39,974 nt of DNA from Acidobacteriota bacterium (GTDB taxonomy: Bacteria > Acidobacteriota > UBA6911 > RPQK01 > JAJDTT01), in contig JAJDTT010000169.1 in the NCBI GenBank assembly GCA_022827025.1, positions 1 to 39,974 of the forward strand, in the 5' to 3' direction. The position numbers and the translations under genes were made by a program. Below the pieces are notes generated by a model. It searched no databases. It had not been told where the DNA came from and worked only from the letters and a program-made list of their open reading frames with translations. Below are positions 1-39,974 of this stretch, piece after piece (the first letter of the stretch is position 1; every line of letters starts with the position of its first letter).

Positions 1-177
1 GTCGAACAGGGCCACCCCGCCGCTGATCGTCTCGATGATGAACGGTTTGTCGGGCGAACCACTCACGAAATGGAACTCGATCCCCGCCTCGGCCGCACCC
101 TCCTTGAATTGGAGAGATCCTGAGCCGCTCGAAGCCTGGACCACAGACAGTGACAGGAGGAGGACCGCCTTTCTCAT
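1..177 (-). CDS. CRTAC1/ASPIC-UnbV-like secreted protein, N-terminal fragment
   Basis: This is the first 59 codons of a gene that runs off the left edge. It starts at the ATG read on the minus strand at 175-177. The protein opens with a short signal peptide (MRKAVLLLSLSVVQASS). It then has a stretch containing EGAAEAGIEFHFVSGSPDK and ends IIETISGGVALFD. That pattern (an 'AGI.F.H..G' segment followed by 'GGGVALFD') is what I know from the start of FG-GAP/ASPIC-UnbV (CRTAC1-like) beta-propeller proteins. Its start overlaps the stop of the upstream TPR gene by 4 bases (ATGA), so the two are probably translationally coupled. TPR plus CRTAC1 pairs are common in Acidobacteriota and relatives; their function is not well established. 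Only the N-terminus is visible, so the family call is moderate. Confidence 0.6.
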   Translation of the reverse strand, partial: MRKAVLLLSLSVVQASSGSGSLQFKEGAAEAGIEFHFVSGSPDKPFIIETISGGVALFD

Positions 178-1652
178 GGTGCGGGAGCGCCCTCTCTCCG
201 TCCGTCCATCAGCTTTCGGGAGAGCTCGAAGGCGCTTTCCGCCTCCTGGTCCCGTCCCATGGCCTGCAGGACCCTTCCCCGGAGGTAGTGGGCGCGGCCG
301 GAGTTCGGGTCCGAACCGACGGCCGCATTGACCTGCTCTTCGGCTTCTTCCAACCGGTCGGCCGAGAGGGCGATCTCCGTGGCCAGGAGATGGTAATCTG
401 CTTTCCCCGGTTGGAGCGCGATGGCCCGTTTGATCAGCTCCTCGCTCCGGCGGGTCTGTTTCCTGCGAAAGAGAATTTCCGCCAGGTGGAAATACGCCGG
501 CGGATGATCGCTGCCGGAGGCGATCTCCGATTCGAGCTTCGGGATCGCGTTGTCATAATCCCCCTGCAGCTTGTAGACGAGTCCCAGGCTGAAGGCCAGT
601 TGGGGAATCCCGGGTTGCAGTCGCTCCGCCCGCTCCAGCGCCGCCAAGGCGTCGTCGCGGCGATTCAGATTGTGCAGCATCTGCCCCAGGTAGAAGTGGG
701 CCATGGCCAGGTTGGGCTCCAGCACGAGGGTTCTGCGGAGCTCCTTCACCGCGGATTCCATGTGCCCGCTCTCGGCCAGAGCGAGAGCGTACTGAAAGCG
801 ATACGCTGAGACGTCCGGTTGCTTTTCGACGGCCTTCGACAGGTGAGCGACGGACTGTTCCAGGTCTCCCTGTCGGCCATGGGAGAGCGCCAGCAGAAAG
901 TGCGCCTCCCCCGTGGCCCCGGGCGACTCTGCCAGGGGTTGGAGCGTCTCGATGACCGCCCCCAGATTCCCGGTGCGATACTCGGACCGCGCCAGTCGGA
1001 CCAAGAGGTCGGTGCCATGTGGAAACGCCAGCGCGCGCCGGTAGGCTCCGGCGGCTGCCTTCCACTGCCGCTTCCGGTCATGGATCTCTCCCAGCAGCAA
1101 CAGGTGCGGTCCCGACGCGGCCTGGCTCCCGACCACCTGTTGCAGCGTCCTCTCGGCTTCGGACAGGTCTCCCGAAGCGAAGGCGATGGCCGCTTTCCAG
1201 TACAGCCACTCGGAGCTGGATGGGTCGGCTCCCAGTTTCTCCTGGACCATCTCCCTGGCTTCGAGGAGCCGGCCGGTCTCGATCAGTTGGCGGATCTCTC
1301 CCTGGGCGCCGGTGAATACGGAGGTGGCCCAGATCGTGACCCATAGAAGAAAGGGGCAGGTCCACCAGGTGATTCGCGGCGGCGAGGCCGAGCGGGAGGT
1401 TCGGAGACCAGAGGCACCGGCGCTCCCTTGTTGAGCAGGTTCCCGACGGTTCCTTCTTCTCGTGGGATTTCTCCTTCCTGGCTTCGTTTCCGAAATCCAG
1501 TAGATTCTAGGGAACGGATCCAGGCGGTGACAAGATTCCGGGTCGCCTGCGGCGGGGCCGTTGGAGAGAGTTTCTATCCCGGAAGGCAACGCGAGATACG
1601 CGGCATCACGGGATCGAGGCGGTTGATTGCGGTATCGTAGTAGCCCGGTCAA
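174..1652 (-). CDS. Tetratricopeptide repeat protein
   Basis: This is a TPR protein, probably a scaffold for protein-protein interaction. From about residue 115 to the C-terminus it is a run of helical pairs with TPR spacing, for example AHFYLGQMLHNLNRRDDALA and AYFHLAEILFRRKQTRRSEE. The start is unclear. The open frame reaches a TTG at 1650-1652, but the first ~95 residues are Arg/Pro-rich and do not look like protein. I find no in-frame ATG or GTG just before the first hydrophobic stretch (WTCPFLLWVTIWATSVFTGA). That stretch looks like a signal peptide or membrane anchor, so true coding probably begins near 1400. A rare start codon or a base error there is possible. The stop overlaps the ATG of the CRTAC1-like gene (ATGA at 174-177). 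Confidence 0.75.
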   Translation of the reverse strand: MTGLLRYRNQPPRSRDAAYLALPSGIETLSNGPAAGDPESCHRLDPFPRIYWISETKPGRRNPTRRRNRREPAQQGSAGASGLRTSRSASPPRITWWTCPFLLWVTIWATSVFTGAQGEIRQLIETGRLLEAREMVQEKLGADPSSSEWLYWKAAIAFASGDLSEAERTLQQVVGSQAASGPHLLLLGEIHDRKRQWKAAAGAYRRALAFPHGTDLLVRLARSEYRTGNLGAVIETLQPLAESPGATGEAHFLLALSHGRQGDLEQSVAHLSKAVEKQPDVSAYRFQYALALAESGHMESAVKELRRTLVLEPNLAMAHFYLGQMLHNLNRRDDALAALERAERLQPGIPQLAFSLGLVYKLQGDYDNAIPKLESEIASGSDHPPAYFHLAEILFRRKQTRRSEELIKRAIALQPGKADYHLLATEIALSADRLEEAEEQVNAAVGSDPNSGRAHYLRGRVLQAMGRDQEAESAFELSRKLMDGRREGAPAP

Positions 1653-1662
1653 GACAACACCA

Positions 1663-1694
1663 AACCCGGCCCCGGGTGAAATTCAGGCCGGGTT
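1663..1694. promoter_or_regulatory. Inverted repeat in the hyuA leader
   Basis: A perfect 9-bp inverted repeat, AACCCGGCC (1663-1671) and GGCCGGGTT (1686-1694), has a 14-nt loop. It lies directly before the likely ribosome-binding AAGG (1695-1698) of hyuA, whose ATG is at 1707. It could be an operator in the divergent region between the TPR gene and hyuA, or an RNA stem next to the Shine-Dalgarno. No experimental parallel is known to me. Confidence 0.4.
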
Positions 1695-1706
1695 AAGGTC
1701 AGCGAC

Positions 1707-3796
1707 ATGAACAGCTATCGAATCGGAGTGGACATCGGGGGAACGTTCACGGACCTGGTCATGATGAACGAGTCCACCGGAGAACTGCGGCTCGTGAAAA
1801 TGTCCAGCACACCCAGCGATCCCTCGGTGGGATTCCTGAACACGGTGGTACGCGCCTTGAGAGAATCCAAGGTGGCCGCCGCGGACGTCTCCTACAACGT
1901 CCATGGGACCACCGTGGCGACCAATACTCTCATTGAGGGGAAAGGCGCCCGGACCGCCCTGGTGGCCACCGAGGGGTTCCGGGACGTCCTGGAAATCGCC
2001 CGCCAGATCCGGCCCCGGCTCTACGACATCTTCTGCGAGAAACCGAAGCCCGTGATTCTGCGGAACCGGTGTTACGGAGTGCCGGAGCGCCTGGACTATG
2101 CCGGTCAGGTCCTCTCCCCGCTGGATGAGGAATCGGTCCGGGACGTGGCCGGCCGCATGAAGGAGGCCGCCGTCGAGTCGGTGGCGGTCTGCCTGCTGCA
2201 TTCGTACGTCAACCCGTCCCACGAGAAGCGGGTTCGCGCCGTCCTTCGAGAAGAATTGCCGGGCGTGTTCCTGTCCATCTCCTCCGACCTCTGCCCGGAG
2301 ATGAGGGAGTACTTTCGCGCCAGCACGACCGCCATCAACGCCGTGGTCATGCCCATCGTGACCCGCTACCTGGAGAACCTGGAGAACCGGTTGGCCCGTT
2401 TGGGTGTCGGCGTGGGACTGCACCTCATGACCTCGGCCGGCGGGGTCATGGCCTCGGACGTGGCCAAGCGGGAACCGGTGCACCTGATCGAATCGGGACC
2501 GGCGGCCGGGGTCATCGCGACGCGTTACCTGGGAGACTTGGTGGGGACCCGGGACGTCATCAGCTTCGACATGGGAGGCACCACCGCCAAGCTCGGCCTG
2601 GTGGAAGGGGGTAACGTCAAGATCGCGCCCCATTTCGAAGTCGGCAGCGCCGCCGTGGCGGAGAGCAAGGGAGCCGGATACCCGGTCAGGACGCCTGTCG
2701 TCGACCTGTGGAGATCGGCGCCGGCGGCGGGAGCATCGCCTGGATCGATCCCGGAGGCGCGTTGCGGGTCGGGCCGAGGAGCGGCGGCGCCGATCCGGGT
2801 CCGGCCTGTTACGGAAAAGGCCAGGAGGAACCGTGCATCACCGACGCCAACCTGGTGCTGGGTCGGCTCAACCCGGACTATTTCATCGGGGGGGAGCAGA
2901 CGCTCGATCCGGAGCTGGCGGAAGCGGCGGTCCGAAAACTGGCCGGCCGGTTGGGTCTGGGCGTGGTGGAGACGGCCAACGGGATCATCGAGATCGCCAA
3001 CGCCAACATGATCGGCGCCGTCCGCACCATCTCGGTCCAGAGGGGTTTCGACCCACGGGACTTCGTATTGGTCGCCTTCGGGGGAGCGGGACCCATGCAC
3101 GCCAACGGATTGGCCCGGGAGTTGGGGATTCCCAAGGTGCTCATTCCCATGAGCCCCGGGGTGACCTCCGCCCTGGGACTGCTGGTGAGCGACATCAAGC
3201 ACGATTACGTCCGCGCCTTTCATCAGCAGATGGCGTCGCTCGATCTGGAGCTTCTCAACCGGTCCTACTCCGAATTGGCCGAACGCGGCCGGGAAGTCCT
3301 TTGTTCCGAGGGCATTTCCGGGGAGGACATCACCTTTGCCCACTACCTGGACATGAGGTACGTGGGTCAGGGATACGAATTGAAGATCGAGATTCCGAAT
3401 CGAGACCTGACCGAGGGCGACAAGAGAACCGTGAACGCGGCCTTCTACAGGGAGCACGAGCGGGCCTACGGCTATGCCGACGACACGGAACCGACGGAGG
3501 CGGTCGCACTGAGGCTGACCGCCGTCGGGAAGATCAGGCAGCCGAGCTTGCGCCGGCTCGACACGGGTACGGGGGAGGCCGGCGATGCCGTCAAGAATGA
3601 GCGGCCCGTCCACTTTGCCGAGCGCGGTGGCGCGGTCCCGTGCCAGGTCTACGATCGCTATCGCCTGAAGTCGGGAGACCGCATCGTGGGGCCGGCCATC
3701 GTGGAGGAGGTGGATTCGACCGTGGTCCTCCATCCGGACTACCAGGCGGACGTCGACCTCCACGGCAACATTCTGATCCAGGAGTCTGCGCGGTAG
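1707..3796 (+). CDS. hyuA: Hydantoinase/oxoprolinase subunit A (HyuA), frameshifted
   Basis: HyuA-family proteins are ATP-dependent and, with HyuB, open cyclic amides such as N-methylhydantoin or 5-oxoproline. The N-terminal domain begins with the phosphate motif DIGGTFTD (residues 9-16), and the second ATPase motif DMGGTTAK is near residue 290. Reading breaks at about 2706-2710. The first frame gives VVDL then nonsense, while the frame shifted by one gives VEIGAGGGSIAWIDPGG and runs to 3796. One missing G (CTGGTGGAG read as CTGTGGAG) would repair it to about 696 residues, the usual HyuA length. It may be a sequencing error or a real lesion. The last four codons and the stop (ESAR, TAG) lie inside the inserted 158-bp element at 3782-3939, so the native C-terminus was replaced. 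hyuB follows. The substrate cannot be told from sequence. Confidence 0.88.
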
Positions 3797-3939
3797 AAAT
3801 GATCGTAGCGAGAAAGTGGAGAATCGAGGCCAGATTTTCACGATTTGGAGGTGCATAGTTGTTCTATTCGCCGAGAAATCGGGGAAATATGGACCGATTC
3901 TACGCTTTCGCAGTAGATTAATTTCTGCCGCGCAGGCTC
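3782..3939. mobile_element. 158-bp MITE-like palindromic element, copy 1
   Basis: This 158-bp element starts GAGTCTGCG and ends CGCAGGCTC. Its two halves are imperfect inverted repeats along nearly their whole length, so it could fold into one long hairpin. It is flanked by the 4-bp direct repeat CCAG (3778-3781 and 3940-3943), which fits a target-site duplication. The second copy at 12522-12679 has the same length and differs at three central bases (here 3847, 3863, 3876). It encodes no convincing protein. It sits between hyuA and hyuB and supplies the hyuA stop codon. The transposase that moves it is not in this window. Confidence 0.88.
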
Positions 3940-3954
3940 CCAGGACGGACAATC

Positions 3955-5730
3955 ATGAGCGAAAGCCAAGTGACGGAGCAGACGGCCGCGGCCCTCAAGA
4001 TGGACCCCATCCGGTTCGAGGTGATGCGCAGCGCCTTCGAAGCCGCCGCCGACGAGATGGGCGCCGCCCTGAGAAAGGCGGCGTATTCCACCAATATCAA
4101 GACCCGTTCCGACTTCTCCTGCGCCCTGTTCGACTCCAAGCTCCGCATCATCGCCCAGTCCTTCTCGCAGCCGGTGCACCTGGCCTCCATGTCCAGAATG
4201 GTTCCCAACACCATCCGGCAATACGGGATCGAGAAGCTTCGGCCGGGCGACGCCCTGGTCATGAACCACCCCTATCGGGGCGGCGTCCACCTCAACGACG
4301 TGGCCATCATGGCGCCCTTCTTCAGTGGCGGGAAGATCCAGGGGTACGCGGCCACCATCGCGCACCATGTGGACATCGGCGGCTATGCTCCGGGCGGCTA
4401 CTGCATTTCCACCGAGCTCTACCAGGAGGGGATCATCATTCCACCCGCCAAGCTGGTGTCCGAGGGGGAGATCGTCGACGACGTCTTCCGCCTCATCCTG
4501 GCCAACATCCGGTCGCCAAGGCAGTCCACGGGAGACTTTCGGGCCCAGATCGCCGCCTCGCTGCTGGGACAGAAACGGATGGCCGAGATTCTCACCCGAT
4601 TCGGCACCGAGTCGGTGGAGATCTTCGTCGATGAGCTGATCGAGTACACCGAGCGCTGGGCCCGCGCCGAGATCTCGAAACTGCCGGATGGCATCTACGA
4701 GACCGAAGCCCTGCTGGACGATGACGGAGTGTCGGACCGCCCGATTCGACTGGTTCTGAAGGTGCAGATCAAGGAGGGGCGGGTCTCGTTCGACCTCACC
4801 GGGACGGACGCCCAGCGTAGCTCGCCCATGAACGCCACCCTGACCCAGACCTATTCTCCCCTGGCCTACGTCGTCAAGTGCCTCATCGACTCCGACATCC
4901 CCACCAACGAGGGCTTCTACCGGCTCATCGACGTCAAGGCGCCGCCGGGGACCGTGGTGAACGCGATTCCCCCGGTGGGCGTGGTCGGCGGCTGGGAAGT
5001 GGTCATGCGGCTCTGCTGCCTTGGTTTCAAGGCCCTAGCCGACGCCATGCCGGACAAGGTCATGGCCAGCACCAAGAGCATCAACTGCCACATGGCCTGC
5101 GGCGGGACCGATCCTCGAACCGGCGAGTACTACACCTTCATCGAGACCATGGCCGGCGGGTGGGGGGGCCTTCCCACCAAGGACGGAATGGACGCCGTCC
5201 AGTCCCACGTCCAGAATACGGAGAACTCGGCCATCGAGGAGACGGAGAACAACCTGCCCTTCCTGATCACCCGCTACGAGCTGATCCCGGACTCGGAAGG
5301 GGCCGGGCGGTTTCGAGGTGGACTGGGTCTGAGGCGGGATTGGATGTTCCCCGGCCACGAGGCCACGCTGACGGTCTTCTCCGACAATCGGAAGTTCGCT
5401 CCCTGGGGACTGTTCGGAGGGGGCAGCGGATCCCCCTCCAGATACATTCTCAATCCGGACGGAGAAGCGAAGGAGCTCCCCTCCAAGATCACGCTTCAGC
5501 TCCAACCCGGCTCCGTCATCAGCTACCGGACGCCGGGCGGCGGAGGCTACGGGCCTCCCCTGGCTCGGGACCCCGAGCGGGTGCTGGAAGACGTGGCCCA
5601 AGGCAAGGTGACGCCGGACCGGGCCCGCGACATCTACGGCGTCGTCCTGGACGCGACCGGAAAGGCAGTAGACTTCGAGGCCACCCGAGTTCGCCGTCGC
5701 CGTCTGTCCGGGTCCGGCGAGCGGCGGTGA
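3955..5730 (+). CDS. hyuB: Hydantoinase/oxoprolinase subunit B (HyuB)
   Basis: This is a 591-residue hydantoinase B/oxoprolinase-family subunit, intact and near the usual family length. It is the partner of HyuA in ATP-dependent opening of hydantoin- or oxoproline-type rings; related proteins occur in acetone carboxylases. Family features include FEVMRSAFEAAADEMGAALR near the N-terminus, NHPYRGGVHLNDV near residue 103, and the C-terminal glycine-rich segment YRTPGGGGYGPP. The ATG at 3955 is preceded by AGGA at 3942-3945. The 158-bp element ends only 15 bases before the start, so any coupling with hyuA now has to cross a strong palindrome. The protein is expected to be cytoplasmic. The substrate is unknown. 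Confidence 0.93.
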   Translation: MSESQVTEQTAAALKMDPIRFEVMRSAFEAAADEMGAALRKAAYSTNIKTRSDFSCALFDSKLRIIAQSFSQPVHLASMSRMVPNTIRQYGIEKLRPGDALVMNHPYRGGVHLNDVAIMAPFFSGGKIQGYAATIAHHVDIGGYAPGGYCISTELYQEGIIIPPAKLVSEGEIVDDVFRLILANIRSPRQSTGDFRAQIAASLLGQKRMAEILTRFGTESVEIFVDELIEYTERWARAEISKLPDGIYETEALLDDDGVSDRPIRLVLKVQIKEGRVSFDLTGTDAQRSSPMNATLTQTYSPLAYVVKCLIDSDIPTNEGFYRLIDVKAPPGTVVNAIPPVGVVGGWEVVMRLCCLGFKALADAMPDKVMASTKSINCHMACGGTDPRTGEYYTFIETMAGGWGGLPTKDGMDAVQSHVQNTENSAIEETENNLPFLITRYELIPDSEGAGRFRGGLGLRRDWMFPGHEATLTVFSDNRKFAPWGLFGGGSGSPSRYILNPDGEAKELPSKITLQLQPGSVISYRTPGGGGYGPPLARDPERVLEDVAQGKVTPDRARDIYGVVLDATGKAVDFEATRVRRRRLSGSGERR

Positions 5731-5746
5731 CGCTGCCCAACGGCTC

Positions 5747-7597
5747 TCACCTGATGGGAATGAGCTTCAAACGGCGGTGGGCCCGGCTCCAACCTTCGAT
5801 GAAGGGTCCCACCGCGATCACGCTGTCGGGGTACCGGCGGCCGAAGTAGTCGAAACCCAGCCGCTCGTCGCGGCTCACCTTCAGGACCTCGTCTTTCCGA
5901 GCCGACCAGGTCAGGACCCCGTCCTCGGGGCCGACGGCAATGTCGAGGTCAGCCGTTCGGCTGTGGGCGTCCAGTCCGGTCGACTGCCATTCGGCCAGGC
6001 TGAAGTTCCGGCCCGCCCCGGAGACGATGTTGTAATCCGACACGTTCTCCGTATTGGCGTATTCGAACGGCACCGGGCACTCGGCGACGACGTTGTTGAT
6101 CACGCGGTTGTGCTTGGAAACGCCCACCCGGTCCCGGGTCGTGGTCTTCGTCATGCGGATGCCGTACGGAGCGCAGTTCACCAGCAGGTTGTGGGTCACC
6201 AGGAGCCGGTCGGAGTCGTGCAGGTAGAACCCGGAGCCCTGGACGTTGTAGACGACATTGTGGTCGATCAGGTTGACCACGTTGGAGGCCTCGAAGAAGA
6301 GTCCCCCGGCGTAGCTGGAGATGTCGTGGATCAGGTTCCGGGTGACCCGCGTGTTCCGGTTCGCGAAATCGATCCAGATTCCCGACGAGGCATAGCAATC
6401 GTGAACGTGATTTCGCGTGACGACGGAATCCAGCATGATCAGGAGCTTGATGCCCGCCACCTCCCAGTAGCGCTCGACGTCCTGCCAACCGCAGTCGTGG
6501 ACGTGATTGTCCGACACCAGGCTGCGTGAGACGACGGTTCCCTGAATCCCGCCGGTGCCGCAATCGTACACGTGGTTGCGGCGGACCAGGTGGTCGCCCG
6601 TCGTCATCGCCAGCTCGTTCCGGTTCCCTGCGTTGGGCCCCTCTTCGGTGAACGCGCCGATCTCGATGCCGACCGCGTTGACGTGCCGGACGGTGTTCTC
6701 CTCGATGATCCAATGGCGGCCGCCCCAGGTCGTGACGGCGCCGTTTCCGGAGCGGATGAACCCGTTGCCGGCATGCTCGAACGTGAGCCCCTTGATCCGG
6801 ATGTATTCCATCCCCTTCACCAGGGGGTTGATCAGGAACTGTCGCGTGGTCACCTCGAACTGCCGGGTGTTGGGGTCCCTGCGGTCGAACGGGTTGAGGT
6901 GCAGTCGCCGGTTCTCCCCATCGATCCAGAACGTGCCGGCGACCCGGTGCAACTCCTCGAGCCGGGCCAACTGGGTCAGTCGCCGCCCGTCCTGAAACAC
7001 CATGGCTCGCGGCAGAATGTGGGGGATCCGTCCCCGCTCCGCCCTGGCCCAGCGCATGACCGCGAAGTCGGCGTCGGAAGTGTTGATGGTGGCAAAGGGG
7101 TGGCCGTCACTGAAGAACTCGGGGGGCAGATCCGCCTTCCAGACGTTGGCCGATTTCGACCGTCCCGAGTTGGTCCACGTGGCCCTCAGGACCTCGGACC
7201 CGCTGATGACCGCCTCCGCACCCGGCGCCGCCTCGAAGCTGATCATCCCGTCCGGGCCCGTGCCTCCTCGCCGGGGCCGGACCCACTCGCGGTAGACGCC
7301 CGATTTGATCAAGACCTTTTCCGCGGGCCGGACCACGTCCGCCGCACGTTGGACGGTCAGAAAGGGAGCCTCTTCGGTGCCCGGGTTGTCATCCGCAGCC
7401 GCCGGATGCTGCTGATCCACGTAGTAGACGCGTTCGTATTCGGTCACATCCTCCCAGGTCTGGAACTCCGTCCCGTCGGGAAGCCGGATCGGTGGATCCA
7501 GCTCAACCGAAGATCCGGCCGTCAGGAAACCGGCTCCCGACGCCAACAAGCCCACGAGTGGGAGAAATGCAACCCGCGTTCTGGGGTGTGTGATCAT
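5747..7597 (-). CDS. Secreted parallel beta-helix (pectate-lyase-fold) protein
   Basis: This 616-residue exported protein starts at the ATG on minus 7595-7597, chosen because GAGGAGG stands 8 bases upstream. The N-terminus (MITHPRTRVAFLPLVGLLAS) is a signal peptide. Residues around 55-140 carry the opening typical of right-handed beta-helix proteins: VYYVDQQHPAAADDNPGT, then APFLTVQRAADVVRPAEKV and LIKSGVYREWVRP. The middle is a ladder of beta-helix turns rich in N and H, such as HWIIEENTVRHVNAVGIE and HLVRRNHVYDCGTGGIQ. Such proteins are usually polysaccharide lyases or glycosidases of the pectin or glycosaminoglycan type. Exact activity cannot be assigned. It is convergent with hyuB, 16 bases away. 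Confidence 0.85.
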   Translation of the reverse strand: MITHPRTRVAFLPLVGLLASGAGFLTAGSSVELDPPIRLPDGTEFQTWEDVTEYERVYYVDQQHPAAADDNPGTEEAPFLTVQRAADVVRPAEKVLIKSGVYREWVRPRRGGTGPDGMISFEAAPGAEAVISGSEVLRATWTNSGRSKSANVWKADLPPEFFSDGHPFATINTSDADFAVMRWARAERGRIPHILPRAMVFQDGRRLTQLARLEELHRVAGTFWIDGENRRLHLNPFDRRDPNTRQFEVTTRQFLINPLVKGMEYIRIKGLTFEHAGNGFIRSGNGAVTTWGGRHWIIEENTVRHVNAVGIEIGAFTEEGPNAGNRNELAMTTGDHLVRRNHVYDCGTGGIQGTVVSRSLVSDNHVHDCGWQDVERYWEVAGIKLLIMLDSVVTRNHVHDCYASSGIWIDFANRNTRVTRNLIHDISSYAGGLFFEASNVVNLIDHNVVYNVQGSGFYLHDSDRLLVTHNLLVNCAPYGIRMTKTTTRDRVGVSKHNRVINNVVAECPVPFEYANTENVSDYNIVSGAGRNFSLAEWQSTGLDAHSRTADLDIAVGPEDGVLTWSARKDEVLKVSRDERLGFDYFGRRYPDSVIAVGPFIEGWSRAHRRLKLIPIR

Positions 7598-7804
7598 GGG
7601 TGATCCTCCTCGGGTCTTGAAACCTGGACCTTTCCCGTGCCTGTCATCGAAAGCCCTGCGGGTTAGCGTTGAAGATACCCAGGATACCCGTAGCACATTG
7701 CGACGAAGATCCTGGGAGGGTCCGTACGTTGGCGGGTCAACTCATTATCAAGGTTCGACCCGTTACGAAACCATGTATTTGGAGGAGAGCGAGCGAGATC
7801 GATA

Positions 7805-8926
7805 TTACAGTTCCTCGATCATATCGTGAATTCTGTCCAAGGCAGGCCGCAGGTAACTGTGCGGCAGGCCGAAACTCACACGCACGAAGTGATCGATACC
7901 AAAGTGGTCCCCCGGCACGATCAGGACACTCTTCTCCGACGCCAGTCGTTCTACCAGTTGAGTCGAGTTGATCTCGAAATAGTAACGAATGAAAGCAATC
8001 GCCCCGGCGGCCGGCGGCCTCAGTTTGAAGCTGCCCGGATGCCGATCCATCCAGTTCTGGAGTATCGGATAGCCTCGACGGATGTAGGAGCGAGTGCGCT
8101 GCATCAGCCAAGGACGAACTTGGGGAGACAGGGCCAGGGCCGCCAGATGGTTTGAAAGCATTGTCGCACTGATCGTCGTGTATTCATGGCGTGCCCAGAT
8201 ATCATCCACGATGCTGGTCGGGGCCACTACCCAGCCGATCCTGAGGCCCGGTAGGCCATAGGCTTTGCTCAAGCTCCCCGTTACAAGGACCTTGTCGTAT
8301 CGTCCAAAAAAAGAAGGCGTCTCCTCGTCGGTCAGGCGCTCGGCCCCGGCATACACTTCATCGGCCAGAATCCAGCTTCCGACCCGGTCGGCGATGTCGA
8401 TGATGGATTCCATCTCGGATTCGGAAAGTATGGATCCGGTCGGATTGTTGGGATTGCACACTGCTATCAGCCGCGTGTTACCCGTCACCACTGTCTCCAG
8501 TTCCGCCAGATCCGGCCTCCAGCCCGTTTCCTCACGCAGATGAAAGGTCTTCAATGCAAGGCCGTGGTTCTTGGCCAGTCCCCAGATCTGCATGTAATTG
8601 GGGAGCATTACGACGATCTCGTCACCGGGGGCAAGAAGGGTTCTCAGCACAAGATAGTTGGCTTCAATCGCCCCGACTGTTACCAGGACGTTCCCTGGCG
8701 TTCCGCCTTCGTAGAGTCGTGCAATGTTTTGTCGAAGCTGGGGGATTCCGTTGGTGTGGGGGTAGTTCAGATCGGTGTCCAACAAGCCTTGCAGATAGTC
8801 GTTCTCCCGATCCACGAGTTCCCGGAGCATGACCGGATGGGCACCGCTTTCCGAAAGGTTGTATTCCACCTCCTTCTCCAACCTGGACATCATGCGTTCC
8901 ATATGGAATGGCTGAAACACGGGCAT
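7805..8926 (-). CDS. PLP-dependent class I/II aminotransferase
   Basis: This is a 373-residue fold-type I PLP enzyme. It has NPNNPTG (158-164), DEVY (189-192, with the Asp that contacts the pyridine nitrogen), SLSKAYG with the Schiff-base Lys221, and LPGLRIGW containing the Arg expected to bind the substrate carboxylate. The opening NLSESGAHPVMLREL is unlike standard aspartate aminotransferases. It recalls, from memory, aminotransferase-like enzymes of the capreomycidine-synthase group, but that is only a suggestion. It may transaminate an amino acid or do another PLP reaction such as cyclisation or decarboxylation. It is transcribed away from the glycosidase gene at 9232 and is followed by about 207 bases before the beta-helix gene, in which I see no gene. 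Confidence 0.88.
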   Translation of the reverse strand: MPVFQPFHMERMMSRLEKEVEYNLSESGAHPVMLRELVDRENDYLQGLLDTDLNYPHTNGIPQLRQNIARLYEGGTPGNVLVTVGAIEANYLVLRTLLAPGDEIVVMLPNYMQIWGLAKNHGLALKTFHLREETGWRPDLAELETVVTGNTRLIAVCNPNNPTGSILSESEMESIIDIADRVGSWILADEVYAGAERLTDEETPSFFGRYDKVLVTGSLSKAYGLPGLRIGWVVAPTSIVDDIWARHEYTTISATMLSNHLAALALSPQVRPWLMQRTRSYIRRGYPILQNWMDRHPGSFKLRPPAAGAIAFIRYYFEINSTQLVERLASEKSVLIVPGDHFGIDHFVRVSFGLPHSYLRPALDRIHDMIEEL

Positions 8927-9231
8927 GATTCCTACGTCCTCCGCTCGGCGGGATAGTTGATCTCTTGAAGAAACTGAAGTTCTCTGTGGTGACCCAAGAC
9001 TCGGTGGCTACGGCTCAATCAACGGATTGTAGCAGAATCGATCTGAGAGCCGAGGCGCCACCAACCCCTGGCAGCTTTCGCGCACCTGTCCCTTTCTGGA
9101 CCGGCCCGTGTGGACCGGAAATCGAACCGGTTGTATAGTCGTTCCCACCAACTCCACGAAACAGGCTCCTAGAGCCGATTGCCCATTTGGATTCCCAGGC
9201 TGTCAGTACTGACTTTCAAGGGAGGAACGAA
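8927..9231. other. Divergent intergenic region
   Basis: These 305 bases lie between the divergent aminotransferase and glycosidase genes. I see no gene in them. The plus-strand half carries the candidate promoter listed at 9111-9139. The region probably holds promoters for both directions, but the minus-strand one is not clear to me. Confidence 0.6.
9111..9139 (+). promoter_or_regulatory. Candidate sigma70-type promoter
   Basis: TGGACC (9111-9116) and TATAGT (9134-9139) are separated by exactly 17 bases, upstream of the glycosidase start at 9232. The match to TTGACA/TATAAT is partial, and promoter consensus in this phylum is uncertain. Confidence 0.35.
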
Positions 9232-10790
9232 ATGAGAAGCCACGTCTCTCCAGCGAGTCTCGGTGTATTTGTGCTGACCTTCCTGAAGCTTACCGGAGCA
9301 TCACAACCTCCAAGCCTCCTGGAAATCGGGAACCGCAAACAGCTCTTCATCGACGACTACATGATCCAGAGCCTCAGCGACGCCCGACCGGTACTCAACC
9401 CGGCCATCAAGTCGGCCAACAATCCTGTCGTGAAGCCCGATCGCCCCTGGGAGGGCCGTCTCAGTCCCATCGCCAAGGTTCTATACGACGAGGAAGAGGG
9501 CCTGTTCAAGATGTGGTACAGCACCACGGATCAATACAAGGGCCAGCGCGGCGGCGGAGAGTTGACCGATTACCGATGGACGGACAAGGGCGCGGTCCGG
9601 GAACGGGTGGAAGCGGCCTATCGCTACGTGGGCGACCCCGGCCGGTACCACTACCGTCTCTGTTACGCGACCTCCCGCGACGGAGTCCACTGGGAAAAAC
9701 CGAGTCTGGGCAGGGTGGAGTTCAACGGCTCCCGTTCCAACAACATCCTGCCCGAAGACAGCCGGGCCCCGACCTTCTTCGACGCCAATGAGAAGGATCC
9801 GGCGAAGCGCTACAAGGCGATCGGTCAAACCCGCTCCAGCGACCCCCCGGGCATGCAACTCCACCTTTACTACTCAGGAGACGGCTTCGAGTGGACGGCC
9901 GACCCGGGAAATCCGGTGATGGATACCACGCCGGAGCCGGGCCGCTGGGGACCCACGCACTACATGGGCTGGGATCCCATCCGGAAGGTGTATGCGGTTC
10001 ATATCGAGAACTGCCTCCACCGGGCCTGTCCCCTGGGGCAACGCATCGTGGGAAGGGTCGAGAGCCCCGATCTGAAGAAGTGAGTCTGCCCCAGAACATC
10101 CTGCTGCCGGACGAACGGGATCATGTCGATACCGAATTCTACAATTTCCCCGTCGTCGCCTACGAGGGAGTCTACATCGCCCTGCCCTGGATCTTTCGAA
10201 CCACCAACAACCTCCACTACCCCACCCTGGCCTTCAGTCGCGACGGGTTGCACTACGAGAGAAAATTCCGCGAGCCCCTGGTCCGAAACGGGGACCACGG
10301 AAGCTTCGACGAAGTGAGCATCTACTGCTCGGCACCGATCCTGCATGACGGCAAGGTCTGGATCTACTACACGGGCGCCAATTGGAGGGGACCCCAGCAG
10401 CTCTTTTACGCCGGAGAATCGGCGATTCGGGCACCCGGTTTGGCCACGCTTCCGGAGGACGGCTTCGTTTCCATCGACGCCGGAAAGCTGCGGCCGGGGA
10501 TCCTGCTGACCCACCCCTTCAGCTTCGAAGGCACGTCACTCGCGGTGAACCTGGAAGCGGCCCCTCACAACTATGGCGCGGGGCGTGCGGAGGTCAAGGT
10601 GGAGATCCTGGATCATCAGGTCCAGCCGTTGTCCGGCTTCTCCCTGGACCAATCCGATCCCCTGACCACTACCGGAACCCACCCAGCGAGTTGGCAGGGT
10701 CGAAGCGACCTCAGCGAGCTGGCGGGTCGCTCCATTCAACTGCGCTTCTGGATCCGGAACGCCAAGCTCTATTCCTTTGGGTTCAAGTAG
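9232..10790 (+). CDS. Secreted five-bladed beta-propeller glycosidase-like protein (GH32/GH43 type), frameshifted
   Basis: The ATG at 9232 has GGGAGGA a few bases upstream and gives a signal peptide (MRSHVSPASLGVFVLTFLKL). The protein shows repeated propeller blades of the GH32/GH43 kind: KMWYSTTDQYKG, YATSRDGVHWEKP, YYSGDGFEWT, LAFSRDGLHYER and a C-terminal beta-sandwich. The first frame ends at TGA 10081-10083 just after SPDLKK. The next frame continues immediately with SLPQNILLPDERDH to 10790. One missing G (TGGAG read as TGAG) would restore KKWS and an intact product of about 519 residues, so I treat this as one gene with a one-base deletion, either an assembly error or a real mutation. 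It probably acts on extracellular glycans. Which sugar is not decidable. Confidence 0.78.
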
Positions 10791-10867
10791 GGTGGGTTCG
10801 TGCCCTTCGGTCTCCTCGTGGTCGTCTTGTAGCATTGATCCCGAGGCGTTGTTGCGGGTTTGCTACA

Positions 10868-11164
10868 ATGACATCGATGACACCGCTGAAGGCTCACGTT
10901 CGAAATGGCCGTCTCGTCCTCGACTCGGCGACCGATCTCCCCGATGGCACAGAGGTCTGTCTCGTTCCCGCTGATTGGTGGGACGATCACGACGATGAGA
11001 GCCGCCGGCGGCTCGAGGAGTCGCTCGCACGATCCGAGAGTGACGTGCAGGAGGGGCGCCTTTTCCCCGCAGAGTTCATTTATACGGTCCACCCAATCCG
11101 GCGCGAGGTAGTCGTGCGTGCAGTGTGGCATGCCGCTCGAGGAGAGGCTCCCGAGCTCCGTTGA
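10868..11164 (+). CDS. Small antitoxin-like protein, possible orphan
   Basis: This 98-residue protein starts MTSMTPLKAHVRNGRLVLD and continues with ATDLPDGTEVCLVPADWWDD and a charged helix DDESRRRLEESLARSESDV. It resembles short antitoxin-like proteins whose N-terminus reads 'KAHVRNGRLVLDEPTDLPEGTEV' and that are normally followed by a RelE/ParE toxin gene. Here no toxin follows. The frame instead continues for ~25 residues after LFPAEFI and stops 7 bases from the convergent sialidase stop. The tail could be a degenerate remnant. Two ATGs (10868 and 10877) are possible. TACAAT at 10864-10869 could act as a -10 for a leaderless message starting near 10877, but there is no matching -35. Confidence 0.55.
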   Translation: MTSMTPLKAHVRNGRLVLDSATDLPDGTEVCLVPADWWDDHDDESRRRLEESLARSESDVQEGRLFPAEFIYTVHPIRREVVVRAVWHAARGEAPELR

Positions 11165-11171
11165 GCAGTTG

Positions 11172-12425
11172 TCAATCGCCGGTGTCACGGCGGCCGGGAA
11201 GGTCAAGTGCGAGCGAACGAAAATCCGGCACGCGGTGAAAGGTGATGTGCGTGCTCTTGGCCTGCGAATGCCGGCCACCCAGCGCCGTCCGGACCGCCAG
11301 CAGCAGGTCATCCCCATCCGGCAGCAGCGAGGCGTAGTTGTAAGCTTCGCGAGGCTTCTTGCTCATGGCCACGCAACCGGCCTGGAACCAGTTGTGGGCG
11401 TCGACACTGTACATCAGGATCAGGATTCTCCGATCATCGCCGCCCGGGGGGCCTCCCAGCGAGTCGACGGGGATGTTGCCCGCCATCCAGTACAGCCCGG
11501 AAGGTTCGTCGCGGACAATGTGGAATTTGTTCTGCGCCCCAGGTATCGGAAAGAACTGCCCGAAGGTGTGTCTCAAGGTCGTCCCGTCATCCGTCAGGCG
11601 GGTGACCGCCGCCAGTCCGGCCGTCGATTGATAAGTCAGACCATGAGCGCCCCCGCCGGGAACCCGGAGCCGGTGGAATCCTCGAATCTCACCCTTCACC
11701 TCCACCAGGTTGGATTCCAGCCAGTGGTCCGGGCGTCTTCCGGCAACCGGCGCCCGGGTCAACAGGCGCGGGGTCCCCGGGTAGTCCAGCCGGTTGGACA
11801 TTCTCCAGGCGCCCGGGTCCATGAGATCCCGTGAGAGATCCGCGGCGATGACCGCGCATCCCTGGTAATTCCGTAGATTCGGCGTGCCGTCGGCGTCCTC
11901 GTGCAGGTTGAAGGACCGGTAGAGACGCCCGTCCTTGACCAGGACCCCGGTGGGAGCGTTCCAGTAGCTTCCCTCGAACAGCGTGACCGGCCCCGTCCAG
12001 GATCGGCCTTCGTCGTTGGAGCGCAGGATCACGATGTTCCGGCGGATGGCCAGGTTTCCCAGAAGATACAACTTGCCCTCATGTACGAACGGCTGCGCGG
12101 AGTGCAGATCGAGCGGCGGAAGCTGCCGCCAAGTCCGGCCTTCATCCTCACTGACGGCCAGCCGGAACCGGCGAGGCACCCGGGCGTTGGCGTCAATCAG
12201 GGTGTGCTCGAAGGTCGTCAACAGCCGACCGCCGGGAAGCTTCACCAGCGCCGGTTCGTAGAGGAACAGCCTCCCCGGTTCGGGCGTCTCGGCGACCACG
12301 TGCATTTCGGCGTGGAGCATGGGGCCGGGTCTGCCGCCTCTGGCCTGCTGCGCCCACGACGACGCCCCGAGCGTCATCGTCCACAGCGCCGCCGCAAAAA
12401 CAAGAACCTTGGTGTTGGCGGTCAT
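11172..12425 (-). CDS. Secreted sialidase/BNR-repeat-like protein
   Basis: This is a 417-residue exported protein. I chose the ATG at minus 12423-12425, which opens a signal peptide (MTANTKVLVFAAALWTMTLG). A longer open frame upstream runs into the repeat element and is not convincing. The mature part has Asp-box motifs of the sialidase propeller, SEDEGRTWRQL and SNDEGRSWTGP. The early segment EPALVKLPGGRLLTTFEH resembles the first blade of exo-sialidase-fold proteins. The family also includes non-sialidase glycan hydrolases and lyases, so the substrate is open. It is the last gene of the minus-strand block and is separated from the symporter gene by element copy 2. It is convergent with the antitoxin-like gene. 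Confidence 0.8.
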   Translation of the reverse strand: MTANTKVLVFAAALWTMTLGASSWAQQARGGRPGPMLHAEMHVVAETPEPGRLFLYEPALVKLPGGRLLTTFEHTLIDANARVPRRFRLAVSEDEGRTWRQLPPLDLHSAQPFVHEGKLYLLGNLAIRRNIVILRSNDEGRSWTGPVTLFEGSYWNAPTGVLVKDGRLYRSFNLHEDADGTPNLRNYQGCAVIAADLSRDLMDPGAWRMSNRLDYPGTPRLLTRAPVAGRRPDHWLESNLVEVKGEIRGFHRLRVPGGGAHGLTYQSTAGLAAVTRLTDDGTTLRHTFGQFFPIPGAQNKFHIVRDEPSGLYWMAGNIPVDSLGGPPGGDDRRILILMYSVDAHNWFQAGCVAMSKKPREAYNYASLLPDGDDLLLAVRTALGGRHSQAKSTHITFHRVPDFRSLALDLPGRRDTGD

Positions 12426-12448
12426 TTTTCTCCGCTTTGGACCGAAGA

Positions 12449-12469
12449 GAGTGCCCACAAGGGGCGCCC
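12449..12469. repeat. Small hairpin repeat with ACAAG loop
   Basis: GAGTGCCC (12449-12456) and GGGCGCCC (12462-12469) pair with one mismatch and one wobble around the loop ACAAG. It lies between the sialidase start and element copy 2. The sequence around it (ACAAGGGGCGCCCCTAC) resembles REP-like palindromes I have seen in uncultured marine bacteria. Confidence 0.45.
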
Positions 12470-12521
12470 CTACCCAATAGTTTTCGTCAATCCTCACACG
12501 AGTTCGAGATTTAGGAACTAG

Positions 12522-12679
12522 GAGTCTGCGCGGTAGAAATGATCGTAGCGAGAAAGTGGAGAATCGAGGCCAGATTTTCACGATTTTGAGGTGCATAGTT
12601 GTGCTATTCGCCGAGGAATCGGGGAAATATGGACCGATTCTACGCTTTCGCAGTAGATTAATTTCTGCCGCGCAGGCTC
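12522..12679. mobile_element. 158-bp MITE-like palindromic element, copy 2
   Basis: This is the second copy of the element at 3782-3939, in the same orientation and of the same length, with 155 of 158 bases identical. It is flanked by the 4-bp direct repeat CTAG (12518-12521 and 12680-12683). Its right end lies inside the 3' end of the symporter gene: the last six residues (SLRGRN) and the TAA stop are encoded by the element. Confidence 0.9.
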
Positions 12680-14094
12680 CTAGGATTTCGCGTCTCCCAC
12701 CAGGTGCCGAGCGCCAGCAGCGAGACGGTGATGGGCACCCCGATCAGAATGGGATCGACGGTCCAGACGACCACGATGGTGCCCACCTCTTGGACGCTTC
12801 CCAGGATCTGGTAGAGGATGATCACGCTGGCTCCGGTCAGCATGGAGGTGAGGACGGTTCTGGGGGCCCGCCGGACTCGGGGAAACAGGACCATCGCCGC
12901 CACCACGGGCGCCACCGAAGCTCCCATGATCCGTCCGCCCAGCCAGAACAGTTCGATCATCAAGGGAAAGACGTAGTAGATGGCGGCGGCCAACGCTCCG
13001 ACCAGAATGACGTTCAGGCGGTAGAGCCAGAGCTGAGCCCTGGGACTGGCGTTGGGATTCAGGAACCGGTTGTAGATGTCGATGGTGAAGTTGGAGGCGA
13101 TGGTGTTGATGGTGGAGTCGAGGGTGGACATGCTGGCGGCCAGGATCCCCACGATGATGATGCTGCCCAGTTGCCCCCCGGCCACGCCGAAGGTCATTCT
13201 GAGGAACACGTCGTCGCCGGAGATGTCCGCGCCGTAGAGGGCCCGCCCCAGGACGCCGATCAGAGGCGGGACCATGTACCAGATCGTGGAGATGATCCCG
13301 CCGTAGAGAAATCCCTTGTGGGCGGCCGCCGTGCTGGAGGCCGCCAACCCCCGCTGGATCACGCTCTGGTAGCCGAAGGTGATGGAAATGCCGATGACGA
13401 CCCAGGCAATGACCTGGCTGGGACCGCCGGTGCCGAAGCTGCCGAGAAAGTCCGGGTCCTCGATGGACCGCAGGACGGAAAACCCTCCGGCGCCCAGAAA
13501 TCCGAACACCACGAGTGCTACGGATCCTATGGAGACGATGAAGAACTGGATCGCGTCGGTCACCAGGATGGCCCACATCCCGCCCAGGAAGACGTAGACC
13601 AGGGTCAGCGCCCCGACCAGCGCCAGGGACTGCAGGAGCGAAATCTGCAGGATGCTGGAGGTGACCACGGCCAGGGACCCCATGACTCCCGCGGTGGCGC
13701 CCAGGTCCCGGAGGATGATGAGGGAAAGGGAAACGAGGCGATGCCGGGGGCCGTAGAAACGCTCGAAGAGCTGGGGAACGGTGATGATCCGGGTGGCCCT
13801 GAGACGCGGGACGACGTAATAGGACATCCAGATGGTGGCGAGGACGAATGAACCGCCGGTCCAGTAGGCGCTCAGGCCGAAGTCCTTGGCCACCCCCGAG
13901 ATCCCGATCAGGGTGGTCCCGTTGATCCAGGTTGCGGCCACCGAGAAGGCGATCAACCAGGGTCCGGAGCTGCGGCCGGCGACGGCCATGTCCTCCATCC
14001 GGCCGACCCGCGTCCGGGCGGCCCAGATGCCGATCCCGAACATCAGGAGCAGGTAGGTGACGATCAGCCACCAGGAGGGCTGGAACTCTTCCAT
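12658..14094 (-). CDS. Sodium:solute symporter (SSS family)
   Basis: This 478-residue integral membrane protein of the SSS (SLC5-type) family has about 13 hydrophobic segments. It carries family features such as AGRSSGPWLIAFSVAATWIN near residue 40 (TM1/2 region) and MWAILVTDAIQFFIV in the middle. Members import sugars, amino acids, organic acids or vitamins with sodium; the substrate here is unknown. The C-terminus (ETRNP, then SLRGRN and TAA) was rewritten by insertion of the 158-bp element. Loss of the native last few residues would probably be tolerated. The gene lies 3 bases after a 60-residue membrane protein, a likely partner, and downstream of a DAO-family oxidase that may act on the imported compound. 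Confidence 0.92.
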   Translation of the reverse strand: MEEFQPSWWLIVTYLLLMFGIGIWAARTRVGRMEDMAVAGRSSGPWLIAFSVAATWINGTTLIGISGVAKDFGLSAYWTGGSFVLATIWMSYYVVPRLRATRIITVPQLFERFYGPRHRLVSLSLIILRDLGATAGVMGSLAVVTSSILQISLLQSLALVGALTLVYVFLGGMWAILVTDAIQFFIVSIGSVALVVFGFLGAGGFSVLRSIEDPDFLGSFGTGGPSQVIAWVVIGISITFGYQSVIQRGLAASSTAAAHKGFLYGGIISTIWYMVPPLIGVLGRALYGADISGDDVFLRMTFGVAGGQLGSIIIVGILAASMSTLDSTINTIASNFTIDIYNRFLNPNASPRAQLWLYRLNVILVGALAAAIYYVFPLMIELFWLGGRIMGASVAPVVAAMVLFPRVRRAPRTVLTSMLTGASVIILYQILGSVQEVGTIVVVWTVDPILIGVPITVSLLALGTWWETRNPRSLRGRN

Positions 14095-14097
14095 CGC

Positions 14098-14280
14098 TTA
14101 TCCTCGCAGGAGCACTCCCCAGACCCAGACGTAGGCGAAACCGGCCAGGACCAGCAGCGCCAGACTCAACCAGGGGTTCCATCGCGGCAACTCGACCCGG
14201 TCCATCAGGTCGAGTTCATGGTCGACGTACCGATAGGATTCTCCCCTCTCGTCCCGAGCTTCGGTCTTGGCGGGTTCCAT
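14098..14280 (-). CDS. Small single-pass membrane protein, putative symporter subunit
   Basis: This 60-residue protein has a charged N-terminal half (MEPAKTEARDERGESYRYVD) and one C-terminal membrane helix (WLSLALLVLAGFAYVWVWGV). Its stop is 3 bases from the symporter ATG. Some SSS transporters are preceded by small membrane subunits (the PanF/YhdT and DUF4212 arrangements), so I infer an accessory role. I do not recognise the exact family. The frame is open, begins with ATG and fits the tight spacing, which supports it being real. Confidence 0.7.
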   Translation of the reverse strand: MEPAKTEARDERGESYRYVDHELDLMDRVELPRWNPWLSLALLVLAGFAYVWVWGVLLRG

Positions 14281-14307
14281 CGCTCCCCCTTCGAGATTGC
14301 GTTCCTG

Positions 14308-15477
14308 TCAACCCCGGTTGCCGCCTCCCCAGGCCGAGGAGAAGGTCTCCCCTTCCAGGAAGCGGGACGGCCGGAACTGGTGAATGTCGATCTCGGGCTC
14401 TTCACCCGCGATGACGTCCGCCAGCGCCTCGCCCAACGGCGGTCCGATCTTGAAGCCGTGGCCGCTGCCGCCGAAGAAGGCGTAGTAGCCCTCGATGTGG
14501 GGCTCCGGCCCCACCACCGGGTGCCAGTCGTCCATGATCGTATAGATGGACGCGTATCCGTGGTGGTACTCCATCTCCCGAAGCACGGGAATCCGCCGGA
14601 ACAGGCAGGCCTCGATCCGTCCGCGCTGATCCGCGTCCAGGTCCTCGTTGTAGGAATCGATGTCCAGCGGCTCCACCTCTTTGGGGTAGCCGAGTCCGGC
14701 CAGCATCGTGTTGTCCGCGTGAGGCTTGTAGTAGGCGCGTTGCGGGGGATCGGAAATGACGGGAAGACGGCCGAAATCGCCCGGCTGCGTCACGATCAGG
14801 TCCGTCTCCCGACTCCAACGGACCGAGTAGTTGAGTCCGGCCCAAAGTCCCACCTGCCGGCCCCAGGGCCCGGCGGCATTCACCACCACGGGGGTGTCGA
14901 TGGTTCCCTGCTCCGTCTCCACGGAGCGGACCCGGCCGCCGTCGAGGTTGATGCCTGTTGCCGCCGTTCCCACGTGCGCCGTCAGACCCCACTGCCCGGC
15001 GCCGTTCACGAGGCTCTCGGTCGTCCGGATCGGATCCGCACATCCGGAGCGAGGCTCGAAGATCGCGCGGACGACCCCCTCCAGATTCAGCGGCGGAGCG
15101 AGTTCCCGGATGTCTTCCCGCGACAGTTCCCGGACTTCGACTCCGTGGGTGCTCTCCATCTCCAGGATCTGGTCACCGGCCGTCTTCCATCCCTCATCCA
15201 ACAAAAGCAGAAAGCCGATCTGTCGAAACCCGGAATCGCCTCCCAACGCCTCCCGGTCGTTCTCGAACATCTGCACCGCGCGCCAGGCCAGCTTCACGGT
15301 GATGGGGTTGGAGTAGTAGGTCCGGACCACGGCGGCCGACCGGCCCGTGCTCACACCGGCCAGACTGCCCTTCTCCAGCAGAACGACCTTTCCGAATCCC
15401 TTCCTGGCCAGGAAATGGGCCACGCTGGCGCCCGCGATTCCGCCTCCGATCACTACCGCATCCGCTGTCTTCTGCAT
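14308..15477 (-). CDS. FAD-dependent oxidoreductase, DAO (glycine/sarcosine oxidase-like) family
   Basis: This 389-residue flavoenzyme begins with the FAD-binding Rossmann motif AVVIGGGIAGASVAHFLARKG, followed by LLEKGSLAGVSTGRSAAVVR. The C-terminal DAO signature GYYAFFGGSGHGFKIGPPLG is present. Family members oxidise secondary or N-methylated amines and amino acids such as sarcosine, dimethylglycine, glycine or proline. The substrate is not decidable from sequence. I see no signal peptide, so it should act in the cytoplasm. It lies between the CocE-type hydrolases and the symporter pair, consistent with oxidation of an amine released by hydrolysis and imported. A second DAO gene is at 27957-29195. 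Confidence 0.9.
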   Translation of the reverse strand: MQKTADAVVIGGGIAGASVAHFLARKGFGKVVLLEKGSLAGVSTGRSAAVVRTYYSNPITVKLAWRAVQMFENDREALGGDSGFRQIGFLLLLDEGWKTAGDQILEMESTHGVEVRELSREDIRELAPPLNLEGVVRAIFEPRSGCADPIRTTESLVNGAGQWGLTAHVGTAATGINLDGGRVRSVETEQGTIDTPVVVNAAGPWGRQVGLWAGLNYSVRWSRETDLIVTQPGDFGRLPVISDPPQRAYYKPHADNTMLAGLGYPKEVEPLDIDSYNEDLDADQRGRIEACLFRRIPVLREMEYHHGYASIYTIMDDWHPVVGPEPHIEGYYAFFGGSGHGFKIGPPLGEALADVIAGEEPEIDIHQFRPSRFLEGETFSSAWGGGNRG

Positions 15478-15525
15478 CTCGCCGACCTCCTTGATTCAGG
15501 AAGAATATATCTTGGAACCGATTTC

Positions 15526-17406
15526 TCAGGGAACGACCGGAAGCACGACGTGCGACGGGTAGGCGTCGTCGTGATGAACCGTCTGGGTCGCCTTCCTCAA
15601 CTCCGCGTCTTCACCGAACCTGTGCCCGGTGTTGGGATTGCGGTCGTACTTCGGGAAATTGCTGCTGGAGATCTCCAGTTGAATCCGGTGCCCGCGCTTG
15701 AAGACGTGGCTGACCGACCACAGATCGATGGTGTACTCGTTGACCTTGCCCGGTTCCAGCAACGCCTGTTTCTTGAACGAGTCCCGGTAGCGGGCGCGGA
15801 TGATCCCCTCCGCCAGCAACTGGGCGTAGCCGTTGGGGTGGACGTCCACCAGCTTGGCGGTGAAGTCGGTGTCGGTGGCGCTGGACGCGGCATGGAGCAT
15901 GGTCAGGACCCGTCCCGTCACCTCGACCTCTTTTTCCAGGACCTCGCCAGTGTAGACCAGCACGTCGTCCCGCCGCTGGATGGCCCTCTGGTCCCGGGGC
16001 CCGCCGGTGGAGGGGTACATGCTCACGTTGCCGCCGTAGGTAGGAACCGGATCGTCGGGATCGTAGACGAAGGTATCGGCCGGTTGCCGGGACGGCGCCT
16101 CGGTGCTCAGGGTGCCGTCGCCGAACCGGCTGTTGGCCTGGCCGCCGCTGTGCAGGTAATACTTCGTGTTCCGGGCGCGGCTGAGGGGCCATTCGTGCTC
16201 AGTGCGCCACTTGTTGGCCCCCATCACGAAGATGTCGACCCGCGGTTCGTCCATGATCCCGTTGTCGATGCCCTTGAGCCAGTAGTCGTACCAGCGAAGC
16301 TCGATGGGGCGGAAGTCCACGTCGGCCTCGGGACCGTAGTCGAGGTCCCCCACCTCCCGGGGCCCCACCCCGTGCCTCCAGGGACCGACGAGCAGGCGAT
16401 GCCGGTCCCGGATCGCTTCGGGACCGTAACGCACCATGCCCAGGTAACCGTTGATGGTGGCCTGGGAAACCTGGTCGTACCAGCCGGTGATGTTGAGGGT
16501 CGGCACCTGGACCTTGTGGTACTGTCCCGCGCTCATCTCGCCCGCCCGGGGACGGTCGCCCACGCTGAAACGCCAGTAGTGGTCGTTGTCCGGGTGATCC
16601 ACCAGGTCCTGCCAAAGGATGTCGGTCTGCCCGAACATGGCCTGGTCCATGGTCCGAATGGGAAGGTGGCGGTACAACTTGTCCCAGTCCAGGAAATCGT
16701 TCCGCAGGCCATCGATGTTGTTGGCCGTCAGGTTTCCCAGGAGCGCCAGGAGGTTGAGGCTGTTGGAGAGCTGGAACGCTCCGTTGGGGTAGACGTTGTC
16801 CCAGTGGTCGTCGGGAGTGACGTAGGGGATCAGCGCCGTGAGATACGGGTTCGCCTCGGTGGCGCCCATCCACTGCACGAATCCCAGGTACGACCCGCCG
16901 GCCATGCCGATTTTTCCCGTGGACCACGGCTGCTCTCCCAACCAGGTCTGGCAGTCGTAGACGTCCTGGCCGTCGAACTTCCCTTCCCGCCACTTCGGAT
17001 CCCAGTAGAGATAGGATTCCCCTTCGGAATCGTACCGTCCCCTCACGTCGATGCAGGCGAAGACGTATCCGCGGGGCACGAAGTACTGGGCGCGGCCGAT
17101 GATGTCTCCCTGGAAGAACTCCGATTTCCGCGTGTTGTCATAGGGCATGTAGATGAAGATGACCGGGAACTTGCCTTCCGCCCTGGGCCGCCAGATGTTG
17201 GCCGACAGCCGGACGCCGTCCCGCATGCGCACCTTGACGTCGTGCTCGAAGAGGATTTCGTATCGGGGTTGCGAGAGCTTGTCCACCCAGGAGGAGTCGT
17301 TGCGCACGAACCAAGTATCCGACGCCAGACCGGCCGCCGCCAGGAAAGTCAGGATCAGGAGGAAAAGGAAAACGGGCGCGACGGAAATCCTGGGACTGCA
17401 CGACAT
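15526..17406 (-). CDS. CocE/NonD-family hydrolase 1 (X-Pro dipeptidyl-peptidase-like)
   Basis: This 626-residue exported serine hydrolase belongs to the CocE/NonD family (cocaine esterase, alpha-amino acid ester hydrolase, glutaryl-7-ACA acylase type). The ATG at 17404-17406 is best placed: GGAGGGAG lies 9 bases upstream, whereas an ATG at 17413-17415 directly abuts it. The signal peptide is MSCSPRISVAPVFLFLLILT. After MRDGVRLSANIWRP comes the nucleophile GGSYLG with Ser172, then an Asp in ITGWYDQ and a His in VGPWRHG. A C-terminal jelly-roll (FKRGHRIQLEISSSNFPKYD) follows. It lacks the ~110-residue C-terminal extension of the next two paralogues. It is the third of three CocE genes in a row. 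Confidence 0.92.
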   Translation of the reverse strand: MSCSPRISVAPVFLFLLILTFLAAAGLASDTWFVRNDSSWVDKLSQPRYEILFEHDVKVRMRDGVRLSANIWRPRAEGKFPVIFIYMPYDNTRKSEFFQGDIIGRAQYFVPRGYVFACIDVRGRYDSEGESYLYWDPKWREGKFDGQDVYDCQTWLGEQPWSTGKIGMAGGSYLGFVQWMGATEANPYLTALIPYVTPDDHWDNVYPNGAFQLSNSLNLLALLGNLTANNIDGLRNDFLDWDKLYRHLPIRTMDQAMFGQTDILWQDLVDHPDNDHYWRFSVGDRPRAGEMSAGQYHKVQVPTLNITGWYDQVSQATINGYLGMVRYGPEAIRDRHRLLVGPWRHGVGPREVGDLDYGPEADVDFRPIELRWYDYWLKGIDNGIMDEPRVDIFVMGANKWRTEHEWPLSRARNTKYYLHSGGQANSRFGDGTLSTEAPSRQPADTFVYDPDDPVPTYGGNVSMYPSTGGPRDQRAIQRRDDVLVYTGEVLEKEVEVTGRVLTMLHAASSATDTDFTAKLVDVHPNGYAQLLAEGIIRARYRDSFKKQALLEPGKVNEYTIDLWSVSHVFKRGHRIQLEISSSNFPKYDRNPNTGHRFGEDAELRKATQTVHHDDAYPSHVVLPVVP

Positions 17407-17451
17407 GGAATTCATCTCCCTCCGGCTGTGGAACACGGGCCCGGTGCCTCG

Positions 17452-19554
17452 CTAATTCAGTCTTCGTGGAATGGTGACCGACCAACTCCGGTTGAAATGT
17501 CTTCTTCCGTTGACCGTGATCTCGATCTCCACCAGGTGGCGGAACGCCGCCTTGTTGCTGGAAGTCAGCTCGTTGGCCTCGATCTTGACTTCCGATTCCG
17601 GCCGGGTGATGGATAGCGTGGCCTCGGCCTTGAGCGCGGCGTTGGCCGGGTTCTTCTCGGACACGGTGAAACTGGAGAGCAGCTTCATGGCTTGCTCGCC
17701 GCCGCCTCGCTTGCCCTTTCGCTCCTTGCCCAGGCGAACCGTGGTGGATTCGGCGACCAGGTCCTGGGTGATGGAGTATTGCAGTGGCCGCTCCTGATCC
17801 AGCGCCACCTTCGGGTCGGCGTTGGGCAGGGTCACGAACTCGGGCTCCGGCAGCTTGGGATTCTGTTCCGGGATCACCGGCAGGACGATGTGGGACGGGT
17901 AGCGGCCGTTGCGGTACACGGTGTTCACGGCCGGCAGGGCCGTGGGCCAGGCGTTCTGGATGTCGGCGTTGGCAATGGCCACCCGGACCCGGTGCCCGGG
18001 GGCGAACACGTAGGTCATCACCTTCACCTCCACCGGCACCTCGTGGACCTCTCCCGGCCGAAGCGGTTCGGGCTCGAAGTGGGACTTCCGGTGCGCGGCG
18101 TTCATACCGCCGTAGCGCACCAGTTTGGACGTTCCGTCCGGCGCCACGTCGATGAGCTTCACGCGGAAATAGGCGACCTCGGCCGTGGAGGAGATGTGCA
18201 GCATGGCGCGCGGCGTGCCCGAGACCTCCAGCGGTTCCTCCAACGGGTCCGTGGTGTAGGTCAGGGAGTAGGCCTCGTCGGCCCGCTGGTCGATGGGGTT
18301 GCCCCAGGGGAGAATCCCGCCCCCCCAGTGGATCCCCGAGGTGACCCCCACGGTCGGCTTGTACTCCAGACGGTCTCCTTCCTCATCCGGTCCCCCGGGA
18401 GGCGTGCGGCCCAGCTTCCCGTCCGGGTGAAAGTACATCCTGGTGGGCTGCTCCCGCGCTATGGGCCATTCCAGTTCCGAGCGCCAGAAGCCGGGCTCCT
18501 CGACGGGCATGACGGGAGAGGGAGGATCGTATTCCCGGACGAAGACCGTCACCGGAGGCTCCTCCAGGACCCCGTTGTCGATCCCCTTGAGCCAATAGTC
18601 GAACCACTTCAACATGATGGGCCGGCCGTCGATCCGGGGTCCGGGCACCGTCTTCTCGTTCTCGGCCCAGATGTGCCTCCAGGGGCCCACCAGGGCTTTC
18701 TTGTGCTTGACTTCCAGCTTGGAAAAGGCTCGCAGCAGGGCCGTCGGATAGACGTCGGCCCAGCCGGCGATGACGAAGACCGGGCACTTGACCCGGCTGT
18801 AGTCCGCCGACAGGGAGCGGTCCTGCCAGTACGGCCCCTCCTGTTGATGAGAGATGTAGCCGATTCCCCAGGGTTGGTTGTGGTCCAGCCGCGTCTGCCA
18901 GATGTCGCTCCACTTCTCGCCGACGATTTCGGGATCGGGGGGCGCGAAGTTGTAGGCCGTCATGAGGGGCGAATAGGTGTCGAACATGTAGGGGCGAAGT
19001 GAGCCGCCGGGATAGGTCCACTCGGTGTAGACGCTGTCGTTGGCCGAGCGCACGATGATGGTCTTGAGGCTGGGCGGATTCTGGACCGCCACCTGCCACT
19101 GCACCACCCCGCCGTAGGAAATCCCGGTCATGCCCACGTTGCCGTTGGACCACGGTTGGCGCGCGATCCACTCCACCATCTCGTAGCCGTCCCGCCTCTC
19201 GTCATCGGAGTAGATGTCCTTGCTCCACCCGCCGGAGTTTCCGGTGCCGCGGACGTCGTACTGCACGATGGCGTAGCCCCGCTCCGCCAGATAAGGCACG
19301 AACATGGGCCTTTCATCCCGATAATCCGCCAGGGGTTCCCGTACGCCGCGGTAGGGGTGGTACATCATGACGGCGGGAAACCGCCCCTCCGCGTCCGGCA
19401 TGGTGATCTTGGTCGCCAGCTCCACCCCATCCCGCATGGCGACGCGGGGGTAGATGATCTTGACCTTCCCCTCGTAGACCGGCTTCGAGAGCCCATGGGA
19501 CTCTGCCGGCAGGGACGCGGGCAGGATCAGGAGCAGGAAAAACAGGATCCACAT
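17452..19554 (-). CDS. CocE/NonD-family hydrolase 2
   Basis: This 700-residue exported hydrolase is paralogous to its two neighbours. The ATG at 19552-19554 has AAGGAG about 8 bases upstream and opens a signal peptide (MWILFFLLLILPASLPAES). Domain order is an alpha/beta-hydrolase with YDVRGTGNSGG near residue 99, nucleophile Ser146 in GISYGG, Asp in IAGWADVYP and His in VGPWRHIW. The jelly-roll (PGHRVRVAIANADIQNAWP) follows. A last ~110-residue beta-rich extension ends VEITVNGRRHFNRSWSVTIP. The closely similar ending of hydrolase 3 indicates a tandem duplication. It likely cleaves esters or amides of small molecules or peptides in the periplasm or outside. Confidence 0.93.
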   Translation of the reverse strand: MWILFFLLLILPASLPAESHGLSKPVYEGKVKIIYPRVAMRDGVELATKITMPDAEGRFPAVMMYHPYRGVREPLADYRDERPMFVPYLAERGYAIVQYDVRGTGNSGGWSKDIYSDDERRDGYEMVEWIARQPWSNGNVGMTGISYGGVVQWQVAVQNPPSLKTIIVRSANDSVYTEWTYPGGSLRPYMFDTYSPLMTAYNFAPPDPEIVGEKWSDIWQTRLDHNQPWGIGYISHQQEGPYWQDRSLSADYSRVKCPVFVIAGWADVYPTALLRAFSKLEVKHKKALVGPWRHIWAENEKTVPGPRIDGRPIMLKWFDYWLKGIDNGVLEEPPVTVFVREYDPPSPVMPVEEPGFWRSELEWPIAREQPTRMYFHPDGKLGRTPPGGPDEEGDRLEYKPTVGVTSGIHWGGGILPWGNPIDQRADEAYSLTYTTDPLEEPLEVSGTPRAMLHISSTAEVAYFRVKLIDVAPDGTSKLVRYGGMNAAHRKSHFEPEPLRPGEVHEVPVEVKVMTYVFAPGHRVRVAIANADIQNAWPTALPAVNTVYRNGRYPSHIVLPVIPEQNPKLPEPEFVTLPNADPKVALDQERPLQYSITQDLVAESTTVRLGKERKGKRGGGEQAMKLLSSFTVSEKNPANAALKAEATLSITRPESEVKIEANELTSSNKAAFRHLVEIEITVNGRRHFNRSWSVTIPRRLN

Positions 19555-19614
19555 GATGGCTCTCCTTCTGTCGTCCGAATCGTTCAGCATCGGTTGTTCC
19601 GGCAGGACCGGGTT

Positions 19615-21699
19615 TCAGTTCAGTTTGCGGGGAACGCTGACCCTCCAACTCTTGTGGAAGTGACGCTTCCCATTCACCGTCACCTCCACCTGGCTCACGA
19701 AATGGAACGAATCCAGATCGCTGGTCAGACTTTCGTTCGCTTCCACGGTCATTCCTGATCCTGCGGGCGGGACTTCGTAAACGTAACGAGCCTTGAGAAC
19801 GGTCTCCGCAGGATTCCGTCTCGAAACCGTGTAGGTGGAATGTGCGAGTCCGGGCGCCGGACCGATCTCGGAGACCCTCTCCAGAGTGGCCGTTACCGTT
19901 TCGTCGACCAGGTCGTGTTTGATCTCGTGCCGGGTGCTGCTGCTGATGTCCGCCATGGTCGCCGCCGGTTTCGGGGAAGGCCTGAATTTTGGTCGGCCCA
20001 TGGAGGGAGCCTGAGCCGGCGTCACCGGCAAGACGACATGAGATGGATGGCCACCGTCCCGGTGGATGGCGTTGACGGCAGGCTTGGCGGTGGGCCAGGC
20101 ATTCTGAAAATCCGCGCTGGCAACGCTGATCCGAATGCGATGGCCTTTCTCGAACAGGTAGGAGACGTACTTCAGATCGATTTCCAGTTTGTAGACCTTT
20201 CCGGGCTCCATCGGTTCCGGATTGGAGTGGGAATTGCGGTGCGTGGCGAGCAACCCGCCGTCCGTCAGCCACTTGGAGGTGCCATCGGGCGCCACGTCCG
20301 TGAGCTTCACGTGGAAGTAGGCCGTGTCGGCCGTAGAGGCGACATGGAGCATGGCCTTCGGATTCCCCGTGACCTCCAGATCCCGCTCCAGCGGCGCCGT
20401 CGTGTAGGTCATGGAAGTGGCGTCGTCGAGCCGCTGATCGACCGGCATGGCCCAGGGCATGATTCCCCCGCCCCAGTAGATGCCCGCGCTGATCCCGACC
20501 GCCGGGTTGTAAGCGTATTCGTCGGGCGCGCTCTCGCCGGCGGGGCTCTTGCGACTCAGCCCTCCGCCAGGTTGCAAGTAATACGGAGTGTCGTGATTCC
20601 GGGCCGGCGGCCACTCGTTTTCATGTCTCCAGAATCCGGCGTCCTCCAAATACATGTGAGCCGCCGGCTTCTTGTAGCGGCGTATGAAGAGGGTCACGGC
20701 GGGCTCCTCCATGACGCCGGTGTCTTCCCCCTTGAGCCAGTGGTCGAACCACTTGAGCATCTCGTGCCTGAAATCGATCCGGGGACCGGGCAGGGCTTCT
20801 TCCGGCCAGTAGTGTCCCCAGGGACCCAACAGGATCTTCTTGGGGACGTCGAGCTTGGAGAAGGCCCGCAGGATGGGGGTGGGATACGGGTCGGCCCAAC
20901 CGCACCAGAACATGACGGGAACCTGGATCCGGCTGTAGTCCGGCTGCAGGGAGCGATCGCGCCAGTAGGGTCCCTGGAGCAGGTTCGAAATGAAGCCGAT
21001 ACCCCAGGGAACGTTCTTCTCCAGCCGCTCCTCCCAGAGTTCGGACCAGCGCGGTCCGACGATATCCGCGTCCGGCGGCGACATGTTGAAGGCGGTCATC
21101 ATGGGGGCGAAGCTGTCGAACATGTAAGGACGGATGCTGCCGCCGGGATTCGTCCAGTCCAGGTAGACGTCGTCGTTGGAAGACCCGATCACGAGGGTCT
21201 TCAGCGCGGGAGGATTCTGCACCCCCACCTGCCATTGCACGACGCCGCCATAAGACATGCCCCACATTCCCACGTTGCCGCTACACCAGGGTTGGGCCGC
21301 GATCCATTCCACCATGTCGCAGGCGTCCCGGCGCTCCTCGTCGGAATAGACGTCCTGGGTCGTCCCGCCCGAATTTCCGGTGCCGCGAACGTCGAAGTAG
21401 ATGACGGCGTAACCACGCCGGGCGAAGTAGGGAGGCCCGTCCCATCTGTGGTTGTACGTCGCGTCCGAGCTCGTCTCCTTGACGTTCCTCAGCCAGCGAT
21501 AGGGGTTGTACGACATGATGGCCGGGAACCGTCCCTCCGCGTCGGGACGAACGACGACGGCCGCCAACTCCACCCCGTCCCGCATCCGGACCCGGACCCG
21601 GCGGTCCAATCGCACGTTGTATGGAGGGGGGACTTTCCTGTCCCCCCGACTCACAGGATTCAGCGGTGGCAACAGTGTTTCAGCCCCGGCCCGATCCAC
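19615..21699 (-). CDS. CocE/NonD-family hydrolase 3, N-terminus altered by repeat
   Basis: This is a 694-residue CocE/NonD hydrolase with the same layout as hydrolase 2: YFDVRGTGNSGG, nucleophile Ser149 in GMSYGG, Asp in CGWADPYP, His in LGPWGHYW, jelly-roll (KGHRIRISVASADFQNAWP), and a C-terminal extension ending VTVNGKRHFHKSW. Unlike its paralogues it has no signal peptide. The only extended start is a GTG at 21697-21699. Its first ~27 codons come from a duplicated segment plus a hairpin repeat (RGDRKVPPPY corresponds to the hairpin at 21626-21647). Conserved sequence begins at NVRLDRRVRVRMRDG. The original start and signal peptide were probably lost, so the product may be cytoplasmic or the gene unexpressed. 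Confidence 0.85.
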   Translation of the reverse strand: MDRAGAETLLPPLNPVSRGDRKVPPPYNVRLDRRVRVRMRDGVELAAVVVRPDAEGRFPAIMSYNPYRWLRNVKETSSDATYNHRWDGPPYFARRGYAVIYFDVRGTGNSGGTTQDVYSDEERRDACDMVEWIAAQPWCSGNVGMWGMSYGGVVQWQVGVQNPPALKTLVIGSSNDDVYLDWTNPGGSIRPYMFDSFAPMMTAFNMSPPDADIVGPRWSELWEERLEKNVPWGIGFISNLLQGPYWRDRSLQPDYSRIQVPVMFWCGWADPYPTPILRAFSKLDVPKKILLGPWGHYWPEEALPGPRIDFRHEMLKWFDHWLKGEDTGVMEEPAVTLFIRRYKKPAAHMYLEDAGFWRHENEWPPARNHDTPYYLQPGGGLSRKSPAGESAPDEYAYNPAVGISAGIYWGGGIMPWAMPVDQRLDDATSMTYTTAPLERDLEVTGNPKAMLHVASTADTAYFHVKLTDVAPDGTSKWLTDGGLLATHRNSHSNPEPMEPGKVYKLEIDLKYVSYLFEKGHRIRISVASADFQNAWPTAKPAVNAIHRDGGHPSHVVLPVTPAQAPSMGRPKFRPSPKPAATMADISSSTRHEIKHDLVDETVTATLERVSEIGPAPGLAHSTYTVSRRNPAETVLKARYVYEVPPAGSGMTVEANESLTSDLDSFHFVSQVEVTVNGKRHFHKSWRVSVPRKLN
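21626..21647. repeat. Hairpin repeat, TTTCCT loop (a)
   Basis: A perfect 8-bp stem, GGGGGGAC/GTCCCCCC, surrounds the loop TTTCCT. It is read in frame as part of the N-terminus of CocE hydrolase 3. The same hairpin recurs at 21777-21798 and, with a shorter stem, at 21876-21893. Confidence 0.8.
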
Positions 21700-21708
21700 T
21701 TGACGATA

Positions 21709-21771
21709 TCACACTTCCACCAGGACCCGCATTCCCCGGGTGCTGGTCCGTCCGCCAGGCTCGATTTCCGG
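21709..21771 (-). pseudogene. Remnant of a SUMF1-fold gene C-terminus
   Basis: Read on the minus strand this encodes PEIEPGGRTSTRGMRVLVEV and a stop, almost identical to the C-terminus of the intact SUMF1-fold gene at 21957-22991 (which ends RGMRVLVEE). Similarity begins abruptly next to a hairpin repeat (21777-21798). It extends past the stop into non-coding DNA, giving a direct repeat of about 150 bp (21622-21771 versus 21872-22019). It is a leftover of a duplication or recombination, not a gene. Confidence 0.82.
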
Positions 21772-21776
21772 ATGGA

Positions 21777-21798
21777 GGGGGGACTTTCCTGTCCCCCC
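21777..21798. repeat. Hairpin repeat, TTTCCT loop (b)
   Basis: GGGGGGAC and GTCCCCCC pair around the loop TTTCCT, identical to the hairpin at 21626-21647. It marks the boundary where similarity to the SUMF1-fold gene stops. Confidence 0.8.
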
Positions 21799-21842
21799 TT
21801 CTTCTTTCGCGCGTACCATTCTTGACGTTACCTGATCAGCAA

Positions 21843-21868
21843 GAGTGGGGGTAGGAAAACCCCCACTC
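21843..21868. repeat. Hairpin repeat, AGGAAA loop (c)
   Basis: A perfect 10-bp stem, GAGTGGGGGT/ACCCCCACTC, surrounds the loop AGGAAA, which is the reverse complement of the TTTCCT loop of its neighbours. The stem sequence is quite different from theirs but fully paired. Confidence 0.78.
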
Positions 21869-21875
21869 CTTTGGA

Positions 21876-21893
21876 GGGGACTTTCCTGTCCCC
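21876..21893. repeat. Hairpin repeat, TTTCCT loop (d)
   Basis: GGGGAC and GTCCCC pair around TTTCCT, just downstream of the SUMF1-fold gene's stop (read on the minus strand). It may also act as a transcription barrier. Confidence 0.75.
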
Positions 21894-21956
21894 CCGAATT
21901 CCAGGATTCAACGGTGGCATCAGTGTCTTCGCCCCGGCCCGATCCACTTGACGAGA

Positions 21957-22991
21957 TCACTCTTCCACCAGGACCCGCATTCCCCGGGTACTGGTCCGCC
22001 CGCCGGGCTCGATTTCCGGGCGAAACGACGGCCGGTAGGCGTCGGGGCTGTTGAGCCAACTCCCTCCCCGCATGCTCCGGAATCCCTCGGCTTCGCTTCC
22101 CCGCGGATCGGTTCGATCCGGGTCTTCACCCGCCCAGTCCAGGGTGTATTCCCAGACGTTGCCGATGGCGTCGAACAGGCCTCTCGGGTTCGGATAGAAC
22201 CTACCCACGGGCGCCGTACCCTCATATCCGTCGTCCCTCCCCTCCGGGATGAGACTGCGCATTTCGGTCCCCGTCAGGAACAGGTCGGCGTCGGAATCGT
22301 CTGCCATGGCGTCATCCGCCACGTTGGCCCAGTAGCCGCTGGGAAGCCGGGGATCCCGCACGTAATCGGCCGGCCTCTTGCCCCAGTAGTAGCGGGTGAC
22401 GGTGAGGGCCCGCTGGCCGTATTCCAACTCGCCCTCGGTGGGAAGCCGTACCGTTCGTCCCGACTTGCCGCTCAGCCAGCGGCAGAACTCCATGGCGTCG
22501 AACCAACTGATGCAGGTGACCGGGTGGTCCGAACCTTGGGGAAAACCGGGATTTTGCCAGGAGGCTTCGGACTTGGGACCCCAGCTCCCGCCCCCCATGG
22601 TGTAGCAGCCTTTTCCCAGTTCCCGCCAGGAACGGCGTCCCGTCTCGGCATCCGTCCGGTAGCCGCTGTTCTCCACGAAGCGCCGGAACTGCCCGACGGT
22701 CACCTCGTATTTGCCAAGCTGGAAGGCTTTGGTGATGGTCACCTGGCGGGCGCGCAGGTCATGGCGAGCGAACAGGCCGATCAAGGCCCGCGACCAGTCG
22801 GTTTCCCCCATCATGAACTCGCCGGGCGGGATCCTAATCAGTTCCAGTTGAACTCCAGATCCGAGATCCAGCGTGACCTCCTCATGCCCGGCAGCCGAAC
22901 CCGCCGGCACCGGGTCGAGTCCGCTGCCCGTAAACAGGACGCCGAAAGTGACCAGCGCCAAAGCGAGTCGGCCGGTTGCCTGGTTGGACAT
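21957..22991 (-). CDS. SUMF1/FGE-fold protein without the catalytic cysteines
   Basis: This is a 344-residue exported protein. The ATG at 22989-22991 has AAGGGA just upstream, and the signal peptide is in MSNQATGRLALALVTFGVLF. The body is a SUMF1 (formylglycine-generating enzyme) fold: IPPGEFMMGE near residue 59, then KYEVTVGQFRRFVENSGYRT, PVTCISWFDAMEFCRWLSG, VRLPTEGELEYGQRA, GNVWEYTLDW and RGGSWLN. In true FGEs the region after RGGSW carries the paired active-site cysteines. Here it reads NSPDAYRPSFRP with none, so formylglycine formation is unlikely. No sulfatase is in the window. It may be a binding or structural member of the family. It sits between the TonB receptor and the CocE genes. 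Confidence 0.88.
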   Translation of the reverse strand: MSNQATGRLALALVTFGVLFTGSGLDPVPAGSAAGHEEVTLDLGSGVQLELIRIPPGEFMMGETDWSRALIGLFARHDLRARQVTITKAFQLGKYEVTVGQFRRFVENSGYRTDAETGRRSWRELGKGCYTMGGGSWGPKSEASWQNPGFPQGSDHPVTCISWFDAMEFCRWLSGKSGRTVRLPTEGELEYGQRALTVTRYYWGKRPADYVRDPRLPSGYWANVADDAMADDSDADLFLTGTEMRSLIPEGRDDGYEGTAPVGRFYPNPRGLFDAIGNVWEYTLDWAGEDPDRTDPRGSEAEGFRSMRGGSWLNSPDAYRPSFRPEIEPGGRTSTRGMRVLVEE

Positions 22992-23088
22992 CTTTCCCTT
23001 CAGGTTCGTGGCTCCAAGACGCAAGGGGAGTCTGGCAGACGCGACGCGGTTGCTGCCGCCTCCCCCCGGTGTTCCGTTCGGTTCCCGG

Positions 23089-26000
23089 CTAGAACGTGTA
23101 TTTCAGCGAGAACTGGATCTCTCTGGCCTCGAACGCACCGCCGATCACACCAAACGCAGGCGTGCCGAAGGTATTGGCCGGCTGCAGGAAGTTAGCGCGG
23201 TTGAGGATGTTGAAGACCTCCCCTCGAAACTCGAGCACATGATCTTCCGTGATGGGGAACCGGCGATGCAGCGCGAAGTCGACGTTGGCGAACCCGGGAC
23301 CGCGGGTCACGTTGCGGCCCAGATTCCCATAGGTGAACGGCTGCGGATTCTGAAAGGCCCTGATGTTGAAGAACTGCTGTACGGTCTTGGGCCCGGCGTT
23401 GGGGTCCTGACCCGACACCCAATCCGGAACGTCCGTCCCGAGTCCGGTGTTGCTGTTGTCGTAGGGCAGTCCGATATGAAACGGCTGGCCGCCCTCCAGC
23501 GTCACGATCCCTTGAATCCGCCAGTTCCTGAGCAGCATCCCGCCGAATCCCGCCATTCCCTTGCCGAAGGGGAGCTGATAGACCCAGTTCGCCGCGAAGC
23601 GATGAGGAACGTCGTATTGACATGGACCCCAGTCCTCTTCGAAGTTGCGCGGGTCCCGCGTCCCCCGGGGAGAGCCGTCCCCGTTGACCTGGACGCTCCC
23701 GGTGTCCATGCACCTGGACCAGACATAGGAGGCGAGGAAGCCCAGCCCTCCGGCGAATCGCTGCTCCGCCCTCAACTCCAGCCCGTTGTAGCTCGACCAG
23801 CCCTGGTTGTCGGTGCGGGTGTCGTTCACGATGGACGGGATGATCCGGCGCGAGGCGACGGACCCCGGTCCCGGTCTCAGCGGGGAGTTGGCATTGAAGA
23901 CGGTGAGGAGGTTGCTTCCCCGGTTGCCGATGTAGGAGGCGGAAATGGCCATGTTCCCGATCTGCCGCTGCAGAGTCAGGTTCCAGACCTGGTTGTAGGG
24001 GTCCGTCCACCCGGGGTCGTTGGAGTAGAAATTCAGGCTGGGAAGTCCGACCCCGGGAAATGGAGCGCTGAAGGACAACTGGGGTGTCCTCGTGTCGGAG
24101 ATGAAGGTCTCCGGGCTGACGTACGGAGGCGACATGGCGGCGAAGAAGGAGAAGACCATGTTCGGAGACATGTAGAACAACCCGTAGCCGCCGCGCAGAA
24201 CGGTCTGGTCGTTGATCCGGTAGGCAAACCCGAGCCGGGGCGCGAAGTTGTTCTTGTCCGCCTTGTAGACTCCGCGGGGGATGTCCTCTCCGGCGTGCGC
24301 CAGAACCAGTTCGGGCGCGCGCGAATAGTCCGGCTGGGCGTAGCGTCCGTGTTTCTCATAGGGAGGCTGGAACAGCTCGTACCGCACCCCCAGGTTCAAA
24401 GTCAGATCGGGAGACACCTTCCAGTCGTCGTTGATGTAGATGCCGAAGTCCTTCTTGCGAAAGTTGCGGAATCCGTCATTGACCGTGCAGCACCGCGAGG
24501 TCCGGTTGGGGACTCCCAGGATGTAGTCCGCCACCGGGTTCCCCGTCCCCGGCTGCGTGCCGGTTTCGGTCAACTGCGAAGTGAAGATTCCATTGAAAGT
24601 GAACAAGCCGTGGGCGAACAGGGCATGGCCGCCGTTCATCTGGTACCAGTCGACGGAGGCGCCCGTGGAAATGTTGTGGTTGCCGGTGATGTAGGAGAAG
24701 TTCTCCCGCACCGCGAACTGGTTGTCGGAGCGATTGTTGGGTGCGTTGGCAATGGCCCCGGTGCCGCCCAGGCCGGCGATGTTGATGTTGGGGTTGCCCA
24801 GAAAACGGGGACTCAACCCGTGGATCCCCAACTCCTCGTTGACCGCCACTTCCTGCTCCGAGTCCTCCAGCACCTGGGTGTGCCGGTTGAAGCCGACCCG
24901 GAGGTCGTTGACCGCATTGGCGCCGAAAGTGTGGGTATGGCCCAGCACGGCATTCTGAGCCGGGGATTTCCAGACGGTGGTGAAATTGGGGAGCGAAGCG
25001 AAGACGAAGGGCCAGAGGCGATCGTACCGGACCAGCGTGTAGCGGCCGAATATGGTGTCTTCTTCTCCGATCCTCTGATCGATTCGGATGTTCAACTGGT
25101 CGCTCAGGACCTCCTGGTTGGACGAGTCCACCAGGTTGCTGACCACGCCGGGACGATTCGCCGTGGGAAACAAACGCGTGAAGGCCTTCACCGAGACCGG
25201 ATGCCACATGCTCTCGGGGACCATCTTGTTGGCAAAAGGCGCGCGCAGACCGGTGTCGGGATTGACGTCGAAGGGATTGAAGATGGGATTTCCTTCACTG
25301 AAATCTCCCCGCCGTTGCAGATCGGTGGGCACGCTGACGGCGCGGGTCACTTCCGTTTCCGAGCGGATCGCCTCATAGGTGACGAAGAAGAAGGTCTGGT
25401 CTTCCACGATCGGTCCGCCGATGGCGACCCCGACGTTCTGTTGCGAGAAGGGCTCCTTCTCCGCGGCGAAGAAGGTGCGCGCGTCGAAGGCGTCGTTCCG
25501 GAAGAACCCCCAGGCGGAGCCATGGTAGTCGTTCACGCCGGCGCGGGAGGCGATGTTGACCACGCCTCCGGAAGCCCGGCCGAACGCGGCCGAGTAGTTC
25601 CCGGCCTGGAATTTGAACTCCTGGATGGCGTCAACGGTCATGCGGAATCCGACGCGGGTGTCGACCGCGTCCTTCATGTCGATCCCGTCCAGCAGGAAGA
25701 CCGTGCCTTCAGCCGGCGCTCCATGAACCGAGAAGTTGCCGCCGAAGATGCTGCTGTGAAAGCTGATACCCCCTCCGGGAAGCTTGTGAGTCGAGACGGC
25801 GCCCGGCTGCAGTTCCACCAACTGGATGAAATTGCGTCCGTTCAAGGGCAGGTTGACGATGGTCTCGTGGTCGACCACGTCTCCGATCTCCCCCGACTCG
25901 GTCTGCAGGGCCGGCGGTGTTCCCAGCACCTCCACGACCTCCTGGATCTCGCTCGGCGAGAGCGTGATGTCCACGGCCACGGTCTCATTGACCCGGACCA

Positions 26001-26283
26001 CGATGTCCCGCCGGAGCACCGGTTGAAATCCCGCCAGCTCCGCCCGAATGGAGTAGTCGCCCGGCTGCAGGAACACGAACTTGTAGGCCCCCGTGTCGCC
26101 GGTGACGGCGCCCCAGGTCTGGGCCGTTCCCACGTTGGTCAACAGGACGTCGACGCCCGGGATGATTCCGCCCGTCTCGTCCGTGACCCGGCCGCTGATC
26201 CCGCCCGTGGTGATCTGGGCCGACAGGGGCGCGGCCAGCATGGCGACGCTCAGCAAAAGGATTGAAATTTGAAATTTTCGCAT
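23089..26283 (-). CDS. Oar-like TonB-dependent receptor with carboxypeptidase-regulatory domain
   Basis: This 1064-residue outer-membrane receptor has a signal peptide at residues 1-22 (MRKFQISILLLSVAMLAAPL). A carboxypeptidase-regulatory-like domain at about 25-110 contains GGISGRVTDETGGIIPGVDV. A plug with VNLPLNGRNFIQLVELQPGA follows near 145, and a long beta-barrel ends FSLKYTF with the terminal aromatic residue typical of outer-membrane proteins. Such long Oar-type receptors are abundant in Acidobacteriota, where substrates are mostly unknown (oligosaccharides or peptides are suspected). It is 52 bases downstream of the serine hydrolase gene and 97 bases upstream of the SUMF1-fold gene. 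Its place at the head of the hydrolase cluster suggests uptake of the substrate or product of those enzymes. Confidence 0.95.
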   Translation of the reverse strand: MRKFQISILLLSVAMLAAPLSAQITTGGISGRVTDETGGIIPGVDVLLTNVGTAQTWGAVTGDTGAYKFVFLQPGDYSIRAELAGFQPVLRRDIVVRVNETVAVDITLSPSEIQEVVEVLGTPPALQTESGEIGDVVDHETIVNLPLNGRNFIQLVELQPGAVSTHKLPGGGISFHSSIFGGNFSVHGAPAEGTVFLLDGIDMKDAVDTRVGFRMTVDAIQEFKFQAGNYSAAFGRASGGVVNIASRAGVNDYHGSAWGFFRNDAFDARTFFAAEKEPFSQQNVGVAIGGPIVEDQTFFFVTYEAIRSETEVTRAVSVPTDLQRRGDFSEGNPIFNPFDVNPDTGLRAPFANKMVPESMWHPVSVKAFTRLFPTANRPGVVSNLVDSSNQEVLSDQLNIRIDQRIGEEDTIFGRYTLVRYDRLWPFVFASLPNFTTVWKSPAQNAVLGHTHTFGANAVNDLRVGFNRHTQVLEDSEQEVAVNEELGIHGLSPRFLGNPNINIAGLGGTGAIANAPNNRSDNQFAVRENFSYITGNHNISTGASVDWYQMNGGHALFAHGLFTFNGIFTSQLTETGTQPGTGNPVADYILGVPNRTSRCCTVNDGFRNFRKKDFGIYINDDWKVSPDLTLNLGVRYELFQPPYEKHGRYAQPDYSRAPELVLAHAGEDIPRGVYKADKNNFAPRLGFAYRINDQTVLRGGYGLFYMSPNMVFSFFAAMSPPYVSPETFISDTRTPQLSFSAPFPGVGLPSLNFYSNDPGWTDPYNQVWNLTLQRQIGNMAISASYIGNRGSNLLTVFNANSPLRPGPGSVASRRIIPSIVNDTRTDNQGWSSYNGLELRAEQRFAGGLGFLASYVWSRCMDTGSVQVNGDGSPRGTRDPRNFEEDWGPCQYDVPHRFAANWVYQLPFGKGMAGFGGMLLRNWRIQGIVTLEGGQPFHIGLPYDNSNTGLGTDVPDWVSGQDPNAGPKTVQQFFNIRAFQNPQPFTYGNLGRNVTRGPGFANVDFALHRRFPITEDHVLEFRGEVFNILNRANFLQPANTFGTPAFGVIGGAFEAREIQFSLKYTF

Positions 26284-26335
26284 CGGTTACGCTCCTTCGG
26301 TCAATAAAGTTCCTGCTGTTCGCAGTTCGAATGCC

Positions 26336-27496
26336 TCACTTCACGATGGTCTTCAAGAGCCGGAAGACCCAGTCCCGGTCGCCCTGGTACTGGGATCCGA
26401 AATAGGCGGATCCGACGACCTTCCGGGCCACGTAGTTGGTCCGGATGGTGGCCACCACCAGGTCGTACTCGGGAACCACGGAGATCCGGGAGACGGCCTG
26501 CCAGTTGATGTTCCCTCCCCGGGCTTCCTGCACACCCTGTCCCGGCAGCCACCAGTTCAGGCTGTAGTCCTCGCCCCCGTGGCCGGCATGCCGGCGGCTC
26601 TGCGGTTTCCGCGTCTGGTCCACCCACTCCTTGCTGATCAATTGCCGGTCCCGCCAGCGCCCGTTACGCAGGAAGAGATAGCCGAAGCGGGCGGCGTCGG
26701 CCGAATTGATGACGACCCAGCCCGGTCCGGCCCGGACGGCGTTGCCGTCGATCTCCCAGGGCGGATCCAGGTACCGGCCGTAACCCGGCCAGAAGGGGTA
26801 CATGAGGTTTTCCTGGATCACCCGGGCGGGCATCCAGTCCCAACGCCCGGCGGGCACCTGCAGATGCCGGAAGATCTTCTCGTCCAGCACGTCCTTGAGG
26901 TCCTTGCCCCAAAGCGCCGTCAAGGCCTGGGCGAACCGCCACATCCCCCCGTCGCTGTAGATGTACTCGCCCCCCGGCGCCCGGTGGGCGTAGTTGTAGG
27001 TGGAATCTCCCATCTCGCCGTCGGCCCGGCTCAGGTCGATGTCCGGAAAGCCCGACACCATGTTGGCGAAATGCCTCCAGGTGATTTTTCGATGATGGCC
27101 CTCGTTGAGGTACTTGTAGGGGTGGGAAAGCTCTCCCTCGCCCGTCCAGGTCTTCCAGACCAGGTCGTCCAACTCGACCAGGCCGGCATCGACGGCGAGA
27201 CCCAGGCAGGTTGCGTTGAAGGTCTTGCCCATGGACGCCGTCTGGACGGCCGTCCTCTGGTTGCCCCAGGTGGCCACCACGTAGCCATGCCGGACGATGG
27301 TCCCCCCGATCCCGACCCGGGGCAGGATCCGCCGCAGGGCTTCCTCGTCGAAGCCCACGTCCGCAGGACGCCTGGTCTCCCACTCTTTTCCGGGGAACCG
27401 CTTGAGCGCGTCAGCCGGAACGGCAGTGGCAGGGATTATCGATGTCGAGGCAAAGAGGAAAAGGAATACGGAAGCCGCCCGGAAGCCTTTTGCCAC
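26336..27496 (-). CDS. Secreted serine hydrolase, beta-lactamase/PBP fold
   Basis: This 386-residue exported protein starts at GTG (27494-27496) with GAGG five bases upstream. It has a hydrophobic signal (FRAASVFLFLFASTSIIPAT). The S-x-x-K motif is SMGK (88-91) in TASMGKTFNATCLGLAVDAG. The second motif, usually Y-x-N, appears as YSD in GEYIYSDGGMWRFAQAL. The fold is that of class C beta-lactamases, esterases (EstB) and D-amino-acid peptidases. Antibiotic resistance should not be assumed. Placed before the TonB receptor and CocE hydrolases, it is more likely an esterase or amidase in the same catabolic block. It appears to be the first gene of the long minus-strand run. Confidence 0.88.
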   Translation of the reverse strand: MAKGFRAASVFLFLFASTSIIPATAVPADALKRFPGKEWETRRPADVGFDEEALRRILPRVGIGGTIVRHGYVVATWGNQRTAVQTASMGKTFNATCLGLAVDAGLVELDDLVWKTWTGEGELSHPYKYLNEGHHRKITWRHFANMVSGFPDIDLSRADGEMGDSTYNYAHRAPGGEYIYSDGGMWRFAQALTALWGKDLKDVLDEKIFRHLQVPAGRWDWMPARVIQENLMYPFWPGYGRYLDPPWEIDGNAVRAGPGWVVINSADAARFGYLFLRNGRWRDRQLISKEWVDQTRKPQSRRHAGHGGEDYSLNWWLPGQGVQEARGGNINWQAVSRISVVPEYDLVVATIRTNYVARKVVGSAYFGSQYQGDRDWVFRLLKTIVK

Positions 27497-27602
27497 TCTT
27501 CCCTCGGAATGCTGGAACGAGAAACCTGCTCAAAATAACGGGCGGTTTCAAACGAGGCACACCTTAGCGGCAGCCCGGAACGCAAGTCAAGAAAAAACGC
27601 CT

Positions 27603-27917
27603 TCAGTCCTGTGTCGACGATTGCGCCGATCGCCCGGCCCGATCCGTCCGGGAATCGGGACTCGACATCCCGGGGAAGAGACGCTGTTGGTGAGTCGGGT
27701 GCAGGTTCCGTTCGCGCCACCAACGGAGGGCCGCAAACGCCGCCAAGCCACCCACGGCTCCCAGAATCACGAAACCGCGAATTGTCGGTATCCCGACCCA
27801 AAAGATGAACATGACGCCCAAGGCGAAGACGAGCCCGGCGGCGCCCTTCACTGGAATCTTCTCGATCCGAATCCCGGGATGTGTCTTCAGTGGCTTGGAG
27901 GGTGAGGACTGTGACAT
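27603..27917 (-). CDS. Small hypothetical membrane protein
   Basis: This 104-residue protein has two adjacent hydrophobic segments, GAAGLVFALGVMFIFWVGIP and GFVILGAVGGLAAFAALRWW, followed by a basic and polar tail. I do not recognise a family. The ATG at 27915-27917 has no clear ribosome-binding site. The composition looks like a real membrane protein rather than a chance frame. It is divergent from the DAO oxidase gene starting at 27957, so promoters for both must lie in the ~40 bases between or within them. Confidence 0.6.
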   Translation of the reverse strand: MSQSSPSKPLKTHPGIRIEKIPVKGAAGLVFALGVMFIFWVGIPTIRGFVILGAVGGLAAFAALRWWRERNLHPTHQQRLFPGMSSPDSRTDRAGRSAQSSTQD

Positions 27918-27956
27918 GGATTCAGCGTACCATAGCCTCCGATTGGAGGACGAAGC

Positions 27957-29195
27957 ATGGCAAAGACGTCACAGTCGGTGATCATCGTCGGTGCCGGGAT
28001 CGCCGGATTGAGCACCTCGTTCCATCTGGCCGACAAGGGAGTTGGGAAGATCCTGCTCCTGGACAAGGGCCGGGTGGGAGACGGTTCCAGCAGCCGCTCG
28101 GGGGCCATCAACACCATGATGATGGCCACCGAGGGCGCCAGCCGGGCGCGAGGCATCACCTTCGACATCTTCGAGCGGTTCGACAAGATCCTGGAGAACT
28201 ACGACTTTCACCAGGTGGGGTGCCTGAATCTCCTGGACTCCCGGCAGTTCGAGCGGGCCCGCCGGCTCCATCCCATGCACCGGCGCGCCGGAGCCCGCTT
28301 TCTGGTGCTCCGGCGGCGGGAGATCGAGGAGCGTTTCCCCGATCTGCGGATCGGTGAAGACGAGTACGGCGTGCTGGACCTGCGCGGCGGTTACAGCGAG
28401 CCGGACCGCTACCTTCCCGCCCTCAGCGCCAAGGTCCGGGAGATGGGCGTGGAACTCCGGGAAGGCGTGACCATCGAGGAGTTCCTGATCGAAGGTGGGC
28501 GGGTCACGGGCGTTCGGACCCGGGAATCGGGGACTCTCCGGGCGGACTCGGTTGTCTGCACCGTCAATGCCTGGGCCAATTCGCTGATGGCCCAGGCGGG
28601 CCAGCCGCTGCCGGTGCGAAACTTCGTTCACGAACGGTGGGTCACCATGCCCTTGGAACATCCGCCCCGGCTGCCGGCCACGAACGACGATGCCAGGGGC
28701 GTCTATTACCGTCCCACGGAGGATGATCGGGTCCTGCTGGGCACCGGCGCCCACGAGGCGGTTCAGATCGAGAGGCCCGGGCCCGACTTCCGGCTCACCG
28801 AGCTGGTCCCCGATCCCCGGTCCCTGCCCTTCATCCAGGAGGCGGTTCGGGGCCGCCTGCCCCTGATCCGGGGAGTCGACATCGACTACCACCGCGTGGG
28901 CCTGGTGAGCTACGCCCTGGACTTTCTGCCCAATATCGGACCGGTGGACGCCGTGCCGGGACTCTATCTGGCGGTCACGTTCAACTCCGGCGGCTTCGGC
29001 TACCATCCCGTCGCCGGTTTCCTCCTGGCGGAATACATGGTGGATGGACAGACCAGCATCGACGCGTCCGAATTCTCCCCGGACAGGTTTTTGGATTTCG
29101 ATACCGCAGGCTACCTGGCGACAACCGTCACTCACGGGCAGATGATCCGGGACCATGAGGCGCGGACGGCGCTTCCGGTGCGCAAGCGGCATTGA
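27957..29195 (+). CDS. FAD-dependent oxidoreductase, DAO family (second copy)
   Basis: This 412-residue flavoprotein has the FAD motif VIIVGAGIAGLSTSFHLADKG, then LLLDKGRVGDGSSSRSGAI. The C-terminal substrate and FAD closure segment is LYLAVTFNSGGFGYHPVAGF. The ATG at 27957 follows GGAGG by 7 bases. Members oxidise amines such as sarcosine, glycine or proline. It is only distantly similar to the DAO protein at 14308-15477, so it is not a recent duplicate. It heads the plus-strand run that ends with the GcvP-like genes, so an imine or glycine-type product being passed on is conceivable but unproven. Confidence 0.9.
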   Translation: MAKTSQSVIIVGAGIAGLSTSFHLADKGVGKILLLDKGRVGDGSSSRSGAINTMMMATEGASRARGITFDIFERFDKILENYDFHQVGCLNLLDSRQFERARRLHPMHRRAGARFLVLRRREIEERFPDLRIGEDEYGVLDLRGGYSEPDRYLPALSAKVREMGVELREGVTIEEFLIEGGRVTGVRTRESGTLRADSVVCTVNAWANSLMAQAGQPLPVRNFVHERWVTMPLEHPPRLPATNDDARGVYYRPTEDDRVLLGTGAHEAVQIERPGPDFRLTELVPDPRSLPFIQEAVRGRLPLIRGVDIDYHRVGLVSYALDFLPNIGPVDAVPGLYLAVTFNSGGFGYHPVAGFLLAEYMVDGQTSIDASEFSPDRFLDFDTAGYLATTVTHGQMIRDHEARTALPVRKRH

Positions 29196-29268
29196 TCCGG
29201 TTCCGACGATCGTGAAGTAACGCCTCGCGGGATCCGTCCGGGTCTCCTCGTTGCGTCCTTCCCCGGAG

Positions 29269-29285
29269 CAGGACAGAATGTCCTG
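29269..29285. repeat. Short perfect hairpin between DAO and acyltransferase genes
   Basis: CAGGACAGAATGTCCTG forms a perfect 7-bp stem with a GAA loop. It lies 44 bases before the acyltransferase start. There is no T-run, so it is a weak terminator candidate; it could be an mRNA processing or operator site. Confidence 0.4.
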
Positions 29286-29328
29286 AACCGGCAGGATCGG
29301 TAGAAACCGCTTGCAGGGAGGAATCCGG

Positions 29329-30072
29329 ATGAGCAACGGTCAGACCCATCACCAGCGCACCGGCCGGGAGACCCGGCTCGAGAACGCCGTCATCGGTGAA
29401 GGCACCTTCATCGAGCCCGATGTCACCCTCGGTTACCGGTATCACCGGGACTGCGGTCCGGCCCGAGTCGGCCGCCACGGGATCCTTCGGCAAGGGACCG
29501 TCATCTACGGCGACACCCGGATCGGCGACTATTTCCAGACCGGCCTCTACGCGGTCATCCGGGCCAAGGTCCGGATCGGGAACTACTGCACCATCTTCAA
29601 CCACTCGGTGCTGGAAGGGATCGTCCGGATGGGAGACGGGGTGCGGATCATGGCCCACACCTACATCCCCACCCGGACCTGGTTCGGGGACAATGTCTTC
29701 GTGGGGCCGGGGGTCATCTTCCTGAACGATCGGGAGCCTTGCCGTTACGAAGTCATGCCCACGCCCCGCGGCGCCACCATCGAGGACGAGGTCGTGATCG
29801 GGGGCGGCTGCACCGTCCTTCCCGGGATCACCATCGGCGAGGGCAGCTTCATCGCCGCGGGTGCGGTGGTGCACCGCGACGTTCCCAGGAAGAGCTTCGT
29901 CAAGGGGGTTCCCGGACGCGTGGAGCCGCTTCCGGACAAGTTCGACATGCCCAACAACCTGGGCGTCATGAGACAGAAGATCGATATTTGGCATCCGCTC
30001 ACCGCCGATCTGGCCGCCGTCGATTGGCCGGAGCGGTGGGGCCCGGCTCCCGACTGGTCCACGTCCGATTGA
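29329..30072 (+). CDS. Hexapeptide-repeat (left-handed beta-helix) acyltransferase
   Basis: This 247-residue LbH-family transferase starts at ATG 29329, with GGGAGGA about 6 bases upstream. Hexapeptide turns run through the protein: AVIGEGTFIEPDVTLG, AVIRAKVRIGNYCTIFNHSV, VFVGPGVIFLND and VVIGGGCTVLPGITIGEGSF. It closes with the usual AAGAVVHRDVP and KGVPGRV. NHSVLEG may hold the active-site His. Such enzymes transfer acetyl or other acyl groups from CoA to amino sugars or small amines. The acceptor is unknown. It stands between the DAO oxidase and the PQQ-type lipoproteins. Confidence 0.88.
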   Translation: MSNGQTHHQRTGRETRLENAVIGEGTFIEPDVTLGYRYHRDCGPARVGRHGILRQGTVIYGDTRIGDYFQTGLYAVIRAKVRIGNYCTIFNHSVLEGIVRMGDGVRIMAHTYIPTRTWFGDNVFVGPGVIFLNDREPCRYEVMPTPRGATIEDEVVIGGGCTVLPGITIGEGSFIAAGAVVHRDVPRKSFVKGVPGRVEPLPDKFDMPNNLGVMRQKIDIWHPLTADLAAVDWPERWGPAPDWSTSD

Positions 30073-30114
30073 GAGCCCCGTGGTCGGCGTTCCGGTCGAG
30101 GAGGCGAAGAAGAC

Positions 30115-31386
30115 ATGAAAAAAACACCGGTCCTGCTCCTGGCCGCCTGTTTTTGCGGCGTCTCCCTGTCCGGCAACTGGCCCGACTACCGGGGCCCCCG
30201 CCAGGATGGGGTGTCCGAGGTCACGAGCCTGCCCCTGCGCTGGAGCGAGACGCTCAACGTTCGCTGGAAGACGCCGATTCACGGCCGTGCCTGGTCCTCC
30301 CCCGTCATCTGGGGGAAACAGGTCTGGCTCACCACCGCCACGGAGGACGGAAAAGAACTCTCTGTTCTGTGCATCGATCGAGACAGCGGGAAGATCCTCT
30401 TGGACCGCAAGCTCTTCGACGTCGCCATACCGCGTCCCCTGAGCAACGCCGTCAACACCTATGCCAGTCCCTCGCCCACCATCGAGGAGGGCCGGGTCTA
30501 TGTCCATTTCGGGAGTTACGGGACCGCCTGTCTGGACACGAAGACCTTCGAGGTCCTCTGGGAACGCCGGGACCTCCCCTGCGACCACTGGCGCGGTCCG
30601 GCCTCTTCGCCCGTGCTCTGGGAGGACGTCCTCTTCCTGCACATGGATGGCGCCGACGTCCAGTACGTGGCGGCACTGGACAAGACCACGGGCTTCAACC
30701 GGTGGGTGACCTTCCGCTCGGTCGACTACGGAGACCTGGAGGAGAACGGCCGGCCGCGCATGTCCGGTGACTTCCGCAAGGCCTACAACACGCCGCTGGT
30801 GATCGAGTTCCAGGGAGAGCCGCAACTCATCAGCCCCAGCGCCAAGGGAGCCTACGGCTACGATCCCCGCACCGGACGCGAGATCTGGCAGATTCGCCAC
30901 GGAGGTCATTCCTCGGCGCCCAGGACTCTCTACTCCGACGGCCAGGTCGGGATCGGAACCGGATACATCGGGAGCGCGGCCCAGCTCTGGGGGGTCCGTC
31001 TCGGCGGCCGGGGCGACGTGACCGGGACCCACATCGCCTGGAAGTACGCCCGCGGCGCTCCGAAGCACTCCTCCCCGGTTCTGGCCGGAGGACGGGTCTA
31101 CATGGTGAGCAACGACGGGATCGCCACTTGCCTCGACTTCAAGAGCGGACAGGAGATCTGGAAGATCCGAATCGGCGGTCTCCACTCCGCCTCGGTCCTC
31201 TACGCCGGCGGCCGGATTCACTACTTCGACGAGGACGGCCGAACCACCATCCTCCAACCGGGGGAGACACCGGAAATCCTGGCCAGGAACCAACTGGACG
31301 ACGGTTTCATGGCCTCGCCGGCGGTGGCCGACGGAGCCCTCTTCCTGCGCACGAAGACGCACCTCTACCGGATCCAGGGAAGATGA
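30115..31386 (+). CDS. PQQ-like beta-propeller lipoprotein 1
   Basis: This 423-residue exported protein has a signal with a lipobox-like LLLAAC (MKKTPVLLLAACFCG), so it is probably membrane-anchored. The mature part begins NWPDYRGPRQDGVSE, the hallmark opening of PQQ-binding-like beta-propeller (PQQ_2/BamB-like) proteins. Repeated blades such as CIDRDSGKILLDRKLFD, GAYGYDPRTGREIWQIRHG and CLDFKSGQEIWKIRIGG follow. Members of this group in Acidobacteriota and Planctomycetota usually have no proven enzyme activity. The stop overlaps the start of paralogue 2 (ATGA at 31383-31386). AGGAGG stands 10 bases before the ATG. Confidence 0.88.
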   Translation: MKKTPVLLLAACFCGVSLSGNWPDYRGPRQDGVSEVTSLPLRWSETLNVRWKTPIHGRAWSSPVIWGKQVWLTTATEDGKELSVLCIDRDSGKILLDRKLFDVAIPRPLSNAVNTYASPSPTIEEGRVYVHFGSYGTACLDTKTFEVLWERRDLPCDHWRGPASSPVLWEDVLFLHMDGADVQYVAALDKTTGFNRWVTFRSVDYGDLEENGRPRMSGDFRKAYNTPLVIEFQGEPQLISPSAKGAYGYDPRTGREIWQIRHGGHSSAPRTLYSDGQVGIGTGYIGSAAQLWGVRLGGRGDVTGTHIAWKYARGAPKHSSPVLAGGRVYMVSNDGIATCLDFKSGQEIWKIRIGGLHSASVLYAGGRIHYFDEDGRTTILQPGETPEILARNQLDDGFMASPAVADGALFLRTKTHLYRIQGR

Positions 31387-32660
31387 GCAAAGAGAAGAGA
31401 ATTCCGATCCTGCTCCTGGCCGCATGCCTTTCGAGCGGCGCCATGTTCGGAAACTGGCCCGACTATCGAGGGCCGGGCCGGGACGGCAGATCCGAGGCCG
31501 CGAACCTCCCCCTGCGCTGGGGCGAGACGCTCAACGTTCGATGGAAGACGCCGGTTCACGGCCGCGGCTGGTCGTCTCCGGTGATCTGGGGAGAACAGAT
31601 CTGACTCACCACCGCCACGGAGGACGGCAAGGAACTCTCCGTTCTGTGCATCGATCGCGACAGCGGGAAGATCCTCTTGGACCGCAAGCTCTTCGACGTC
31701 CCCAAACCTCGTCCCCTGAGCAACCCCGACAATTCCTACGCCAGTCCCTCGCCGACCATCGAGGAGGGCCGGGCCTATATCCATTTCGGGAGCTACGGGA
31801 CCGCCTGTCTGGACACCCGGACCTTCGAGATTCTCTGGCAACGCCGGGACCTCCCCTGCGACCACTGGCGCGGCCCGGCCTCTTCTCCCTATCTCTGGGA
31901 GGACCTCCTCTTCCTGAATATGGACGGCGCCGACGTCCAGTACGTGGTGGCTCTGGACAAGGCGACCGGCGCCAACCGGTGGGTGACGTTTCGGTCGGTG
32001 GATTATGGAGACCTGGAGGAGGACGGCCGCCCGCGCGCGTTCGGAGACTTCCGCAAGGCCTACAACACGCCGCTGGTGGTCGATTTCCAGGGAGAGTTGC
32101 AACTCATCAGTCCCGGCGCCAAAGGGGCCTACGGATACGAGCCCAGAACCGGCCGCGAACTCTGGCAGATTCGCCATACCGGTCACTCCTCGGCCCCAAG
32201 GACCCTGTACGCTGACGGCCAGGTCGGCATCGCCACGGGGCACATCGGGGGGACGGCGCAACTTTGGGCGGTCCGTCTCGGCGGCCGGGGCGACGTGACC
32301 GGATCCCATGTGGCCTGGAAACACGCCCGGGGCGCTCCCAAGCGTTCCTCTCCGGTGCTGGTCGAGGGGCGGGTCTACATGGTGAGCAACGACGGGATCG
32401 CCACCTGCGTCGACTTCAAGAGCGGAAAGGAGATCTGGAAGGAACGAATCGGCGGTCTCCACTCCTCCTCGGTGCTCTACGCCAGCGGCCGGATCCACTT
32501 CTTCGACGAAGACGGCGTCGCAACCATCGTCCAACCGGCCGACACTCTGGAAATCCTGGCCCGAAACAAGCTGGAAAACGGTTTCATGGCCTCGCCGGCG
32601 GTCTCCGGCGGAGCGCTCTTCCTGCGCACCACCACACACCTCTACCGCATTCAGGAATAG
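31383..32660 (+). CDS. PQQ-like beta-propeller lipoprotein 2, with in-frame nonsense codon
   Basis: This is a tandem paralogue of the previous gene, strongly similar throughout, with a lipobox-like signal (MSKEKRIPILLLAACLSSG). Codon 74 is TGA (31602-31604) where paralogue 1 has TGG (Trp in KQVWLTTATEDG). The same frame then continues without another stop to 32660 with LTTATEDGKELSVLCIDRD. A single G-to-A change explains it. It may be a sequencing error, strain variation or an early pseudogene. Recoding of UGA as Trp is unlikely because other genes here end in TGA. If restored, the product would be 425 residues. Confidence 0.75.
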
Positions 32661-32665
32661 CGGAG

Positions 32666-32684
32666 GGGCGATTTCCAATCGCCC
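32666..32684. repeat. Hairpin repeat, TTTCCA-type loop (e)
   Basis: GGGCGAT and ATCGCCC pair perfectly around TTCCA. It lies 5 bases after the stop of PQQ-like gene 2. The loop core matches hairpins (a)-(d) near 21.7 kb although the stem is unrelated. Confidence 0.75.
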
Positions 32685-32692
32685 GGCGGGAA

Positions 32693-32711
32693 GGGCGATT
32701 TCCAGTCGCCC
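32693..32711. repeat. Hairpin repeat, TTTCCAG loop (f)
   Basis: GGGCGA and TCGCCC pair around TTTCCAG. It is nearly the same as (e), in the same orientation, 9 bases further on. Confidence 0.75.
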
Positions 32712-32759
32712 GCTCTCCACATTCGCCTGTTCCGCTTTGGATCGCGCTCACGCCGGAGC

Positions 32760-32780
32760 GCGGCGGCTGGAAACCGCCGC
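32760..32780. repeat. Hairpin repeat, CTGGAAA loop (g)
   Basis: GCGGCGG and CCGCCGC pair around CTGGAAA, the reverse complement of the TTTCCAG loop of (f). It is in inverted orientation with a different stem. With (e) and (f) it forms a cluster ahead of the GcvP-like genes. Confidence 0.72.
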
Positions 32781-32890
32781 TCCTTCCGCATCTCCTTGAA
32801 TTTCCCCGCCTTGCTCGTAGTAGACTGAGCCCGTTCGGCGGCGGAAATTCTTCTTCCCGCACCGGCAAGCCGAGCAGACGGAGGAGCATC

Positions 32891-34294
32891 GTGAGTCAAA
32901 GGCGAATCGTCTACCCCTACATCCCCAACTCGGTCCCGGAGATCAAGGCCCAAATGCTCAAGGAAGTGGGCGCCCGGGACATCATGGATCTCTACGCCGA
33001 GATCCCCGACGAGCTGATCCTGAAGCGGAGGATGGACCTCCCCGAGCCGATCCTGGACGAATACTCCCTGAAGCGGCACCTGGAGGAGATCCTGGACCGG
33101 AATCGGAACTGCGACGACCACCTGAATTTTCTCGGCGCCGGCTGCGCCCAGCACCACGTTCCGGCCGTCTGCGACGAGATCAGCAGCCGCGGCGAGTTCG
33201 TCACGGCCTACGTGGGAGAACCGTACGCCGACCACGGCAAATGGCAGGCCCTCTTCGAGTATGCCAGCCTCATGGGGGAGCTGCTGGACATGGACGTCCT
33301 GAGCTGTCCCCTCTACGACGGACCGTCGGCCGCGGCGACCTCGCTGCGGATGGCCTCCCGGACCACCGGCAGGAACGAGGTGCTGGTTCCCGGATCCGCG
33401 AGTCCGGATCTGATGGCGGTGGTGCGCAACTACCTGGGCGGCATCGGCGAACCTCAGGTTTCCATTCGGACCATCGATTTCGATCCCGGCTCCGGTTTGC
33501 TGGACCTGGATCAACTCCGATCCGCCATCTCCTCGAACACGGCGGCGGTTCTCATCGAGAATCCCGGGTATCTGGGCAACATCGAGACCCGGGCCGAGGA
33601 GATCGGGGAGATCGCCCGCAACGCCGGCGCCGAGTTCGTCGTCTACACCGACCCCATATCCCTGGGAGTCCTGGCGCCTCCCGTCCACTACGGCGGGACC
33701 TTCGCCTGCGGCGACTTCCAGCCCCTGGGAATGCACATCCAGTGCGGCGGCGGACAGGGCGGCTTCATCGCCACCCACGACGACATGCGCTACGTGGCCG
33801 AGTTCAAGGACCTCATGTTCGGCATCACCGAGACCGTGAAAGAGGGGGAGTGGGGCTTCGGCGAAGTGCTCTTCGACCGGACCTCCTACGGTTCCCGGGA
33901 ACAGGGCAAGGAGTACACGGGAACCACCACCGGGCTCTGGGCCATCACGGCCGGCGTCTACCTGGCGCTGATGGGTCCCAAGGGGATGGAGGAGATCGGC
34001 CGGACCATCCTCCAGAAGTCGCAGTACGCCGCCCGGCAGATTGGCGGGATACCGGGGGTCCGGGTCGCGTCAGAGACCCCGTTCTTCAAGGAGTTCGTGG
34101 TGAACTTCGACGGGACCGGCAAGAGCGTCGGTGAGATCAACGCCGCGCTCCTGGACCGCAAGATCTTCGGGGGCAAGGACATTTCCGGAGAGTTTCCCCA
34201 GTTGGGCCAGAGCGCCCTCTATTGCGTGACCGAGAGAATCACCCAGGACGACATCCACACGCTGGTGCAGGCCCTGGGTGAGTGCTGCAGCTGA
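32891..34294 (+). CDS. Divergent glycine dehydrogenase subunit 1-like protein (GcvPA-like)
   Basis: This 467-residue protein starts at GTG 32891 with GGAGGA five bases upstream. It aligns by eye with the alpha subunit of two-subunit glycine decarboxylase (P-protein): YIPNSVPEIKAQMLKEVG, FLGAGCAQHHVPAVCDEISS, EFVTAY, FEYASLMGELLDMDV, YDGPSAA and VYTDPISLGVLAPP. Key canonical segments are changed. TPYQPE.SQG is replaced by VGEPYADHGKW, and the usual REKATSNICT is replaced by REQGKEYTGTTTG. It is therefore probably a separate clade that may not act on glycine. It is followed by the beta-like subunit after 50 bases. No gcvH, gcvT or lipoamide dehydrogenase gene is in the window. Confidence 0.85.
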   Translation: MSQRRIVYPYIPNSVPEIKAQMLKEVGARDIMDLYAEIPDELILKRRMDLPEPILDEYSLKRHLEEILDRNRNCDDHLNFLGAGCAQHHVPAVCDEISSRGEFVTAYVGEPYADHGKWQALFEYASLMGELLDMDVLSCPLYDGPSAAATSLRMASRTTGRNEVLVPGSASPDLMAVVRNYLGGIGEPQVSIRTIDFDPGSGLLDLDQLRSAISSNTAAVLIENPGYLGNIETRAEEIGEIARNAGAEFVVYTDPISLGVLAPPVHYGGTFACGDFQPLGMHIQCGGGQGGFIATHDDMRYVAEFKDLMFGITETVKEGEWGFGEVLFDRTSYGSREQGKEYTGTTTGLWAITAGVYLALMGPKGMEEIGRTILQKSQYAARQIGGIPGVRVASETPFFKEFVVNFDGTGKSVGEINAALLDRKIFGGKDISGEFPQLGQSALYCVTERITQDDIHTLVQALGECCS

Positions 34295-34344
34295 AACAGG
34301 ATCCGGAGAACGGAGGCTTCCGAACCGGAAAGGAGATCGGGACC

Positions 34345-35919
34345 ATGGGCAGAGACCGTGAGACGTTGCTCAGGAAATACCACCAGGCTCGATGGGACGA
34401 GGAGATCATCTGCGAGATGGACGTGCCCGGCGAACGGGGCATCCTGGTGCCCGAGGCCGAGGCCGGCATCCAGGAAGCGGTGGGAGACGGAACCTCCCGG
34501 ATTCCGGAGAACCTGAGACGGAAACAGCCGCCGGCCCTGCCCGAAATCAACCAGATGCGGGTGAACCGCCACTACATGCGGCTCTCCCAGGAGACTCTCG
34601 GGACCGACGTCAACATCGACATCAGCCAGGGCACCTGTACCATGAAGTACAGCCCCAAGATCCAGGAGCACGTGGCCACCCGAAACCCGGGCATGGCCGA
34701 GATCCATCCCCTGCAGGACGAGAGCACGATTCAGGGAATCCTGCACGTCTACTACCAGTTCGAGCAGTTCCTGAAGGAGATCTCGGGCCTGGACCGGTTC
34801 AGCTTCCAGCCCGGAGGGGGCGCCCAGGGGGTCTTCACCAACGCCTCCATGGTGCGCGCCTACCATGCCTCCCGAGGCGATCACCAGCGGGACGAGGTGA
34901 TCACCACCATGTTCTCCCATCCCTGCGACGCGGCCACCGGCGCCACCGCCGGCTACAAGGTCGTCACCCTGATGCCGGACGACACCGGCTATCCCCACGT
35001 CGACGCCATGAAGGCGGCCGTCTCCGAGCGGACGGCGGGCATCTTCATCACCAACCCGGAGGACACGGGCCTCTACAACCCGCAGATCAAGGAGTTCGTC
35101 GACATCGCCCACGGCGTGGGAGCCCTCTGCAGCTACGACCAGGCCAACGCCAACGGGCTCCTGGGGATCGCGCGAGCGAAAGAGGCGGGCTTCGATCTCT
35201 GCCACTTCAACGTCCACAAGACCTTCTCCATGCCCCACGCCTGCATGGGTCCCGCCATCGGCGCCGTCGGCGTGGTGGACGAATTGAAGCGTTATCTTCC
35301 CCTGCCCCGGGTCGAGTTCGACGGCGAGCGTTACACGTTGGACTACCGGGGCGAACCGGAGAGCATCGGCCGGGTCCGTTCCTTTCTGGGCAACGCCCAG
35401 GGGGTCCTCAAGGCCTACGCCTGGGTCATGCAACTCGGCGCCGACGGCTTGCGGGAAGTGGCCGAGTGCTCCGTCCTCAACAACAACTACATGTTGAAGA
35501 AGCTGAGTGAGGTGCCCGGGGTCGTCATCCAGTACTCGGAAGAAAAACGGCGCCTGGAGCAGGTGCGCTACAGTTGGGGCAAGCTGAACCGGGATACGGG
35601 CGTGGGAACCGACGACATCAACCGCAGGATCGCGGACTACGGGATCCAGCACTACTGGCCCAGCCATCACCCCTGGATCGTCCCCGAGCCCTTCACCCTG
35701 GAGCCGTGCGAGTCCTATTCCAAGGACGACATCGACGAGTACGTGGCCGTCTTGCGCCAGATCTCCAAGGAAGCCTACGAGAACCCGGAACTGGTCAAGA
35801 GCGCGCCGCACAATTCGGCGATTCACAAGGTCCCGGCGCCCAGCATCGACGAGCCCGAGCGGATCGCGGTGACCTGGCGCCAGTACGTGAAGAAACAAGC
35901 CGCCAAGAACTCCGGGTAA
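34345..35919 (+). CDS. Divergent glycine dehydrogenase subunit 2-like protein (GcvPB-like)
   Basis: This 524-residue PLP protein starts at ATG 34345 with AGGAG nine bases upstream. It matches the beta subunit of glycine decarboxylase in RHYMRLSQETLGTD, GTCTMKYSPK, QPGGGAQGVFT and the PLP lysine K292 in FNVHKTFSMPHA. The usual HKTFSTPHGGGGPG is here HKTFSMPHACMGPA, and the cofactor-phosphate segment DSAHGTNPASA is FSHPCDAATGA. Both suggest altered substrate or cofactor geometry. With the upstream subunit it probably forms an alpha-beta PLP decarboxylase-like complex in the cytoplasm. Its stop and the next ATG share one base (TAATG), so the kinase-like protein is made with it. Confidence 0.87.
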   Translation: MGRDRETLLRKYHQARWDEEIICEMDVPGERGILVPEAEAGIQEAVGDGTSRIPENLRRKQPPALPEINQMRVNRHYMRLSQETLGTDVNIDISQGTCTMKYSPKIQEHVATRNPGMAEIHPLQDESTIQGILHVYYQFEQFLKEISGLDRFSFQPGGGAQGVFTNASMVRAYHASRGDHQRDEVITTMFSHPCDAATGATAGYKVVTLMPDDTGYPHVDAMKAAVSERTAGIFITNPEDTGLYNPQIKEFVDIAHGVGALCSYDQANANGLLGIARAKEAGFDLCHFNVHKTFSMPHACMGPAIGAVGVVDELKRYLPLPRVEFDGERYTLDYRGEPESIGRVRSFLGNAQGVLKAYAWVMQLGADGLREVAECSVLNNNYMLKKLSEVPGVVIQYSEEKRRLEQVRYSWGKLNRDTGVGTDDINRRIADYGIQHYWPSHHPWIVPEPFTLEPCESYSKDDIDEYVAVLRQISKEAYENPELVKSAPHNSAIHKVPAPSIDEPERIAVTWRQYVKKQAAKNSG

Positions 35920-37043
35920 TGCCTCGGCGCACTCTCGGCGTCATCGTCAATCCCGTCGCCGGCATGGGCGGCCGGGTGGGGCTCAAGGGAAGCGACGGGG
36001 TCGAGATCCTGCGCCGCGCCCGCGAGCTGGGGGCCCGCCCCGAGGCCCCGGGACGGATGGCCCAGGCGCTGAAGGCCGTCTCGCAATTCCAGGACCAGGC
36101 CCGAATCCTCACTTATCCCGGCCAGATGGGCGAGAAGTCCTGCACCCTGGCGGGGCTCCCGGCCACCGTTATCGGACGCACCGAAGGCGAGGAGACGGCT
36201 CCCGAAGACACCCGGCGGGCGGCCCGCCAGATGGCGGCCGCCGGAGCCGACCTGATCCTCTTCGCCGGCGGGGACGGAACCGCCCGCGACCTCTACCACG
36301 CCGTCGGCGAGGAGGTGCCGGTTCTGGGGGTCCCGGCAGGCGTCAAGATCCACTCGGCGGTCTATGCGGTCACTCCGCGGAGCGCCGGCGAGCTGGTGGC
36401 CCTCTGGCTGCAGCGCCACCTTCTGCGAATGCGCTCCTCCGAGGTCATGGACATCGACGAGGAGGCCTTCCGGGCGGGTGTGGTCCGGGCCAAGCTCTAC
36501 GGATACCTGCAGGTCCCGGAAGAGAACCGGTTCGTCCAGAACGTGAAGGCGGGAGGGGTCGTCCACGAGGCCGAAGCCCTCCAGGGAATCTGCGCGGAGG
36601 TTCTGCGAGCCATGGAGGACCCGGACTGCATCTTCGCCGTGGGACCGGGAACCACCACGCGGGGCATCCTCCAGGCTCTGGAGCTCGAGAACACGCTGCT
36701 GGGGGTGGACGTGGTGAGGAACAGGAAACTGCTGGCCAACGACGTCACGGCGCGCCAACTCCTGGACCTGATCGGCGGGAACAGGGCCAAAGTCGTGGTG
36801 ACGGCCATCGGTGGCCAGGGGCACATCCTGGGCCGGGGCAACCAGCAGATCAGTCCGGAGATCATCCGCCAGGTGGGCCGGGAGAATCTCCTGATCGTCG
36901 CCACCAAGGAAAAACTCGTCTCCCTGGGGGGGCGTCCGCTCCTGGTGGATACGGGCGACGCGGCCCTGGACCAGGAACTCTCCGGGTATACACGGATCAT
37001 TACCGGGTACGGCGACTACGTCATCTACAAAGTGGGATACTGA
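35919..37043 (+). CDS. ATP-NAD kinase / AcoX-family protein
   Basis: This 374-residue protein belongs to the ATP-NAD kinase-like family that includes AcoX. It opens GVIVNPVAGMGGRVGLKGSD and has the kinase GGDGT motif at 117-121 (LFAGGDGTARDLYH). Later it has FAVGPGTTTRGILQALELE and VVTAIGGQGHILGRGNQQIS. AcoX genes occur in acetoin dehydrogenase clusters, but the biochemical role of this branch is not firmly known to me. True NAD kinases are shorter. The start shares its A with the TAA stop of the GcvPB-like gene, indicating coupled translation. Linkage to a GcvP-like pair, rather than to acetoin genes, is unusual. Confidence 0.88.
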   Translation: MPRRTLGVIVNPVAGMGGRVGLKGSDGVEILRRARELGARPEAPGRMAQALKAVSQFQDQARILTYPGQMGEKSCTLAGLPATVIGRTEGEETAPEDTRRAARQMAAAGADLILFAGGDGTARDLYHAVGEEVPVLGVPAGVKIHSAVYAVTPRSAGELVALWLQRHLLRMRSSEVMDIDEEAFRAGVVRAKLYGYLQVPEENRFVQNVKAGGVVHEAEALQGICAEVLRAMEDPDCIFAVGPGTTTRGILQALELENTLLGVDVVRNRKLLANDVTARQLLDLIGGNRAKVVVTAIGGQGHILGRGNQQISPEIIRQVGRENLLIVATKEKLVSLGGRPLLVDTGDAALDQELSGYTRIITGYGDYVIYKVGY

Positions 37044-37067
37044 CGGAAGAGGGCGTCCACCAAGGTT

Positions 37068-37100
37068 GCGCCGACCGGTGAGGGAAGAGGCCGGTCGCGC
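37068..37100. terminator. Hairpin between convergent genes
   Basis: GCGCCGACCGG (37068-37078) pairs with CCGGTCGCGC (37091-37100) with one bulged base around a 12-nt loop. It sits exactly between the convergent stops of the AcoX-like and coiled-coil genes and could end both transcripts. There is no T-tract on either side. Confidence 0.45.
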
Positions 37101-37483
37101 TAGCTCGCCATGGCCCGACGGACGATGGCTTCGCGCAGACCCGTAAGCAGTCCTTCCAGGCCCGCCGTGCGTTCCCGGAGTTCGCCGATCTGGGAATCGA
37201 CCCTTCCCATCTGTCTGCCCATGTCCTGCCGCAGTTCCTGGATGTCCTGCCGCATCTCCTGGCGCAGCTCCTGGAATTCCCGCCGCATGTCCTGGATCTC
37301 CTGCCGCGTCTCCTGGCGGGTCGCTCTCATCTCGTGGCGCAGGTCCTGGATCTCTTCCCGTGTCTCGTGCCGTATGTCCCGCATCTCGTGCCGCAGCCCT
37401 CGGCCGCTGGCCAATATCAGTCCGGCCAAGCCGATACCCACCGCCGCCACCGCAGCCAGGACACTCATCAGTTCGACATTCAT
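37100..37483 (-). CDS. Membrane-anchored coiled-coil protein with 18-residue repeats
   Basis: This 127-residue protein starts at the ATG on minus 37481-37483, preceded closely by GGAGGAGGA. It has one N-terminal membrane helix (SVLAAVAAVGIGLAGLILA), then a highly charged Arg/Glu/Gln-rich coiled coil. Residues 37-90 are three 18-residue repeats (IRHETREEIQDLRHEMRA, TRQETRQEIQDMRREFQE, LRQEMRQDIQELRQDMGR), encoded by three 54-bp units at 37214-37375. The C-terminus GELRERTAGLEGLLTGLREA is a further helix. I do not recognise a named family. It resembles small anchored coiled-coil proteins of unknown role. Confidence 0.72.
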   Translation of the reverse strand: MNVELMSVLAAVAAVGIGLAGLILASGRGLRHEMRDIRHETREEIQDLRHEMRATRQETRQEIQDMRREFQELRQEMRQDIQELRQDMGRQMGRVDSQIGELRERTAGLEGLLTGLREAIVRRAMAS

Positions 37484-37580
37484 TCTTCCTCCTCCGTCGA
37501 CGTCCCAGGCACGGCGGATCCGAATTGCGGCGAACAGGAAGTGAACAGGAAACCTGCCCAACTGTCCGAAGCATTCTTCC

Positions 37581-37603
37581 GTTGACCGCCGGCGGTTGTC
37601 AAC
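37581..37603. promoter_or_regulatory. Palindrome in a divergent intergenic region
   Basis: GTTGACCGCC (37581-37590) is followed by GGCGGTTGTCAAC (37591-37603), giving GTTGAC/GTCAAC arms and a CCGCCGGCGG-like core. It lies in the 292-base region between the coiled-coil gene and the lipoprotein gene and could be an operator. On the minus strand it contains TTGACA, a possible -35, but I find no good -10. I see no other gene in that region. Confidence 0.35.
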
Positions 37604-37775
37604 TTCCATTCAGTAGAACGACGAGCCGCAGAAATATGCGAAGTAATGGAGTACTTTTGAGAAGCTTGCCAGGTTCCAGTTGGCTTGGTGGTCGGGTATG
37701 ATCCGGGGACGGCGCCGGGGGCGCCCATACTCGAAAGAACTTTCAAAACGCCGCATTCGAAGGGCCTGAAAATCC

Positions 37776-39479
37776 ATGAATTTTCCTGCCGACCCCCGAT
37801 CCCAGGTTCCGGTCCCAGTCCCGAGATGCGCCGGTGTCAGGGCCGGGTTCTTCCCACTCGTGCTCCTGGTTTTGCTCGCCGCCTGTGCGGAAAACCGGAC
37901 TCCGGAGGGAGAGACTGCCGGGTCGGAGGGGCTGAAGCGCCGGGTCATCTTCAACGGCGACTCGGCGGTCCTCATGCACCCTGGAGCCTCCACCGTGGAA
38001 GGCTTCCTGGCGCCCCGGCTCGAGGCCCTTCCGGGAACCCCCGTGACCACCATCAGTTGGTCGATCCTGTCCGGCGACGCCCCCTCCTACGACAGCCGCA
38101 TCCAACCCATCTACGGCGACGGTCAGCAATTGGACAGTCCCGACTACATGAACACGTATGCGGCCAACCTCAAGGCCCTGGTCGACGCCGGCACCTGCCC
38201 GCTGAAGATCGTCACCGACTTCGCCCATGAGCATGGCATGGAGGCCTTCGCTTCGGTGCGCATGAACGACGTCCACGACAGCTTTGTCCAGGGGCACCTC
38301 TCCCGCTGGAAACTGGACCACCGCGAGTTCCTGGTAAGCAATCGCGGGCTGCAGACGGCCATCGCCGAACCCGCCTTTCCCGGCTCCCGGGTGGCCAACC
38401 TCTACGCCACGGCCCTGGACTTCACCCACCAGGTGGTCCGGGACCGCAAGTTCGAGATCATCGAGGAGGTCTGCCTCCGGTACGACCTGGACGGCGTCGA
38501 GCTGGACTTCATCCGCCATCCCGTCCTCTTCAAGAGCATCTTCGAAGGAGGGACCATCACCCCCGAGCAGGTCTCCCTCATGACCGCCTTCATCCGGAGG
38601 ACTCGTCACCGCATGGACGAGATCGGCAGGGAGCGGGGACGGCCCCTCCTGCTCGCGGTCCGGACCCCGGACGACCTGGAGCTCTCCCTCGGGATCGGCC
38701 TGGATCTGGAGGCCTGGATGCGGGAGGGCCTGGTGGACATGCTGATCCTGGGTGGCGGCTACGCCCATTTCTCCCTCCCCGTGGCCAAGATGGCCCAGGC
38801 CGCCCATGCCTACGGCGTGCCGCTCTATCCCTGCATCAACAATCCCGGCCAACTCATGGATGGCAAGGGAACCGAAATGACCCGGGCCCTGGCCACCAAG
38901 TGGTACGCTGCCGGCGCCGACGGAATCTATTTCTGGAATCTGACGGCTCCCTGGGAACAGATTCGCGACGAGGCCCGGTGGCGCGCGCTCCGGAAACGGG
39001 TCTATGCCTGTCTGGACGGCATCGACGACCCCGAGGCGCTGGAGGGCAAGGAAAAGATCTACTCGGCCGCCGAAGAGGTCTGGTTTCCCTATGCCTTCAT
39101 CTCCAGCCCGGGCCATCTGCCGGCGTCTCTGGAGCCGGGAGGCCAAACCCGGTTTCCCATCGTGATCGGTGACGATGTCCCGCGTCTGGAAGAGGAAGGA
39201 CGCCTGAGCGGCGCCGAACTCACGCTCGAGTTGGAAGGCACCCCGCCGCAGTTGGAGCAGTTGGCCGTGCGCGTCAATGGGAAGGCTCCGGAGGGCGGAA
39301 GGGTGCTGGCGCCGGAGGCGGAGACGGACCCGATCCTCATCGCATTTGTGCTTCCGTCCGGTGCGTTGGACCAAGGTGAGAACCTGGTGGAGGCCGGGCT
39401 CAGCGAGTCCTCTTTGGAGCGGAAGCTGACCCTCTCCAAGGCCAGACTGAGACTGATTCCCGGTGAGCCCTCGCCATGA
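37776..39479 (+). CDS. Lipoprotein with glycosidase-like TIM barrel (GHL10-type)
   Basis: This 567-residue protein has an N-terminal signal ending in a lipobox, FFPLVLLVLLAAC, so it should be lipid-anchored. The mature domain looks like a TIM barrel of the glycoside hydrolase-like group. It has EHGMEAFASVRMNDVHDS, then CLRYDLDGVELDFIRHP (the Asp and Glu there are catalytic candidates), LGGGYAHFSLPVAKMAQ and AAGADGIYFWNLTAPW. A C-terminal beta-sandwich follows from about residue 440. The exact family and substrate are not certain. The start at 37776 has GAAGGG about 12 bases upstream. The stop overlaps the SDR start (ATGA at 39476-39479). Confidence 0.78.
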   Translation: MNFPADPRSQVPVPVPRCAGVRAGFFPLVLLVLLAACAENRTPEGETAGSEGLKRRVIFNGDSAVLMHPGASTVEGFLAPRLEALPGTPVTTISWSILSGDAPSYDSRIQPIYGDGQQLDSPDYMNTYAANLKALVDAGTCPLKIVTDFAHEHGMEAFASVRMNDVHDSFVQGHLSRWKLDHREFLVSNRGLQTAIAEPAFPGSRVANLYATALDFTHQVVRDRKFEIIEEVCLRYDLDGVELDFIRHPVLFKSIFEGGTITPEQVSLMTAFIRRTRHRMDEIGRERGRPLLLAVRTPDDLELSLGIGLDLEAWMREGLVDMLILGGGYAHFSLPVAKMAQAAHAYGVPLYPCINNPGQLMDGKGTEMTRALATKWYAAGADGIYFWNLTAPWEQIRDEARWRALRKRVYACLDGIDDPEALEGKEKIYSAAEEVWFPYAFISSPGHLPASLEPGGQTRFPIVIGDDVPRLEEEGRLSGAELTLELEGTPPQLEQLAVRVNGKAPEGGRVLAPEAETDPILIAFVLPSGALDQGENLVEAGLSESSLERKLTLSKARLRLIPGEPSP

Positions 39480-39974
39480 GCGCGGGCCGGCCTTCAGCTT
39501 CCGTCCCGGTGGTCGACGGACTTTTTCGCCTGGACGGCCAGGTGGCAGTGGTCACCGGAGGAGGCGGCAGCATCGGGCGCGCGGCCTCCCATGTCCTGGC
39601 GCAGGCCGGCGCCGCGGTGGTGGTGGCCGACCGTGACCGGCAGGCGGCGGAGCGGGTCGCCGGGGAGATTGGCGGCGGAGGAAACGCCGCGGTCCGGGAA
39701 TGGGACGTGACGCGGGAGCGGGAGGTGACTGCCGGGTTCGGACAGGTCCTGGAGGAGTACGGCCGTCTGGACGTACTGGTCAACAGCGTGGGCGGCGGGA
39801 AGCACGTCCCGGCTATGGAGATGAGCCTTAAGGATTGGAACGAAGTGCTCACCAGGAACCTGACCTCCACTTTCCTGTGCTGCCGGGAAGCGGGGCGCCG
39901 GGGGGGGGCCCCGGGGGGGGGGGGCCAAGTCAAAAAAAAAGCCAAACAGGGGCCAAACGGGGGGGGGTTGTTTA
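39476..39974 (+). CDS. Short-chain dehydrogenase/reductase, truncated at contig end
   Basis: The 5' part of an SDR gene starts in the ATGA overlap with the lipoprotein stop. About 140 codons are readable: LDGQVAVVTGGGGSIGRAAS (the TGxxxGIG nucleotide-binding motif, here TGGGGSIG), VVVADRDRQAAERVAG, and GRLDVLVNSVGG (the NNAG motif, here NSVG). It then gives DWNEVLTRNLTSTFLCCREA before the sequence turns into homopolymers. The active-site Ser-Tyr-Lys region is not reached. It is probably an NAD(P)-dependent alcohol or sugar dehydrogenase, co-expressed with the lipoprotein. Confidence 0.85.
   Translation, partial: MSAGRPSASVPVVDGLFRLDGQVAVVTGGGGSIGRAASHVLAQAGAAVVVADRDRQAAERVAGEIGGGGNAAVREWDVTREREVTAGFGQVLEEYGRLDVLVNSVGGGKHVPAMEMSLKDWNEVLTRNLTSTFLCCREAGRRGGAPGGGGQVKKKAKQGPNGGGLF
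39896..39974. other. Low-quality contig end
   Basis: The last ~79 bases are long G runs with short C and A runs (up to 12 G and 9 A in a row), unlike anything else in the window, and they interrupt a normal SDR reading frame. This looks like assembly or sequencing noise, not biology. Confidence 0.85.

What the first reader, a model, noticed from the sequence alone, without database searches (positions are those of the whole stretch)
21600..21711. CocE hydrolase 3 has its N-terminus rewritten by a repeat and has lost its signal peptide
The two neighbouring paralogues have clear signal peptides. In this gene the conserved domain (from NVRLDRRVRV) is preceded directly by a hairpin repeat read as RGDRKVPPPY and then by non-coding DNA that duplicates the region downstream of the SUMF1-fold gene. 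The only long start is a GTG inside that duplicated stretch. An exported enzyme may have become cytoplasmic, or the gene is no longer properly expressed.
Basis: partly seen in the sequence, partly recalled or inferred. Interest (0 to 1): 0.5.

Follow-up and report, generated by a model that had tools for sequence, protein, structure and literature searches.

The report
Repeat invasion replaced a gene's start
A hairpin repeat of a known kind has replaced the leader and first few codons of a bacterial esterase gene, but close relatives show that this enzyme carries no export signal to lose, so the case is mostly ordinary.

Summary
The hairpin at 21623-21647 belongs to a palindrome family with 134 copies (up to 2 mismatches) in this genome, of REP type, with RAYT-like transposase ORFs; among 21 genomes searched only the four of this genus have it. 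Two more direct copies and an inverted partner lie between it and the SUMF1-fold gene. The 144-bp duplication (91%) is real and includes the last ~20 codons of that gene; four other hairpin pairs examined also carry duplicated flanks.

In the three same-genus genomes returned, the orthologue lies behind the same SUMF1 gene and starts MSR[SP]EY..VQLDRRVRV at the first start codon of its frame, with a Shine-Dalgarno-like motif and no signal peptide. Lost were the native leader, ATG and first five codons; homology resumes at the Tyr codon one base after the hairpin. The rest of the ORF is intact (dN/dS about 0.14). The predicted fold starts at V29, itself an in-frame GTG (21615), so the repeat residues need not be translated. 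Which start is used, and how well, is unresolved. Conserved synteny argues against a chimeric junction; reads were not available.

The parts
19615..21699 (-). CocE/NonD family hydrolase 3, longest ORF (GTG start, 694 aa)
   Evidence: TIGR00976 333.1 bits, PF02129 and PF08530; ORF
21613..21615 (-). in-frame GTG (V29), the most likely minimal start (inference): just after the hairpin and at the first residue of the first predicted strand
   Evidence: candidate starts; strand 29-38; residues 1-22 pLDDT below 50
21623..21647 (+). REP-type hairpin copy 1, one base from the Tyr27 codon of CocE3; read as RGDRKVPPP on the - strand
21628..21771 (-). duplicate of 21876-22019: part of the hairpin, former SUMF1 downstream DNA and the last ~20 codons of the SUMF1-fold gene
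   Evidence: 13 differences in 144
21774..21798 (+). REP-type hairpin copy 2
21842..21869 (-). inverted partner hairpin (type B); 21774-21869 forms a dimer with matches elsewhere in the genome
   Evidence: (C297, C127, C272, C228, C305; 73-88% identity)
21874..21895 (+). REP-type hairpin copy 3 (22-base core, one mismatch)
21957..23024 (-). SUMF1-fold (FGE-sulfatase) gene, source of the duplicated tail, intact
   Evidence: PF03781 168.1 bits; upstream of the orthologue in G001-G003
17452..19590 (-). CocE hydrolase 2, paralogue with an N-terminal hydrophobic signal-like stretch
15526..17436 (-). CocE hydrolase 1, paralogue with an N-terminal hydrophobic signal-like stretch

Best explanation
A cluster of REP-type palindromes, of a family that this genome holds in over 100 copies along with RAYT-like transposase ORFs, settled between the SUMF1-fold gene and the gene of a CocE-type esterase without a signal peptide. 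The cluster was tandemly amplified together with flanking DNA (the SUMF1 tail), and a hairpin now stands one base from the esterase's Tyr6 codon. In the process the native leader (174 bp in G002, 165 bp in G003), with its Shine-Dalgarno-like motif, ATG and first five codons, was lost. Shown: repeat family, duplication, conserved synteny, lost leader and codons, intact ORF, no signal peptide in the orthologues. Inferred: that the family moves by the transposase, that amplification used recombination between hairpins, and that translation now starts at GTG 21615 or at an upstream in-frame start, so that a near-normal cytoplasmic enzyme is still made.
For: Orthologues in 3 of 3 same-genus genomes returned start MSR[SP]EY[DE]VQLDRRVRV behind the same SUMF1 gene, at the first start codon of the frame, without a signal-like stretch. 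The G003 leader query (301 nt) matches the window only at its two ends (query 1-85, its duplicate 16-78, and 259-297); its middle has no match in the genome. Pattern GGGGACNTTCCNGTCCCC: 113 matches here, 30, 33 and 27 in G001, G002, G003, 0 in the 17 others of 21 genomes; reversed control 0, 0, 1 and 1. A Y1-transposase ORF on contig C110 has hairpins of this family on both sides. 5 of 11 same-orientation hairpin pairs within 450 bp have duplicated flanks (local score 50 or more, a line drawn after seeing the scores; control maximum 22 in 191), one of them in the window. dN/dS 0.139 and 0.136 to G002 and G003. S149 and H296 invariant in the 11-sequence alignment. First predicted strand is residues 29-38.
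Against: No candidate start in the window has a clear Shine-Dalgarno: anti-SD energy -4.0 (GTG 21699) and -0.1 (GTG 21615) against -6.1, -9.5 and -8.5 in the orthologues; but the test is weak, since random 20-mers from the region have median -3.5 and 5% quantile -9.9. The gene may be poorly translated. The intact ORF may only mean that the junction is recent: the neutral expectation of 3.5 nonsense changes (probability of none 0.029) assumes that the junction is as old as the duplication. The transposase ORFs score 66.1 and 73.3 bits, below the NF047646 cut-off of 80, and the C110 copy has K for N in the PNHVH motif. The structure model is of modest quality (mean pLDDT 65.5).
Confidence: 0.85

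Rival explanations
1. The gene lost its signal peptide through the repeat, turning an exported enzyme into a cytoplasmic one.
For: The adjacent paralogues CocE1 and CocE2 have hydrophobic N-termini, and the repeat does replace the start of the gene.
Against: 3 of 3 same-genus orthologues have no signal-like N-terminus. A further paralogue group (G000 C218, G003 C97, G001 C36) also lacks one, so both kinds coexist. Solved cocaine esterase aligns from its residue 9 to residue 32 here, so its N-terminus is about as short.
Confidence: 0.03
2. The gene is decaying: without its native leader it is no longer usefully translated, and the intact ORF reflects a recent junction.
For: Native Shine-Dalgarno-like motif and ATG are gone; a hairpin sits just before GTG 21615; no strong Shine-Dalgarno at the upstream candidate starts. 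In G001 the gene is frame-shifted near its start although its leader is intact, so it may be dispensable or that sequence faulty.
Against: ORF intact over 668 codons shared with G002 and G003, dN/dS about 0.14. The duplicate copies have diverged by 9% while dS to G002 is 0.373, so the duplication is not very recent.
Confidence: 0.25
3. Assembly artefact: the hairpins caused a false join or collapse at 21620-21900.
For: The assembly has 318 contigs, and at least 18 of the listed hairpin copies lie within 300 bp of a contig end.
Against: SUMF1 and CocE3 are adjacent in 3 of 3 congeners; the duplicate copies differ at 13 of 144 sites; the middle of the native leader has no match elsewhere in the assembly.
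Confidence: 0.06

Closest known systems
REP sequences / BIMEs (REPINs) with RAYT (TnpA_REP) transposases
   Same: Short imperfect palindromes in over 100 copies, mostly outside genes as far as tested, often with an inverted partner, some clusters amplified with flanking DNA, a Y1 transposase ORF with the hairpins on both sides (passages of PMC3733652 and PMC6006769).
   Different: The foot of the hairpin is GGAG (69 of 77 contexts), not the GTAG or GTGG of the 66 families on which PMC6006769 built its search rules (passage). The transposase ORFs score below the NF047646 cut-off.
Rickettsia palindromic elements (RPE)
   Same: A palindrome that is open in the frame of a gene and could add residues to a protein (intragenic RPE-4 and RPE-6 are mentioned in PMC3733652, passage).
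   Different: Here the element is at the extreme 5' end and may lie outside the translated part; of 77 contexts examined (75 with both flanks) one gave a weak sign of a hairpin inside a coding frame.
Cocaine esterase CocE and the CocE/NonD family
   Same: Same family by TIGR00976 and by sequence to solved cocaine esterases (best E 5.7e-54); short N-terminus in the orthologues.
   Different: The match to cocaine esterase ends at residue 561 of 694, so there is an extra C-terminal stretch; substrate not tested.

Membership tests
REP/RAYT system (canonical GTAG-tagged REPs) | short palindrome in high copy number, mainly outside genes | tested here: met
   134 copies with up to 2 mismatches; a codon model of limited power finds 1 of 77 contexts possibly inside a coding frame
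REP/RAYT system (canonical GTAG-tagged REPs) | GTAG or GTGG tetranucleotide at the 5' foot of the hairpin | tested here: not met
   GGAG in 69 of 77 contexts, neither GTAG nor GTGG in any
REP/RAYT system (canonical GTAG-tagged REPs) | inverted dimers (BIME/REPIN) and clusters | tested here: met
   inverted type-B partner within 150 nt downstream in 19 of 77 contexts and upstream in 7 of 77
REP/RAYT system (canonical GTAG-tagged REPs) | Y1 (HUH) REP-associated transposase gene flanked by the same repeats | tested here: inconclusive
   PF01797 above cut-off in 2 ORFs of the genome, hairpins on both sides of the C110 ORF, but NF047646 66.1 and 73.3 bits, below the cut-off of 80
REP/RAYT system (canonical GTAG-tagged REPs) | mobilisation of the repeats by the transposase | not testable with these tools
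   needs a cleavage or transposition assay
CocE/NonD hydrolase | family model score and PepX_C domain | tested here: met
   TIGR00976 333.1 bits against cut-off 66.3; PF08530 160.3 bits against 22.5
CocE/NonD hydrolase | catalytic Ser and His conserved | tested here: met
   S149 (GMSYGG) and H296 are invariant columns of the 11-sequence alignment; that these are the catalytic residues is recalled
Exported CocE paralogues with a signal peptide | N-terminal hydrophobic signal stretch | tested here: not met
   absent in the window gene and in 3 of 3 same-genus orthologues by hydropathy; no signal-peptide predictor was run

The most novel reading that the evidence does not exclude
The hairpin is not just a scar: translation starts upstream (GTG 21699) and the repeat-encoded peptide RGDRKVPPP is really part of the enzyme, or the hairpin just before GTG 21615 now sets the translation rate of this gene. 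Transposase-linked palindromes would then be making new N-termini or leaders that selection keeps.
Probability: 0.1. Interest if true: 0.35.

Novelty: new member of a known kind. Interest (0 to 1): 0.15.

Why it matters
It is a clean example, with same-genus orthologues for comparison, of how a REP-type palindrome cluster can remove a gene's own ribosome-binding site and start while leaving the rest of the ORF intact. It also warns against inferring a lost signal peptide from neighbouring paralogues, and against annotating repeat DNA as an N-terminus. The repeat family, seen in only one genus of the 21 genomes searched and three to four times as frequent here as in the three congeners by one pattern, may be of some use to students of RAYT/REP evolution.

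Tried and rejected
Signal-peptide loss: rejected on the orthologues. Coding palindromes as a general habit of this family: a codon log-odds model on the flanks of 77 hairpin contexts (75 with both flanks long enough) found one weak case (L118, in which the open frame runs through a hairpin dimer and looks like chance). The model was checked only on its own training genes (134 of 154 windows in the right frame) and many flanks scored too low to judge, so it could miss cases. Known RNA family at the site: none at the gathering threshold. Promoter-like sites: none; terminator-like sites: 3 against 0.6 expected by shuffling, which the palindromes themselves would give. Shine-Dalgarno energies: reported, but the random control shows low power. 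Literature: four searches; PMC3733652, PMC6006769 and PMC12306157 were seen as passages only, the other papers as listings. No passage seen names this repeat family; that does not show that it is unpublished.

Rows dropped: G001 was left out of the dN/dS count because its copy is frame-shifted near the start. The leader search took its query from G003 and covered G000, G001, G002 and G004; it also gave one 20-nt match on G000 C168 inside the coding part of the query. Hairpin contexts come from 60 loci and the window: 77 distinct contexts with up to 3 mismatches, against 134 copies counted with up to 2, so the sample is partial and leans to the copies listed first.

Full report
What was claimed.

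The observation. The hairpin GGAGGGGGGACTTTCCTGTCCCCCC stands at 21623-21647 and 21774-21798; a third copy of its core, with one mismatch, stands at 21874-21895, and an inverted partner (type B, GGAGTGGGGGTTTTCCTACCCCCACTCT) at 21842-21869. The core occurs 134 times with up to 2 mismatches in the 5,326,528-base assembly, and 0 times read backwards. The stretch 21628-21771 matches 21876-22019 at 131 of 144 positions. The copy takes in the last ~20 codons of the SUMF1-fold gene with its stop codon, so it is more than downstream non-coding DNA. Upstream of CocE3 the frame is closed by TGA at 21711; GTG 21699 is the first start, and TTG 21672, GTG 21654, GTG 21615, TTG 21609, ATG 21585 and further ones follow in frame.

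Orthologues. A search of 60 genomes (the window's own and 59 relatives) found matches in 47. The three same-genus genomes hold clear orthologues: G002 and G003 at 91% identity, G001 at 79%. In each the same SUMF1-fold gene lies directly upstream, and the CocE gene begins ATG with MSR[SP]EY[DE]VQLDRRVRVPMRDGVELA, preceded by GAGGG, GGAGGA or AAGGAG at Shine-Dalgarno distance. In 3 of 3 this ATG is the first ATG, GTG or TTG of its open frame, so there is no room for an upstream signal peptide under those start codons, and the N-terminus itself has no signal-like stretch. The window gene therefore did not lose one. Hydropathy was used; no signal-peptide predictor was at hand. Two of the relatives carry names in the public collection, by matching contig lengths: G002 is MAG JAPOYZ01 (labelled Candidatus Aminicenantes) and G001 MAG CATOST01 (labelled Acidobacteriota).

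What was lost. With the G003 leader (301 nt) as query, the window matches at query 1-85 (the end of the SUMF1 gene, with a second match at its duplicate, 16-78) and again at 259-297, where CocE3 resumes at its Tyr codon (21621-21619), one base after the hairpin; the middle of the leader has no match elsewhere in the genome at E 0.01. The hairpin cluster has thus replaced the leader, the Shine-Dalgarno-like motif, the ATG and five codons.

The repeat family. The pattern GGGGACNTTCCNGTCCCC has 113 matches in this genome, 30, 33 and 27 in G001, G002 and G003, and 0 in each of the 17 other genomes of 21 searched; the reversed control gives 0, 0, 1 and 1 in the four. In 77 distinct contexts the foot of the hairpin is GGAG in 69; an inverted type-B partner lies within 150 nt downstream in 19 and upstream in 7. 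The genome has two ORFs with the Y1 transposase domain above the cut-off. The one on contig C110 has hairpins of both types on its two sides. The two ORFs match the REP-associated tyrosine transposase model at 66.1 and 73.3 bits, short of its cut-off of 80. This resembles the REPtron arrangement described in PMC6006769 (passages), but the GTAG or GTGG foot of the families described there is not met, so I call the family REP-type rather than a member of the GTAG superfamily.

The duplication. Of 11 pairs of same-orientation hairpins within 450 bp in the loci examined, 5 have duplicated flanking DNA (local score 50 or more, a line drawn after seeing the scores; control maximum 22 in 191 random pairs), one of them in the window; the remaining six score at or below the control maximum or were too short to score. 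[quoted passage not shown] The two window copies lie 248 bp apart; the simplest reading (inference) is a tandem duplication of 21772-22019 followed by loss of 97 bp between two hairpins in one copy.

Is the gene still working? The ORF is open over 668 codons shared with G002 and G003. dN/dS is 0.139 to G002 and 0.136 to G003, against 0.145 between G002 and G003; dS to G002 is 0.373, while the two duplicate copies differ by 9%. If the junction is as old as the duplication, 3.5 nonsense changes would be expected without selection (probability of none 0.029); the junction could be younger. S149 and H296 are kept. In the AlphaFold2 model (mean pLDDT 65.5, so modest) residues 1-22 are below 50 and the first strand is 29-38. 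Residue 29 is the in-frame GTG at 21615, so a protein that begins there would keep the whole predicted fold and contain no repeat residue. PMC3733652 notes that most REPs in N-terminal coding regions may be extragenic, because of misannotation (passage). Against full function: neither GTG 21699 nor GTG 21615 has a clear Shine-Dalgarno, although the control shows that this test is weak; and the G001 orthologue is frame-shifted near its start.

Assembly. At least 18 of the listed hairpin copies lie within 300 bp of a contig end, so breaks or false joins at hairpins are a real concern in this genome. Here the gene order is conserved in 3 of 3 congeners, the copies differ at 13 sites, and no orphan leader was found, so a chimera is unlikely. 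Read coverage was not available.

Verdict. A known kind of repeat has invaded and replaced the start region of one gene. The claimed change of cell compartment is not supported. Interest is low; the open point is which start is used now.

Noticed in passing
window 1707-3796 (+), break near 2690-2710: A gene that looks like a hydantoinase/oxoprolinase (name recalled, no family search run) is split over two frames: ORF 1707-3011 leaves the family reading after PVRTPVVDL and ORF 2708-3796 continues it; a frameshift or sequencing error.
   Followed up: partly
window 31602-31604 (+): In the second of two tandem paralogues (PQQ-like propellers by eye, no family search run) an in-frame TGA stands where the first (30115-31386) has Trp; the frame continues beyond it.
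   Followed up: partly
window 3775-3945 and 12515-12685 (+): A second, unrelated dispersed repeat: 171 bp, about 96% identical, same orientation.
   Followed up: partly
L109 (G000 C297), L081 (C126), L122 (C79): Other hairpin clusters in this genome whose flanking DNA is duplicated with the hairpin.
   Followed up: partly
L012 / L062 (G001 C26): The G001 orthologue of CocE3 is frame-shifted near its start although its leader and ATG are intact.
   Followed up: no
L053 (G000 C218), L054 (G003 C97), L059 (G001 C36): Another CocE paralogue group without a signal-like N-terminus, so both kinds of paralogue coexist in this genus.
   Followed up: partly
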